A program made the translations under genes and the position numbers. From the NCBI GenBank assembly GCA_021299835.1, contig JAJTER010000050.1:1-47526 (forward strand): a DNA stretch of 47,526 nt, given 5' to 3'. Source of the stretch: Saprospiraceae bacterium. GTDB lineage: Bacteria > Bacteroidota > Bacteroidia > Chitinophagales > Saprospiraceae. A model generated the notes under the pieces. That model saw nothing but the letters and a program-made list of their open reading frames with translations, did no database searches and was not told the origin of the DNA. Every line of letters starts with the position of its first letter. Within the stretch, counting starts at the first letter, position 1. Positions 1 to 47,526 of this stretch are shown here, piece after piece.

Positions 1-258
1 ACCTTACCAGATAATTATTTTGATATTGTTTATTTTGATGCCTTTTCGCCTGAATCCCAACCTGAATTATGGTCAACAAGCTTATTTGAGAAAATACATA
101 AATCTATGGCAAAAGAAGCCGTTCTGGTTACTTATTGCGCAAAAGGAGAGGTAAAGAGAATTTTAAAAAAAATAGGTTTTACTTTAGAATCACTACCAGG
201 TCCCCCAGGCAAAAGAGAAATGACCAGAGCAACCAAAAATGATGAACGATTAATCTAA
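1..258 (+). CDS. mnmD: MnmD-type tRNA 5-methylaminomethyl-2-thiouridine methyltransferase, C-terminal part (5' end outside window)
   Basis: The reading frame is open from base 1 and ends with TAA at 256-258, giving 85 residues of a protein whose start lies before the window. The segment DIVYFDAFSPESQPELW matches the signature of the DUF752/MnmC methyltransferase domain, where an Asp-Ala-Phe-x-Pro loop lies close to the SAM and substrate site. The tail GPPGKREMTRA also fits the C-terminal end of this domain. In the family the enzyme methylates the wobble-uridine side chain of certain tRNAs. No FAD oxidase domain follows, so this is the stand-alone MnmD form and not bifunctional MnmC. Its last 9 bases overlap the end of the convergent gene at 250-789. 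Without the N-terminal half I cannot check the SAM-binding glycine motif. Confidence 0.75.
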   Translation, partial: TLPDNYFDIVYFDAFSPESQPELWSTSLFEKIHKSMAKEAVLVTYCAKGEVKRILKKIGFTLESLPGPPGKREMTRATKNDERLI

Positions 259-789
259 AATATTTTGCTTGCCTTCATCACCATACAACTTTTTTGACAT
301 TTCGTTGAATGCTTTAGCTGCCTCTTCAGCCGTTTTAAACATACCTAAATGTTTTGATTTCCCACTTATAGAAATAACTGAACGAAATTTATTGTGTTCC
401 TTGTAAACACCTGTAAATCCTGTACTACTACTTGTTTTTCTGGTTCTACTTGCAACAGCTCTACTTCTGAAAATTAAATTATTTAATCTACAATCTAGTT
501 TATTACCATTGACAAAACCAACTAAATTGTTTATTTTAGTCTTCTCATTGAGTTTGAAGGTTTCCGCTAATATTTTGTGAAGATAAATGGTGGTAGTTTT
601 GTAATTAGAGGGAGCTAATTTAATTGTTTTTTGAAAAAAGATGCAACCGCTGGAATGTACCCTGAGATTTTCTGCAAGGTCTAAAGAAAGCATATACTCG
701 TCTTTCATAATGTAATGATAACCCTTATCATCCAAAATAACGAAATCATCAGCGTTTTTAATCTTTACCTGGTGATAATTTATTCCCAT
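250..789 (-). CDS. HNH-like/AP2-domain DNA-binding protein with degenerate nuclease motif
   Basis: A 179-residue protein. Residues around 70-108 (IYLHKILAETF ... NGNKLDCRLNNL) align with the HNH homing-endonuclease pattern 'vHrLvAeaF ... NHiDGNkxNNrxxNL'. The central Asn-His pair is replaced by Gly-Phe (VGFVNGN), so the general-base histidine seems absent. Residues about 124-175 (TGFTGVYKEHNKFRSVISI ... HLGMFKTAEEAAKAFN) form an AP2-type DNA-binding domain, which often follows HNH modules in phage and mobile endonucleases. The protein probably binds DNA but may not cut it. It stands alone between mnmD and ribD, transcribed against both, and looks like a domesticated or decaying homing endonuclease. 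The family call is good; loss of activity is inference. Confidence 0.7.
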   Translation of the reverse strand: MGINYHQVKIKNADDFVILDDKGYHYIMKDEYMLSLDLAENLRVHSSGCIFFQKTIKLAPSNYKTTTIYLHKILAETFKLNEKTKINNLVGFVNGNKLDCRLNNLIFRSRAVASRTRKTSSSTGFTGVYKEHNKFRSVISISGKSKHLGMFKTAEEAAKAFNEMSKKLYGDEGKQNILD

Positions 790-941
790 AGTTATAAAAT
801 ATCCTACTTAAAAATATACACTCAAAGCAATTTAATTTTAATAACCCCTCTACTTTTCTGTTTTGATTTGGGGAAAATTAATTTATCTTCGAAATTAACT
901 AAAAATATTTTTAACAGAACTATATATAAATCAATTTTTTA

Positions 942-1988
942 ATGAAACAATATACTCCCGCGCATTTTATTTTAAGGTGCCTCGAAATAGCCAGAAATGG
1001 AGGTCAAAAAGTATCTCCAAATCCAATGGTTGGGTCTTTGTTAGTTGAAAACAATGAAATTATTGGTGAGGGATTTCATGCGGAGTATGGGAAAGCTCAT
1101 GCGGAGGTTAATGCTTTTTCTTCTGTGAAAAAAGAAAATTTCCATAGAATTGAAAATGCAATCTTATATGTTTCCTTAGAGCCTTGTAATATTTTTGGGA
1201 AAACACCACCCTGTACTTCTTTAGTATTAGATAAAAAAGTTAAAAAAGTAGTAATATCAACCCAAGATGTTTCTCCAGAGGTAAATGGTAACGGAGTTAA
1301 AAAACTTACAAATGGGGGAATAGAAGTTATCGAGGGAGTATTAGAAGAATCAGGTAAGTTGCTGGTTAAACAAAGAAGTGTTTTTGTAACTAAAAAAAGA
1401 CCTTATACCATTCTAAAATTAGCAATTTCTGAAGACGGGTTTTATGCATCAAATGAAAAAGTTAACACATGGTTAAGTTCACCTGTAACCTCCAGATTAA
1501 CTCATAAATGGCGAGCTGAGACTGATGCCATTTTAGTTGGATATAATACCGCCCTGATTGATAATCCACTCTTAGATACCAGATATTTCCCAGGTAAAAA
1601 TCCTCTTAAATATGTGATGGACAAACATAATTCCCTCCCTGATAATCTACATCTGTTTAATGAGCCTGATGTGACTAAAAGATTTACCCTAAAAAGTAAG
1701 CATATAAATGATGTTCAAATTGGATCTGATAATAATAAGTCCCTCGATTTAAATGAAATTTCGACCTATTTTTATAATCAAAATATAGGGAGTCTTCTCG
1801 TTGAAGGCGGCGGAAAACTTATCCAAAATTATTTGGATTCTAATTTGTGGGATGAACTGAGGTTGATAAGAACTAAAAAAATATTAAAGAAAGGCAAGGA
1901 AATTCAATGGAAAAACTTGAATAAATCTGCCTCTTATATTTTGGGAAATGACGTTATAGAAATTTATTTAAGAGAAGAAACTCGTTAA
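942..1988 (+). CDS. ribD: Bifunctional riboflavin biosynthesis deaminase/reductase RibD
   Basis: 348 residues, close to the usual size of two-domain RibD. The N-terminal cytidine-deaminase-like domain (about 1-145) has the zinc site HAEVNAF and PCNIFGKTPPC, matching the family's HAE and PCxxxGxTPPC. The C-terminal domain (about 150-348) is the NADPH-dependent reductase with the typical segment SLLVEGGGKLIQNYL. It deaminates the pyrimidine made by GTP cyclohydrolase II and then reduces the ribosyl side chain, both in the cytoplasm. The ATG follows a divergent gap of about 150 bases that holds no other gene I can support. The 3' end overlaps a small minus-strand ORF by 21 bases. The FAD synthetase of the same pathway lies at 36 kb. 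Confidence 0.95.
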   Translation: MKQYTPAHFILRCLEIARNGGQKVSPNPMVGSLLVENNEIIGEGFHAEYGKAHAEVNAFSSVKKENFHRIENAILYVSLEPCNIFGKTPPCTSLVLDKKVKKVVISTQDVSPEVNGNGVKKLTNGGIEVIEGVLEESGKLLVKQRSVFVTKKRPYTILKLAISEDGFYASNEKVNTWLSSPVTSRLTHKWRAETDAILVGYNTALIDNPLLDTRYFPGKNPLKYVMDKHNSLPDNLHLFNEPDVTKRFTLKSKHINDVQIGSDNNKSLDLNEISTYFYNQNIGSLLVEGGGKLIQNYLDSNLWDELRLIRTKKILKKGKEIQWKNLNKSASYILGNDVIEIYLREETR

Positions 1989-2090
1989 ATAAATAATTGC
2001 GGCTGTTAAAAATAGGATAAGCAATAAAAAGATAATTACTCTTTTACTGTAATTATTCGTTGTAACATGATTTCTTCTAAATTTAGCCAT
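1968..2090 (-). CDS. Putative 40-residue single-pass membrane protein
   Basis: A short ORF with an ATG at 2090-2088 and a TAA at 1970-1968. The product starts MAKFRRNHVTTNNYSKR, a polar and strongly basic stretch, followed by about 20 hydrophobic residues (VIIFLLLILFLTAAIIYL) and a four-residue tail. This is the layout of a small inner-membrane protein with its N-terminus in the cytoplasm. It fills the gap between ribD and coaE and overlaps the end of ribD by 21 bases. I see no ribosome binding site, which is normal in Bacteroidota, and no clear promoter. Low-complexity AT-rich DNA can produce hydrophobic ORFs by chance, so the call rests on the basic-then-hydrophobic pattern. Function unknown. 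Confidence 0.4.
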   Translation of the reverse strand: MAKFRRNHVTTNNYSKRVIIFLLLILFLTAAIIYLTSFFS

Positions 2091-2136
2091 AATAATTTTT
2101 TAAAGTTACTCACTAAACACTTATAAAAACAAAAAT

Positions 2137-2766
2137 ATGCTTTCTGTAGGAATTAGCGGTGGAATAGGAAGTGGAAAAACGCTTGTTTGCACTATTTTTC
2201 AGGTATTAGGCATATCAGTTTATAATTCTGACCTGGAAGCAAAAAGAATAATGGAGACAAATGAGCTGGTTAAAAAAGAAATAATTAAACTACTGGGAGA
2301 AGAAAGCTACTTCAACAACCTATCTTTAAACAGAAAATTTATTGCTGAAAAAATATTTAATCAAAAGGAATTATTACACAGCTTAAATCAAATAGTTCAT
2401 CCGGCAGTTAGAATAGACGCCGAAATCTGGAGCAAAAAAATACCACAAGAAGGCGGTTATTATTTAAGGGAATCAGCTATATTATTTGAAACGGGAATAT
2501 ACAAAAAATTAAATTACAATATATTAGTTACTTCCCCTCAGGAAATTCGCATAGAGCGAATAAAAAGTAGAGATGCTATATCAAAAGAAGACATAATCCT
2601 TCGCATGAAAAATCAATGGGATGATGAACAAAAGTTACCCCTCGCAAATTTTATCATCATAAATGATGAAAAAAACTTGTTAATTCCACAAATTTTAAAA
2701 ATTCATAAGACACTTAAGGATTACTCTTTAAGGCCAACTGATAAGCTGCCAAACATAAATCTTTAG
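2137..2766 (+). CDS. coaE: Dephospho-CoA kinase
   Basis: 209 residues, the normal size for CoaE. The P-loop is GISGGIGSGKT at residues 5-15, followed by VYNSDLEAKRIM, the family's conserved dephospho-CoA-binding Asp region (typically DAD). HPAVR and the lid-region RIERIKSRD are also typical. The enzyme phosphorylates the 3'-hydroxyl of dephospho-CoA with ATP, the last step of coenzyme A synthesis. The last 53 bases overlap the 3' end of the convergent photolyase gene, so the two C-termini are encoded on opposite strands of the same DNA. The ATG lies about 45 bases after the small minus-strand ORF. Confidence 0.94.
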   Translation: MLSVGISGGIGSGKTLVCTIFQVLGISVYNSDLEAKRIMETNELVKKEIIKLLGEESYFNNLSLNRKFIAEKIFNQKELLHSLNQIVHPAVRIDAEIWSKKIPQEGGYYLRESAILFETGIYKKLNYNILVTSPQEIRIERIKSRDAISKEDIILRMKNQWDDEQKLPLANFIIINDEKNLLIPQILKIHKTLKDYSLRPTDKLPNINL

Positions 2767-4051
2767 ACAATTTACTATCAATCATTGGTTTTACATAATG
2801 AGGTGTTCCAAATTCAGGAACCCATCTTTTAATGTATTGAAATTGAGCATCAAATTTAAGCATTTGAGCTTCAGGACTAAAAATACGAAAATAAGGAGCT
2901 GCGTCCGTACCTGAACCAGCCGCCCATTGCCAGCCACCATTATTGCTTGCTAAATCAAAATCTAATAATTTTTCTGCAAAATATTTTTCACCCCATCTCC
3001 AATCGATGAGTAAATTTTTTGTAAGAAAACTTGCTGTTAACATTCTAACCCTATTATGCATAAAACCAGTGGCATTTAACTCTCTCATTCCGGCATCAAC
3101 CAAAGGAAAACCTGTTTTCCCAACAGTCCACCGATCAAAATCATCTAAATTATTCCTCCATTTAATCAAATCATAATTACTTCTGAAAGCATTTTTCTCA
3201 ACATGAGGAAAATTAAATAATATTTGAGCATAGAAATCTCTCCAAATCAGTTCATTCAAAAAGGTTTCATTCAGATTAATAATTTTTCGTGCTAATTCTC
3301 TAATGCCTATGGTGCCAAATCGAAGATGAATTCCCAACCTACTGGTACCCACTTTAGCAGGATAATCTCTATTTTCTGAATAATTTTCAACAACTTTTAG
3401 ATTTAAATCTTTAGATGGAATATCAATTTGTGAAGGTTGAAAATGCATAAATTCGAGGGTTGGAAAATCGGGTACAGTCACATTTGCATATAAATTACCA
3501 TGAAGTAAACCTTCAGAATTATAAGTAAACAATGGACTATTATCACCTTCTAATAATCCTGATTTCAATTTTTCTTTCCAAGCTTTACTATATGGGGTAA
3601 AGACAGTATAGGGAGTACCCGCTGACTTTGATAAAATTTCACGCTCTTCAAAAATAACATGATCTTTACTAAGGTGAAAAGATATATTTTTTGCCTCTAA
3701 AGATTTTTTAATAGCAAGATCTCTTTGTAGGGCATAAGATTCATAATCCTTATTAGTAAACAGAAATTTTACAGGTAATTCATTCGTTATTTTATCAATA
3801 ATTTCAACAGGATTTCCATAAGCGATGTAAAAACTTCCTCCAAGTTTTTCTATTTTTTCTTTTAAAAATATCACCTGATTATAGATAAAGCTTACCCTGG
3901 CATCGGCTTTATTAGATAACCTATTGAGTATATTCGTATCAAAAATAAATATTGGCAATACGGGTAAACCTGCCTTTAGTGCAGCGAATAAGCCTCTATT
4001 ATCTTCTAATCTAAGGTCTCTTCTAAACCAAAAAAGTGAAATTTTAGACAT
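2714..4051 (-). CDS. phrB: Deoxyribodipyrimidine photolyase (class I, cryptochrome/photolyase family)
   Basis: 445 residues. The N-terminal alpha/beta antenna domain begins LFWFRRDLRLEDNRGLF and continues to about residue 130. The C-terminal helical FAD-binding domain carries TSRLGIHLRFGTIGIRELA, ELIWRDFY, WTVGKTGFPLVDAGMREL, GFMHNRVRM and DFDLASNNGGWQWAAGSG, all class I CPD-photolyase signatures. This includes the Asn-containing loop near the FAD N5 and the tryptophans of the electron-transfer chain. It repairs UV-induced pyrimidine dimers with blue light. The coding region overlaps the 3' end of coaE by 53 bases. I cannot separate CPD photolyase from a close cryptochrome with certainty, but the motifs favour repair activity. 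Confidence 0.93.
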   Translation of the reverse strand: MSKISLFWFRRDLRLEDNRGLFAALKAGLPVLPIFIFDTNILNRLSNKADARVSFIYNQVIFLKEKIEKLGGSFYIAYGNPVEIIDKITNELPVKFLFTNKDYESYALQRDLAIKKSLEAKNISFHLSKDHVIFEEREILSKSAGTPYTVFTPYSKAWKEKLKSGLLEGDNSPLFTYNSEGLLHGNLYANVTVPDFPTLEFMHFQPSQIDIPSKDLNLKVVENYSENRDYPAKVGTSRLGIHLRFGTIGIRELARKIINLNETFLNELIWRDFYAQILFNFPHVEKNAFRSNYDLIKWRNNLDDFDRWTVGKTGFPLVDAGMRELNATGFMHNRVRMLTASFLTKNLLIDWRWGEKYFAEKLLDFDLASNNGGWQWAAGSGTDAAPYFRIFSPEAQMLKFDAQFQYIKRWVPEFGTPHYVKPMIDSKLSKDLCLAAYQLALKSNP

Positions 4052-4133
4052 TATTTTATATTATTTCAGAAATAACAAGCAAAATAATCAAATGTTTCAT
4101 GTACTTTCATAAAGCATTTAAATCAATAACGCT

Positions 4134-4913
4134 TTGCGATTAAATACAAAACCTTTCAAAACCCATATATTTTATTTTACTTTATTATTTTCTTCCTGTC
4201 AATCGGAACAAATTCAATGGATTGAAGGACTTGAACATGATAAAAAAGGGAGTAATAAACCTGTTGATCCCACAGGGCTTGATAAACAATTAGCTTATAT
4301 AAATAAATATCCAAAGGATACGCTTCGAAATATTACCATTTTAATAAAAACAATTAAAGATGCAGTAAATGCGGAGGACGATGAACTAGCTTATAAATTA
4401 TTCCTATTAGGTCTTCAGAAATATCCAGATATTATCAGGGACGATGAATTTTTTAACTTTATAAATTATTTTTATATAGCAATGTTAAAGGAGGAGGACA
4501 CTGCCAAATGGATTACAGGAATAATAAAAGATCGTTGGAATGAAGATCAAAAATCAGCTTATTTTTCAACCATATTTCAAAATATTAAGGAAGAATTTCC
4601 AAAATTAAAGTCATATCAGCATGTTGAGCAACTGGTAAACATGGCAAAAATTCATTCTCTTATATTACCAAATGGGGAGCAAAGTGGCTTATTCTTATGG
4701 AAATCTTATGAAATCATGCGTTGGATGGGTAGTGATCTGGCAGCACTTGATTTGTTAGATTTAATAATAATAAGACATAAAAACTGGAAAAACATAAGGA
4801 TGGTAAAAAAGGAGAAGGAATTACTCCTTAAGAATAAGAACCGATTAAAATGGAATGGCAAGGAAAAAATAAATATATCACCATACAAAAAAGATCAAAC
4901 ACCAGTAAGTTGA
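4134..4913 (+). CDS. Hypothetical lipoprotein with TTG start
   Basis: A 259-residue protein that I do not recognise. It starts with a basic stretch (MRLNTKPFKTH), then a short hydrophobic core (IFYFTLLF) and SSC at residues 20-22, which reads as a signal peptidase II site with the lipidated Cys22 followed by QSEQ. The start must be TTG at 4134, because an in-frame TAA lies five codons upstream (4119-4121) and no ATG precedes the signal sequence. The body is helical and charged, with a regular spacing of hydrophobic residues that suggests tetratricopeptide-like or other helical repeats. The last 19 bases overlap the convergent Spo0M-like gene. It is probably an envelope lipoprotein. No function can be assigned. 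Confidence 0.65.
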   Translation: MRLNTKPFKTHIFYFTLLFSSCQSEQIQWIEGLEHDKKGSNKPVDPTGLDKQLAYINKYPKDTLRNITILIKTIKDAVNAEDDELAYKLFLLGLQKYPDIIRDDEFFNFINYFYIAMLKEEDTAKWITGIIKDRWNEDQKSAYFSTIFQNIKEEFPKLKSYQHVEQLVNMAKIHSLILPNGEQSGLFLWKSYEIMRWMGSDLAALDLLDLIIIRHKNWKNIRMVKKEKELLLKNKNRLKWNGKEKINISPYKKDQTPVS

Positions 4914-5365
4914 AAAAATTTTTGAATAAAAGGATTTAGAGCAGTTCCTTTCACTTTTGCTTCTGCCTCAATACGGAACTCAGAATTTACTTTACTGACT
5001 TTCTTAGCTACATTAGCCAAGCCTTTAAAAAGAATATTTTTCCTTCCAAAATCATCTATAGGTGCAGTCACGTATTTAAAAGAAAAAGCGAAAGATAACT
5101 TAGTTTCAACATTTGCTTCAATGGTAATACACTTATCAATAACCAAATCTCCTAAAACATATTCATTAACTAACCTCTCCGGACCTCTACCCCTTCCGTA
5201 GCGTTCAACCATTTTTATATTAACATTTACAATTTCCTGAGTAGTTATGGAATTAAATACCAGAATACCTGAAAAAAGTCCATCTACAGACCTGATATCA
5301 TCAGGTAGTAAGATATCCATTTTTACGCCTTCAATCCCAAACCAATTTTTAACTTTATTAAGCAT
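4895..5365 (-). CDS. Spo0M-like (arrestin-fold) protein
   Basis: 156 residues. The start KVKNWFGIEGVKMDILLPDD and the following pattern of a G-x-x-x-G strand, INVKMVERY and a block ending in LSFAFSFKY resemble the N-terminal beta-sandwich of the sporulation-control protein Spo0M. That family has an arrestin-like fold and is widespread in bacteria that do not sporulate. The protein has no signal peptide or membrane segment and is probably cytoplasmic. It is about half the length of Bacillus Spo0M, so it may hold only one of the two sandwich lobes plus a linker. It is the last gene of the minus-strand block at 5-8 kb, about 90 bases after the previous gene. The family call is from pattern only; role unknown. 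Confidence 0.5.
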   Translation of the reverse strand: MLNKVKNWFGIEGVKMDILLPDDIRSVDGLFSGILVFNSITTQEIVNVNIKMVERYGRGRGPERLVNEYVLGDLVIDKCITIEANVETKLSFAFSFKYVTAPIDDFGRKNILFKGLANVAKKVSKVNSEFRIEAEAKVKGTALNPFIQKFFQLTGV

Positions 5366-5454
5366 GTTAAATTATGTATTTACTCAATAAAATATATTTT
5401 TAAAGATTTAGTTATAAAAAGTAGCTTAAAATCATAAAAAATCCGACGAACAAC

Positions 5455-5955
5455 TTAGATTACTCTTTTAAGCCAGAAACTCCCTAAGTTTTTAATCAAA
5501 TGGTGTTGGGCGTCGTACAAGTTATTTACTAAGGTATCAATAAACAAAGTTTCAAAATTAATTTCATTAGACTTTAACTTTTCAGACCAAATAGCGGTAG
5601 AAGCTGTTTGCCATTCATTATTCACAAGAGCAGATTGTAATAATCTATCGAATAAAGAAATTTTATATTTTATTTCTACATTTTTAATAAAAGCGACCGA
5701 TTTATCCATGGAACATCCACTGATAGCATGAGAAGATTCATCCACAATCAGCATTAATAATCTTGAAAACAAAATAAAACCAGTTGCCTTAAGAACAACG
5801 CCGTGACTATCCCAATGGGCACAAAATGAATCTATATCCATTTGAATAGACACTTGTTCCGAATCATTTAAAATTTTATCAGCAGTAAACAACCAAACTT
5901 TAGAAGATGCATTGAAAGTCTCTAAATTAAGCTTATGTCCCAATAAATTATTCAT
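5455..5955 (-). CDS. Conserved Bacteroidota protein (often mislabelled ABC transporter ATPase)
   Basis: 166 residues. The segment SFCAHWDSHGVVLKATG followed by LIVDESSHAISGCSMDKSV matches a short conserved family of Bacteroidota whose pattern is W-x-x-H-G ... VDE ... SGCSID. Database entries of this family are frequently called ABC transporter ATPase, but no Walker A, Walker B or LSGGQ motif is visible here, so that name is not supported. It sits 9 bases downstream of the CCG-domain Fe-S gene on the same strand and is probably co-transcribed with it, which suggests a role linked to that redox module. The conserved Asp-Glu, Cys and His could be functional. Function unknown. Confidence 0.65.
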   Translation of the reverse strand: MNNLLGHKLNLETFNASSKVWLFTADKILNDSEQVSIQMDIDSFCAHWDSHGVVLKATGFILFSRLLMLIVDESSHAISGCSMDKSVAFIKNVEIKYKISLFDRLLQSALVNNEWQTASTAIWSEKLKSNEINFETLFIDTLVNNLYDAQHHLIKNLGSFWLKRVI

Positions 5956-5964
5956 TGATATCCT

Positions 5965-6747
5965 TTAAAGCTGTTGAACAATTAATTCAGAAAGATCTAA
6001 AACCATTATATTTTTTTCATTTGAATCTGCGGTTAAACCATCTTGAAGCATGGTAATACAAAAGGGACAATTAGCTGCTACTATGTCTGCTCCCGAACTA
6101 ATAATTTCAGTTGCTCGAGCCTGATTAATGCGTCCGGAACCAGGTTCATCTTCTTTCCACATTTGCGCACCACCGGCACCACAACAAAGACCATTGGATT
6201 TACACCTTTTCAACTCAACTAAATCGGCATCTAATGCTTCCAAAATCTCTCTTGGAGCTTCATATATTCCATTAATCCTGCCCAGATAACAAGAATCATG
6301 ATAAGTAATTTTTTTTCCTATAAAAGAGCCACCACCTTGCAACTTCAATTTACCGTCGGCTATCAGACCATTAAGAAAAGAGGTATGATGAATAACTTCA
6401 TAATTTCCACCTAACTCGGGATATTCATTTTTCAGCGTATTAAAGCAATGAGGACAAGCCGTTACAATTTTTTTTATCCCATAATGATTTAACGTTTGAA
6501 TATTTTGAAGTGCGAGCATTTGAAATAAAAATTCATTACCAGCCCTTCTGGCGGGATCCCCTGTACACTTTTCTTCTTCTCCCAAAATGGCAAAAGACAC
6601 ATCAATTTTATTGAGAATTGTACAAAATGCTTTAGTTACGCGCTGAGCACGTGCATCAAAACTACCGGCACATCCTACCCAAAATAAAATTTCAGGAGAG
6701 ATACCTTGGTTGTAAAGCGTTGAATAAACAGGAACTTGGATAGACAT
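5965..6747 (-). CDS. CCG-domain Fe-S oxidoreductase subunit (HdrB/LutA/GlpC-like)
   Basis: 260 residues with two cysteine-rich CCG domains. The first runs from WVGCAGSFDARAQ to ACPHCFNTL, with KCTGDPARRAGNE between. The second has YHDSCYLGRINGIYEAPR, NGLCCGAGGAQMW and NCPFC. These match the C-x(n)-CCG-x(n)-CxxC modules that bind noncubane Fe-S clusters in HdrB, LutA/GlcF and GlpC. It lies 22 bases downstream of the membrane ferredoxin gene at 6770-8092, and the two probably form one electron-transfer complex at the cytoplasmic membrane. The donor or acceptor cannot be read from the sequence; a quinone-linked dehydrogenase for a 2-hydroxy acid or fatty-acid intermediate is one possibility. There is no flavoprotein partner in the block. 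Confidence 0.85.
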   Translation of the reverse strand: MSIQVPVYSTLYNQGISPEILFWVGCAGSFDARAQRVTKAFCTILNKIDVSFAILGEEEKCTGDPARRAGNEFLFQMLALQNIQTLNHYGIKKIVTACPHCFNTLKNEYPELGGNYEVIHHTSFLNGLIADGKLKLQGGGSFIGKKITYHDSCYLGRINGIYEAPREILEALDADLVELKRCKSNGLCCGAGGAQMWKEDEPGSGRINQARATEIISSGADIVAANCPFCITMLQDGLTADSNEKNIMVLDLSELIVQQL

Positions 6748-6769
6748 ATAAAGAGCTTAAAGTTATTGG

Positions 6770-8092
6770 CTAATCATTCATATCAGCAGTCCAGGCGGAC
6801 CTTTCCGCTGACAATGACCACGCTGCCTGATTATTTTCTAAACTATTAAAAAGAGGTACCCAATCGGCGGGTCCAGAAGACAATGTTAATATTTCATAAC
6901 GTCTCATTTTTATAATTGGTTCAAGAGGATTTATCAAAACTGGACAAGCTTCAACACAAGCATTACAAGTAGTACAAGCGTGAATTTCTTCTGGTGATAT
7001 TTGAGAAAACAAGGACAAACCATCTGAGAAATTAGCTGAAGAAAGTGGCATATTCTTATCCTGACAAAAGGCTACATCCCCACTATCCAGTTTTTTTCCA
7101 ACCTCATCTGCTCTATCCCTGATATCCATCATTACCTTACGAGGTGATAATTTTTTACCTGTCATATTTGCAGGACAAACCTCTGTACATCTGCCACATT
7201 CAGTGCAGGTATAGGCATCTAAAATATTTTTCCATGAAAGATTAAACACATCATTACTTCCGAAATCTGGTAATTGATTTGTGTCATTACTTGCTTCGGA
7301 TATTCCCAGCAAAGACTTAACTTCCTCCATGATGGCAGGCATATTTTCAATTTTACCTCTGGGTTTAGTATTTGCGTAATAGGTATTTATAAAGGCAAAG
7401 ATAATATGCAAGTGTTTTGAATAAGAAAGATAAACAATAAATCCAAAGACCACTATAATGTGACCCCACCACCCTACTCTTTCTAACAAATGCAGCGTAT
7501 TGGTATCAAAATCCTTAAGCAACGGAACCAGGAAACCACTTAGAATAAATTGATATGATTCTTGGTGTAAAGCAACGTCTGCGCTATTCATCATAAAAAT
7601 GAAAGAGACCAAAACAATTTCAGCTAAAAGAATGATTAGCGCATCCAATGCAGGCCAACCTTTTAATTCCACACTTTGAAAACGAGGAATTTTGAGCAAA
7701 TTTCTCCTGGCTAAAAACACAAATGTTCCAATGAGTGCTAATAAAGAAAGCACCTCAATAAAATTGATGATAAGTAAATAAAAAGAACCTAAAATGGGTA
7801 AAAATACTCTGTGAGAACCTGTTATTCCATCGATAAGAATCTCAATTAATTCAATCTGTGTAAAAATAAAAGCGATGTAAATAAATAGATGTAAGATGGC
7901 AGGCAACCATTTTGTAAACATTTTTTTTTGGCCGAAAGCAATAAAAATTACATTTTTCCACTTTTCCGAGGGAGTACTGTCAGGAGTCCAATCTACCCCA
8001 AGACTAATATTTCTTGAAATAAAAAGAAATCTTTTTGCAGCAAACCCAAAAGATAAAATGCAAAGAATAGAAAAAATTATTTGTTCAAGCAT
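6770..8092 (-). CDS. Membrane-bound 4Fe-4S ferredoxin subunit (HdrC-like with integral membrane N-terminus)
   Basis: 440 residues. The first 240 or so contain several hydrophobic helices (for example IIFSILCILSFGFAA, WLPAILHLFIYIAFIF, LLIINFIEVLSLLALIG and IIVVFGFIVYL), resembling the heme-b membrane subunits of Hdr/Nar-type enzymes. The C-terminal part has two 4Fe-4S motifs, CTECGRCTEVCP near residue 297 and CTTCNACVEACP near residue 374. Together this is an electron-transfer protein linking a quinone pool to a soluble Fe-S subunit, here the CCG protein encoded immediately downstream. Histidines in the helices could bind heme, but I cannot confirm this. The gene is first in a minus-strand block of four. 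The pairing is common in Bacteroidota; the physiological substrate is unknown. Confidence 0.85.
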   Translation of the reverse strand: MLEQIIFSILCILSFGFAAKRFLFISRNISLGVDWTPDSTPSEKWKNVIFIAFGQKKMFTKWLPAILHLFIYIAFIFTQIELIEILIDGITGSHRVFLPILGSFYLLIINFIEVLSLLALIGTFVFLARRNLLKIPRFQSVELKGWPALDALIILLAEIVLVSFIFMMNSADVALHQESYQFILSGFLVPLLKDFDTNTLHLLERVGWWGHIIVVFGFIVYLSYSKHLHIIFAFINTYYANTKPRGKIENMPAIMEEVKSLLGISEASNDTNQLPDFGSNDVFNLSWKNILDAYTCTECGRCTEVCPANMTGKKLSPRKVMMDIRDRADEVGKKLDSGDVAFCQDKNMPLSSANFSDGLSLFSQISPEEIHACTTCNACVEACPVLINPLEPIIKMRRYEILTLSSGPADWVPLFNSLENNQAAWSLSAERSAWTADMND

Positions 8093-8168
8093 AATATATC
8101 CTTTTTTCTTTAAAGGTAATTGTTTTACATTAGACTTTTAATTTCAATATCAACTAAATTTCCTTCCC

Positions 8169-8663
8169 ATGAAGATTTTAACTTCCAACCAAGTAGCCCG
8201 AAAAATCAAAAGATTAGCTATAGAAATATACAGTAATCATTTATATGACAAGGAGATATATTTTGTGGGTATCAATCAAAAAGGCGTAAAATTTGCAGAA
8301 GTTGTAGGAGCGGAACTATCTAAAACCTCTCCACTTGAAATAATATTTTATGCAGTAAAACTTAACCCTGCAAGTCCACTAAAAGATGAAATTGAAATAT
8401 CTACTGATATTACTACGCTATCTGGAAAAAAGATTATTCTATTTGACGATGTAGCTAATACAGGAAGAACCATTTTCTATGCATGTAAACCTTTTTTAGA
8501 AATACTACCAGAACAACTGGAAATAGCTGCGTTGGTAGATCGAAAACATAAGCTATTCCCTATTCAAGTAGATTACGTGGGGCTTTCACTAGCCACCACG
8601 TTACATGACAATATAGAAGTAATCTTCAAGGAAGATAAAACTGCCGAAGCTTATTTAAGTTAA
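8169..8663 (+). CDS. PyrR-like phosphoribosyltransferase
   Basis: 164 residues of type I phosphoribosyltransferase fold. The PRPP-binding motif is KIILFDDVANTGRTIFYA near residues 96-113. The downstream stretch LVDRKHKLFPIQVDYVGLSL matches the PyrR pattern 'LVDRgHrelPI-xDYVG'. PyrR proteins can act as uracil phosphoribosyltransferases or as RNA-binding attenuators of pyrimidine genes. No pyr operon or attenuator lies next to this gene, so an enzymatic or unknown role is as likely as regulation. The stop codon ends at 8663 and the convergent yidC stop begins at 8664, leaving no base between the two coding regions. The family assignment is firm, the exact substrate is not. Confidence 0.8.
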   Translation: MKILTSNQVARKIKRLAIEIYSNHLYDKEIYFVGINQKGVKFAEVVGAELSKTSPLEIIFYAVKLNPASPLKDEIEISTDITTLSGKKIILFDDVANTGRTIFYACKPFLEILPEQLEIAALVDRKHKLFPIQVDYVGLSLATTLHDNIEVIFKEDKTAEAYLS

Positions 8664-10544
8664 TTATTTCTTTTTCGGTAGCGTTTTAGCACTTTTCTGT
8701 TGATCGGCTATTTTTCTTTGCTCTTCCAGGACTTTTTGTAATCTGTCTTGAAAACCTCCTGTCTTTTTAGGTTTTTTCTTGTGATCTTCCATTTGGGATA
8801 AAATTTTAGCTTCATCTATAAGGAATGCCTTCGTAGCCATGGTTTGACCTATATTCAGAACATTACTAAATAGTAAATAAGCTGTTAATCCAGACGCATA
8901 ACTATTAAAGAATCCCAAAAACATAATTGGCATTACATACTGCATCCATTTCATGGCAGGATTAGCAGAAAAATCCATGTTTTTAGAATTATAAAAAGTA
9001 AAAGCTAAGGTTGAAATAGCCCAAAGAATAGTAAATAAACTTATGTGACTTCCAAATCCGAAGGGAATAGCGAAAGGTAACTGAATCCATTCATCATAAG
9101 AAGAAAGATCATTTGCCCATAAAAAAGGAGCTTGTCTAAACTCGATGGCAGCGGGAAAAAAGCGATATAAGGCAAACCAAATAGGCATTTGTAAGAGCAT
9201 GGGAAGACAACTACCCAATGGATTTACACCAAATTCTCTGTACAACTTCATTGATTCCATTTGAATAGTAGAAGCGTCGTCCTTATGCTTTTCCTTTAAT
9301 TTATCAATCTGAGGTTTTAAAGCAGTCATTTTACTCTGAGAATAAATCATTCTATAGGTCAGATAAAATAAGGACAACTTAACTAAGAAGGTTAAAATAA
9401 GAATAACAATTCCTTTGTTTACAAAGAACTGTGAAATCCAATTAAATACAGGGCGGATTACCCAGCGATTAATGGTTCCAAAGAAAGAGGTACCAAAGGC
9501 AATAATATCTTCCAGATTATTACCCATTGCATAAAGTCTGTCAAATTCATTTGGTCCCAAATAAAAATCCATTTTAAATGAATTATTATCATTTTTAAAA
9601 GGAATTTCAATTTCAGCATCCATTTTTTTCAACGCCTTATCAGTATCATCTAAAAAGGTAGTAACCATTTTAGCCCCTTTAAAATTTTCAGAAGCTAAAA
9701 GGCTAACATTAAAAAACTGTTGTGTGAAAGATATCCATTTGATGGGTGTATTTTCCTTGTCCTCAATATCAGAACTTGTACAAGAACAATGTTCAGGCTT
9801 ATCGATACCTGGTTTATAATAAATGGCAGAATAATTTTTTTCATAACTCACCGCCTTTTCCAGTTTCCCCAGATAATTAATCCATCTAAGTTTAATAGAA
9901 TTAAAACCTTTATCGAGGATATTATCTAAATTTTCTGTTTTGATAGCATAATTAAAGAGATAATTATCAGGATTTAAGGTATAGACCTGTTCAAAATACC
10001 CTCCATTATTCGCCATGGCTTTAAATCGGATGGTATTACCCTCCAAAGCACCTTCAAAAATAAGATCTTTAGTATAAATGAAACCCCCAGGTACCGACTT
10101 TACAGGTAGAGCGTAGTAAAATTTATCCCTTTCATCGGACATTAGAAGTAAAGATTCTTTAACATCCTTCCTGTCAGCATTTTGTACAATCTTATGATGA
10201 TTTTTAATTAAAACCTCTTTAATTGTGCCGCCTTTAGTACTAAAAGTAACTTTTAGCAAGTCATTTTCTAAAACGAAATCTGATGCTTTTCCTGCTGCTG
10301 CATTAGAAAAATCACCAAATTTGTTTTCTCTGTCCACCAATAATTCAGCACTATTTTTTTGAGATTCTGTTGTTTGAATAACTATTTTCTCTCTAATAGC
10401 TTCTTTTGTTTTTCTTGCCAGCATAATGGAATCTTCCATTTTCTGCTGCTTAATTAATTCTTCCTGTGAGGGAGAGGTAACTACCTGCCAGAGAACAAAT
10501 AAACCAAAGATTAAAAGGAGACCCAATTGTGTATTTCTATCCAT
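8664..10544 (-). CDS. yidC: Membrane protein insertase YidC
   Basis: 626 residues from the chosen ATG. The N-terminal helix NTQLGLLLIFGLFVLWQVV anchors the protein. The large periplasmic beta domain follows (about 60-345), then the five-helix core with GTINRWVIRPVFNWISQFF, KLSLFYLTYRMIYSQSKM, the MKLYREFGVNPLGSCLPMLLQMPIW signature and the later helices. The basic tail ends KTLPKKK and may contact ribosomes. YidC inserts inner-membrane proteins alone or with Sec. The open frame extends 25 codons upstream to 10619, but I prefer ATG 10544: the residues from there fit the family's N-terminus and a TACATTTG -7 box lies at 10591-10584, inside the longer frame. It is divergent from ffh, which also works in membrane protein targeting. 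Confidence 0.95.
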   Translation of the reverse strand: MDRNTQLGLLLIFGLFVLWQVVTSPSQEELIKQQKMEDSIMLARKTKEAIREKIVIQTTESQKNSAELLVDRENKFGDFSNAAAGKASDFVLENDLLKVTFSTKGGTIKEVLIKNHHKIVQNADRKDVKESLLLMSDERDKFYYALPVKSVPGGFIYTKDLIFEGALEGNTIRFKAMANNGGYFEQVYTLNPDNYLFNYAIKTENLDNILDKGFNSIKLRWINYLGKLEKAVSYEKNYSAIYYKPGIDKPEHCSCTSSDIEDKENTPIKWISFTQQFFNVSLLASENFKGAKMVTTFLDDTDKALKKMDAEIEIPFKNDNNSFKMDFYLGPNEFDRLYAMGNNLEDIIAFGTSFFGTINRWVIRPVFNWISQFFVNKGIVILILTFLVKLSLFYLTYRMIYSQSKMTALKPQIDKLKEKHKDDASTIQMESMKLYREFGVNPLGSCLPMLLQMPIWFALYRFFPAAIEFRQAPFLWANDLSSYDEWIQLPFAIPFGFGSHISLFTILWAISTLAFTFYNSKNMDFSANPAMKWMQYVMPIMFLGFFNSYASGLTAYLLFSNVLNIGQTMATKAFLIDEAKILSQMEDHKKKPKKTGGFQDRLQKVLEEQRKIADQQKSAKTLPKKK

Positions 10545-10583
10545 TACAGCCAATAATTTGTTTAAGACTAAAATAAAGCCGCA

Positions 10584-10591
10584 CAAATGTA
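10584..10591 (-). promoter_or_regulatory. Putative yidC promoter, -7 box TACATTTG
   Basis: On the minus strand this reads TACATTTG, an exact match to the Bacteroidota -7 consensus TAnnTTTG. Transcription should start about 7 bases downstream, near 10577, giving a leader of about 33 bases before the yidC ATG at 10544. No TTTG is seen at the usual -33 spacing. Its position excludes the upstream in-frame start at 10619. Confidence 0.5.
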
Positions 10592-10656
10592 CAATAATGA
10601 GGTTAATTAGGAAATTCATTTGACATGTTTATTTAATAATCTATAAAGAAGTCAAT

Positions 10657-10688
10657 AATTGATATGTCAAATTCAAATGTTATATTTG
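10657..10688 (+). promoter_or_regulatory. Putative ffh promoter, -33 AATTG and -7 TATATTTG
   Basis: TATATTTG at 10681-10688 fits the -7 consensus TAnnTTTG. AATTG at 10657-10661 provides a -33-like TTG with a 19-base spacer. Transcription would start near 10695, 18 bases before the ffh ATG at 10713. This excludes the longer open frame that begins at 10659. Confidence 0.6.
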
Positions 10689-10712
10689 CCGTGTAGAAAA
10701 AACAATAAGAAT

Positions 10713-12053
10713 ATGTTCCAAAGTTTAAGTGATAAGTTAGAAGGTGCTTTCAAATTATTGAAGGGTGAAAATCGGTTAACCGAAATCAATATTGCCCAAT
10801 CCATCAAGGAGATTCGACGGGCATTAGTTGCGGCAGACGTAAATTATAAAATTGCTAAAGAGTTTACAGATAAGGTAAAAGACAAGGCATTAGGTAGCGA
10901 AAATGTTCTTAAATCAGTAAGCCCAGGACAATTATTGGTTAAAATAGTCCAGGACGAGTTAACCTCGCTCATGGGAGGACAGACCGAGGGAATTAATCTA
11001 ACGGGAAATCCAACCATTATCCTGATTGCAGGACTTCAGGGTTCAGGAAAGACTACATTTTCCGGAAAACTGGCTTATTTTCTAAAAAATAAAAAGAAAA
11101 AATCTCCCCTACTTGTCGCCTGTGATGTTTACAGACCTGCGGCAGTGCAACAATTAACCGTTCTTGGACAACAAATTAATGTGCCAATTTTCTCGGATGC
11201 AGACTCAAAAAATCCTGTAGATATTGCATTGAGAGCCATTGAATTTGCTAAAAAGGAAAAACTTGATACTGTAATTGTCGATACTGCGGGCCGATTAGCT
11301 ATCGACGAGGAAATGATGAAGGAAATCGCCGCAATTAAAAAAGCCATTGGACCGCAGGAAACGCTTTTTGTAGTGGATTCAATGACCGGACAAGACGCTG
11401 TGAATACGGCTGAAGCCTTTAATCAAACCTTAAATTTTGATGGCGTTGTACTAACAAAACTTGACGGTGATACCAGAGGAGGTGCCGCTCTTTCCATTAA
11501 ATATCAAGTGGGAAAACCCATTAAATTTGCAAGTAATGGGGAAAAAATGGAAGCCCTGGATCAGTTTTACCCCGATAGAATGGCGCAGAGGATTCTGGGA
11601 ATGGGCGATATTGTAAGTTTCGTTGAAAAAGCCCAGGAACAATTTGATGAAAAGGAAGCCAAAAGAATCGAAGCAAGAATTAGAAAAAATCAATTCGATT
11701 TTAATGACTTTATGGGCCAAATTCAACAAATTAAAAAAATGGGAGACCTGAAAAATGTGATGAACATGATTCCGGGAATGGGCAAAATGGCCAAAGATAT
11801 TGATATAAATGATGGCGCTTTTAAAAAGGTCGAAGCAGTTATACAATCTATGACACCTAAAGAAAGAATGAATCCTGACCTCATAAATACCAGTCGAAAA
11901 AATAGAATTGCCTTAGGTTGCGGTCAAAATATTGCAGATATTAATGCATTCATCAAACAATTTGATCAAATGAGAAAGATGATGCAGAAAATATCTAAAA
12001 ATCCTTCCATGGGTATGCCTAATATGGGTCCCGCCGGAAGAGCAAGACGATAA
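10713..12053 (+). CDS. ffh: Signal recognition particle GTPase Ffh (SRP54)
   Basis: 446 residues from ATG 10713. The N domain (about 1-85) begins MFQSLSDKLEGAFKLLKG. The G domain carries GLQGSGKTTFSGKLA (P-loop), CDVYRPAAVQQL, DTAGRL and TKLDGDTRGGAALS. The methionine-rich M domain, with MNMIPGMGKMAKDI and the tail MGMPNMGPAGRARR, binds the signal sequence and SRP RNA. Ffh directs nascent membrane proteins to FtsY and the Sec translocon. The frame is open for 18 codons upstream, but those codons lie within the predicted promoter and do not resemble Ffh. It is divergent from yidC. I do not see the SRP RNA gene in this window. Confidence 0.96.
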   Translation: MFQSLSDKLEGAFKLLKGENRLTEINIAQSIKEIRRALVAADVNYKIAKEFTDKVKDKALGSENVLKSVSPGQLLVKIVQDELTSLMGGQTEGINLTGNPTIILIAGLQGSGKTTFSGKLAYFLKNKKKKSPLLVACDVYRPAAVQQLTVLGQQINVPIFSDADSKNPVDIALRAIEFAKKEKLDTVIVDTAGRLAIDEEMMKEIAAIKKAIGPQETLFVVDSMTGQDAVNTAEAFNQTLNFDGVVLTKLDGDTRGGAALSIKYQVGKPIKFASNGEKMEALDQFYPDRMAQRILGMGDIVSFVEKAQEQFDEKEAKRIEARIRKNQFDFNDFMGQIQQIKKMGDLKNVMNMIPGMGKMAKDIDINDGAFKKVEAVIQSMTPKERMNPDLINTSRKNRIALGCGQNIADINAFIKQFDQMRKMMQKISKNPSMGMPNMGPAGRARR

Positions 12054-12092
12054 TAAAAAAGGAACCCCTCTTGTTTTTCCAAGAAAGGTTCC
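12052..12092 (-). terminator. Rho-independent-like terminator between ffh and the subtilase gene
   Basis: The arms GGAACC (12061-12066) and GGTTCC (12087-12092) extend inward to a stem of about 13 pairs with two C-A mismatches around a T5/A5 loop. On the minus strand the stem is followed by a T run (complement of the A tract at 12055-12060). This suits termination of the minus-strand subtilase gene. For ffh on the plus strand the hairpin lacks a T run. Confidence 0.55.
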
Positions 12093-12166
12093 CTAATATA
12101 CATCGCAAAATTAAACCATTACTTGTTGCAAAGATAGTAATACTATTATATAGATGCAACGGGTTT

Positions 12167-13675
12167 TCATTTTATTTTTAAAATATTTTCTAAAGCCTTC
12201 TTTGGTTGAATAAACTTGCCTGTTTGAAGGGTGTTTTGTGTTTCCTCTCCTGTTTTTTCCAGGATTAAGTAAATATCCTTTGTAGCTAAATCAGGATTAA
12301 TACTCTTCATAATAGCGATTAAGGAGGCTACATAAGGTGTAGACATGGAGGTTCCACTCAAAAAGCCATACTGATTATGTGGTAGTGTTGAAAGAATATT
12401 CACACCGGGTGCTGACACCGCCATTTTAATATCTGACACTTTATTAGAAAAAGAAGCCTTAGAAAGATTTTCATCGACTGCCGAAACAGCTATCACCCCA
12501 GGTACATTGGCGGGAGAAAACTCTTTGGCATTTCGATTACTGTTACCTGCCGCTACCACGACTATACAACCTTTTGACGCTGCGTAGGAAACTGCTTTTT
12601 TATAAATTCTCTGGTGGATAGGATTTCCAGGCCCCCCCAATGAAAGAGAAATAACCGTAGCCCCTTTATCTACTGCTTCAATAATACCATCTACTATGGT
12701 TTCTTTCGTTCCATACCCTGCCGCATTTAAGACTCTGATACTCGACACATTAAACAAGCCTTCTGACGAATTTAAGGAAGCTATTCCAAGATTATTACCC
12801 GTGACAGCTGATGCAATACCTGCACAATGCGTACCATGACCTTTTGGATCCATGTCTGCCCCTGCAGAAATAGATGTAAAATGACTTGATAAATCCTCAT
12901 GATTTTTATCAATTCCTGTATCTAAAATAACTAATAAGCCCTTTTTTCTCCTGGACAGTTTATCTTTAGAAAGGATATCATTTAATCCAACTATATTTAA
13001 CTTATTTAAAGCCCATTGATTACCAGATAATGGGTCTTTGGTTATTGGAGGTTTAAGGTTGGGGCCTTCGGGTAACTTATTATACGGTAAATAAAAATCA
13101 TAAACATTATTAGGTTCTATATGCACCACCCCCTTTATTTTCTTCAAACGAATCAACAGACTTTTCCAATCATTGTAAGTATTGACAGTTACATCCAACT
13201 TAAGATATTCATCTAAATCTGTACTATTATACCTTTCAGGATAGAATGCATTAGACACATTGACTACCGATTTATTTTTAGAAACCTTTAGGGGATTAAA
13301 AGAATCCTTATTTACCAACATTATAATTTCAGCTGAATTTTCTAACTGTAGGGATTGAAAGGTGAATTTTCCAGGTAAATAGTAATGTAAAGAAATAGTT
13401 CCTAAGGCCAGTAATATAGCAGCAGGCAATATGAACCGTCCAAAACGAATAGCGATAAATAGAAAAGCAGCGCTTAAACTGATAGTCAAAAAGTCTCGGC
13501 TAATAAAAAAAAGTCGATCAGACATATTTATTGTGTCCACCGCTAAACCGGTAAGATAAAGGACGATAGACAAAAGGAATATTGGCCAAAAAGTAAAATA
13601 ATTCCATTTCTCTTTCCCAAAAAACCTCCAAAACAAACAAATTTGAATGAACAACAAACCGAAATGATAAAACAT
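12167..13675 (-). CDS. Membrane-anchored subtilisin-like serine protease (S8) with polytopic N-terminus
   Basis: 502 residues. The first 105 or so contain about four hydrophobic helices (FGLLFIQICLFW, FTFWPIFLLSIVLYLTGLA, FLTISLSAAFLFIAI, FILPAAILLALGTISL). A linker region of about 100 residues may act as an I9-type propeptide. The S8 catalytic domain has Asp252 in VILDTGID, His283 in GHGTHCAG, the oxyanion Asn in VVAAGNSN and Ser443 in SGTSMSTP, so the triad is complete. Most subtilases are secreted with a plain signal peptide; a multi-helix membrane module is unusual. The catalytic domain is probably on the outer face of the inner membrane. No T9SS C-terminal domain is present. It is a single gene, convergent with ffh and followed by a terminator. 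Substrate unknown. Confidence 0.88.
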   Translation of the reverse strand: MFYHFGLLFIQICLFWRFFGKEKWNYFTFWPIFLLSIVLYLTGLAVDTINMSDRLFFISRDFLTISLSAAFLFIAIRFGRFILPAAILLALGTISLHYYLPGKFTFQSLQLENSAEIIMLVNKDSFNPLKVSKNKSVVNVSNAFYPERYNSTDLDEYLKLDVTVNTYNDWKSLLIRLKKIKGVVHIEPNNVYDFYLPYNKLPEGPNLKPPITKDPLSGNQWALNKLNIVGLNDILSKDKLSRRKKGLLVILDTGIDKNHEDLSSHFTSISAGADMDPKGHGTHCAGIASAVTGNNLGIASLNSSEGLFNVSSIRVLNAAGYGTKETIVDGIIEAVDKGATVISLSLGGPGNPIHQRIYKKAVSYAASKGCIVVVAAGNSNRNAKEFSPANVPGVIAVSAVDENLSKASFSNKVSDIKMAVSAPGVNILSTLPHNQYGFLSGTSMSTPYVASLIAIMKSINPDLATKDIYLILEKTGEETQNTLQTGKFIQPKKALENILKIK

Positions 13676-13725
13676 ATGGAGATATTTAGAAGAAAATACA
13701 ATAATGGGCGAAGAACATCAAAATA

Positions 13726-15094
13726 TTAGTATTTAGCGGATACACCTTTTGCTGGTATTGATTTTAGAATAAAATCTCTAAAATCTTCATTTGATTTTTC
13801 TAAATCTTCTCTTCTTAAATACATCATGTGCCCACTTCTATAACCTTCAAAACGCATTCTGTTTTTGAATCTACCGGACGGATCCATGTTCCACATAGAG
13901 TATTTAGCATCAAAATAGGTACAGGCTCCATCATAGTATCCTGACTGAATCATTACGTTTAAATAAGGATTCTGTGCCATGGCTTGACGTAAATTTTCTC
14001 CTGTTTTATCCCCTGATCTATCCCATGGATTTACAGGACCAAACATATTATACTTCAGATCTGTTTTAAAATTGAGAGTATTACTTATGTAATGATTGAT
14101 AGCCGGTGTAAATGAATGCAACCAGGACGTCAATTCTGAATTATAATCAGGTGAATCGCCTGACAATTGTCTGTCAATTCCTGAGACCTGAATATTCAGA
14201 GAATTTTTTTGCGACCTCCAACTTTTTATTTTCAGGTAAAAAGCCGCCCATAGCCATTGCGGGAAGAAGTTCCTCTATGGTGTATTTTTCCACTTCGGGC
14301 AAGAATTCTGTTAAATCTTTTTGCTGATATTCAGGTTTCAGCAATTTATGATACCAAGCTGTTGCGGCAAAATAAGGTAAACGATTAGCAGCATCTACAG
14401 GACCATCTCTTAAAATACCAAGATCTGTTGGAGAAACCAGGACTACACCATTTAAATACATCCATTGGTTATTTTGTAATTCGAGAGCTAAGCCAGAGAC
14501 TCTCGTTGTACCATAACTTTCACCTATAAGAAATTTAGGGGAAGGCCATCTGTTTTTTCTAGTAACAAAGGTATTTATCCATTCCGCTAAATACTTTATA
14601 TCCGCATTTACTCCAAAAAATACGGAAGGTTTCACCTCTTTATCCAAAATTCTGGAATAACCAGTATTTACCGGGTCAATAAATACAATATCAGCCACAT
14701 CTAAAATGGAATAGGGATTATCTTGAACGCCATAAGGTTGAACAGGATAACCCTCAGTATCGATATTTAAAACTTTAGGGCCGGTATAAGCCACATGCAT
14801 CCATACCGATGCAGAACCAGGCCCTCCATTAAAAGAAATTACTAAAGGTCTGGTAGTCTGATCTTTAACATCTGTTCTTTCATAATAAGTATAAAAGAGG
14901 GAAGCGATAACTTTTCCTGATGCATCCCAAACAGGTTGAGTACCTGTAGAAGCCTTATAGGGAACTGGTTTACCTTTTATAACCACTGCACCCAATGTTA
15001 AAACTTGGGTGTCGGCGGGTAATGTTACCGTTTGACTGAATAAATTCATCACGGAAAACCAAAGAAAACTAAATATTACAAAACTTTTTTTCAT
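13726..15094 (-). pseudogene. Broken S10 serine carboxypeptidase (frameshift plus apparent internal deletion)
   Basis: Two minus-strand frames carry one protein. The first (15094-14174) has a signal peptide (MKKSFVIFSFLWFSVMNLFSQ), the fold signature PLVISFNGGPGSASVWMH, and the nucleophile Ser193 in IGESYGTTR. It runs to ...FSEYSGL and stops two codons later at TGA 14176. The second, in the +1 frame, continues SGIDRQLSGDSPDYN and then HSFTPAINHY, the Asp region GYYDGACTYFDAKY and the His region GYRSGHMMYL, ending at 13726. In bacterial S10 relatives the YSGL and SGID segments are, from my knowledge, separated by some 30-40 residues including an RLDSR-like motif that is missing here. The junction has two TCAGG copies (TCAGGTCTCAGG), fitting deletion between short repeats. 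The enzyme is probably dead, as serine and Asp/His would lie on separate peptides. Confidence 0.8.
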
Positions 15095-15187
15095 AAAGAA
15101 AGGTATTTAATATGAATTAATTAATTGCTAAAGTAAGAAATTAAACGGTATCATTTTTCTTAACTTTATGCCAAAAATAAATTAGAT

Positions 15188-16129
15188 ATGTCAGTTTTAG
15201 AAAAACAGAAATGTGTCATTATTGGTTCGGGACCTGCAGGATATACAGCAGCGATATATGCAGCAAGAGCGGGATTAAATCCAGTATTATTTACAGGCAA
15301 AGAACCAGGCGGCCAATTAATGATAACCACGGATGTTGATAACTTCCCAGGTTACCCAGCTGGAATTATGGGACCTGAAATGATGGAAGATTTTCGTAAG
15401 CAAGCGGAAAGGTTCGGAACAGAAATAAGATATGAATTAATCACAGGGGTAGATTTCACAGGACCTGTACATATACTTACTACGGAAAGCGGTAAAAATA
15501 TAGAGGCTAATACCGTTATTATTTCAACCGGAGCAACAGCTAAATGGTTGGGACTAGATTCAGAGAAAAGATTAATGAATAAAGGAGTTTCTGCCTGTGC
15601 CGTATGTGATGGCTTTTTCTTTAGAGGTATGGATGTAGCCGTAGTCGGTGCGGGAGATACAGCAGCTGAAGAGGCTTCCTATTTGGCAAAATTATGTCCA
15701 AAAGTACATTTAATTGTTCGTAGAAATGAAATGAGGGCATCGAAAATAATGCAGGAAAGAGTTAAGAATACGCCTAATATCGTTATTCACTGGAATAGTG
15801 AAACGGTTGAAATTTTAGGTGAAAACGAAACAGAAGCGATTCGGATTAAAAATAATGTGAACGGCTCTGAAGAAGTTATCCCTGTAAAAGGATTTTTTGT
15901 AGCTATTGGTCACCAGCCAAATACATCCATTTTTGATAATTGGTTACAAATGGATTCCTCAGGTTATCTTATTGCCCAACAAGGAAGTACAAAAACCGAT
16001 ATTCCTGGGGTATTTGTATCCGGTGACGCTGCCGATAAAGTTTATCGTCAAGCGATAACCGCAGCCGGAACGGGTTGTATGGCAGCATTAGATGCAGAAA
16101 GATATTTAGTTGAACATGGTATATCATAA
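15188..16129 (+). CDS. trxB: Thioredoxin reductase
   Basis: 313 residues, the standard length for low-molecular-weight thioredoxin reductase. The FAD-binding motif GSGPAGYTAAIYAARAG is near residue 13. The redox-active site is SACAVCDG (Cys-Ala-Val-Cys, where CATC is commonest). The NADPH motif GAGDTAAEEASYL follows, and the C-terminal FAD motif is GVFVSGDAADKVYRQAITAAG. It passes electrons from NADPH to thioredoxin in the cytoplasm. TAACTTTA at 15161-15168 differs at one base from the TAnnTTTG promoter box and may drive the gene. The gene is divergent from the broken carboxypeptidase and is followed by fbaA after a 100-base gap with its own promoter, so it is probably transcribed alone. Confidence 0.95.
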   Translation: MSVLEKQKCVIIGSGPAGYTAAIYAARAGLNPVLFTGKEPGGQLMITTDVDNFPGYPAGIMGPEMMEDFRKQAERFGTEIRYELITGVDFTGPVHILTTESGKNIEANTVIISTGATAKWLGLDSEKRLMNKGVSACAVCDGFFFRGMDVAVVGAGDTAAEEASYLAKLCPKVHLIVRRNEMRASKIMQERVKNTPNIVIHWNSETVEILGENETEAIRIKNNVNGSEEVIPVKGFFVAIGHQPNTSIFDNWLQMDSSGYLIAQQGSTKTDIPGVFVSGDAADKVYRQAITAAGTGCMAALDAERYLVEHGIS

Positions 16130-16167
16130 TTCAACCAAATAAATAAACCGTTTTTTTAAAAGGTTAC

Positions 16168-16175
16168 TATATTTG
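16168..16175 (+). promoter_or_regulatory. Putative fbaA promoter, -7 box TATATTTG
   Basis: The sequence TATATTTG is an exact match to TAnnTTTG. A start near 16182 would give a leader of about 50 bases before the ATG at 16232. No convincing -33 TTTG is present. This supports ATG 16232 but does not exclude the in-frame TTG at 16211. Confidence 0.45.
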
Positions 16176-16231
16176 ACCTGTCGTTCCCTTTCAATAGGGA
16201 TAACCATTTTTTGTTTTCCAAATCAGTTTTT

Positions 16232-17314
16232 ATGTCAACCAAAGCAAATACAAAATTTCGTCCCGGTGTTCTTTTCGGTGAAGAAGTTACAGAATTATTA
16301 AATTATGCAAATGAGAAAGATTTTGCCTTACCTGCCGTTAATGTAATCAATACAAGTACTATAAATGCTGTTTTAGAAACTGCAGCTGCGGTGAATTCTC
16401 CAGTAATTATTCAATTTTCTAATGGCGGTGCTGCATTTTATGCTGGAAAAGGATTAAGTAATGAAGGACAAAAAGCAGCCATTGCAGGTGGTATTTCCGG
16501 TGCTTATCATGTTCATGCCCTTGCTGAACATTACGGCGTTTCTGTTATTTTGCATACGGACCATTGCTCAAAAAGTTTATTACCCTGGGTTGACGGATTA
16601 TTATTAGCAAGTGAAAAGCATTTTGCTTCAACGGGTAAACCTTTATTTAGTTCTCACATGCTTGATTTATCAGAAGAATCATTAGAAGAAAATATACATA
16701 CTTGTGTTGAATACTTCAAACGAATGGCGCCAATGGGTATGACCCTTGAAATAGAATTGGGCGTTACCGGCGGAGAAGAAGATGGTGTTGATAATTCTGA
16801 TGTTGATAATGCAAAATTATATACTCAACCTGAAGAAGTGTCGTACGCTTATGAAAATCTAAACGCTATAAGCAATCAATTTACTATTGCCGCTGCTTTT
16901 GGAAATGTTCACGGTGTTTATAAACCTGGAAATGTACAGTTGGAACCAAAAATTTTATTGAATTCACAGCAATTTATTCAGGAAAAATTCAAAACTTCAG
17001 CAAATCCAGTAAATTTCGTTTTCCATGGTGGCTCAGGTTCAAGTAGAGAAGAAATAAGAGAAGCCATTACTTATGGAGCGGTAAAAATGAATATTGACAC
17101 GGATATGCAGTGGGCATTCTGGGACGGTATTCGTCAGTTTGAAGCAAAAAACAGACCTTTTTTACAAGGCCAAATTGGCAATCCGGACGGTGCAGAAAAA
17201 CCTAACAAGAAATTTTATGATCCACGTGTGTGGTTACGGGAAGGTGAAAAAACATTTGTAGCCAGATTAAAGTTAGCCTTTGAAGATTTAAATTGTCTTA
17301 ACAGGAACCTTTAA
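16232..17314 (+). CDS. fbaA: Fructose-bisphosphate aldolase, class II
   Basis: 360 residues from ATG 16232, the size of class IIA (E. coli FbaA-like) enzymes. Zinc and substrate motifs are visible: VILHTDHCSKSLLPW with the metal-binding histidine, EIELGVTGGEEDGVDNS, AAFGNVHGVYKPGNV, FHGGSGSSREEI and KMNIDTDMQWAFW. It cleaves fructose 1,6-bisphosphate to dihydroxyacetone phosphate and glyceraldehyde 3-phosphate and works in both glycolysis and gluconeogenesis. The open frame extends seven codons to a TTG at 16211, but the ATG is preferred. The 3' end overlaps the convergent dnaG stop by 4 bases. Confidence 0.95.
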   Translation: MSTKANTKFRPGVLFGEEVTELLNYANEKDFALPAVNVINTSTINAVLETAAAVNSPVIIQFSNGGAAFYAGKGLSNEGQKAAIAGGISGAYHVHALAEHYGVSVILHTDHCSKSLLPWVDGLLLASEKHFASTGKPLFSSHMLDLSEESLEENIHTCVEYFKRMAPMGMTLEIELGVTGGEEDGVDNSDVDNAKLYTQPEEVSYAYENLNAISNQFTIAAAFGNVHGVYKPGNVQLEPKILLNSQQFIQEKFKTSANPVNFVFHGGSGSSREEIREAITYGAVKMNIDTDMQWAFWDGIRQFEAKNRPFLQGQIGNPDGAEKPNKKFYDPRVWLREGEKTFVARLKLAFEDLNCLNRNL

Positions 17315-19236
17315 CCTACTACCACAGTGCCAGTCTCCTTTGCCAGACTGGACTGTGCTTCTTTCAAACGCAAGTGAAGTTTTAAATGATTCATGTATAA
17401 CGCTTCGTCATTTGAAACATCCAATGATTTAAGAACCAAAACATTTTCTCTGATTAGTTTTCCTATTTTTCTGAATCTAAATCGTTTTAAAGAATCTGAA
17501 GCATCTTTAATAAAATTTTCTTCGGGAATTTTTTGTGTCAAAAATATATCCCATTTCTTCTCCCAATTTTCACTCAATGAATAAGGTGAAATAGTGAATG
17601 AAACGGCTAAATTTTTCAATTCAGAAGCTTCGTGATTTATAAAAAAAGCTGCGTCCGGAAAAGCTATACCATCCATAGAATGTTGAAGAAACAACTCAAC
17701 GACCCTTTTGTATAGAGGATGATCAAATCCATTAATTATATCCTGAATGTTTTGAATAATAAAATGGCCAACCATAACTTCCTTATTTTCATCAATATAC
17801 TGATTACCCGCAAGGATGAGTATTCTGGCAATATCTCTTTCCTGATGTTCATCCCCTAAGGATAAATTATCATAATCTGAATCTTTAAATTCAAGAATAG
17901 GCGTTGGATCATAGGTATCTCTCTCTGAAGAAGCTTTTTCAAGATCTTTCTTTAGGTGTCTGTTAATTTCAAAAAGAATAGCATTTTCATCAATCTGAAG
18001 AAGATCTTTACAGATTTTAACAAAAGATTCCCTCTTTAATGGATTTCTAACTTTACTAATGGTTACCGCAATTTGGGAAAGAATAGAAGCTCTTCGTTGA
18101 GGATCATTTCCAGCTGACTTCAACAAGTGAGTCATTTCAAACTGGACCAAATTTTTAGCATTCTTATCTAAATATTCTTTAAACTGTTGAGTACCTACTT
18201 TTTGAATAAATGAATCCGGGTCATCCCCTTCTGGCAGGGTTACTAACCGAACATTCAAATCTTCCTCCAGCGTTAACCCTAATCCCCTGATGGCAGCATT
18301 CACTCCCGCATTATCCCCATCAAATAAAATTAAAACATTTTCGGTAAGCCTTTTAATCAGACGTATCTGGTCTTTGGTTAAGGAGGTACCCGAAGAAGCG
18401 ACTACATTACTAATACCAGCCTGATGTAAAGATAAAACATCAGTATAACCTTCAGTTAAAATACATTCATCTTCTTTTTGAATCATTTTCCTGGCAAAAT
18501 TCATTCCAAACAAAGTTTTACTTTTTACATAAATCTCTGTTTCCGGGGAATTTATATACTTTGGTGCTTTAGTATCTTTAATTAAAATTCGCCCTGCAAA
18601 GGCAATAACTTTACCAGACATATTGAATATGGGAAACATGACCCTTCCTCTAAAAAAATCATTTCCCTGGCTATTGGTTAGACCTAATTTTTGCAAATAT
18701 TCTAATGAATATCCCATTTTTACAGCCTCTGTAGTTAGCGCATTACCTGATTCCGGCGCAAATCCAAGTTTAAACTCATTAATAATTTCCTCTCTAAATT
18801 CCCTATGTTTAAAATAAGATAATCCAATATTTCTTCCTCTTTCTGATTCCCATAGCTGCTTTGCATAAAATTTAACGGCAAAATCATTGATTAGATACAA
18901 CGATTCCAGGTGTTTTTGTTCATCCTTTTGAACTTCAGAGGTTACGGTTTCATCCAGTTCTATTTTATATTTTTGTGCGAGGTACCTGATTGCATCCGGA
19001 AAAGACAAATTTTCAAGTTCCATTACAAAATGTAAACTATCTCCACCTTTACCGCAACCAAAGCATTTAAAAATATTTTTAGAAGGAGAAACTGAAAAAG
19101 AGGGTGATTTTTCATTATGAAAAGGACACAATCCAATGAGATTTGAACCACGTCGTTGAAGGGTAACAAAATCTTTTACGACGTCATCAATTTGACATTT
19201 TTCAAGAACTTCCTGAATGCTAGCTGGGTGTATCAT
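17311..19236 (-). CDS. dnaG: DNA primase
   Basis: 641 residues. The N-terminal zinc-binding domain has CPFHNEKSPSFSVSPS followed by KCFGCGKGGD, giving the usual C-H-C-C ligands. The catalytic core has EGYTDVLSLHQAG (toprim Glu) and LFDGDNAGVNAA (toprim DxD-type acidic residues). The C-terminal region, from about 440, is the less conserved DnaB-interaction domain. Primase makes RNA primers for chromosome replication. It is the last gene of the apparent operon hbd - methyltransferase - dnaG, starting only 2 bases after the methyltransferase stop. Initiation factor dnaA lies in the same part of the window but in a separate unit. Confidence 0.95.
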   Translation of the reverse strand: MIHPASIQEVLEKCQIDDVVKDFVTLQRRGSNLIGLCPFHNEKSPSFSVSPSKNIFKCFGCGKGGDSLHFVMELENLSFPDAIRYLAQKYKIELDETVTSEVQKDEQKHLESLYLINDFAVKFYAKQLWESERGRNIGLSYFKHREFREEIINEFKLGFAPESGNALTTEAVKMGYSLEYLQKLGLTNSQGNDFFRGRVMFPIFNMSGKVIAFAGRILIKDTKAPKYINSPETEIYVKSKTLFGMNFARKMIQKEDECILTEGYTDVLSLHQAGISNVVASSGTSLTKDQIRLIKRLTENVLILFDGDNAGVNAAIRGLGLTLEEDLNVRLVTLPEGDDPDSFIQKVGTQQFKEYLDKNAKNLVQFEMTHLLKSAGNDPQRRASILSQIAVTISKVRNPLKRESFVKICKDLLQIDENAILFEINRHLKKDLEKASSERDTYDPTPILEFKDSDYDNLSLGDEHQERDIARILILAGNQYIDENKEVMVGHFIIQNIQDIINGFDHPLYKRVVELFLQHSMDGIAFPDAAFFINHEASELKNLAVSFTISPYSLSENWEKKWDIFLTQKIPEENFIKDASDSLKRFRFRKIGKLIRENVLVLKSLDVSNDEALYMNHLKLHLRLKEAQSSLAKETGTVVVG

Positions 19237-19238
19237 GC

Positions 19239-20174
19239 CTATTTATTTATAAGTCTGAAACAAACATGGGGTTTACTTCTTTCAAAATCCTCTGGAATAC
19301 TTTTATCTGTAAGCTCTTCTATTGAATCAAAACCCTCAATTTCAGCGATATTGAGTTTAAATTTCTTATAATTATTAGAAAAATAAAGAATACCACCGGG
19401 CGATAAAATAGATCTAATCTGGTTAATTAACGCAACGTGGTCTCTTTGAACCTCCCAGGTTAACAACATTTTTTTGCTATTACTAAAGGTAGGAGGATCT
19501 AAAATAATTAAATCATAAGAAGATGGAGAAACGGTTGGAATCCAATCTAAAATATCTTCTCTAATATAATCATATTTTTTAGACGATTTAAAGCCATTAA
19601 GATGCATATTTTTTTCTGCCCATTGGAGATAAGTATTTGACATATCTACGGTAGTAACTTTCACTGCGTCACCAGCTGCAGCATATACACTGAAAGAACC
19701 AGTGTAAGCAAATAAATTAAGTACCCTTTTGTTTAATGCGTCTTTTTTAACCCATTGCCTTGTTATCCTCTGGTCTAAAAATAAACCAGTATCGAGATAG
19801 TCAAAGGGATTAATCAAAAAAAGCAGACCAAATTCCTGGACAGATAAAAGAGCCCCGGAATAATCAAGTTTTTTGTATTGATTATTACCTTTTTGGGTTG
19901 ATCTTAGTTTTATAGAAATATTATCCAGATCGATGGTTAGTACCTCAGAAATAACTTTTTTAATATCAAGGAGCCAATCTTTATTAGATTCTTTTCCATC
20001 TTCAATGACATCTATTGCCGCGACAACATGTTCTTCAAATTTATCTATAACGAAAGGATAATCAGGTAAGTCCTTATCATAAACTCTGTAGCAAAAAATA
20101 GCTTTAGATTTTGCCCATTTTGATTTATGTTTAAATCGTTTTTTTAGTCTATTTTCAAAATCAATCAATGACAT
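19239..20174 (-). CDS. Class I SAM-dependent rRNA methyltransferase, RlmI/RlmK-like
   Basis: 311 residues. The SAM-binding motif is VLNLFAYTGSFSVYAAAGDA, followed by VDMSNTYLQWAEKN and the catalytic-type loop LIILDPPTFSNSKK, as in RlmI/RlmK/TrmFO-unrelated 23S rRNA methyltransferases. The N-terminal half resembles the RlmK substrate-binding part, while no PUA domain is obvious, so this is closer to the RlmK half than to full RlmI. The likely target is a base in 23S rRNA (cytosine or guanine); which one cannot be told. It lies 11 bases after hbd and 2 bases before dnaG on the same strand and is probably co-transcribed with them. Confidence 0.8.
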   Translation of the reverse strand: MSLIDFENRLKKRFKHKSKWAKSKAIFCYRVYDKDLPDYPFVIDKFEEHVVAAIDVIEDGKESNKDWLLDIKKVISEVLTIDLDNISIKLRSTQKGNNQYKKLDYSGALLSVQEFGLLFLINPFDYLDTGLFLDQRITRQWVKKDALNKRVLNLFAYTGSFSVYAAAGDAVKVTTVDMSNTYLQWAEKNMHLNGFKSSKKYDYIREDILDWIPTVSPSSYDLIILDPPTFSNSKKMLLTWEVQRDHVALINQIRSILSPGGILYFSNNYKKFKLNIAEIEGFDSIEELTDKSIPEDFERSKPHVCFRLINK

Positions 20175-20185
20175 AAAATAATATT

Positions 20186-21076
20186 CTAGTTAGCAAACAA
20201 GGCAGAAATACCTGAAATTTTCTTTAAATCATTGTATTGATAAAAGCCTTCACCTGATTTCACGCCTAATTTACCTGCTTTCACCATATTTATCAATAAA
20301 ACAGCAGGAGCATATTTAGGATTTCCAAATCCGTCTTTCAACACATTTAAAATAGATAAACAAACATCCAAACCAATATAATCAGCCAATTGCAATGGTC
20401 CCATTGGATGAGCCATACCTAATTTCATAATTTGATCTATTTCATTTACCCCTGCCACTTTTTCCTGAAGAGACAGGATGGCCTCGTTAATCATTGGCAT
20501 AAGAATTCTATTAGAAATAAATCCGGGAAAATCAGAAACTACAAAAGGTGTTTTATTCAATAAAATTGAAATCTCAATCAATTTATCGGTTACCTCTTTT
20601 TCTGTTAATAATCCTGGAATAATTTCCACTAATTGCATAACAGGTACAGGATTCATAAAATGCATACCAATAACTTTCCCAGGTTTACCCGTAAAAGAGG
20701 CTAAAGAAGTAATAGAAATTGAAGAAGTATTGGAGGCTAAAATGCAATCATTAGGAGTTAATTTATCAAGCTGATTAAATAATTTTTCCTTCAATAAAAT
20801 ATTTTCAGAAATAGCTTCCACCACTAAAAACGCATCCTTTAGACCCAACTCCAAATCTGAAGTAAAATGAATATTATTAATAATATCTGGTTTTTGAACC
20901 AACAATAATTTATCCTTATCAATTAACCTATCGAGATTTTTATGAATAATTAGTTCCGCTTGTAACAGTGAAGAGGTTGAAATATCAATTAAATGAACTT
21001 TAAAACCTGCCATGGCAAAAACCTGAGCGATACCATTTCCCATGGTACCACTTCCTATAACTGCTATATTATGCAT
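20186..21076 (-). CDS. hbd: 3-hydroxybutyryl-CoA dehydrogenase
   Basis: 296 residues from ATG 21076. The NAD-binding Rossmann motif VIGSGTMGNGIAQVFAMAG starts at residue 5, the catalytic His lies in KVIGMHFMNPVPVMQLVE, and the C-terminal domain has FPGFISNRILMPMINEA and the GMAHPMGPLQLADYIGLD signature. The enzyme oxidises (S)-3-hydroxybutyryl-CoA to acetoacetyl-CoA or the reverse, in fatty-acid degradation or short-chain acyl metabolism. A longer frame begins with TTG at 21091, but ATG 21076 places the Rossmann glycines at the usual distance from the N-terminus. First gene of the apparent operon ending in dnaG. Confidence 0.92.
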   Translation of the reverse strand: MHNIAVIGSGTMGNGIAQVFAMAGFKVHLIDISTSSLLQAELIIHKNLDRLIDKDKLLLVQKPDIINNIHFTSDLELGLKDAFLVVEAISENILLKEKLFNQLDKLTPNDCILASNTSSISITSLASFTGKPGKVIGMHFMNPVPVMQLVEIIPGLLTEKEVTDKLIEISILLNKTPFVVSDFPGFISNRILMPMINEAILSLQEKVAGVNEIDQIMKLGMAHPMGPLQLADYIGLDVCLSILNVLKDGFGNPKYAPAVLLINMVKAGKLGVKSGEGFYQYNDLKKISGISALFAN

Positions 21077-21148
21077 ATTAATTGATTTCAAGAATGTAAA
21101 TTTACCCTAGAAAAATGAAAGGTGATTCTTTTTTTTAAAATTAAATAA

Positions 21149-22102
21149 ATGAAAAACATGCGGTTTAGAATAATTTGCCTTTGGATATTCTGTCATTTAA
21201 CTATTACTATGAGTGCTCAAACAGATCCTTATGAAGGATTAATGGAAGCAATATGGTTAGACTCAATGACTATTACCGCAAAAAAAATGGGATTTGATGT
21301 TAACAATTTTATAGACATGGTGAGAGAAGATACCAGTTTTTATCAAGCATTTAAAAATTTAAGAATTGTTTCCCATGATGCAAGTCATCATCAGGAATTT
21401 TTCAACGAAAAAGGAAAATCAATTGATTTCTATACCGCTAAAACTCAATTAATACCTTCAGGAAACTGTAAAGAGATTAAATTCATATCAAAAGAGAAGT
21501 CAACAACCTATAATAAAAAAAATGGAGAGCGAAAGTATTTGACAGCTAAATTATATGAAAGGGTCTTTTTACCCGCCGGAAAAATATGTTCAAATACGAA
21601 TACAGCATCATCGAATAAAAAGAGCGAAGGAATTATAGACTATTACTATGGCGAATTAAAGCGATTTATTTTTCAACCGGGAGACAAAGCCAATATTCCA
21701 TTAATAGGAAATAAGACAGCATTATTTAGTGAAAAAATGAGGAAATATTATCAATATGGAATAGAATCCAAAAATTATTCTGATGGAACGCCATGTTACG
21801 TATTCACTATTAAGGAAAGAGATGAATATTCAGATAAGAAATCAGGAAAAACGGTGGTTAAATTTATGGAAACTTATTTTTCCAGGAAGGATTTTCAAGT
21901 AATGGGAAGAGAGTACGAGGTAGAATATCCTGGACCATTCTTCTCATTTAATATTCGGGTTAATGTAGATTTAGATTACCTGGGAAACAAACAATATCTC
22001 CCACAAAGGGTAAGTTATTCGGGAAAATGGGACATTCCGGGAAGGAAGCAAGAAATAGGGAAATTCAAAATGGAGGTAACATCAACAAAAATCAATAAGT
22101 AA
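21149..22102 (+). CDS. Hypothetical secreted protein
   Basis: 317 residues, not recognised. A signal peptide is clear: MKNMRFRIICLWIFCHLTITMSAQ, with likely cleavage after SAQ. The mature part is rich in charged and aromatic residues, with alternating beta-strand-like stretches in the second half (YYYGELKRFIFQPGD, CYVFTIKERDEY, TYFSRKDFQVMGREYEVEY, NIRVNVDLDYLGNKQYLP). This suggests a beta-rich periplasmic or outer-membrane-associated protein. There is no lipobox, no T9SS sorting domain and no catalytic motif I know. It is divergent from hbd and stands alone before the tRNA genes. The terminator at 22145-22180 could also end this transcript, because it has a short T run on the plus strand. 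Confidence 0.75.
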   Translation: MKNMRFRIICLWIFCHLTITMSAQTDPYEGLMEAIWLDSMTITAKKMGFDVNNFIDMVREDTSFYQAFKNLRIVSHDASHHQEFFNEKGKSIDFYTAKTQLIPSGNCKEIKFISKEKSTTYNKKNGERKYLTAKLYERVFLPAGKICSNTNTASSNKKSEGIIDYYYGELKRFIFQPGDKANIPLIGNKTALFSEKMRKYYQYGIESKNYSDGTPCYVFTIKERDEYSDKKSGKTVVKFMETYFSRKDFQVMGREYEVEYPGPFFSFNIRVNVDLDYLGNKQYLPQRVSYSGKWDIPGRKQEIGKFKMEVTSTKINK

Positions 22103-22144
22103 CTAAATTTTGAAAAAATAGCGTTTATAATTTATATATGAAGG

Positions 22145-22180
22145 CAAAAAAAAGTACCTACAGACAAACTGTAAGTACTT
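22145..22180 (-). terminator. Rho-independent terminator of the tRNA unit
   Basis: The arms AAGTACCTACAG (22152-22163) and CTGTAAGTACTT (22169-22180) pair over 12 positions with one C-A mismatch around a 5-base loop. On the minus strand the hairpin is followed by a run of eight T, directly after tRNA-Pro. It may work in both directions because three to four T follow on the plus strand. Confidence 0.75.
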
Positions 22181-22186
22181 TTAGTG

Positions 22187-22260
22187 TCGGGGCACCAGGA
22201 TTTGAACCTGGGACCCCCTGCTCCCAAAGCAGGTGCGCTACCGGGCTGCGCTACGCCCCG
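22187..22260 (-). tRNA. tRNA-Pro (anticodon TGG)
   Basis: The minus strand folds into a complete cloverleaf of 74 bases. The acceptor pairs CGGGGCG with TGCCCCG, the D stem is GCGC/GCGC, and the anticodon stem CCTGC/GCAGG encloses loop TTTGGGA with anticodon TGG. The T arm is CCAGG-TTCAAAT-CCTGG. The discriminator is A. CCA is not encoded. It is 9 bases downstream of tRNA-Ser and is followed by a terminator. Confidence 0.96.
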
Positions 22261-22269
22261 AAAAACCAG

Positions 22270-22356
22270 CGGTGGAGGAGGGATTCGAACCCTCGGTACC
22301 GTTACCAGTACGTCAGTTTAGCAAACTGGTGGTTTAAACCGCTCACCCACTCTACC
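22270..22356 (-). tRNA. tRNA-Ser (anticodon GCT)
   Basis: An 87-base class II tRNA on the minus strand. The anticodon loop TTGCTAA gives GCT, reading AGC/AGU. The long variable arm has a GTAC/GTAC stem and the T arm is GAGGG-TTCGAAT-CCCTC. The discriminator is G and CCA is not encoded. The acceptor GGTAGAG/CTCCACC has an A-C mismatch at position 4:69 and the anticodon stem CCAGT/ACTGA has a C-A mismatch at 27:43. The gene is probably functional because all other elements and a strong promoter are present. Confidence 0.92.
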
Positions 22357-22398
22357 AACTCCACTAAGTCAAAACTAAATTTCTTTTTCTTAGCGATG

Positions 22399-22430
22399 CA
22401 AAAGTACAACAAGTTTCTTTATTAGTCAAA
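22399..22430 (-). promoter_or_regulatory. Promoter of the tRNA-Ser/tRNA-Pro unit
   Basis: On the minus strand TTTG (22430-22427) is followed after 20 bases by TACTTTTG (22406-22399), matching both parts of the Bacteroidota vegetative promoter (TTTG near -33, TAnnTTTG near -7). Transcription should begin near 22391, about 35 bases before tRNA-Ser. It lies between the dnaA stop and the tRNAs. Confidence 0.7.
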
Positions 22431-22457
22431 CTTTTTTGCCTTTTAAATCAAAATAAA

Positions 22458-23873
22458 TTAGGTTTCTCTTAGAGAATTTTTAATCTTTTTTTCCAATTCA
22501 AGCACAGTCTCTTTGAAAAAGGTATCTGTTTCCATTAAATCTTGAACCGTTTTAATAGAATAGATTACAGTACTATGATCTCTACCACCAAATACTTCGC
22601 CAATATTCTTCAACGATTTATCGGTCATTGTTTTTGCAAGATACATTGAGAGCTGTCTTGCAATAACGATAGAACGTTTTCTCGTTTTACCAAAGAGCGT
22701 TTCCACGGGTATTTTAAGATGATCAGCGACTAACTTCTGAATATTTTCGACAGTAATTTCTTTATTTATTTCAGTAACGAAATTTTTAATCACCTCTCTG
22801 GCTAAATCTACATCTATTTCCCTTCTATTTAATGAAGCCTGCGCCATCAATAAATTAAGTACGCCCTCGAGTTCCCTTATATTATTTTTAATATTATAGC
22901 AAATAAACTCAATGACATTTTGAGGAATACCTACCCCTTCTTTTAACATTTTATGCTCAAGAATAGCCATTCTGGTTTCCAGATCAGGCGCTTGCAAATC
23001 AGCAGAAAGACCCCATTTAAAGCGAGAAATTAATCTTTCCTCCATTCCATCTAAATCTCTGGGAGGTCTATCGGATGTTAATACAATTTGTTTACCACCT
23101 TGATGAAGCTGATTAAAAATATGGAAGAAAATTTCCTGCGTTTTATTTTTATTAGCCAAAAACTGAATATCATCAACAATCAATAAATCAATGTGCTGAT
23201 AAAAATTTACAAAATCATTCACTCCACCGTTTCTAATAGACTGAATAAGTTGATTTGTAAAACTATCAGAAGTAACATAAAGAACGACTTTAGCTGGAAA
23301 TTTGAGCTGAACCTCATTTCCGATGGCATGAGCAAGATGAGTTTTGCCTAAACCTACATCACCATAAAGGACTAAAGGATTAAATGAAGTTAGACCAGGT
23401 TTTTTTGCGATAGCTAAACCAGCGGAGCGAGCTAACCTATTACAGTCTCCCTCAATATAATTTCCAAAAGTAAAATTTGAGTTAAGTTTAGCATCTACGC
23501 TCCATTTTTTAATTCCTGGAATAACAAAAGGATTTTTAATCTCATTGGAATTTGTAAAATCAGGCGTTTCTTTAGTATCTGCAGGTTTATTCGGAAGAGA
23601 TTGATTATTTGCCGAACTATCATTAACTAAAATCTGGTATTCGAGTCTAACCTTTTCACCGACTTCCTGTCTGATGGTTGACTTTAACAAACCTATATAA
23701 TGTTCTTCCAGCCATTCATAGAAAAACTTATTAGGAACGAGCAAGGTAAACACCTTATCATCTAAACGAACGGGACGAATAGGTTCAAACCAAGTTTTGA
23801 AGCTTTGGTTATTCACATTTAAGCGAATATTCTTTAAACACTTTTCCCAAACCTCAGTATGATTTTTTTGCAT
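22458..23873 (-). CDS. dnaA: Chromosomal replication initiator DnaA
   Basis: 471 residues with all four DnaA domains. Domain I is about 1-85 (WEKCLKNIRLNVNNQSFKTWFEPI). A variable linker extends to about 130. The AAA+ domain III has FNPLVLYGDVGLGKTHLAHAIG (Walker A) and IDLLIVDDIQFL (Walker B). The DNA-binding domain IV ends with TRKRSIVIARQLSMYLAKT and FGGRDHSTVIYSI. DnaA binds oriC and opens the duplex. The gene is transcribed alone. The 215 bases upstream (23874-24088) are very AT-rich but I find no TTATCCACA-type DnaA boxes there, so I do not call an origin. dnaN and recF are not neighbours, which is common in Bacteroidota. Confidence 0.97.
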   Translation of the reverse strand: MQKNHTEVWEKCLKNIRLNVNNQSFKTWFEPIRPVRLDDKVFTLLVPNKFFYEWLEEHYIGLLKSTIRQEVGEKVRLEYQILVNDSSANNQSLPNKPADTKETPDFTNSNEIKNPFVIPGIKKWSVDAKLNSNFTFGNYIEGDCNRLARSAGLAIAKKPGLTSFNPLVLYGDVGLGKTHLAHAIGNEVQLKFPAKVVLYVTSDSFTNQLIQSIRNGGVNDFVNFYQHIDLLIVDDIQFLANKNKTQEIFFHIFNQLHQGGKQIVLTSDRPPRDLDGMEERLISRFKWGLSADLQAPDLETRMAILEHKMLKEGVGIPQNVIEFICYNIKNNIRELEGVLNLLMAQASLNRREIDVDLAREVIKNFVTEINKEITVENIQKLVADHLKIPVETLFGKTRKRSIVIARQLSMYLAKTMTDKSLKNIGEVFGGRDHSTVIYSIKTVQDLMETDTFFKETVLELEKKIKNSLRET

Positions 23874-24088
23874 TGCCCCAAAGTTCCAAAAAATTTAAAA
23901 AAGTCCAAAGGATAATAAAAAGAGGCCTTCATTATTACATGTCAATCTGTATTTTATTCCAATAGGGTTGTAAAAATGCTAAAAAAATTTGAATGCCTTA
24001 CTATAATGGTAAAATTATTACCTATATTTTTAAAAGTATATCATATTATTTTGAACAACAACATGTTATATAAATTTAAGCGATATAA

Positions 24089-25123
24089 TCACTGAACATC
24101 AAAGAGACCAGGATTAGTCACTTGAAAGGGAATTGAAAGGTGATTATAAGCTCTTTGGGTAGCTTCTCTACCTCGTGGAGTACGTTGAATGAAGCCCTCC
24201 ATGATAAGGAAAGGCTCATGTACTTCTTCCAGCGTACCAGGTTCCTCCCCTACAGCTGTTGCCAGGGTGGTAAGACCAACAGGACCACCTTTAAATTTAT
24301 TAATAATGGTTGTCAATATTCTGTTATCCATTTCATCGAGACCGCATTTATCTACCTTTAGGGCCTGGAGGCCATAATTTGCGATATTCAGGTCAATAGT
24401 ACCGTTCCCTTTAACTGAGGCAAAATCTCTTATTCTTCTTAATAAAGCATTGGCAATTCTGGGCGTTCCTCTGCTTCGTCTGGCAATTTCAGCAGCACCG
24501 TCAGCGGTCATGGGCAATTCTAACAATTCAGCAGACCTAAATAAAATCTTTATTAACGTATCCACGTCATAATAATCCAAATGAAAATTGATACCAAAAC
24601 GTGCTCTCATTGGGGCGGTTAGTAATCCCATCCTGGTAGTAGCACCTACTAAAGTGAAAGGATTTAAAGAAAGCTGAATACTTCTTGCACTGGGACCGGA
24701 ATCAATCATAATATCGATTCTGAAATCTTCCATTGCCGAATACAAATATTCTTCAACCACCGTATTAAGTCTATGAATTTCATCAATAAAAAGAACATCA
24801 TTGGGTTCTAAGTTAGTGAGGATTCCCGCCAAATCACCAGGTCTTTCCAAAACAGGACCTGAGGTCATTTTAAGTCCACATTTCAACTCATTTGAGATAA
24901 TATGAGACAAAGTTGTTTTTCCTAAGCCGGGAGGTCCATGTAACAACACGTGATCTAAAGCTTCGCCCCTTAATTTAGCAGCTTCGATAAAAACCATCAA
25001 ATTATCAACGATATCCGGCTGTCCGTTAAAATCATTTAAAGCTTTGGGCCTCAGTGCCTTTTCCAAGGTTTTATCCTCTTTAGACAAAGCAGATTGGTCT
25101 GGATTCAGCATAGGGTTATTCAT
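24089..25123 (-). CDS. ruvB: Holliday junction branch migration helicase RuvB
   Basis: 344 residues, the usual RuvB length. AAA+ motifs are clear: [20 protein letters not shown] (Walker A), [19 protein letters not shown] (Walker B), [20 protein letters not shown] (sensor 1 and arginine finger region), and [22 protein letters not shown] (sensor 2). The C-terminal winged helix has [21 protein letters not shown]. RuvB drives branch migration with RuvA and RuvC; neither partner is encoded here. A second in-frame ATG a few codons on (MLNPDQ) is an alternative start. The gene lies upstream of dnaA on the same strand, but the 215-base gap suggests separate transcription. Confidence 0.96.
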
Positions 25124-25178
25124 AGATTATTTCTTTACTTAACGGTGCTAAATTACCTCATTTTTCCATAATTTGTAT

Positions 25179-25186
25179 TACTTTTG
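25179..25186 (+). promoter_or_regulatory. Putative icd promoter, -7 box TACTTTTG
   Basis: TACTTTTG fits TAnnTTTG exactly. Transcription from about 25193 would leave a leader of about 15 bases before the icd ATG at 25208. That also excludes the TTG at 25184 as a start. No TTTG is found at the -33 spacing. Confidence 0.5.
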
Positions 25187-25207
25187 CGGCAAACAAAACA
25201 TAGTATT

Positions 25208-26473
25208 ATGTCAGGATCCAAAATAAGTATGATTAACGGTAAGTTAACCGTTCCAAACGACCCTATCATTCCTTTTATCGAAGGAGACGGCACGGGTGAA
25301 GACATCTGGGCATCTTCAGTACGCGTAATTGATGCAGCGGTTCAAAAGGCCTATAACGGCGAAAAAAAGATTCATTGGTTAGAAGTTTTAGCTGGTGAAA
25401 AAGCTTTTAATTTAACTGGAAATTGGTTACCGGAAGAAACCATTACAGATATTGATAATTACATGGTGGCCATAAAAGGGCCATTGACTACGCCTGTTGG
25501 TGGGGGTATCCGTTCTTTAAATGTTGCTTTAAGACAACAATTAGACTTATATGCGTGTGTAAGACCTGTTCAATATTTCACAGGTGTACCTTCTCCTGTA
25601 AAAGAGCCACATTTAGTTGATATGGTTATTTTCAGAGAAAATACAGAAGACATCTACGCAGGTATAGAATATTTACATGGTACACCGGAACTTGAAAAAT
25701 TAAAAAAGTTCCTTATTGAAGAAATGGGCGTTAATAAAATCAGATTCCCGGATACCGTTTCTTTAGGTATCAAACCTGTATCTGTTGAAGGAACAGAAAG
25801 ATTAGTACGCGCAGCAATTGAATTTGCTATTGACAATAAAAAACCATCCGTTACTTTAGTACACAAAGGTAACATCATGAAATTTACAGAAGGTAAATTC
25901 AAGGATTGGGGTTATGAATTAGCTGAAAGAGAATTTGGTGATAAAGTTTTCACCTGGGTTCAATACGACAAAATTTTGGCAAAAGAAGGCAAAGCTGCTG
26001 CTGACAAAGCACAAAGTGCTGCAGAAGCAAATGGATTGGTCATCGTAAAGGATGTTATTGCTGACGCATTTTTACAGCAAATATTACTACGACCTTCTGA
26101 GTACTCAGTAATAGCTACCTTAAATCTTAATGGAGATTATATTTCTGATGCTTTGGCTGCTGAAGTAGGTGGTATTGGTATTGCACCAGGTGCAAATATT
26201 AATTATATCAATGGGAAGGCTATTTTTGAAGCTACCCATGGAACGGCACCTAAGTATGCTGGCTTAGATAAAGTCAATCCAAGTTCAGTCATTCTTTCAG
26301 GAGAAATGATGTTGCGTTATATGGGTTGGAAAGAAGCTGCAGATTTGATTCTCTCTTCTATGGAAAAAACCATTGCAAAAAAGCAAGTAACTTATGACTT
26401 CCACCGTTTAATGGAAGGTGCAACGCTTTTAAAATGTTCGGAATTTGGAGATGCCCTTATTTCCAATATGTAA
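25208..26473 (+). CDS. icd: Isocitrate dehydrogenase (NADP-dependent, E. coli Icd type)
   Basis: 421 residues from ATG 25208. Substrate-binding [24 protein letters not shown] contains the serine that AceK phosphorylates in E. coli Icd. [28 protein letters not shown] and metal-binding [10 protein letters not shown] follow. The cofactor region [20 protein letters not shown] has the Lys-Tyr pair typical of NADP use. It converts isocitrate to 2-oxoglutarate in the TCA cycle. The frame is open upstream to a TTG at 25184, but that lies in the promoter box. A strong terminator follows. No aceK is nearby, so regulation by phosphorylation cannot be claimed. Confidence 0.96.
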
Positions 26474-26518
26474 ATAAAAAATGAGGCTGTCTAAACAGGT
26501 AGCCGAATTGAAAAAAAG

Positions 26519-26553
26519 AATCCCTAATACAATGGTGTTAGGGATTTTTTTTT
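26519..26553 (+). terminator. Rho-independent terminator of icd
   Basis: The arms AATCCCTAATAC (26519-26530) and GTGTTAGGGATT (26535-26546) pair over 12 positions, with one T-G wobble, around loop AATG. A run of T continues to 26553. A smaller hairpin, GGCTGTCT-AAAC-AGGTAGCC, lies just upstream at 26485-26504. Confidence 0.9.
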
Positions 26554-26617
26554 GATCCTCTGAACATTACAGTTTATTGTAACGCTTAGCGTATGGTATT
26601 ATCGTTTAATGGTTTGC

Positions 26618-26798
26618 GTAGGGGCGAATTGAATTCGCCCTGTTATAAACAGTACCTATTTTTTACATTCACCTATTTCCTATGATCATCCATTTAATTT
26701 ATATGCAAATACACATTATTTATAGCTAAGAAAATATATTTTCCATAAATAGGTAAATGTATCTGTATCATGGGAGGGCGAATGCAATTCGCCCCTAC
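26618..26798. repeat. MITE-like palindromic element, 181 bp
   Basis: The left end (26618-26640) and right end (26776-26798) are 23-base inverted repeats starting GTAGGGGCGAATTG, with one mismatch. Each end is itself a small palindrome (GGGCGAATT/AATTCGCCC). The symmetry continues inside: TACATTCACCTATTT (26664-26678) pairs with AAATAGGTAAATGTA (26747-26761) at 14 of 15 positions. The whole element could fold into one long imperfect hairpin. It has no ORF. No clear target-site duplication is visible at the edges. This is the form of a non-autonomous mobile element or an intergenic palindromic repeat unit. Confidence 0.7.
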
Positions 26799-26820
26799 AA
26801 AAATGGAATAATATCATCCG

Positions 26821-26846
26821 TGTAATCTTAAAATCCTGATTCAGAA
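26821..26846 (+). repeat. Short dispersed repeat, copy 1 (shortened)
   Basis: TGTAAT and AAATCCTGATTCAGAA match the two ends of copy 3 at 27111-27146, in the same orientation, with about 10 inner bases missing (a CTTA joins them). Confidence 0.6.
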
Positions 26847-26927
26847 TTATTAACAGAAAATATTCACCAAAAAACAAGCAACTCCACTAATTTTCGTTGG
26901 AAATTATACGCCCAGCAGACAGTTGTT

Positions 26928-26960
26928 TGAATCAGGATTTAAAGGATTTATAGCATTAAA
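26928..26960 (-). repeat. Short dispersed repeat, copy 2 (inverted)
   Basis: TGAATCAGGATTTAAAGGAT followed by TTATAGCATTAAA is the reverse complement of copy 3 over about 33 bases with three differences. Copies 2 and 3 face each other and enclose the strong hairpin at 27019-27051. Confidence 0.65.
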
Positions 26961-27018
26961 CATAACGTAGTTGGTTTGATTCGGAAGGTTATTATTAAAT
27001 GCTGCTTTAATTTCCAGA

Positions 27019-27051
27019 CTTTTCGCCGATGTGTTACACATCGGCGAAAAG
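27019..27051. repeat. Perfect 15-bp-stem hairpin with TTA loop
   Basis: CTTTTCGCCGATGTG (27019-27033), loop TTA, then CACATCGGCGAAAAG (27037-27051). All 15 pairs are exact. It is not next to a gene end and has no T run, so it is not an ordinary terminator. A repeat-family palindrome or the stem of a small RNA are the options. Confidence 0.7.
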
Positions 27052-27110
27052 AGGTGGAGACAATAAACTTATATAGGAATAAACATTGCACCCAAATCGA
27101 AGATGTCCTC

Positions 27111-27146
27111 TGTAATACTATAAATCCTGTAAATCCTGATTCAGAA
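27111..27146 (+). repeat. Short dispersed repeat, copy 3
   Basis: TGTAATACTATAAATCCTGT followed by AAATCCTGATTCAGAA. It contains an internal tandem (AAATCCTGT AAATCCTGA). It matches copy 2 in inverted orientation and the ends of copy 1 in direct orientation. Confidence 0.65.
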
Positions 27147-27190
27147 CCAGATAAAAGCAGGTAATTTTATATTGAAACTTGTCGGGGAGA

Positions 27191-27214
27191 AGACGCGAGG
27201 CATCGCGTCTCTAC
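27191..27214 (-). repeat. GTAGAGACGCGA palindromic repeat inserted at the end of the PA-domain gene
   Basis: AGACGCGA (27191-27198), GGCA, TCGCGTCT (27203-27210) form a perfect 8-bp stem. On the minus strand the unit reads GTAGAGACGCGATGCCTCGC and its TAG is the stop codon of the gene at 27211-29487. It shares the GTAG start and palindromic layout with the ends of the 181-bp element, which suggests related insertion units. Confidence 0.65.
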
Positions 27215-29487
27215 GAGGCTTTTGGCAAATTCACTTGATATGGGTATTTTTCCTGTATAAAATCAACCGATTTCTGGAATAATATTCTTCCATTTATATC
27301 TATCATTTTCAGCAAAACGTTCCGTTGACTGTTGGCAAATTGCAAATTGATAAAATCAGTTGCTGGATTAGGAAAAACTGTAAATTGCTCAGTTAGCGTA
27401 TTTAACTCCTCAACATTGGTAGTCACCAGATTACCAACATTAAGTCTGACCACAGGAACAATACCAAAGACATTTCCACCAAAACCAACATACGAATAGG
27501 TTTCTTTAGTTAGGTCACCTGCGATACCAATTAAAGAACCAAACCGTGGTTTTTGTTTGAGAATAGATGCAGTAATCATACCTCCATAATCAATTTCATC
27601 ACTCACAGTCATTTCAAAATTAGCTGTTCCAGAAGCATAATACTCGAGCATAACTAAATATTCAGTATTATCTTCGAGTTTAATAGGTTCTAAACCATTG
27701 TCTTTATTTAACGGAATAACCACAAGAGAATCAGGTTGTTCTTTACCCCCGATGATATAAAATAAAGTTCCTAAACTGGTTCTTTCTGTAGGCTCTGCGT
27801 TGCCATTGGCATTAGCGTCCTTCCATTTATAAATATTTAGAACGGCGGCCTGATCTTTAAGTTGAGCTGCATTGCCCATCATAAAAGATACGCTTTTTAT
27901 ATATTTATTTTTGCCTATAGGCACATAATAATGATTTCCGAAAGCCCAGGAATGCGGTTCTCCTGCTGTCCAACTGGCATCGGCAGGTCTGATTGTTCTG
28001 TTTGGGCCTAAATCTTTTGAAAAGGTTGAATCTGTAATTGTGAATAGAAACTCCTGGATATTATTTGAAGAATCTGCATCTACCTTATCTGAAAGAATTT
28101 CATAATAGCCGAGATAAACACCTTTTGCCGCAGGAGTGAAAGTTTGAGAAAATAATTTATTCTCAACCACCGCATTAGAAGGTAAAGTATCATAGACATT
28201 TCTCGTTTTAAAAACTTCCTTAAAACCATTATCGAGGATGATAACTTCTAAAGGTACTTTGAATTGGGTTGCAGCACCTTTATTTTCAACATCAGCGAGG
28301 AAATTTATAGGTTCAACGAAATCCAGCGGTGTAGCAGCATTTTGCGGAACAGCGAAGAAAGTATTTACCTGTAAATTAAAAGATTCTTGTTCTACAATTT
28401 TCACATCATCGATGCCCCAATAGTAATAATTTGCTTCATATCTGAACTTAATTATTAAACTTTTTGCGCCACCCGTTTTTGGCATCGGAACCCTTAATAA
28501 AGTTTTTTCATTAGCATTATTAGTGGTTATATCTGTATTGATAGCAACACTATCCCAACTCACTCCCTTATTGGTTGACCAGGCAACAAAATAGTTGCTT
28601 CTAAATTGTCTCGTATATTGGTGAAATTCAACACTATAGGCAGGAGCCGTACTATTGGTTAAAATAATTTCGGGTGAAATTAATTCAGCAATTTGAGGAG
28701 CGGCACAAGGACCCAGACCTGCATTGGTACCACATCCTTCATTATTTGAATTACTATCATAAAAATCAGATTCAAATACCATGGCGCCATCAAAACTTGA
28801 TGGAGATGGGAAAAAAGTTACTCCACCGCAACTACCATTCATTGCACCATTAGGAGATAAACGCCAGCTAACATTTGATACTGCATTACCCGTACAAGAA
28901 ACAGTTTTTACTGTCCAATTATTTAGTCCACATCTGAAATCACCCTCACCCGGTTTTGACTCCCAGACAACGCCAGGTGCGCTTTTTGTTGGAGAATCAA
29001 ATCTTTTAATGGTAACATTCAAACCACCTGCTGTAATAAGCGCCCTCAATTTATTACCATCGGCCAACGTCATGTTCAAAACGGGAATTTTAACATCTTT
29101 ACCCGAAGCTGAAGATGCCATGGGAAAAATATCACCTGCTGCATTATTAAAAATGATAACTGCGATAGCGCCTTTTAATTGAGCATTCAATGCTTTATCA
29201 GAAAAAGGACAGGTACCACGGTCAATTACTGCAATTTTTCCAGTCAAATCATTATCTACCTGGCAACCAAGAGTGACTCCAGCGGGACCAGATACAAAAG
29301 CTAACTGACCTTTTAATGGAGCTTCGGTTGAACAATAGGTTGCACCGAAATTAGCAATCCAGGATTTGTAACTTCCAGCCACTGAAGAAGGCGCATCAAT
29401 AATCACAGAATGAGAACCCTGTGCATTAACATGATTATAAAGTAAAGACCCTAAAATTAAAATGGTCATTCTATTCCACATAAACAT
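27211..29487 (-). CDS. Secreted PA-domain protein with truncated T9SS sorting domain
   Basis: 758 residues. A signal peptide ends near NHVNAQG. A PA (protease-associated) domain, about residues 65-165, includes GKIAVIDRGTCPFSDKALNAQ and GAIAVIIFNN. A beta-sandwich region with YYYWGIDDVKIVEQ (MAM/jelly-roll-like) and further Ig-like segments follow. The C-terminal stretch beginning FTVFPNPATDFINLQF and MIDINGRILFQKS is the start of a T9SS type A sorting domain, but the protein ends at VNLPKAS. The usual last 20-25 residues, with the final basic and hydrophobic strand, are missing. The stop codon is part of a palindromic repeat (27191-27214). The protein should reach the periplasm; T9SS export and surface attachment are doubtful. 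No protease catalytic domain is seen. Confidence 0.85.
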   Translation of the reverse strand: MFMWNRMTILILGSLLYNHVNAQGSHSVIIDAPSSVAGSYKSWIANFGATYCSTEAPLKGQLAFVSGPAGVTLGCQVDNDLTGKIAVIDRGTCPFSDKALNAQLKGAIAVIIFNNAAGDIFPMASSASGKDVKIPVLNMTLADGNKLRALITAGGLNVTIKRFDSPTKSAPGVVWESKPGEGDFRCGLNNWTVKTVSCTGNAVSNVSWRLSPNGAMNGSCGGVTFFPSPSSFDGAMVFESDFYDSNSNNEGCGTNAGLGPCAAPQIAELISPEIILTNSTAPAYSVEFHQYTRQFRSNYFVAWSTNKGVSWDSVAINTDITTNNANEKTLLRVPMPKTGGAKSLIIKFRYEANYYYWGIDDVKIVEQESFNLQVNTFFAVPQNAATPLDFVEPINFLADVENKGAATQFKVPLEVIILDNGFKEVFKTRNVYDTLPSNAVVENKLFSQTFTPAAKGVYLGYYEILSDKVDADSSNNIQEFLFTITDSTFSKDLGPNRTIRPADASWTAGEPHSWAFGNHYYVPIGKNKYIKSVSFMMGNAAQLKDQAAVLNIYKWKDANANGNAEPTERTSLGTLFYIIGGKEQPDSLVVIPLNKDNGLEPIKLEDNTEYLVMLEYYASGTANFEMTVSDEIDYGGMITASILKQKPRFGSLIGIAGDLTKETYSYVGFGGNVFGIVPVVRLNVGNLVTTNVEELNTLTEQFTVFPNPATDFINLQFANSQRNVLLKMIDINGRILFQKSVDFIQEKYPYQVNLPKAS

Positions 29488-29563
29488 CTATTTTATATTT
29501 TTTAAAAAATAAATATAACCAAAAAAATGACAAAACAATCAAAAAGTAATAAAGTTCCTTTAG

Positions 29564-29914
29564 TTATGCGGAAAAAGAGGTACCACAACCGCAAGTTTCC
29601 TTAGCATTAGGATTATTAAAGCTAAATCCCCTATTTTGAAGGCCATCTAACCAGTCAATTTCCATTCCCAACAAATAGATTGCATGAGCTTTTTGCATAA
29701 AAACGGTTAACCCCTCATGTTCATAAACTTCATCATTTTCTTTTGGCGTATCAAAACCAAGAATATAAGAAAATCCGGAACAACCACCACCTTTTACACC
29801 GATGCGCAAACCGTGATTATCAGAAATATTTTGATCTAATTTTATTTTACGTAATTGTTTGAGCGCACCTTCAGTAAGGTTAACAGGCAATGTTGACATT
29901 TGAGTATCGTTCAT
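29564..29914 (-). CDS. A-type iron-sulfur cluster carrier (IscA/SufA/ErpA family)
   Basis: 116 residues. The three conserved cysteines are present: GGGCSGFSYILGF in the middle and ETCGCGTSFSA at the C-terminus. This is the HesB/IscA fold that carries Fe-S clusters from the assembly scaffold to target enzymes. No isc or suf genes adjoin it, so a general carrier of the ErpA kind is likely, but members of the family cannot be separated by eye. The window encodes several Fe-S clients and factors (Nfu, Mrp, the CCG protein and ferredoxin). The gene is divergent from the aminotransferase-like gene at 30024. Confidence 0.92.
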   Translation of the reverse strand: MNDTQMSTLPVNLTEGALKQLRKIKLDQNISDNHGLRIGVKGGGCSGFSYILGFDTPKENDEVYEHEGLTVFMQKAHAIYLLGMEIDWLDGLQNRGFSFNNPNAKETCGCGTSFSA

Positions 29915-30023
29915 CTTAACTTAATTTTATTACGAATATACAAATTCAAACATTATTTGAGGCCATACAGTTGACAATCCCTTAATTTTTATTATTTTTA
30001 ATTAACTGATTAAAACAATAAAA

Positions 30024-31319
30024 ATGAATATAGCGTCAAGACGTAATTTTTTAGTAAAGTTAGGAGCGGTGGGCAGTTTGTCCTTTTTATCAAACCTATC
30101 AAAAGGCAACCACCAAATAGATTCAATCATATCGGCAAAAGCTGAAAAATCAGAAGATGAATTAGTTACTGATGAATCCTTCTGGTATCAAATAAAAATG
30201 GCCTTTTCGGTATCCCCTACCTTAATAAACTTAAATAATGGTGGTGTATCTCCGCAACCCAAGGTGGTTCAGGATGCCGTAGAAAGATATAACAAGTTGA
30301 GTAACGAAACGCCTTCTTTTTATATGTGGAGAACATTGGATGATGGGCGTGAACCACTTAGAAGGAAATTAGCTGAATTAGCGGGTTGCTCTCCTGATAA
30401 CTTAGCTATCATGAGGAATTCTTCAGAAGCCCTTGAAAATATAATTTTTGGTATTACACTACAACGAGGGGATGAAGTTGTCCTTTCTAAGCAAGATTAC
30501 CCAAATATGATCAATGCTTGGAAACAAAGAGAGCATAGAGAGGGTATTGTTTTAAAGTGGATTTCTTTAAATCTCCCTACGACCGATGAAGATTATCTCT
30601 ATCGAAGCTATACACAGGCATTCACAAATAAAACTAAGGTAGTCCATATCACCCATTTAATTAATTGGTGCGGACAAATTGTTCCAACTCAAAGAATAGC
30701 TGTTGAAGCTCGTTCAAAAGGAATTTTATCTGTTATCGATGGAGCTCATAGTTTTGCTCATATTGAATATAAAATTCCAGATTTAGAGGGTGATTTTTAT
30801 GGAACCAGTTTACATAAATGGTTATGTGCGCCTTTTGGGAGTGGTTTATTGTATGTTAAACAAGATAAAATTAGTTCATTATATCCATTAATGGCCGCGG
30901 GGGATCCCGTATCATCTGATATACGAAAGTTTGAAAACCTTGGCACCAGATCCTTTGCCATCGAACAAGCTATCGGTCAGGCCATTGATTTTCACTATAT
31001 GATAGGAGGTAGTCTGAAGCAAAAGCGATTAGAATATTTAAAGCAATACTGGTGTAACAAACTTAAGAAATTAAATGGGGTGAGCATTCACACCCCTTTG
31101 GATCCAAAGTTTTCTTGTGCTATTGCTAATTTTAAGATAGCTAATATGGAAACACATGCTATTTCCTCTGAATTGTTATCAAAATACAAAGTACATACTG
31201 TTTCTATTGTTTGGGACAATATTGATAGCGTAAGAGTTACGCCCAATGTTTATACCACCACCAGGGATTTGGATGTATTTATTCAAGCGGTAGAAAAAAT
31301 GGTTGCAAGCAAATCATAA
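30024..31319 (+). CDS. Tat-exported class V aminotransferase-like PLP enzyme
   Basis: 431 residues. The N-terminus MNIASRRNFLVKLGAVGSLSFLS has the twin-arginine motif SRRNFL and a short hydrophobic core, so export by the Tat pathway as a folded holoenzyme is likely. The fold is class V: IMRNSSEALENIIFG binds the cofactor phosphate, VIDGAHSFAHIEY has the Asp that contacts the PLP nitrogen, and Lys265 in GTSLHKWLCAPFGSG forms the Schiff base. It resembles isopenicillin-N epimerase and cysteine desulfurase-like proteins, but lacks the mobile Cys loop of true NifS/IscS desulfurases. The reaction is unknown; an amino-acid or peptide epimerase, lyase or transaminase acting in the periplasm is possible. 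It ends one base before the convergent namZ stop. Confidence 0.85.
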   Translation: MNIASRRNFLVKLGAVGSLSFLSNLSKGNHQIDSIISAKAEKSEDELVTDESFWYQIKMAFSVSPTLINLNNGGVSPQPKVVQDAVERYNKLSNETPSFYMWRTLDDGREPLRRKLAELAGCSPDNLAIMRNSSEALENIIFGITLQRGDEVVLSKQDYPNMINAWKQREHREGIVLKWISLNLPTTDEDYLYRSYTQAFTNKTKVVHITHLINWCGQIVPTQRIAVEARSKGILSVIDGAHSFAHIEYKIPDLEGDFYGTSLHKWLCAPFGSGLLYVKQDKISSLYPLMAAGDPVSSDIRKFENLGTRSFAIEQAIGQAIDFHYMIGGSLKQKRLEYLKQYWCNKLKKLNGVSIHTPLDPKFSCAIANFKIANMETHAISSELLSKYKVHTVSIVWDNIDSVRVTPNVYTTTRDLDVFIQAVEKMVASKS

Positions 31320-31320
31320 A

Positions 31321-32508
31321 TTAATCTTCATAGATTAAATATTTCTTCCTGGTTTGTTTGTATGCGTTAAGGCCTGGCACCCAGGTATCTTTTATTTGCT
31401 GTTCTGTATAACCTGCCTGAATCATTTCTCTTAGTTTGGCATTTCCAGCAAGTTTATCAAAAAATAAACCTGCGAGAAAAAAAGATTCCTTCTCTGGATA
31501 GTCTTTGTAAAATTGAATTAGATAACTGAGATCAATGGTTTTTCTTGCTTTAATGGTGCGTTCATCCATGCTGGAGAGGTCAATGCCCCGGCATAGTTTT
31601 CCAAGCTGTGGAGGATTCATAGCGCCAGGCTTTGACACAGGTGTGAAAGAAAAATCTCCTGCATTCATATTCGGAGCGCCCACTACCTGAAATTGTTTAT
31701 TTGTACCTCTCCCAAGGCTGATAGGAGTACCCTCAAAAAAACAAATAGATGGATACAGATAAATAGAACGCATATTGGGTAAATTGGGTGAAGGAGGAAT
31801 AGGCAAATTATAAACCATTGAATGATTGTAGTTAAAACAAGAAATAACCTGAAGACTACATTTTTTATTCATACCCAGCCAATTTTCACCATTTATCATA
31901 CTGGCATACTCCCCTATCGTCAAACCATGAACAATAGGAATAGGGTGCATACCAACGAAGGATTGATAAGCTATATCAAGTATTGGACCATCTACAAAAT
32001 GTCCATTTGGATTAGGCCTGTCAAAGACCATTAAGGGAATTTTGTTATCAGCACAGGATAACATAACATAATGAAGTGTTGAAATATAGGTATAAAATCT
32101 GGTGCCAACATCTTGAATATCAAAAATCAATAGGTCAATACCTTCCAAATCAGCCTTGTCAGGTGCTTTTTTTGAGCCATAAATACTAATGATTGGCAAA
32201 CCTGTTTTAGCATCTTTACTATCTGAAATTTTTTCGCCCGCGTCAGCATTTCCTCTAAAACCATGTTCCGGTGCGAATATTTTTTTTACATTTAAGCCAA
32301 GATTAATGAGTGAATCTACCAAATGAATAGAACCAATCATACTTGTTTGATTAACAACCAACCCTATATTCTTCCCTTTTAAAAGAGGTAAGTATTCAGT
32401 AGTTCTCTCCGCTCCTGTAAGCAGGTTATTCGTCTGACAAAATAAGATTGAACTAAAAATAAAAGTAAAAAGAATACTTAATGTAGCAATTTTAAAGTTA
32501 TTTTTCAT
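31321..32508 (-). CDS. namZ: NamZ-like exo-beta-N-acetylmuramidase (DUF1343)
   Basis: 395 residues from ATG 32508. A signal peptide (MKNNFKIATLSILFTFIFSSILFCQ) is followed by the DUF1343 core: GLVVNQTS, KKIFAPEHGFRGNADAGE, LIFDIQDVGTRFYTYISTL and MVFDRPNPNGHFVDGPIL. The last motifs hold the acidic residues of the family's active site. NamZ removes terminal N-acetylmuramic acid from muropeptides or glycan chains, so this protein probably acts in cell-wall recycling or feeding on peptidoglycan in the periplasm. An extended frame begins with TTG at 32529 but does not add to the signal peptide. It is divergent from the exonuclease gene at 32588 and convergent with the Tat enzyme, with a single base between the stops. 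Confidence 0.88.
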   Translation of the reverse strand: MKNNFKIATLSILFTFIFSSILFCQTNNLLTGAERTTEYLPLLKGKNIGLVVNQTSMIGSIHLVDSLINLGLNVKKIFAPEHGFRGNADAGEKISDSKDAKTGLPIISIYGSKKAPDKADLEGIDLLIFDIQDVGTRFYTYISTLHYVMLSCADNKIPLMVFDRPNPNGHFVDGPILDIAYQSFVGMHPIPIVHGLTIGEYASMINGENWLGMNKKCSLQVISCFNYNHSMVYNLPIPPSPNLPNMRSIYLYPSICFFEGTPISLGRGTNKQFQVVGAPNMNAGDFSFTPVSKPGAMNPPQLGKLCRGIDLSSMDERTIKARKTIDLSYLIQFYKDYPEKESFFLAGLFFDKLAGNAKLREMIQAGYTEQQIKDTWVPGLNAYKQTRKKYLIYED

Positions 32509-32587
32509 AATTGATTTAGCTTTTGGCAATTCATTGCTGAAATATAGCGCTTTTTCAACAAATTTTCAATCAACAAAAACGATAGAA

Positions 32588-33976
32588 ATGCAATTTGCGG
32601 TCATAGATATAGAGACAACGGGAGGAAATGCAACAAATAATAAAATTATTGAAATAGCGGTAGTTGTTCACGATGGGGAAAAAGTAATTAAAACCTGGGA
32701 AACACTAATTAATCCTGAAACCTATATTCCTTATGGCATTACGGAATTAACTGGCATAACGCAATCTATGGTTGCCGATGCTCCTAAATTTTATGAAATA
32801 GCAAAAGAATTAATTGAAGTAACCGAGAATACTGTATTTGTGGCACACAATGTTCGTTTTGATTATTCATTTATCAAAAGTGCATTTAGTGATTTAGGTT
32901 ATACCTTCACCCGTAAACAATTATGTACTATTCAATTAAGTAGAAAGATTTTTCCTTCTCTTCCGAGTTTTGGATTATCCGCCATTTCAAAACATTTGAA
33001 TATACATAATCCCGACAGGCACAGAGCCATGGGCGATGCAATGACTACGGCAAAATTATTGGAATTAATTTTTAAGGAGATAAATGCCGTTGAAGTAATT
33101 GATGATTTAGTAAATATGGGAATCAAGGAGAGCAAACTTCCGAACAATTTGTCTCTTCAAGATATACAATCATTGCCTGATACCTGCGGAATTTATTATT
33201 TTAAGAACGAAAATGGAAACATAGTTTATGTAGGAAAAAGTAAAAATATTCAAAAAAGAGTAGCTTCACATTTTTCAGATTACACGGAAAAAGCATCAAA
33301 ATTGCAACGATTAGTTTACGATATAGACTTTGAAGAAACCGGTTCTGAATTAGCCTCACTCATTTTAGAATCTTATCAAATAAAAAAAATAATGCCTGAG
33401 GTTAACAAGGCACAAAGAGCGAAAACATATCAGTTCATAATTTATAGTTACCTTAATAATCAAGGATATTTATGTTTTGATATAAAGCAGAAAAAGGATT
33501 TCAAGAAGAATAAAAAAGTAGAGATTCTCTCTGAGTATAGTAAAATAACCATTGCAAAGAGCAGATTAAGCGCTTACAGGCAGGAATTTAACCTATGTGA
33601 TCATTTGATGGAAGGAGATTCGTTATTTGGCATTCCTTGCTTTCACTATAAAATAAAACAATGCGCTGGTGCTTGTTGCTCAAAAGAAGAAGTAACTTCT
33701 TATAATGAGCGTGCAGAATTAGCAAAACTGAAATTGAAAAAGAGTTTAGATGGCAGTTTTTTAATAATAGATGAGGGAAGAACAAAGGGAGAAAAATGTA
33801 TCATTGCTGTTCAAAGCGGTCAATTCTATGGCTATGATTATATTGAGGAAGAATTATTTCAAGATTCACTTGGTCAATGGGAAGAATTCATTAAAAAATA
33901 TCCTGAAAATGGAGAAATAAATCAAATTATAAGCAGATATATGACTAAAAACAAATTAACAACAATAACAATATAG
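32588..33976 (+). CDS. DnaQ-type exonuclease fused to UvrC-like GIY-YIG nuclease with four-cysteine motif
   Basis: 462 residues from ATG 32588. Residues 1-180 form a DEDDh 3'-5' exonuclease: Asp7 and Glu9 in VIDIETTGG, Asp92 in HNVRFDYSF, His145 and Asp150 in HRAMGDAMT. Residues about 195-290 form a GIY-YIG nuclease (TCGIYYFKNENG, IVYVGKSKNIQKRV, SLILESYQIKK) as in UvrC and Cho. Further on, Cys337, Cys351, Cys359 and Cys363 have the spacing C-x13-C-x7-C-x3-C, close to the cysteine set that binds a 4Fe-4S cluster in UvrC. UvrBC helix-hairpin-helix and the second nuclease domain are absent. The architecture suggests a repair enzyme that incises and trims damaged DNA. A longer frame from 32534 (TTG) is not favoured. 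Confidence 0.88.
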   Translation: MQFAVIDIETTGGNATNNKIIEIAVVVHDGEKVIKTWETLINPETYIPYGITELTGITQSMVADAPKFYEIAKELIEVTENTVFVAHNVRFDYSFIKSAFSDLGYTFTRKQLCTIQLSRKIFPSLPSFGLSAISKHLNIHNPDRHRAMGDAMTTAKLLELIFKEINAVEVIDDLVNMGIKESKLPNNLSLQDIQSLPDTCGIYYFKNENGNIVYVGKSKNIQKRVASHFSDYTEKASKLQRLVYDIDFEETGSELASLILESYQIKKIMPEVNKAQRAKTYQFIIYSYLNNQGYLCFDIKQKKDFKKNKKVEILSEYSKITIAKSRLSAYRQEFNLCDHLMEGDSLFGIPCFHYKIKQCAGACCSKEEVTSYNERAELAKLKLKKSLDGSFLIIDEGRTKGEKCIIAVQSGQFYGYDYIEEELFQDSLGQWEEFIKKYPENGEINQIISRYMTKNKLTTITI

Positions 33977-33979
33977 GCA

Positions 33980-34801
33980 TCAAGAAGAAGCGTACATTGA
34001 CAAATACGTTTTCATTTCGTCGTGAATTTTTTTAGCTTCTTTCGCAGCGGCCTCCTCAAAATCAATTCCTTTAGAGGCATAAATGATGGATCTTCCTACA
34101 TTTACTAAAAGACCTGCTTCTTTTGTCAGCCCAAAAGAAGAAATCTCCTTTAAATCCCCCCCTTGAGCACCAACACCGGGAATGAGGATAAAATGATTAG
34201 GTATAATTTTACGAATCTCGGCTAGTTCATTTGGGTGAGTAGCACCCACAACAAACATGGTATTTGCTTCATTTCCCCAATTTTTTGCTTCGCTAATGAC
34301 TTTCTGGTATAATTTTTCGCCAGATTCGAGCGTCAGAAATTGAAAATCTTTACTCCCAGGATTTGAAGTAAGGCCAAGAATAACAACCCATTTATCGGGA
34401 TATTCATAAAAAGGTATAATAGAATCGCTACCCATATACGGTGCAACGGTTACTGCATCGGCCTTTAAATAATCAAAAATAGCTGAAGCATATTTACCCG
34501 AGGTATTACCGATATCACCCCTTTTTGCATCGGCAATAACAAAATGAGAAGAAGGAATATAAGCAAATGTTTCTTCCAGTATTTTCCACCCGAGAGACCC
34601 TATACTTTCATAAAAAGCCCAATTTGGTTTATAAGAAACACAATAATCCTTCGTACAATCAATAATCCTTTTGTTAAATTCAAGTAAATCTTTAGGTGAT
34701 TTACTTAAAGAATCTGGTAAAAGATTAGTATCAGGATCCAATCCAATACAGAGATATGATTTTTTTTCAAAAATATGCTTAATCAGCGCGGCACGATTCA
34801 T
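33980..34801 (-). CDS. pyrF: Orotidine 5'-phosphate decarboxylase (group 2)
   Basis: 273 residues, the longer group 2 form. LCIGLDPDTNLLP near the N-terminus, SYKPNWAFYESIG, the catalytic core VIADAKRGDIGNTSGKYA with the Lys-Asp tetrad residues, and late motifs ILIPGVGAQGGD and VNVGRSIIYA are visible. It makes UMP from OMP. It is the last gene of a minus-strand group mrp - nfu - pyrF with 11 bases to nfu. The stop lies 3 bases from the convergent exonuclease stop. No other pyrimidine genes adjoin it. Confidence 0.95.
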   Translation of the reverse strand: MNRAALIKHIFEKKSYLCIGLDPDTNLLPDSLSKSPKDLLEFNKRIIDCTKDYCVSYKPNWAFYESIGSLGWKILEETFAYIPSSHFVIADAKRGDIGNTSGKYASAIFDYLKADAVTVAPYMGSDSIIPFYEYPDKWVVILGLTSNPGSKDFQFLTLESGEKLYQKVISEAKNWGNEANTMFVVGATHPNELAEIRKIIPNHFILIPGVGAQGGDLKEISSFGLTKEAGLLVNVGRSIIYASKGIDFEEAAAKEAKKIHDEMKTYLSMYASS

Positions 34802-34812
34802 ACAACTTGAAA

Positions 34813-35073
34813 CTAAATTTTAACACCATTAACAGCTTCGACTCCAATAATTTGGGGAATTTTGCCTTTAATGGCATCTTCTAATCCAGCCCTCATTGTA
34901 ATAAAAGACATAGAACAACTTTCGCAGGCCCCCAACCATTTTATTTTGACAATAAAATCATCGGTGAGCTCGACGAATTCGACATCGCCCCCATCTACCC
35001 TTAGATGTGGCCTAACACTTTCCAACGCATTTTCAATAAGCGGATAAAGAAGTTCTTTTGACATGGATGACAT
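34813..35073 (-). CDS. NifU C-terminal domain (Nfu) Fe-S carrier
   Basis: 86 residues: the complete Nfu domain without other modules. The pattern LRVDGGDVEFVEL followed by WLGACESCSMSFITMRAGLE has the CxxC pair that bridges a 4Fe-4S cluster between two subunits. Nfu proteins deliver clusters to apo-enzymes. The start may be the first ATG (35073) or the one three codons later (35064). It lies 6 bases downstream of mrp, another Fe-S biogenesis factor, and the two are probably made together. Confidence 0.92.
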   Translation of the reverse strand: MSSMSKELLYPLIENALESVRPHLRVDGGDVEFVELTDDFIVKIKWLGACESCSMSFITMRAGLEDAIKGKIPQIIGVEAVNGVKI

Positions 35074-35079
35074 TAGGCA

Positions 35080-36144
35080 TTAGATATTTGAATGAATATT
35101 AATTTTGAGTAAAGTGGCCTTAGCAATTTCGTTAAAAGCAGGTTGAATTAAATCTGCCTGTTCATTAAGATAAGCAGGCAAACCATTGTCCCCTCCTTCC
35201 CTAATACTTTGAATCAAAGGCACCTGACCTAAAACATTGGTGTTTCCATAAGAAGCCAGCTTTTGCCCTCCACCCTGACCGAAGAGGAAATATTTTCTAT
35301 CAGGATTTTCAGCAGGAGTAAACCAGGACATATTTTCGACTACCCCCAAAATAGGAACATTTACGGAAGGTAATTGAAACATATTCAGCGCTTTAATGGC
35401 ATCAACGACGGCGACTTCCTGAGGCGTAGTTACAATAATAGCACCGGTTAGCTGGACAGTTTGAACCAAACTAAGTTGAACATCACCTGTACCTGGAGGA
35501 AGATCAACGATTAGAAAATCTAATTCAGGCCATAAAGTATCCAGGAAAAATTGTTTAATAATCCCGGATAATCTTGGACCTCTCATAACTACCGCTTGTT
35601 CAGGTTCAATAATGAAACCCATAGAGATAAGAGGCATACCAAAGGCAATCAGTGGTTTGATTTTAGGTTGGCCGTTCACCGTATCCACTTCTGGTCTTTT
35701 TCCTGACAGACCGAGCATAGTAGGTATGGATGGACCATAAAGATCAGCATCCAGAATGCCCGTTTTAAATCCGGCGGCCTTCAATGCAAGCGCAAGATTA
35801 ACTGAAATCGTAGATTTTCCAACCCCACCCTTTCCAGAACCAACGGCAATAATATGTTTAATCTGAGGTAACAAATTATTGTCAGGAGCCGGTATTGAAA
35901 TTTTGTCATTTACCAAATGGACATGAACATTCAGTGCTGGATAAATGGTGTTAATTTCCTGGACACATTTGAAGTGTAATTCTGATTTTTCAGAACTAAT
36001 CAAGCCAAAAACATGAAGATTAAAGAAAAGATTATTTTCTTCCAATCTAAGTTGATTGACTATATCAGAAGATACAATATCCTTTCCTGTTTTAGGATGA
36101 AGGACATTTTTTAGTATTTTAGTAATTTCCTGGATATCCATCAT
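35080..36144 (-). CDS. mrp: Mrp/ApbC-type P-loop ATPase for Fe-S cluster transfer
   Basis: 354 residues. An N-terminal MIP18/DUF59 domain (about 1-90) precedes the deviant Walker A motif VGSGKGGVGKSTISVNLALAL, followed by LDADLYGPSIPTMLG, FLIVDLPPGTGDVQLS and GVVENMSWFTPAEN. These are the Mrp/NBP35 family motifs. The CxxC that follows ENMS-x-F in E. coli ApbC is absent here (FTPAENPDRKY), a form I also associate with other Bacteroidota. The role in carrying Fe-S clusters therefore rests on family and on the adjacent nfu gene. Two consecutive ATGs can start it. A TACCTTTG box lies 16-24 bases upstream. Confidence 0.93.
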   Translation of the reverse strand: MMDIQEITKILKNVLHPKTGKDIVSSDIVNQLRLEENNLFFNLHVFGLISSEKSELHFKCVQEINTIYPALNVHVHLVNDKISIPAPDNNLLPQIKHIIAVGSGKGGVGKSTISVNLALALKAAGFKTGILDADLYGPSIPTMLGLSGKRPEVDTVNGQPKIKPLIAFGMPLISMGFIIEPEQAVVMRGPRLSGIIKQFFLDTLWPELDFLIVDLPPGTGDVQLSLVQTVQLTGAIIVTTPQEVAVVDAIKALNMFQLPSVNVPILGVVENMSWFTPAENPDRKYFLFGQGGGQKLASYGNTNVLGQVPLIQSIREGGDNGLPAYLNEQADLIQPAFNEIAKATLLKINIHSNI

Positions 36145-36160
36145 GGATTTTTAACTTTAT

Positions 36161-36168
36161 CAAAGGTA
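36161..36168 (-). promoter_or_regulatory. Putative mrp-nfu-pyrF promoter, -7 box TACCTTTG
   Basis: The minus strand reads TACCTTTG, matching TAnnTTTG. Transcription would begin near 36154, about 10 bases before the ATG. The same eight-base box drives ribF on the other strand 44 bases away. No -33 TTTG at the right spacing. Confidence 0.5.
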
Positions 36169-36211
36169 GTAATTTATAAAACAACATGACATAAAAATCG
36201 GTTTTAAGACT

Positions 36212-36219
36212 TACCTTTG
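36212..36219 (+). promoter_or_regulatory. Putative ribF promoter, -7 box TACCTTTG (leaderless start)
   Basis: TACCTTTG ends 7 bases before the ribF ATG at 36227, so the predicted transcript start coincides with or directly precedes the start codon. This would make ribF mRNA leaderless or nearly so. The -33 element is not evident. Confidence 0.5.
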
Positions 36220-36226
36220 CGATGCT

Positions 36227-38236
36227 ATGAGAATACATAAGGATATAAATAAATTACCCGTTTTCAAACAAGCGGTAATAACGATCGGATCATTTGATGG
36301 TGTCCATTTAGGACATAAAAAATTGATAAATAAGGTTAATCGTCTTGCAAAAAGTACGGGTGGGGAAAGTGTGTTAATAACTTTCGACCCACATCCAAGG
36401 CAAATTGTCTTCCCTGGAGATGATTTTCAGCTACTTTCCACGATAGAGGAAAAAATAATTTTACTTGAAAAATTAGAGGTAGATCATCTGGTAATTGTTC
36501 CTTTTACGGTAACCTTTGCACAGCTTAGTGCAGATGAATACATAGAAATGTTTTTGGTTAAATTATTTAAACCAAGATATATTGTTATTGGGTATGACCA
36601 TAGGTTTGGATTAAGCAGGCAGGGCGACATACATTTTTTAAAATGGCACGGCGCTAAATTTGGCTATGAGGTTATCGATATCGAGAAACAAGAAATCGAA
36701 GAAATAGCTATTAGCTCAACTAAGATACGAAGAGCTTTACTTCAGGGAGATATTAAACAGGCAAATTTACTTGCTCAAGATCACTATATTTTATCTGGTG
36801 AAGTTGTACACGGAGATAAAATGGGAAAGAAATTAGGATTCCCAACTGCTAATATTCAAATATCTGACAAGCACAAATTAATACCTTCAGATGGTATATA
36901 CGCCGTTTGGGTTCATATTGATAATACTCAATATGAAGGTATGTTATATATTGGACATCGACCCAGCATTAATTCAAAGCGATCATTAAGGATTGAAGTC
37001 AATATATTTGACTTTGATAAAGAAATTTATGGAAAAAAAATTAGTATCCTTTTAGTAGAATTTTTGAGGTCAGATCAACAACTTGACACTTTGGATAAAC
37101 TATCAAAAATTATTTCTGAAGATAAAATTCATGCAAAAGCTGTTTTAGCACAGGCAAATAAAATAGAACCAAAGAAGATTAATCCAGAAATAGCTATCGT
37201 TATTTTAAATTATAATGGAAAAGAGTGGCTGACCAAATTCCTTCCAGATGTTATTAAATATAGGTTGGACAATGCTAAAATTATCATTGCTGATAATTTT
37301 TCAACAGATGATTCTGTTGCTTTTTTAAATGAAAATTTTGGTAACGACATTGAAATTATAAAACTTCCAAAAAATACTGGTTATGCGGGAGGTTATAATG
37401 AAGCGTTAAAGTTAATACAGGCAGATTATTTCCTATTGCTTAATTCTGATGTTTTAGTCACTGAAAATTGGATGACTCCCCTATTGGAAGTCATGGAAGC
37501 AGACTACAACGTTGCTATTTGCCAGCCTAAGATTCTTTCTTTTGATAACCCATCTAAGTTTGAATATGCAGGAGGTGCCGGAGGTTGGCTTGACATTCTA
37601 GGTTATCCATTTTGTAAAGGAAGAGTATTAGGTCATATTGAATATGACTTAGGACAATATGACTATCCGTCGGAAATTTTTTGGGCCAGTGGTGCTGCTT
37701 TTATGATTCGGGCCCCTTTGTTCAAAGCGATAGGTGGTTTTGATGCAAGCTATTTTGCGCACATGGAAGAAATTGATTTGTGTTGGAGAGTAAAAAGGGC
37801 AGGCTTTAAGGTCATGGTTGTTCCTGATGCTATCATTTATCATGTTGGAGGTGGCACGTTAGACTACGACTCCCCAAAAAAGGTTTATTTGAATTTTAGA
37901 AATTCACTATATACCTTAATGAAAAATGAACCAATCACTCATTTGTTATGGAAAATTCCCGCCAGATTTATTTTGGACGGTTTTGCAGCCATTTTATATC
38001 TGGTCACTAAGGACAGACATTTTGTAATGTCCATATTGAAAGCCCATCTTTCTTTTTATAAAAATTTTAGAAGGGTATTACAAAAGCGAGCTGAAGGAAA
38101 TTCTTTAGTAAGGGCACTGAGAACCAAAGAGAGAAATACTGTCGTTGGAAGATATTCAAAATTGATTGTTTTGGATTATTACTTATTTAATAAAAAAACC
38201 TTTAAGGAAATAATTCAAAATGAAAACGAACATTGA
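36227..38236 (+). CDS. ribF: RibF (riboflavin kinase/FMN adenylyltransferase) fused to a GT2 glycosyltransferase
   Basis: 669 residues in one open frame. Residues 1-312 are a complete RibF: the nucleotidyltransferase part with ITIGSFDGVHLGHKKLI, LITFDPHPRQ, IVIGYDHRFG and ISSTKIRRALLQGD, then the riboflavin kinase part with GEVVHGDKMGKKLGFPTANI and the C-terminal LDKLSKIISEDKIHAKAVL. From residue 319 a family 2 glycosyltransferase begins (IAIVILNYNGKEWLTKFLPDV), with NFSTDDSVAFL, LPKNTGYAGGYNEAL, the metal site LLLNSDVLV, ASGAAFMIRAPLF and HMEEIDLCWRVKRAG. The end has a possible amphipathic or membrane stretch. No ATG, GTG or TTG occurs in frame between about residue 283 and the GT2 start, so separate initiation is unlikely. 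The last 17 bases overlap the pseudouridine synthase gene. Confidence 0.92.
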   Translation: MRIHKDINKLPVFKQAVITIGSFDGVHLGHKKLINKVNRLAKSTGGESVLITFDPHPRQIVFPGDDFQLLSTIEEKIILLEKLEVDHLVIVPFTVTFAQLSADEYIEMFLVKLFKPRYIVIGYDHRFGLSRQGDIHFLKWHGAKFGYEVIDIEKQEIEEIAISSTKIRRALLQGDIKQANLLAQDHYILSGEVVHGDKMGKKLGFPTANIQISDKHKLIPSDGIYAVWVHIDNTQYEGMLYIGHRPSINSKRSLRIEVNIFDFDKEIYGKKISILLVEFLRSDQQLDTLDKLSKIISEDKIHAKAVLAQANKIEPKKINPEIAIVILNYNGKEWLTKFLPDVIKYRLDNAKIIIADNFSTDDSVAFLNENFGNDIEIIKLPKNTGYAGGYNEALKLIQADYFLLLNSDVLVTENWMTPLLEVMEADYNVAICQPKILSFDNPSKFEYAGGAGGWLDILGYPFCKGRVLGHIEYDLGQYDYPSEIFWASGAAFMIRAPLFKAIGGFDASYFAHMEEIDLCWRVKRAGFKVMVVPDAIIYHVGGGTLDYDSPKKVYLNFRNSLYTLMKNEPITHLLWKIPARFILDGFAAILYLVTKDRHFVMSILKAHLSFYKNFRRVLQKRAEGNSLVRALRTKERNTVVGRYSKLIVLDYYLFNKKTFKEIIQNENEH

Positions 38237-38957
38237 TATTTTGTATAGCGACGAAGACATCGTGGTAATTAACAAACCCTCGGGTATGTTGAGTATTCCC
38301 GACAGATTTGAAGCGTCCAAAGAAAATTTATCTGTTTTATTGAAAACTCATTTCAATGGTGATATTTTTGTAGTTCACAGAATTGACAGAGAAACCAGTG
38401 GCATATTATGTTTCGCAAGAACAGCAGATTCTCACAAACATTTAAATAATCAGTTTTTACTTCACAAGGTAGATAAAACTTATTATGCTTTTATTGATGG
38501 TCATCTTGACGATGATGAGGGAACAATTGATGCAAGAATTGCACCCCATCCTTATCAGGAAGGTAAAATGATAGCGGGAAAAGTTGGAAAAGAGGCCTTA
38601 ACTCATTATAGAGTACTGGAAAAATTTAGATTAGGTTCTTTTGTAGAAATTAAAATTGAAACGGGAAGAACGCATCAGATCAGAACCCACTTTAAGTATA
38701 TTAATCACCCATTATTGGTGGATTCAATTTATGGAAAAAGAGAGGCTGTTTTCGGGAAGGATATTAAAGGACACAAATACCACGCCATCGTAAAACCAGA
38801 AGAGGAAGATAGACCATTACTTCATCGATTGTCATTACATGCTGGTAAATTAGGACTAATTCACCCTACAAAAGAAATAAAAATGGAATGGGAAGCTCCC
38901 CTACCAAAAGATATGAAAGCCACTTTAAACCAATTAAAAAAATGGAATAAAATATAA
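38220..38957 (+). CDS. RluA-family pseudouridine synthase
   Basis: 245 residues. The catalytic motif VVHRIDRETSGILCFARTA holds the Asp that attacks the uracil ring. VVINKPSGMLSIP near the N-terminus, ETGRTHQIRTHFKYINHPLLVDSIYG and LHRLSLHA complete the RluA signature. There is no S4 RNA-binding domain. The enzyme isomerises specific uridines in rRNA or tRNA, but the site cannot be told from sequence. The start overlaps the end of the RibF-GT2 gene by 17 bases, which suggests translational coupling in one mRNA. A terminator hairpin overlaps its stop codon. Confidence 0.92.
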   Translation: MKTNIDILYSDEDIVVINKPSGMLSIPDRFEASKENLSVLLKTHFNGDIFVVHRIDRETSGILCFARTADSHKHLNNQFLLHKVDKTYYAFIDGHLDDDEGTIDARIAPHPYQEGKMIAGKVGKEALTHYRVLEKFRLGSFVEIKIETGRTHQIRTHFKYINHPLLVDSIYGKREAVFGKDIKGHKYHAIVKPEEEDRPLLHRLSLHAGKLGLIHPTKEIKMEWEAPLPKDMKATLNQLKKWNKI

Positions 38958-38973
38958 TTTATTCCATTTTTTT
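38934..38973. terminator. Bidirectional terminator between the pseudouridine synthase and symporter genes
   Basis: AATGGAATAAA (38941-38951) and TTTATTCCATT (38958-38968) form a perfect 11-bp stem with loop ATATAA. A T run follows on the plus strand (to 38973), and an A run precedes the stem (T run on the minus strand). The TAA stop of the plus gene (38955-38957) lies in the loop. It can serve both convergent genes. Confidence 0.85.
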
Positions 38974-38986
38974 ATTGATCAATCTT

Positions 38987-40675
38987 TTAATGAATGATTG
39001 CTGAAGTGGCTCCGCGTGGAATTCGAATTTCTTCAACAAGATCTTGAATGTGTTTTGGAGGAGGTGGAGTAAACTTGCTGATTATAATTGAGACTACAAA
39101 ATTTAGAATCATTCCCAGCGTTCCAATGCCCTCCGGCGAAATGCCAAACCACCAATGATCCTTATTGTTAAGTTCAGGATTCATGAATTTAAAATAAATG
39201 AGGTAACCGAGGGTGAAAATAAGTCCTATAATCATACCGGCGATAGCACCTTCCTTATTCATTCTTTTTGAAAATATACCCATAATAATAATTGGAAAAA
39301 AGGATGCGGCGGCCAGACCGAAGGCAAAAGCTACCACTTCCGCCACGAATCCGGGCGGATTTACCCCAAAATAACCAGCTACAACCACCGCAAAAATAGC
39401 AGCCATTCTGGCATATAGAAGTTCACTTTTCTCAGAAATATTGGGAGCCAGTGCATTTTTCAATAAATCACGGCTAATAGCTGTAGAAATAACAAGTAAC
39501 AGACCTGCCGCAGTAGAAAGCGCAGCTGCTAATCCACCTGCAGCTACCAAAGCAACTACCCAATTGGGTAAACCGGCAATCTCAGGATTTGCCAAAACCA
39601 TGATATCTTTATCTATGGTTAACTCATTTTTAACTTTATCTTTTTGGTATAGAATCATACCATCCTGATTTTTGTCCTCTATCGTAATTAGACCTGTTTT
39701 TTGCCAGTTTTGTACCCAGGTAGGAAGCGATTCAATTTTTTGACCGTTTATATTGGTTATCATATTGTATATACCAAACACCCCAACGGCAGGCGCCGTT
39801 GTATATAAAATAGCGATAAACAACAAAGCATATCCAGCTGATTTCCTCGCATCTTTCACTTTTGGTACAGTAAAAAATCTTACAATAACGTGAGGTAAAC
39901 CTGCTGTGCCGACCATTAAAGCAGCCGTTATAAAAAACATGTCCAACATTCCCTTACTTCCAGAAGTATAGGCTATGAAACCCAGTTCAGTAAGTAATCC
40001 ATCTACTTTGTCTAACAGATAGGTACCATCATTTAAGGTACCACCAAAGCCCAATTGAGGAATTGGATTACCGGTAAGTTGTAAACTTATAAAAATAGCG
40101 GGAACCATGTAGGCAAAAATCAAGACACAATATTGGGCAACCTGAGTATAGGTAATTCCTTTCATACCGCCTAAAACGGCGTAAAAAACGACAATAATCA
40201 TACCGATTATCACACCAGTATTGATATCAACCTCAAGAAAACGTGAAAATACAATCCCCACTCCCCTCATCTGACCAGCTACATAGGTAAAAGAAATAAA
40301 AATGGCTGCGACAACGGCTACTAACCTTGCGGTTTGGGAATAATACCTGTCACCAACAAAATCAGGCACGGTATATTTTCCAAATTTTCTTAAATAAGGG
40401 GCTAACAAAAGAGCTAACAGAACATAACCACCAGTCCAACCCATTAAATAAACACTGCCATCATAACCCATAAAAGAAATGAGACCAGCCATAGAAATAA
40501 AAGAAGCTGCTGACATCCAGTCAGCCGCGGTGGCGATGCCATTAGCCAGCGGAGAAACACCTCCTCCTGCAATATAAAACTCCTTTGTACTTGACGCTCT
40601 TGTTTTAATAGCTATACCGATGTAAAGAGCAAATGTTAATCCTACTATAATATAAGTCCAGGTTAAAATATCCAT
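38987..40675 (-). CDS. Sodium:solute symporter large subunit (SSS family, VC_2705/ActP-like)
   Basis: 562 residues with about 13 hydrophobic helices. Family motifs include FYIAGGGVSPLANGIATAAD, DWMSAASFISMAG, GGMKGITYTQVAQY, TAGLPHVIVRFF and AAGGLAAALSTAAGLLL. These are closest to cation/acetate and related monocarboxylate symporters. A soluble loop of about 70 residues between two helices contains EDKNQDGMI, which resembles an EF-hand-type DxNxDG calcium loop, a known feature of the VC_2705 group. The small subunit (DUF4212) is encoded just upstream. Together they probably import acetate or another organic acid with Na+. Terminator follows. Confidence 0.9.
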   Translation of the reverse strand: MDILTWTYIIVGLTFALYIGIAIKTRASSTKEFYIAGGGVSPLANGIATAADWMSAASFISMAGLISFMGYDGSVYLMGWTGGYVLLALLLAPYLRKFGKYTVPDFVGDRYYSQTARLVAVVAAIFISFTYVAGQMRGVGIVFSRFLEVDINTGVIIGMIIVVFYAVLGGMKGITYTQVAQYCVLIFAYMVPAIFISLQLTGNPIPQLGFGGTLNDGTYLLDKVDGLLTELGFIAYTSGSKGMLDMFFITAALMVGTAGLPHVIVRFFTVPKVKDARKSAGYALLFIAILYTTAPAVGVFGIYNMITNINGQKIESLPTWVQNWQKTGLITIEDKNQDGMILYQKDKVKNELTIDKDIMVLANPEIAGLPNWVVALVAAGGLAAALSTAAGLLLVISTAISRDLLKNALAPNISEKSELLYARMAAIFAVVVAGYFGVNPPGFVAEVVAFAFGLAAASFFPIIIMGIFSKRMNKEGAIAGMIIGLIFTLGYLIYFKFMNPELNNKDHWWFGISPEGIGTLGMILNFVVSIIISKFTPPPPKHIQDLVEEIRIPRGATSAIIH

Positions 40676-40720
40676 TACAAAATTTTAAATTCGTGAAACA
40701 GGTTAAAAGAAGAATCAAAC

Positions 40721-40990
40721 TTATTCATCCACATCGAATTCCTTATCTAACTTATTCATTCTCCAAACATAATAAAAAATAATAAGAAGGAAAACATAAA
40801 TTGAGCCTTGTTGAGCGAACCAAAAACCTATTTTAAATCCGCCCATTCTGAACTGATTTAATTCCTTGACAAAAACGATACCCAACAAAAAGGAGGAAAT
40901 GAACCAAATAAGCAATAAACCGGCTAAAATTTTAATGTTAGCGCGCCAATAAGCAGATCTACTATGATCTTCTTGTTTTAAGTTATTCAT
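40721..40990 (-). CDS. DUF4212 symporter small subunit
   Basis: 89 residues. Two membrane helices (ILAGLLLIWFISSFLLGIVFV and YVFLLIIFYYVWRMNKLDKEF) flank the conserved GFWFAQQGSIYVF motif of the DUF4212 / sodium:solute symporter small subunit family. It lies 45 bases upstream of the large subunit on the same strand, the usual pairing. The N-terminal SRSAYWRANIKIL is also typical. Its role is probably to stabilise or regulate the large subunit. Confidence 0.92.
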   Translation of the reverse strand: MNNLKQEDHSRSAYWRANIKILAGLLLIWFISSFLLGIVFVKELNQFRMGGFKIGFWFAQQGSIYVFLLIIFYYVWRMNKLDKEFDVDE

Positions 40991-41014
40991 AAAAAATCAT
41001 TTTATTTACCGTCT

Positions 41015-42409
41015 TTATGACCTTAAAGCTTCGACATCTGAGATAGATTTAGGTATTGGATTACCCAAAATTTCATGTCCATCCGGAATTACGAGCACAT
41101 TATCTTCAATCCTTACGCCGGTAAAATCCCGATAGGCAGGTAACTTATCATAGGCTATAAAATCTGAATGAATTTTATCATTCCCCCATTTATCCATTAA
41201 TTGGGGAATAAAATAGATCCCTGGCTCAACGGTAAGTACAAATCCCTCTTCCAATTTCTTTCCTAGTCTCAAAGATTTCAAACCAAACTGGGTACTTCTT
41301 GAAACCGAGGCATCATAACCTACATAAGCCTCGCCTAAGTCTTCCATGTCATGAACATCCAAACCAATCATGTGACCGAGGCCATGAGGAAAGAACAAGG
41401 CATGAGCGCCGGCAGCTACCGCGTCCTGCGGATTTCCTTTCATGAGACCTAACTGAGTAAGACCTTCTGCAATGTTTAATGCCGCTTGCAGATGAATATC
41501 TTTATAGCTAATACCAGGTTTAATCTGATTAATAGCTTTTATTTCAGTGTCAAGGACAATTTCATAAATGTCCCTTTGCATGGAAGAGAAAGATTTTGAG
41601 ACAGGAAATGTTCTGGTTATATCCCCTGCATAATGACCAGCTGATTCAGAGCCGAAGTCACCTAAAACTAATCCACCCTCTTTCAACTTCCCACTATAAC
41701 TATGATTATGAAGAGTTTGACCTTGCGTTGTTAAAATGACAGGATAGGAAATTCTCCCCCCATTACCAACAGAAATACCTTCAACTAAACCCGTTAATTC
41801 ATATTCAAACATACCTGCTTTAGCGGAAATCATTGCTGCCACATGCATTTTACCTGAAATATTGACAGCGTCAATCATTTCCTGAATTTCATAAGCATCT
41901 TTCACCGACCTTTGGGCGACCACTTGTTTGATTAATTCTTCAGAAATTAGCTGATGATATGATATATTTGATTTTTTAATAAAATCATTAATAAAAAGCA
42001 TGTTTTCAGCTCTGTATGGAGGTAGAATATGAACATTTCTGCCTTGATTCAAAGCGTCTGATAAATAGTCAGCTATAGCAGAGGTTGGTTTCACGAGGAC
42101 AATACCAGACTTTTCTGCTAATGATTCCAAGGTTGGCAATGCACCGAGCCAAACAATCTGATCAAGGGTAAAATTGTCTCCAAATAAGATGGTTTCCCCT
42201 GAATTGGTATCGAGAACCACGGACAAATCGGGCCTATCAATCCCGATATAATATAGAAAATTACTATCCTGCCTGAAGTGGTAAGTATTATCAGGATAAT
42301 TCATAGGACTTTCCCTATTTCCGGGAAAAAAGATGAGTCCATCTTTCACATTATTCAAAAGAATTTTTCTTCTTTGAACATACACAGCGGTTGGTATAAT
42401 TACAGCCAT
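41015..42409 (-). CDS. pepP: Xaa-Pro aminopeptidase (aminopeptidase P family, M24B)
   Basis: 464 residues. The N-terminal creatinase-like domain (about 1-175) includes GNRESPMNYPDNTYHFRQDSN near the start. The pita-bread catalytic domain has the five metal ligands in order: two Asp in LGDFGSESAGHYAGDITRTF, His in FFPHGLGHMIGLDVHD, Glu in LTVEPGIYF and Glu in GVRIEDNVLV. It removes the N-terminal residue from peptides with proline in second position. No signal peptide, so cytoplasmic. It lies in a minus-strand run between an outer-membrane-like protein and the symporter subunits, with gaps of about 25 bases, so co-transcription is possible. Confidence 0.93.
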   Translation of the reverse strand: MAVIIPTAVYVQRRKILLNNVKDGLIFFPGNRESPMNYPDNTYHFRQDSNFLYYIGIDRPDLSVVLDTNSGETILFGDNFTLDQIVWLGALPTLESLAEKSGIVLVKPTSAIADYLSDALNQGRNVHILPPYRAENMLFINDFIKKSNISYHQLISEELIKQVVAQRSVKDAYEIQEMIDAVNISGKMHVAAMISAKAGMFEYELTGLVEGISVGNGGRISYPVILTTQGQTLHNHSYSGKLKEGGLVLGDFGSESAGHYAGDITRTFPVSKSFSSMQRDIYEIVLDTEIKAINQIKPGISYKDIHLQAALNIAEGLTQLGLMKGNPQDAVAAGAHALFFPHGLGHMIGLDVHDMEDLGEAYVGYDASVSRSTQFGLKSLRLGKKLEEGFVLTVEPGIYFIPQLMDKWGNDKIHSDFIAYDKLPAYRDFTGVRIEDNVLVIPDGHEILGNPIPKSISDVEALRS

Positions 42410-42435
42410 TACAAAATATATTTAACACAAATTAA

Positions 42436-43341
42436 CTAAATTTTGGGTTTAAACATATATACCATTCCACATTCTGCGTAATTATATAAATTATCCTCAT
42501 GACCTTTACTCAAAACGGTGAAAATCTGCCAGTTCTTTAGCTTATAGTTAATTTTTAACGAAGAAGCCACATTATCGTCACCGTCACCAATATAGCCCCA
42601 ATAACCTCTATATTGAGGAGAAAAAGACCAGTTTCCTAAATTATACCTGGCACCGAGGCCAAATAAAAAAGCATCATTCTGTAAATAATCATCTCTATTG
42701 GTTTGCCAGACGTAAAATCCGAGCATACCAAAAAGCCTTAGACGAGAAGTAATAGTCTTACCCGATGTTATATCAAAAGAATAGCCCGGTGCATCAGTGC
42801 CCCTTGCAGCATTTACATGGGTGGAAGTGGCAAAACGAAAAGAAACTCTAAAAGCCGCATCTAACCAATGGGTACTTTCTTTACTTAGCTGTAATAAAGA
42901 ATTAAAGATTATGTCAGCCATTGCATGTCTATCGTAATAGGCGGGAAAGTGAACTTTTCGTACTGTTTTCCAGTCATGACTTGTTGTATAGACTTCCCTG
43001 GGAACCCATGAAATATCGAAGCTCATTTTTTTATTTTCCGTTGGATAAGTCAGGAAAAAAGACTGAGCGTAAGTAAAATCACCTATCGACCGTAAAAAGC
43101 GCGCAGAAGAACCAAGCGTTAACAGGCTGTCCGTCCGTCCTTCATTTAATGTAGGAATGGGTAATGCATTAGGCCCTAAAAATTTGGGTGAATAGGTAAT
43201 ATAATTTCTCCAATGCGTGGTACCATCCCAATTCACATTAGTTGCCCACCATTGATAATCCTGACTAAGCAGCGAAAAAGGAAATAAAAGCAAAACTAAA
43301 ATAAAACAGTTCAGTAAAGACTTAAACCTTCTTAAGAACAT
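42436..43341 (-). CDS. Hypothetical outer-membrane beta-barrel-like protein
   Basis: 301 residues, not recognised. The N-terminus FLRRFKSLLNCFILVLLLFPFSLLSQ is a signal peptide. The mature part is rich in aromatic residues and in alternating strands separated by short turns (FLFGLGARYNLGNWSFSPQYRGYWGYI is a good example), ending CGMVYMFKPKI. This ends in a hydrophobic, aromatic-containing strand typical of outer-membrane barrels. The start overlaps the end of the methyltransferase gene by 20 bases, so the two are probably translated from one mRNA. Function unknown. Confidence 0.65.
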   Translation of the reverse strand: MFLRRFKSLLNCFILVLLLFPFSLLSQDYQWWATNVNWDGTTHWRNYITYSPKFLGPNALPIPTLNEGRTDSLLTLGSSARFLRSIGDFTYAQSFFLTYPTENKKMSFDISWVPREVYTTSHDWKTVRKVHFPAYYDRHAMADIIFNSLLQLSKESTHWLDAAFRVSFRFATSTHVNAARGTDAPGYSFDITSGKTITSRLRLFGMLGFYVWQTNRDDYLQNDAFLFGLGARYNLGNWSFSPQYRGYWGYIGDGDDNVASSLKINYKLKNWQIFTVLSKGHEDNLYNYAECGMVYMFKPKI

Positions 43342-44224
43342 AAACCAAAGAACTAGCTTTTGAGGAATCCACCCAGCTCATAACAGAAGAATACAGACCA
43401 GAAAATACACCGCCAATGAAACTTCCTTTGCCCTGATTTTTATACTTTTCACTTAGGAGACTTACGTAAAAAGGATCCAGGGGCAAACTTTTCTTAGTGA
43501 CTAGTTTGAAGCCAGAAGTCATCAACCATTTTTCCATAAATTGAGGAGAAAAATGCCATAAGTGCCTTGGAACATCGTAAGCAGCCCAATAATCACCATA
43601 AAATGCTGCATCCGTACTTTTAAAATTAGGGACAGCTATCATTAATAATCCATCATCCAAAAGAGACAGGTTAATTTTTTCTAAAAAATCTTTAGGTTGA
43701 TGAATATGTTCCAATACATGCCAAAGAGTAATTACACCATATTTATCGGCAGTTGAATCAGATAAGAAATCGTCCGGAGTCATTACCTCCAAACCGAACT
43801 GAGTAATGGCGAAATTTCGAGCCCCTTCATCTACTTCTACCCCTTTAACCTGAAAACCATTTTGTTTTAAGGCATGCATAAAATGTCCGGTACCACAACC
43901 GATATCCAATAACTTTTTATGAGACGAAAAAGATTTAATCCAATTAATTTTTTGTTGGATCATAAAATCTCTTGCTGCATGATAGAGCGTATTGACAATT
44001 CCCTTTTTAGTATTTGAGTGAGAGATATAATCTTCACTTTGATAATATTTCCCAATAGAGGAAGCGTCAGGAATAGGATTTGTAAATCTCAATCCACAAT
44101 CTTCGCAATCGAAAAGACTAAACGTTTCTTTTGAAACAGAATGATCTTTAAGGAAAAAAGCGATTTTTGTTTTTTCACTTTTACAAAATGGGCAACACAA
44201 GGTTTGTTCGTTCGAAATGGACAT
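43322..44224 (-). CDS. Class I SAM-dependent methyltransferase with N-terminal zinc-ribbon-like motif
   Basis: 300 residues. The N-terminus has two CxxC pairs, CCPFCKS and CEDCGLRF about 30 residues apart, as in the zinc ribbons of sugar C-methyltransferase-like enzymes. The SAM site is LLDIGCGTGHFMHALKQNGF, then GVEVDEGARNFA and the late motif VITLWHVLEHIHQP. The family is common in polysaccharide and cell-envelope loci (methyltransferase 'type 11/23'). Target not known. It overlaps the following outer-membrane-like gene by 20 bases and follows the lipoprotein gene by 12. Confidence 0.85.
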   Translation of the reverse strand: MSISNEQTLCCPFCKSEKTKIAFFLKDHSVSKETFSLFDCEDCGLRFTNPIPDASSIGKYYQSEDYISHSNTKKGIVNTLYHAARDFMIQQKINWIKSFSSHKKLLDIGCGTGHFMHALKQNGFQVKGVEVDEGARNFAITQFGLEVMTPDDFLSDSTADKYGVITLWHVLEHIHQPKDFLEKINLSLLDDGLLMIAVPNFKSTDAAFYGDYWAAYDVPRHLWHFSPQFMEKWLMTSGFKLVTKKSLPLDPFYVSLLSEKYKNQGKGSFIGGVFSGLYSSVMSWVDSSKASSLVYVLKKV

Positions 44225-44236
44225 TAAAAAATATAT

Positions 44237-45424
44237 TTAATCAATTCTAATTTTTCTTAATTCGGAGATTACCAGAGGTCTCAATTTTCTGGCAGCTTCC
44301 AGGAGAAGGACTGCATCGGTAGGAAAAACGGCAGGTCTATTGCCCAGTCTCTTTTTTGTATCCTCTGTTAAAGCTCTCTCATCACCTTTAAAGGAGGCTG
44401 CTCTATTTTCAAAAATAGCAACGGCATTAATATCTCTGCTTTCTCTTACCCCTTTGGTATGTAAATCAATCACTTCAAGGCGGCCAGATAAGCCAGCGGA
44501 TTTAGATTGAAAAACTTCTAAAATCTGCGCCTCAATCACCTTATTTTTAGGTAATTTGATATCATTTCCAGCGGTATCCTTTTTAACATTTCCCTTTTCA
44601 TCTAATAGATATTGAAATCCATCGGGAATTTCCTTTTTCTCACTGAATGATTTTTCACTCACTGCTCCGGGACTAACCTGCACATTTGAAAGGATTAAGG
44701 TAATACCCAGGTCATACTCTCTATTTCTCTCAGGATAGGCATCAAATTTTTGCCATTCCCTATCGAGGTCCCTGAAACCGAGTCTCAAAATTTCATCTTC
44801 TAAGCCAGCCGGAAAAACGGCTTGAGAATAATTTTGCACGTTAACCAATATCTTAGTAATACCCAACTCTCTGGCATCCCTTTCAAGTTGGGGAACATCC
44901 ATAAATCTTGCCGAATAATTTTTCAATCTTAACAAAGCGTCATAAGCTTTTCGTGCGGGGATTCTATCTTTTGTACTTCTTGCTTCCTGCAAAAAATCTT
45001 TAGCGGAAGAGTATAAAAAGTTTATGGTTTGTTCCTTTGCTTCTTTTTCTAAATCATTGGTATTTACGAATAAGAAATTAGCCTTTTTACCATTTTCATC
45101 CGTTAGCGGTAACAAAGGTCTAATACTTTCCTGCCTATTTGAAATAGTAGCATAAACGGAGAGAATAGTTTCCCAAGATTCAGGATTCCCTTCATTTTTT
45201 AACTTTTCAATATAGGCCATATCCTTGTCTGTAACTTTCTTAAAAGCGGTTTCAAGGCCTCTTACATATTCTACTTTATTTACTTTTGCCCCAGATAACT
45301 TATTTGTTGCAAAATAAATAGCCTTATCATATTGACCCGAATCAACCAATTTTTCTATGGAGGTACAACTAAAAGATGACATCAATAAAAAAAATACAAA
45401 AAAAGGAGTGGCTATATTTTTCAT
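44237..45424 (-). CDS. Hypothetical lipoprotein
   Basis: 395 residues, not recognised. The signal sequence MKNIATPFFVFFLLMSSFSC ends in Cys20, a probable lipidation site although the -3 residue is not ideal. Next comes a TPR-like start (LVDSGQYDKAIYFATNKLSG, then helical pairs to about 190). The second half mentions repeated beta-strand-like stretches (DLGITLILSNVQVSPG, KVIEAQILEVFQSKSAGLSGRLEVIDL). The protein probably sits in the periplasm facing the outer or inner membrane. It lies between pepT and the methyltransferase on the same strand, with gaps of 27 and 12 bases. Confidence 0.7.
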   Translation of the reverse strand: MKNIATPFFVFFLLMSSFSCTSIEKLVDSGQYDKAIYFATNKLSGAKVNKVEYVRGLETAFKKVTDKDMAYIEKLKNEGNPESWETILSVYATISNRQESIRPLLPLTDENGKKANFLFVNTNDLEKEAKEQTINFLYSSAKDFLQEARSTKDRIPARKAYDALLRLKNYSARFMDVPQLERDARELGITKILVNVQNYSQAVFPAGLEDEILRLGFRDLDREWQKFDAYPERNREYDLGITLILSNVQVSPGAVSEKSFSEKKEIPDGFQYLLDEKGNVKKDTAGNDIKLPKNKVIEAQILEVFQSKSAGLSGRLEVIDLHTKGVRESRDINAVAIFENRAASFKGDERALTEDTKKRLGNRPAVFPTDAVLLLEAARKLRPLVISELRKIRID

Positions 45425-45451
45425 AAATAATGGTTTGGTTCAAAATTACAA

Positions 45452-46705
45452 TTATTTTTCATGATTCGCCCAGATACCAGCCAAATGCACTATCATTTCT
45501 GATGATTTTTCCATATCCTGCACCGAAACCCATTCTTCAAGAGAATGAAAAGCATGTTCACCGGCAAATAAATTGGGACAAGGAAGACCCATGAACGACA
45601 ATCTTGATCCGTCAGTCCCCCCTCTAATAAATGACTTAACAGGTTTTAGTCCAGCCTGTTCTATGGCCTTATAAGCATAATCGGATACAAAGGGATAATT
45701 TTTCAGCACTTCATACATATTGCGATATTGCTCAGTAACTATAATTTCTGCCGACGACTGTGGAAATTTTTCAAGGACAAGATCTACCGTGCTTTTTATA
45801 TAATTTTCCATGTCAATGAGACCGAAAAGATTAAAATCTCTGACAATTAAATGAAGGGAAGTTGATTCCGTTTTCCCAACAATATTTACGGGGTGAATAA
45901 ACCCTTGTTTATCTTTAGTCGTTTCAGGGCTAAGCTTATCCTTAGGCAAAAGATCTAAAAAAAGACCTGCCATTTTAATGCTATTTTCCAATTTACCGTA
46001 GGCAAATCCAGGATGAGCGGAAACCCCTTTAAAAATTATCTCTACGCCATCGGCTGAAAAAGTTTCATCTTCCATAGAACCCAAGCGTTCACCATCGATG
46101 GTATAGGCAAAATCGGCGCCCAATTTTTCAAGGTTCACAAAATTTACGCCTTTTCCGATCTCCTCATCGGGTGTAAATAAAATTTTAATTGTCCCATGGG
46201 GAATTTCAGGATTAGCTACCAGGATATTCATTGCATTCATAATGGCGGCCACTCCCGCTTTATTATCGGCACCCAACAAGGTCAAACCACTGGCTGTGAT
46301 GATATCATTCCCAATTTGTTCTAATAGATCCGGATGATTTTCAGGAGAAATTGACAAGTGAGGATTATCGGAAAAATGAATAATACCTCCATCATAATTT
46401 GAATGAATGACAGGAACGACATTTTCACCAGGCGCATCGGGAGAGGTATCTACATGGGAACAAAAACAAATAACGGGTACTACCCTATCAACATTGGAAG
46501 GCAAAGTAGCGTAAACATAACCATATTCATCTAAATGTGCATCGATTAAGCCCATATCGGTAAGTTCCTCAACAAGGAGAGCGCTTAGATCTTTTTGGCA
46601 AAATGTAGAGGGAAAGGTAGAAGAAAAGGGATCCGACTGCGTATTAATTTTCACATACCGAAGGAAACGAGAAACGACATCATGATTAAAAGAGGCGGGA
46701 ATCAT
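45452..46705 (-). CDS. pepT: Peptidase T (tripeptide aminopeptidase)
   Basis: 417 residues from ATG 46705. M20 metallopeptidase motifs are present: ICFCSHVDTSPDAPG (first His and Asp), LLGADNKAGVAAIMNAM (bridging Asp), ILFTPDEEIGKGVNF (catalytic and metal Glu), YTIDGERLGSMEDETF and the last metal His in NLFAGEHAFHSLEEWV. It releases N-terminal residues from tripeptides in the cytoplasm. The frame is open 15 codons further upstream, but those codons lie within the glnA terminator and the predicted promoter, so ATG 46705 is the start. Transcription seems to begin about 9 bases upstream. Confidence 0.95.
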   Translation of the reverse strand: MIPASFNHDVVSRFLRYVKINTQSDPFSSTFPSTFCQKDLSALLVEELTDMGLIDAHLDEYGYVYATLPSNVDRVVPVICFCSHVDTSPDAPGENVVPVIHSNYDGGIIHFSDNPHLSISPENHPDLLEQIGNDIITASGLTLLGADNKAGVAAIMNAMNILVANPEIPHGTIKILFTPDEEIGKGVNFVNLEKLGADFAYTIDGERLGSMEDETFSADGVEIIFKGVSAHPGFAYGKLENSIKMAGLFLDLLPKDKLSPETTKDKQGFIHPVNIVGKTESTSLHLIVRDFNLFGLIDMENYIKSTVDLVLEKFPQSSAEIIVTEQYRNMYEVLKNYPFVSDYAYKAIEQAGLKPVKSFIRGGTDGSRLSFMGLPCPNLFAGEHAFHSLEEWVSVQDMEKSSEMIVHLAGIWANHEK

Positions 46706-46720
46706 ACTAATTACTTTAGA

Positions 46721-46752
46721 CAAATATATAAAAAAAAAAGCCCGCATCAAAA
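46721..46752 (-). promoter_or_regulatory. pepT promoter embedded in the glnA terminator
   Basis: On the minus strand TTTTG (46752-46748), a 19-base spacer, then TATATTTG (46728-46721) match the Bacteroidota promoter at both boxes. The -33 box lies in the terminator loop, and the spacer covers one stem arm and the T tract. Transcription would begin near 46714, 9 bases before the pepT ATG. Confidence 0.65.
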
Positions 46753-46766
46753 TCTGAGCGGGCTTT
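46728..46766 (-). terminator. Rho-independent terminator of glnA
   Basis: AAAGCCCGC (46737-46745) and GCGGGCTTT (46758-46766) form a perfect 9-bp GC-rich stem with a 12-base loop. On the minus strand a run of about ten T follows. It is the strongest GC-rich terminator in the window and lies 24 bases after the glnA stop. Confidence 0.9.
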
Positions 46767-46789
46767 CAAAGCATCTTATACATTTAAAA

Positions 46790-47526
46790 CTATAGGGCAG
46801 ATTTAACAGTCTTAATAATTACAGCTGCTACTTTATAGGGATCTGCCGCAGAATTTGGACGGCGATCTTCGAGGTAGCCCTTCCAACCCTTTTCTACGGT
46901 AACAACTGGGATTCTAATGGAAGCACCTCTGTCAGAAACACCATAACTAAAATCGTTGATAGAAGCGGTTTCATGTTTACCTGTTAATCTAAGGTGATTA
47001 TCGGGACCATACACATCAATATGTTCTTTAACATTGGCACCGAAAGCATCCATTATTTTAATATACGTTTTTTCATCTCCGCAGGTACGAAGGGTAGTAT
47101 TTGAAAAATTGGCGTGCATACCGGAGCCATTCCAATCGGTGTCGCCCAAAGGCTTGCAATGCCAATTGATAGTAACGCCATGAGCTTCCGCTGTTCTTTC
47201 CAATAAATAACGAGCTACCCAAATCTGATCACCTGCCTCTTTTGCACCTTTTGCAAAAATCTGAAATTCCCACTGACCCGCAGCAACTTCAGCATTAATA
47301 CCCTCGACATTTAAGCCAGCATCTAAGCAAATATCCAGGTGCTCTTCTACTACCTCTCTACCGAAAGCATTTTTTGCTCCGACAGAACAATAGTAAGGAC
47401 CTTGAGGAGCAGGATATCCATTCGCCGGGAAGCCAAGAGGCATATTCGTTTCCGGATCGTATAGGAAATACTCTTGTTCAAAGCCAAACCAAAAATCATT
47501 GTCATCATCATTGATTAAAGCGCGAC
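46790..47526 (-). CDS. glnA: Glutamine synthetase, type II (eukaryotic-like GSII), C-terminal part; 5' end outside window
   Basis: The minus-strand frame is open from the window edge (47526) to TAG at 46790, giving 245 residues of the catalytic domain. The ATG at 47443 is internal: upstream codons continue in frame as FWFGFEQEYFLYDPETNM, with the metal-binding Glu-x-Glu of GS. Further motifs are AGQWEFQIFAKGA, GDTDWNGSGMHANFS, GPDNHLRLTGKHETASI and GASIRIPVVTVEKGWKGYLEDRRPNSAADPY. These match GSII, which has a decamer-type fold known from eukaryotes and present in several Bacteroidota. It makes glutamine from glutamate and ammonia. A strong terminator follows. About 90-100 N-terminal residues are missing from the window. 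Confidence 0.93.
   Translation of the reverse strand, partial: RALINDDDNDFWFGFEQEYFLYDPETNMPLGFPANGYPAPQGPYYCSVGAKNAFGREVVEEHLDICLDAGLNVEGINAEVAAGQWEFQIFAKGAKEAGDQIWVARYLLERTAEAHGVTINWHCKPLGDTDWNGSGMHANFSNTTLRTCGDEKTYIKIMDAFGANVKEHIDVYGPDNHLRLTGKHETASINDFSYGVSDRGASIRIPVVTVEKGWKGYLEDRRPNSAADPYKVAAVIIKTVKSAL

Follow-up and report, generated by a model that had tools for sequence, protein, structure and literature searches.

The gene at positions 36227 to 38236 on the forward strand of the window (the whole 47,526-nt stretch of Saprospiraceae DNA analyzed here) encodes a single chain in which a complete RibF is followed, without an intervening stop codon, by a complete family 2 glycosyltransferase (GT2), and this fusion is the usual state across approximately 100 genera of the family Saprospiraceae. 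RibF, GT2 enzymes and gene fusion are each known; what is apparently new is a lineage-wide and seemingly recurrent RibF-GT2 architecture. We consider it probable that the fusion arose repeatedly by read-through of a translationally coupled gene pair, yielding modules that act mostly independently and are made in a 1:1 ratio. Our search of the open literature returned no description of a RibF-GT2 fusion, although an earlier listing is possible in supplementary riboflavin-fusion tables or subscription papers.

The reading frame comprises 669 codons plus stop with no internal stop codon, and full-length homologues occur in relatives. The RibF module (residues 1–312; 36227–37162, forward strand) matches FAD_syn (PF06574) at residues 14–166 (158 bits, gathering cut-off 27) and Flavokinase (PF01687) at residues 185–307 (130 bits, gathering cut-off 19.6), and passes the NCBIfam models TIGR00083 for ribF (256 bits, cut-off 184) and NF004160 (297 bits, cut-off 295). 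RibF ends near residue 312 and is followed by a linker (residues 313–319; 37163–37183, forward strand) and the GT2 module (residues 320–669; 37184–38233, forward strand), whose first strand begins at residue 322 and which matches Glycos_transf_2 (PF00535) at residues 324–446 (76.6 bits, gathering cut-off 23.3). The initial annotation had described a complete RibF, residues 1–312, running stop-free into a complete GT2, and these profile scores bear out both the description and its coordinates.

Its statement that both modules keep their motifs likewise holds. The FMN adenylyltransferase motifs FDGVHLGH, PHPR, GYDHRFG and SSTKIR and the riboflavin kinase motifs GKKLGFPTANI and IEVNIFDF are present, and an alignment covering 21 genera showed H27/H30, S163-S164-T165, P206-T207-A208-N209 and E257 to be invariant or nearly so; we take the corresponding HxGH, SSTxIR and PTAN motifs and the kinase glutamate to have the catalytic roles assigned in known RibFs. 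Equally conserved in the GT2 module are N406-S-D408 (NSDV, a DxD-type metal site) and E514-E515-I-D517 (EEIDLCWR, the catalytic-base region), and the module also carries YHVGGGTL. Both active sites are retained in all 21 fused family members compared. Residues 1–312 share modules, order and motifs with the structurally characterized bifunctional RibFs (PDB 2x0k/4uzf and 1mrz; 4uzf match 1e-44), but known RibFs stop after the C-terminal helix of the kinase, whereas the fusion protein adds a C-terminal GT2 of approximately 350 residues. A profile search of the source genome returned a single FAD_syn match, the RibF of the fusion, which argues that this module makes FMN and FAD and is most likely the cell's only source of both, as judged from gene content. 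The GT2 paralogues of the same genome are distant (≤32% identity).

The GT2 module was predicted with high confidence on its own (AlphaFold pLDDT 91, pTM 0.90), and the model matched GT-A enzymes over nearly its whole length, with Z scores of 19–25 (maximum 24.8). Its closest folds are ppGalNAc-T (GT27) and the mycobacterial and Nocardia GlfT2 (GT2), yet identity to these is only 14–19%; sequence matches in the PDB were weak, and the structure search gives the general GT-A fold. Assignment to a named GT2 subfamily (MftF, the TIGR01556 rhamnosyltransferases, PgaC and others) was rejected, as all NCBIfam scores fell far below cut-off (MftF 70.9 against 280; rhamnosyltransferase 45.9 against 200.6). 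The helices at residues 550–631, near the C-terminus, are basic and amphipathic in the model, which suggests contact with the inner membrane. For the whole chain, pLDDT was 85 and pTM 0.56, with a low-confidence block at residues 311–320 (pLDDT 59), so that the prediction gives the two modules no fixed position relative to each other; RibF and GT2 would fold independently, as two beads on a string joined by a flexible linker. The suggestion in the initial annotation that the fusion may couple the two enzymes on one chain is certain in the structural sense; a metabolic purpose for this coupling is possible.

We next considered the distribution of the fusion. It is present in 7/7 genomes of the source genus at 94–100% identity, and the linker differs among these genomes by synonymous and some non-synonymous substitutions while the frame stays open. 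Across the genus, dN/dS is 0.03–0.05 for RibF, 0.06–0.09 for the linker and 0.09–0.10 for GT2; all three segments are under purifying selection. Among 248 Saprospiraceae genomes, 186 gave one profile match spanning both modules, and five of these (G027, G028, G219, G243 and G158) were dropped because of an in-frame stop between the modules. The remaining 181 single open reading frames, together with two fused genes cut by contig ends (G195 and G207), bring the total to approximately 183 of 248. The locus is absent from 16 genomes, most likely through assembly gaps, since FAD_syn is truncated at a contig end in two of them. With a joint-score threshold reachable by a joined match alone, no fusion was found outside the family among 199 genomes of the order (34 matches, all Saprospiraceae) or among 395 genomes of the phylum (5 matches, all Saprospiraceae).

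These data dispose of the concern that a sequencing or assembly error in the linker hides a stop or a frameshift. The source assembly is a fragmented draft of 205 contigs, which gave that concern some substance, but the same open frame is shared by all seven genus genomes, with dS of approximately 0.2–0.4 and low dN across the junction, and by most of the family, including a single-contig 7.5-Mb assembly (G091) and the type-strain isolate Neolewinella persica DSM 23188 (L037); the chance of such an error is negligible. The initial annotation had also held that many proteins with the same fusion would count against it. The architecture is indeed family-wide and not unique to the source genome, but the reading frame and the fusion themselves are real.

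Gene neighborhoods in related genomes proved informative for the origin of the fusion. Where the two genes are unfused in Saprospiraceae and both could be located, they are adjacent and on the same strand in 41/44 genomes, the exceptions being G085, where 82 kb separates them, G105, where they lie on different contigs, and G128, with 1.3 kb in between. In the last of these, an opposite-strand open reading frame of approximately 381 codons (L137, G128:C113, positions 2244–3386) lies between ribF and GT2 as an insertion into the tight pair, and the C-terminus of its product resembles a type IX secretion sorting signal. The unfused junctions are close: 16/31 overlap or abut and 22/31 lie within 20 nt, the commonest form being a −4 overlap (ATGA, GTGA or TTGA). 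Overlaps of the ATGA type are associated with termination-reinitiation translational coupling (PMC10666635). Elsewhere in the order and across the phylum, ribF and GT2 occupy separate loci. Loss of a stop codon between neighbors, which the initial annotation had offered as a possible origin, is supported by the tight pair and by an ancestor best read as unfused. Beyond what the single sequence could show, the fusion is no one-off: it is the norm over about 100 genera of the family and has seemingly arisen repeatedly.

The history was reconstructed from 138 concatenated RibF and GT2 pairs with FastTree and IQ-TREE. Both trees imply 15 changes between the fused and unfused states, of which well-supported branches force 8 (FastTree) or 11 (IQ-TREE); unfused genomes were deliberately over-sampled, which can inflate such counts, and deep branches are weak. 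Linkage of ribF and GT2 is placed at the family's base and was broken once later, for a total of two linked/unlinked changes. Under a two-state model, an unfused root with repeated gain (lnL −45.6 and −45.5) is favored by likelihood over a fused root with losses only (−48.0 and −53.2), the difference on one tree being only approximately 2.4 units. Measured in one way throughout, the linkers of fused genes span 2 to 24 residues, as expected from several fusion events.

The same linker bears on whether the cell in fact contains two ordinary enzymes, through proteolytic cleavage of the single polypeptide or an additional internal start for GT2. The short, flexible linker predicted by the model would suit such a scheme. 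Against it, a scan of residues 291–323 in the source genome and six other genus genomes contained no ATG, GTG or TTG, confirming what the initial annotation had reported for the linker, and 15/89 fused genes have an ATG no more than 20 codons from the GT2 core, compared with 21 expected by chance, so that a start codon is evidently not being maintained. We accordingly found no support for a separate GT2 start within the linker, in keeping with the earlier view that GT2 is not easily made on its own. The variability of the linker in sequence and length (2–24 residues) speaks against processing, and no shared cleavage motif was seen in its alignment across 21 genera. Taken as a whole, production of two separate enzymes is improbable.

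Conservation of the linkage provides the main reason to give weight to a functional link between the two enzymes. Genomes without the fusion retain the ribF-GT2 link (41/44) much more often than the flanking GT2-rluA link (7/18; Fisher p = 1.5e-5) or mrp-ribF link (2/11; p = 1.7e-6), both of which rest on small samples (n = 18 and n = 11). This retention exceeds that of a frozen neighborhood and suggests that joint expression or association is under selection. On such grounds the fusion could couple the supply of flavins to the synthesis of envelope glycans. RibF might, for instance, be held at the inner membrane by the basic amphipathic helices of GT2, close to flavoenzymes of the membrane or to flavin export; alternatively, the flavin level could tune GT2. 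Repeated fusion, the specifically kept adjacency, the preservation of both active sites throughout the fused members compared and the basic and hydrophobic character of the GT2 C-terminal helices all favor this possibility, as does the envelope character of the GT2 neighbors in other lineages.

The GT2 is a core gene, found in 58/60 Bacteroidia genomes and usually in single copy. The stand-alone core Bacteroidota GT2 (approximately 340–350 residues, PF00535) is a full-length orthologue of the fused module, at 44–53% identity and with the same length and motifs. It often lies near genes for a GWxTD protein, a lipid A acyltransferase-like protein, aroQ, xerD or holA, whereas the fusion GT2 is joined to ribF. 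No ribF was found in the fetched flanks of 64 unfused GT2 loci from other lineages. Frequent neighbors there were a GWxTD protein (24), aroQ (14), lipid A acyltransferase-type genes (13) and a histidine kinase (11), consistent with a role in envelope or LPS-type glycans. Conversely, 14 ribF loci from other families had no GT2 within approximately 4–5 kb, with GT2 about 10 kb away in one (G049) and holA beside ribF in three (L160, L168 and L159, from other families of the order), two of which (L160 and L168) also have an HSDR_N-type gene nearby. Genes for holA and HSDR_N-type proteins flank stand-alone GT2 in other Bacteroidota as well, which is suggestive of an old shared neighborhood but too thin to claim. 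The core Bacteroidia GT2 outside Saprospiraceae (for example L051 and L061), which carries no curated name and is repeatedly found next to GWxTD and lipid A acyltransferase-type genes, poses a worthwhile question of function in its own right.

Set against functional coupling are the lack of a known substrate or intermediate shared by RibF and GT2, the separation of the two genes elsewhere in the phylum, and the absence of fixed contact between the predicted modules. Moreover, several genera contain both fused and unfused species, which shows the fusion to be dispensable. On balance we regard a functional fusion as rather unlikely, and its specific form, in which Saprospiraceae would tie the two enzymes together through membrane-anchored flavin-cofactor synthesis or through flavin status setting the rate of envelope-glycan synthesis, as a little more doubtful still. 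If true, it would represent a new flavin-envelope link and give a role to a core Bacteroidota glycosyltransferase.

The fusion gene itself overlaps by 17 nt with a downstream gene for an RluA-like pseudouridine synthase (38220–38957, forward strand; PseudoU_synth_2, 1.8e-33), which probably belongs to the same transcription unit and is found downstream in 74/89 fused loci tested. Upstream lies a divergent gene for an Mrp/NUBPL-type Fe-S carrier ATPase (35080–36144, reverse strand; PF10609, 7e-87), an arrangement seen in 52/84 fused loci tested. A candidate promoter element, TACCTTTG (36212–36219, forward strand), ends 7 nt before the ATG; it fits TAnnTTTG, which we take to be the Bacteroidota −7 consensus, and is conserved upstream of ribF in 7/7 genus genomes. 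If it is a −7 element, the fusion mRNA may be near-leaderless. No FMN riboswitch or other RNA was detected at the locus, and the only RNA matches within the window were two tandem tRNA genes, Pro(tgg) and Ser(gct), at 22186–22356 on the reverse strand. Separately, the window encodes another two-module protein (32534–33976, forward strand), in which a DnaQ-type exonuclease domain (RNase_T, 2.8e-34) precedes a stretch that, judged by eye, resembles a GIY-YIG/UvrC N-terminal domain.

In Rosetta-stone terms, both modules exist as separate orthologous genes elsewhere in the order and phylum. Fusions of this kind in B-vitamin pathways, riboflavin genes included, have been compiled (PMC4921024); they are likewise separate genes in most taxa and one gene in some, RibF itself being an example, but the ribF-GT2 fusion differs from them in having a partner from outside the pathway.

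Read-through fusion of a coupled pair, the explanation we prefer, would proceed as follows. The core GT2 gene would have been placed directly downstream of ribF in the Saprospiraceae ancestor as an overlapping, presumably coupled pair. Short insertions or deletions, or loss of the stop codon, within the overlap would then have brought the two frames together more than once, in separate lineages. The resulting chain of FAD synthetase, riboflavin kinase, flexible linker and GT2 would be made from one start, each module keeping its ancestral job: RibF would make FMN and FAD, and GT2, working at the inner membrane face, would use a nucleotide-sugar donor to glycosylate an envelope glycan acceptor. 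Through fusion, the modules would be made in a fixed 1:1 ratio and be co-localized. We know of no metabolite or intermediate common to RibF and GT2, which makes channeling unlikely, and any gain would come through co-expression or a membrane-held RibF. Repeated fusion and tight linkage in unfused genomes could equally signal a selected functional or physical association.

Across about 100 genera, an apparently essential cofactor enzyme seems to have become fused, time and again, to an enzyme of an unrelated pathway, and unfused sister species provide natural controls. Automatic annotation may name these proteins by one half alone. Either operon overlap alone drives fusion this far, a caution for guilt-by-fusion annotation, or the fusion is a first clue to the function of the core Bacteroidota GT2 and its relation to flavin metabolism.
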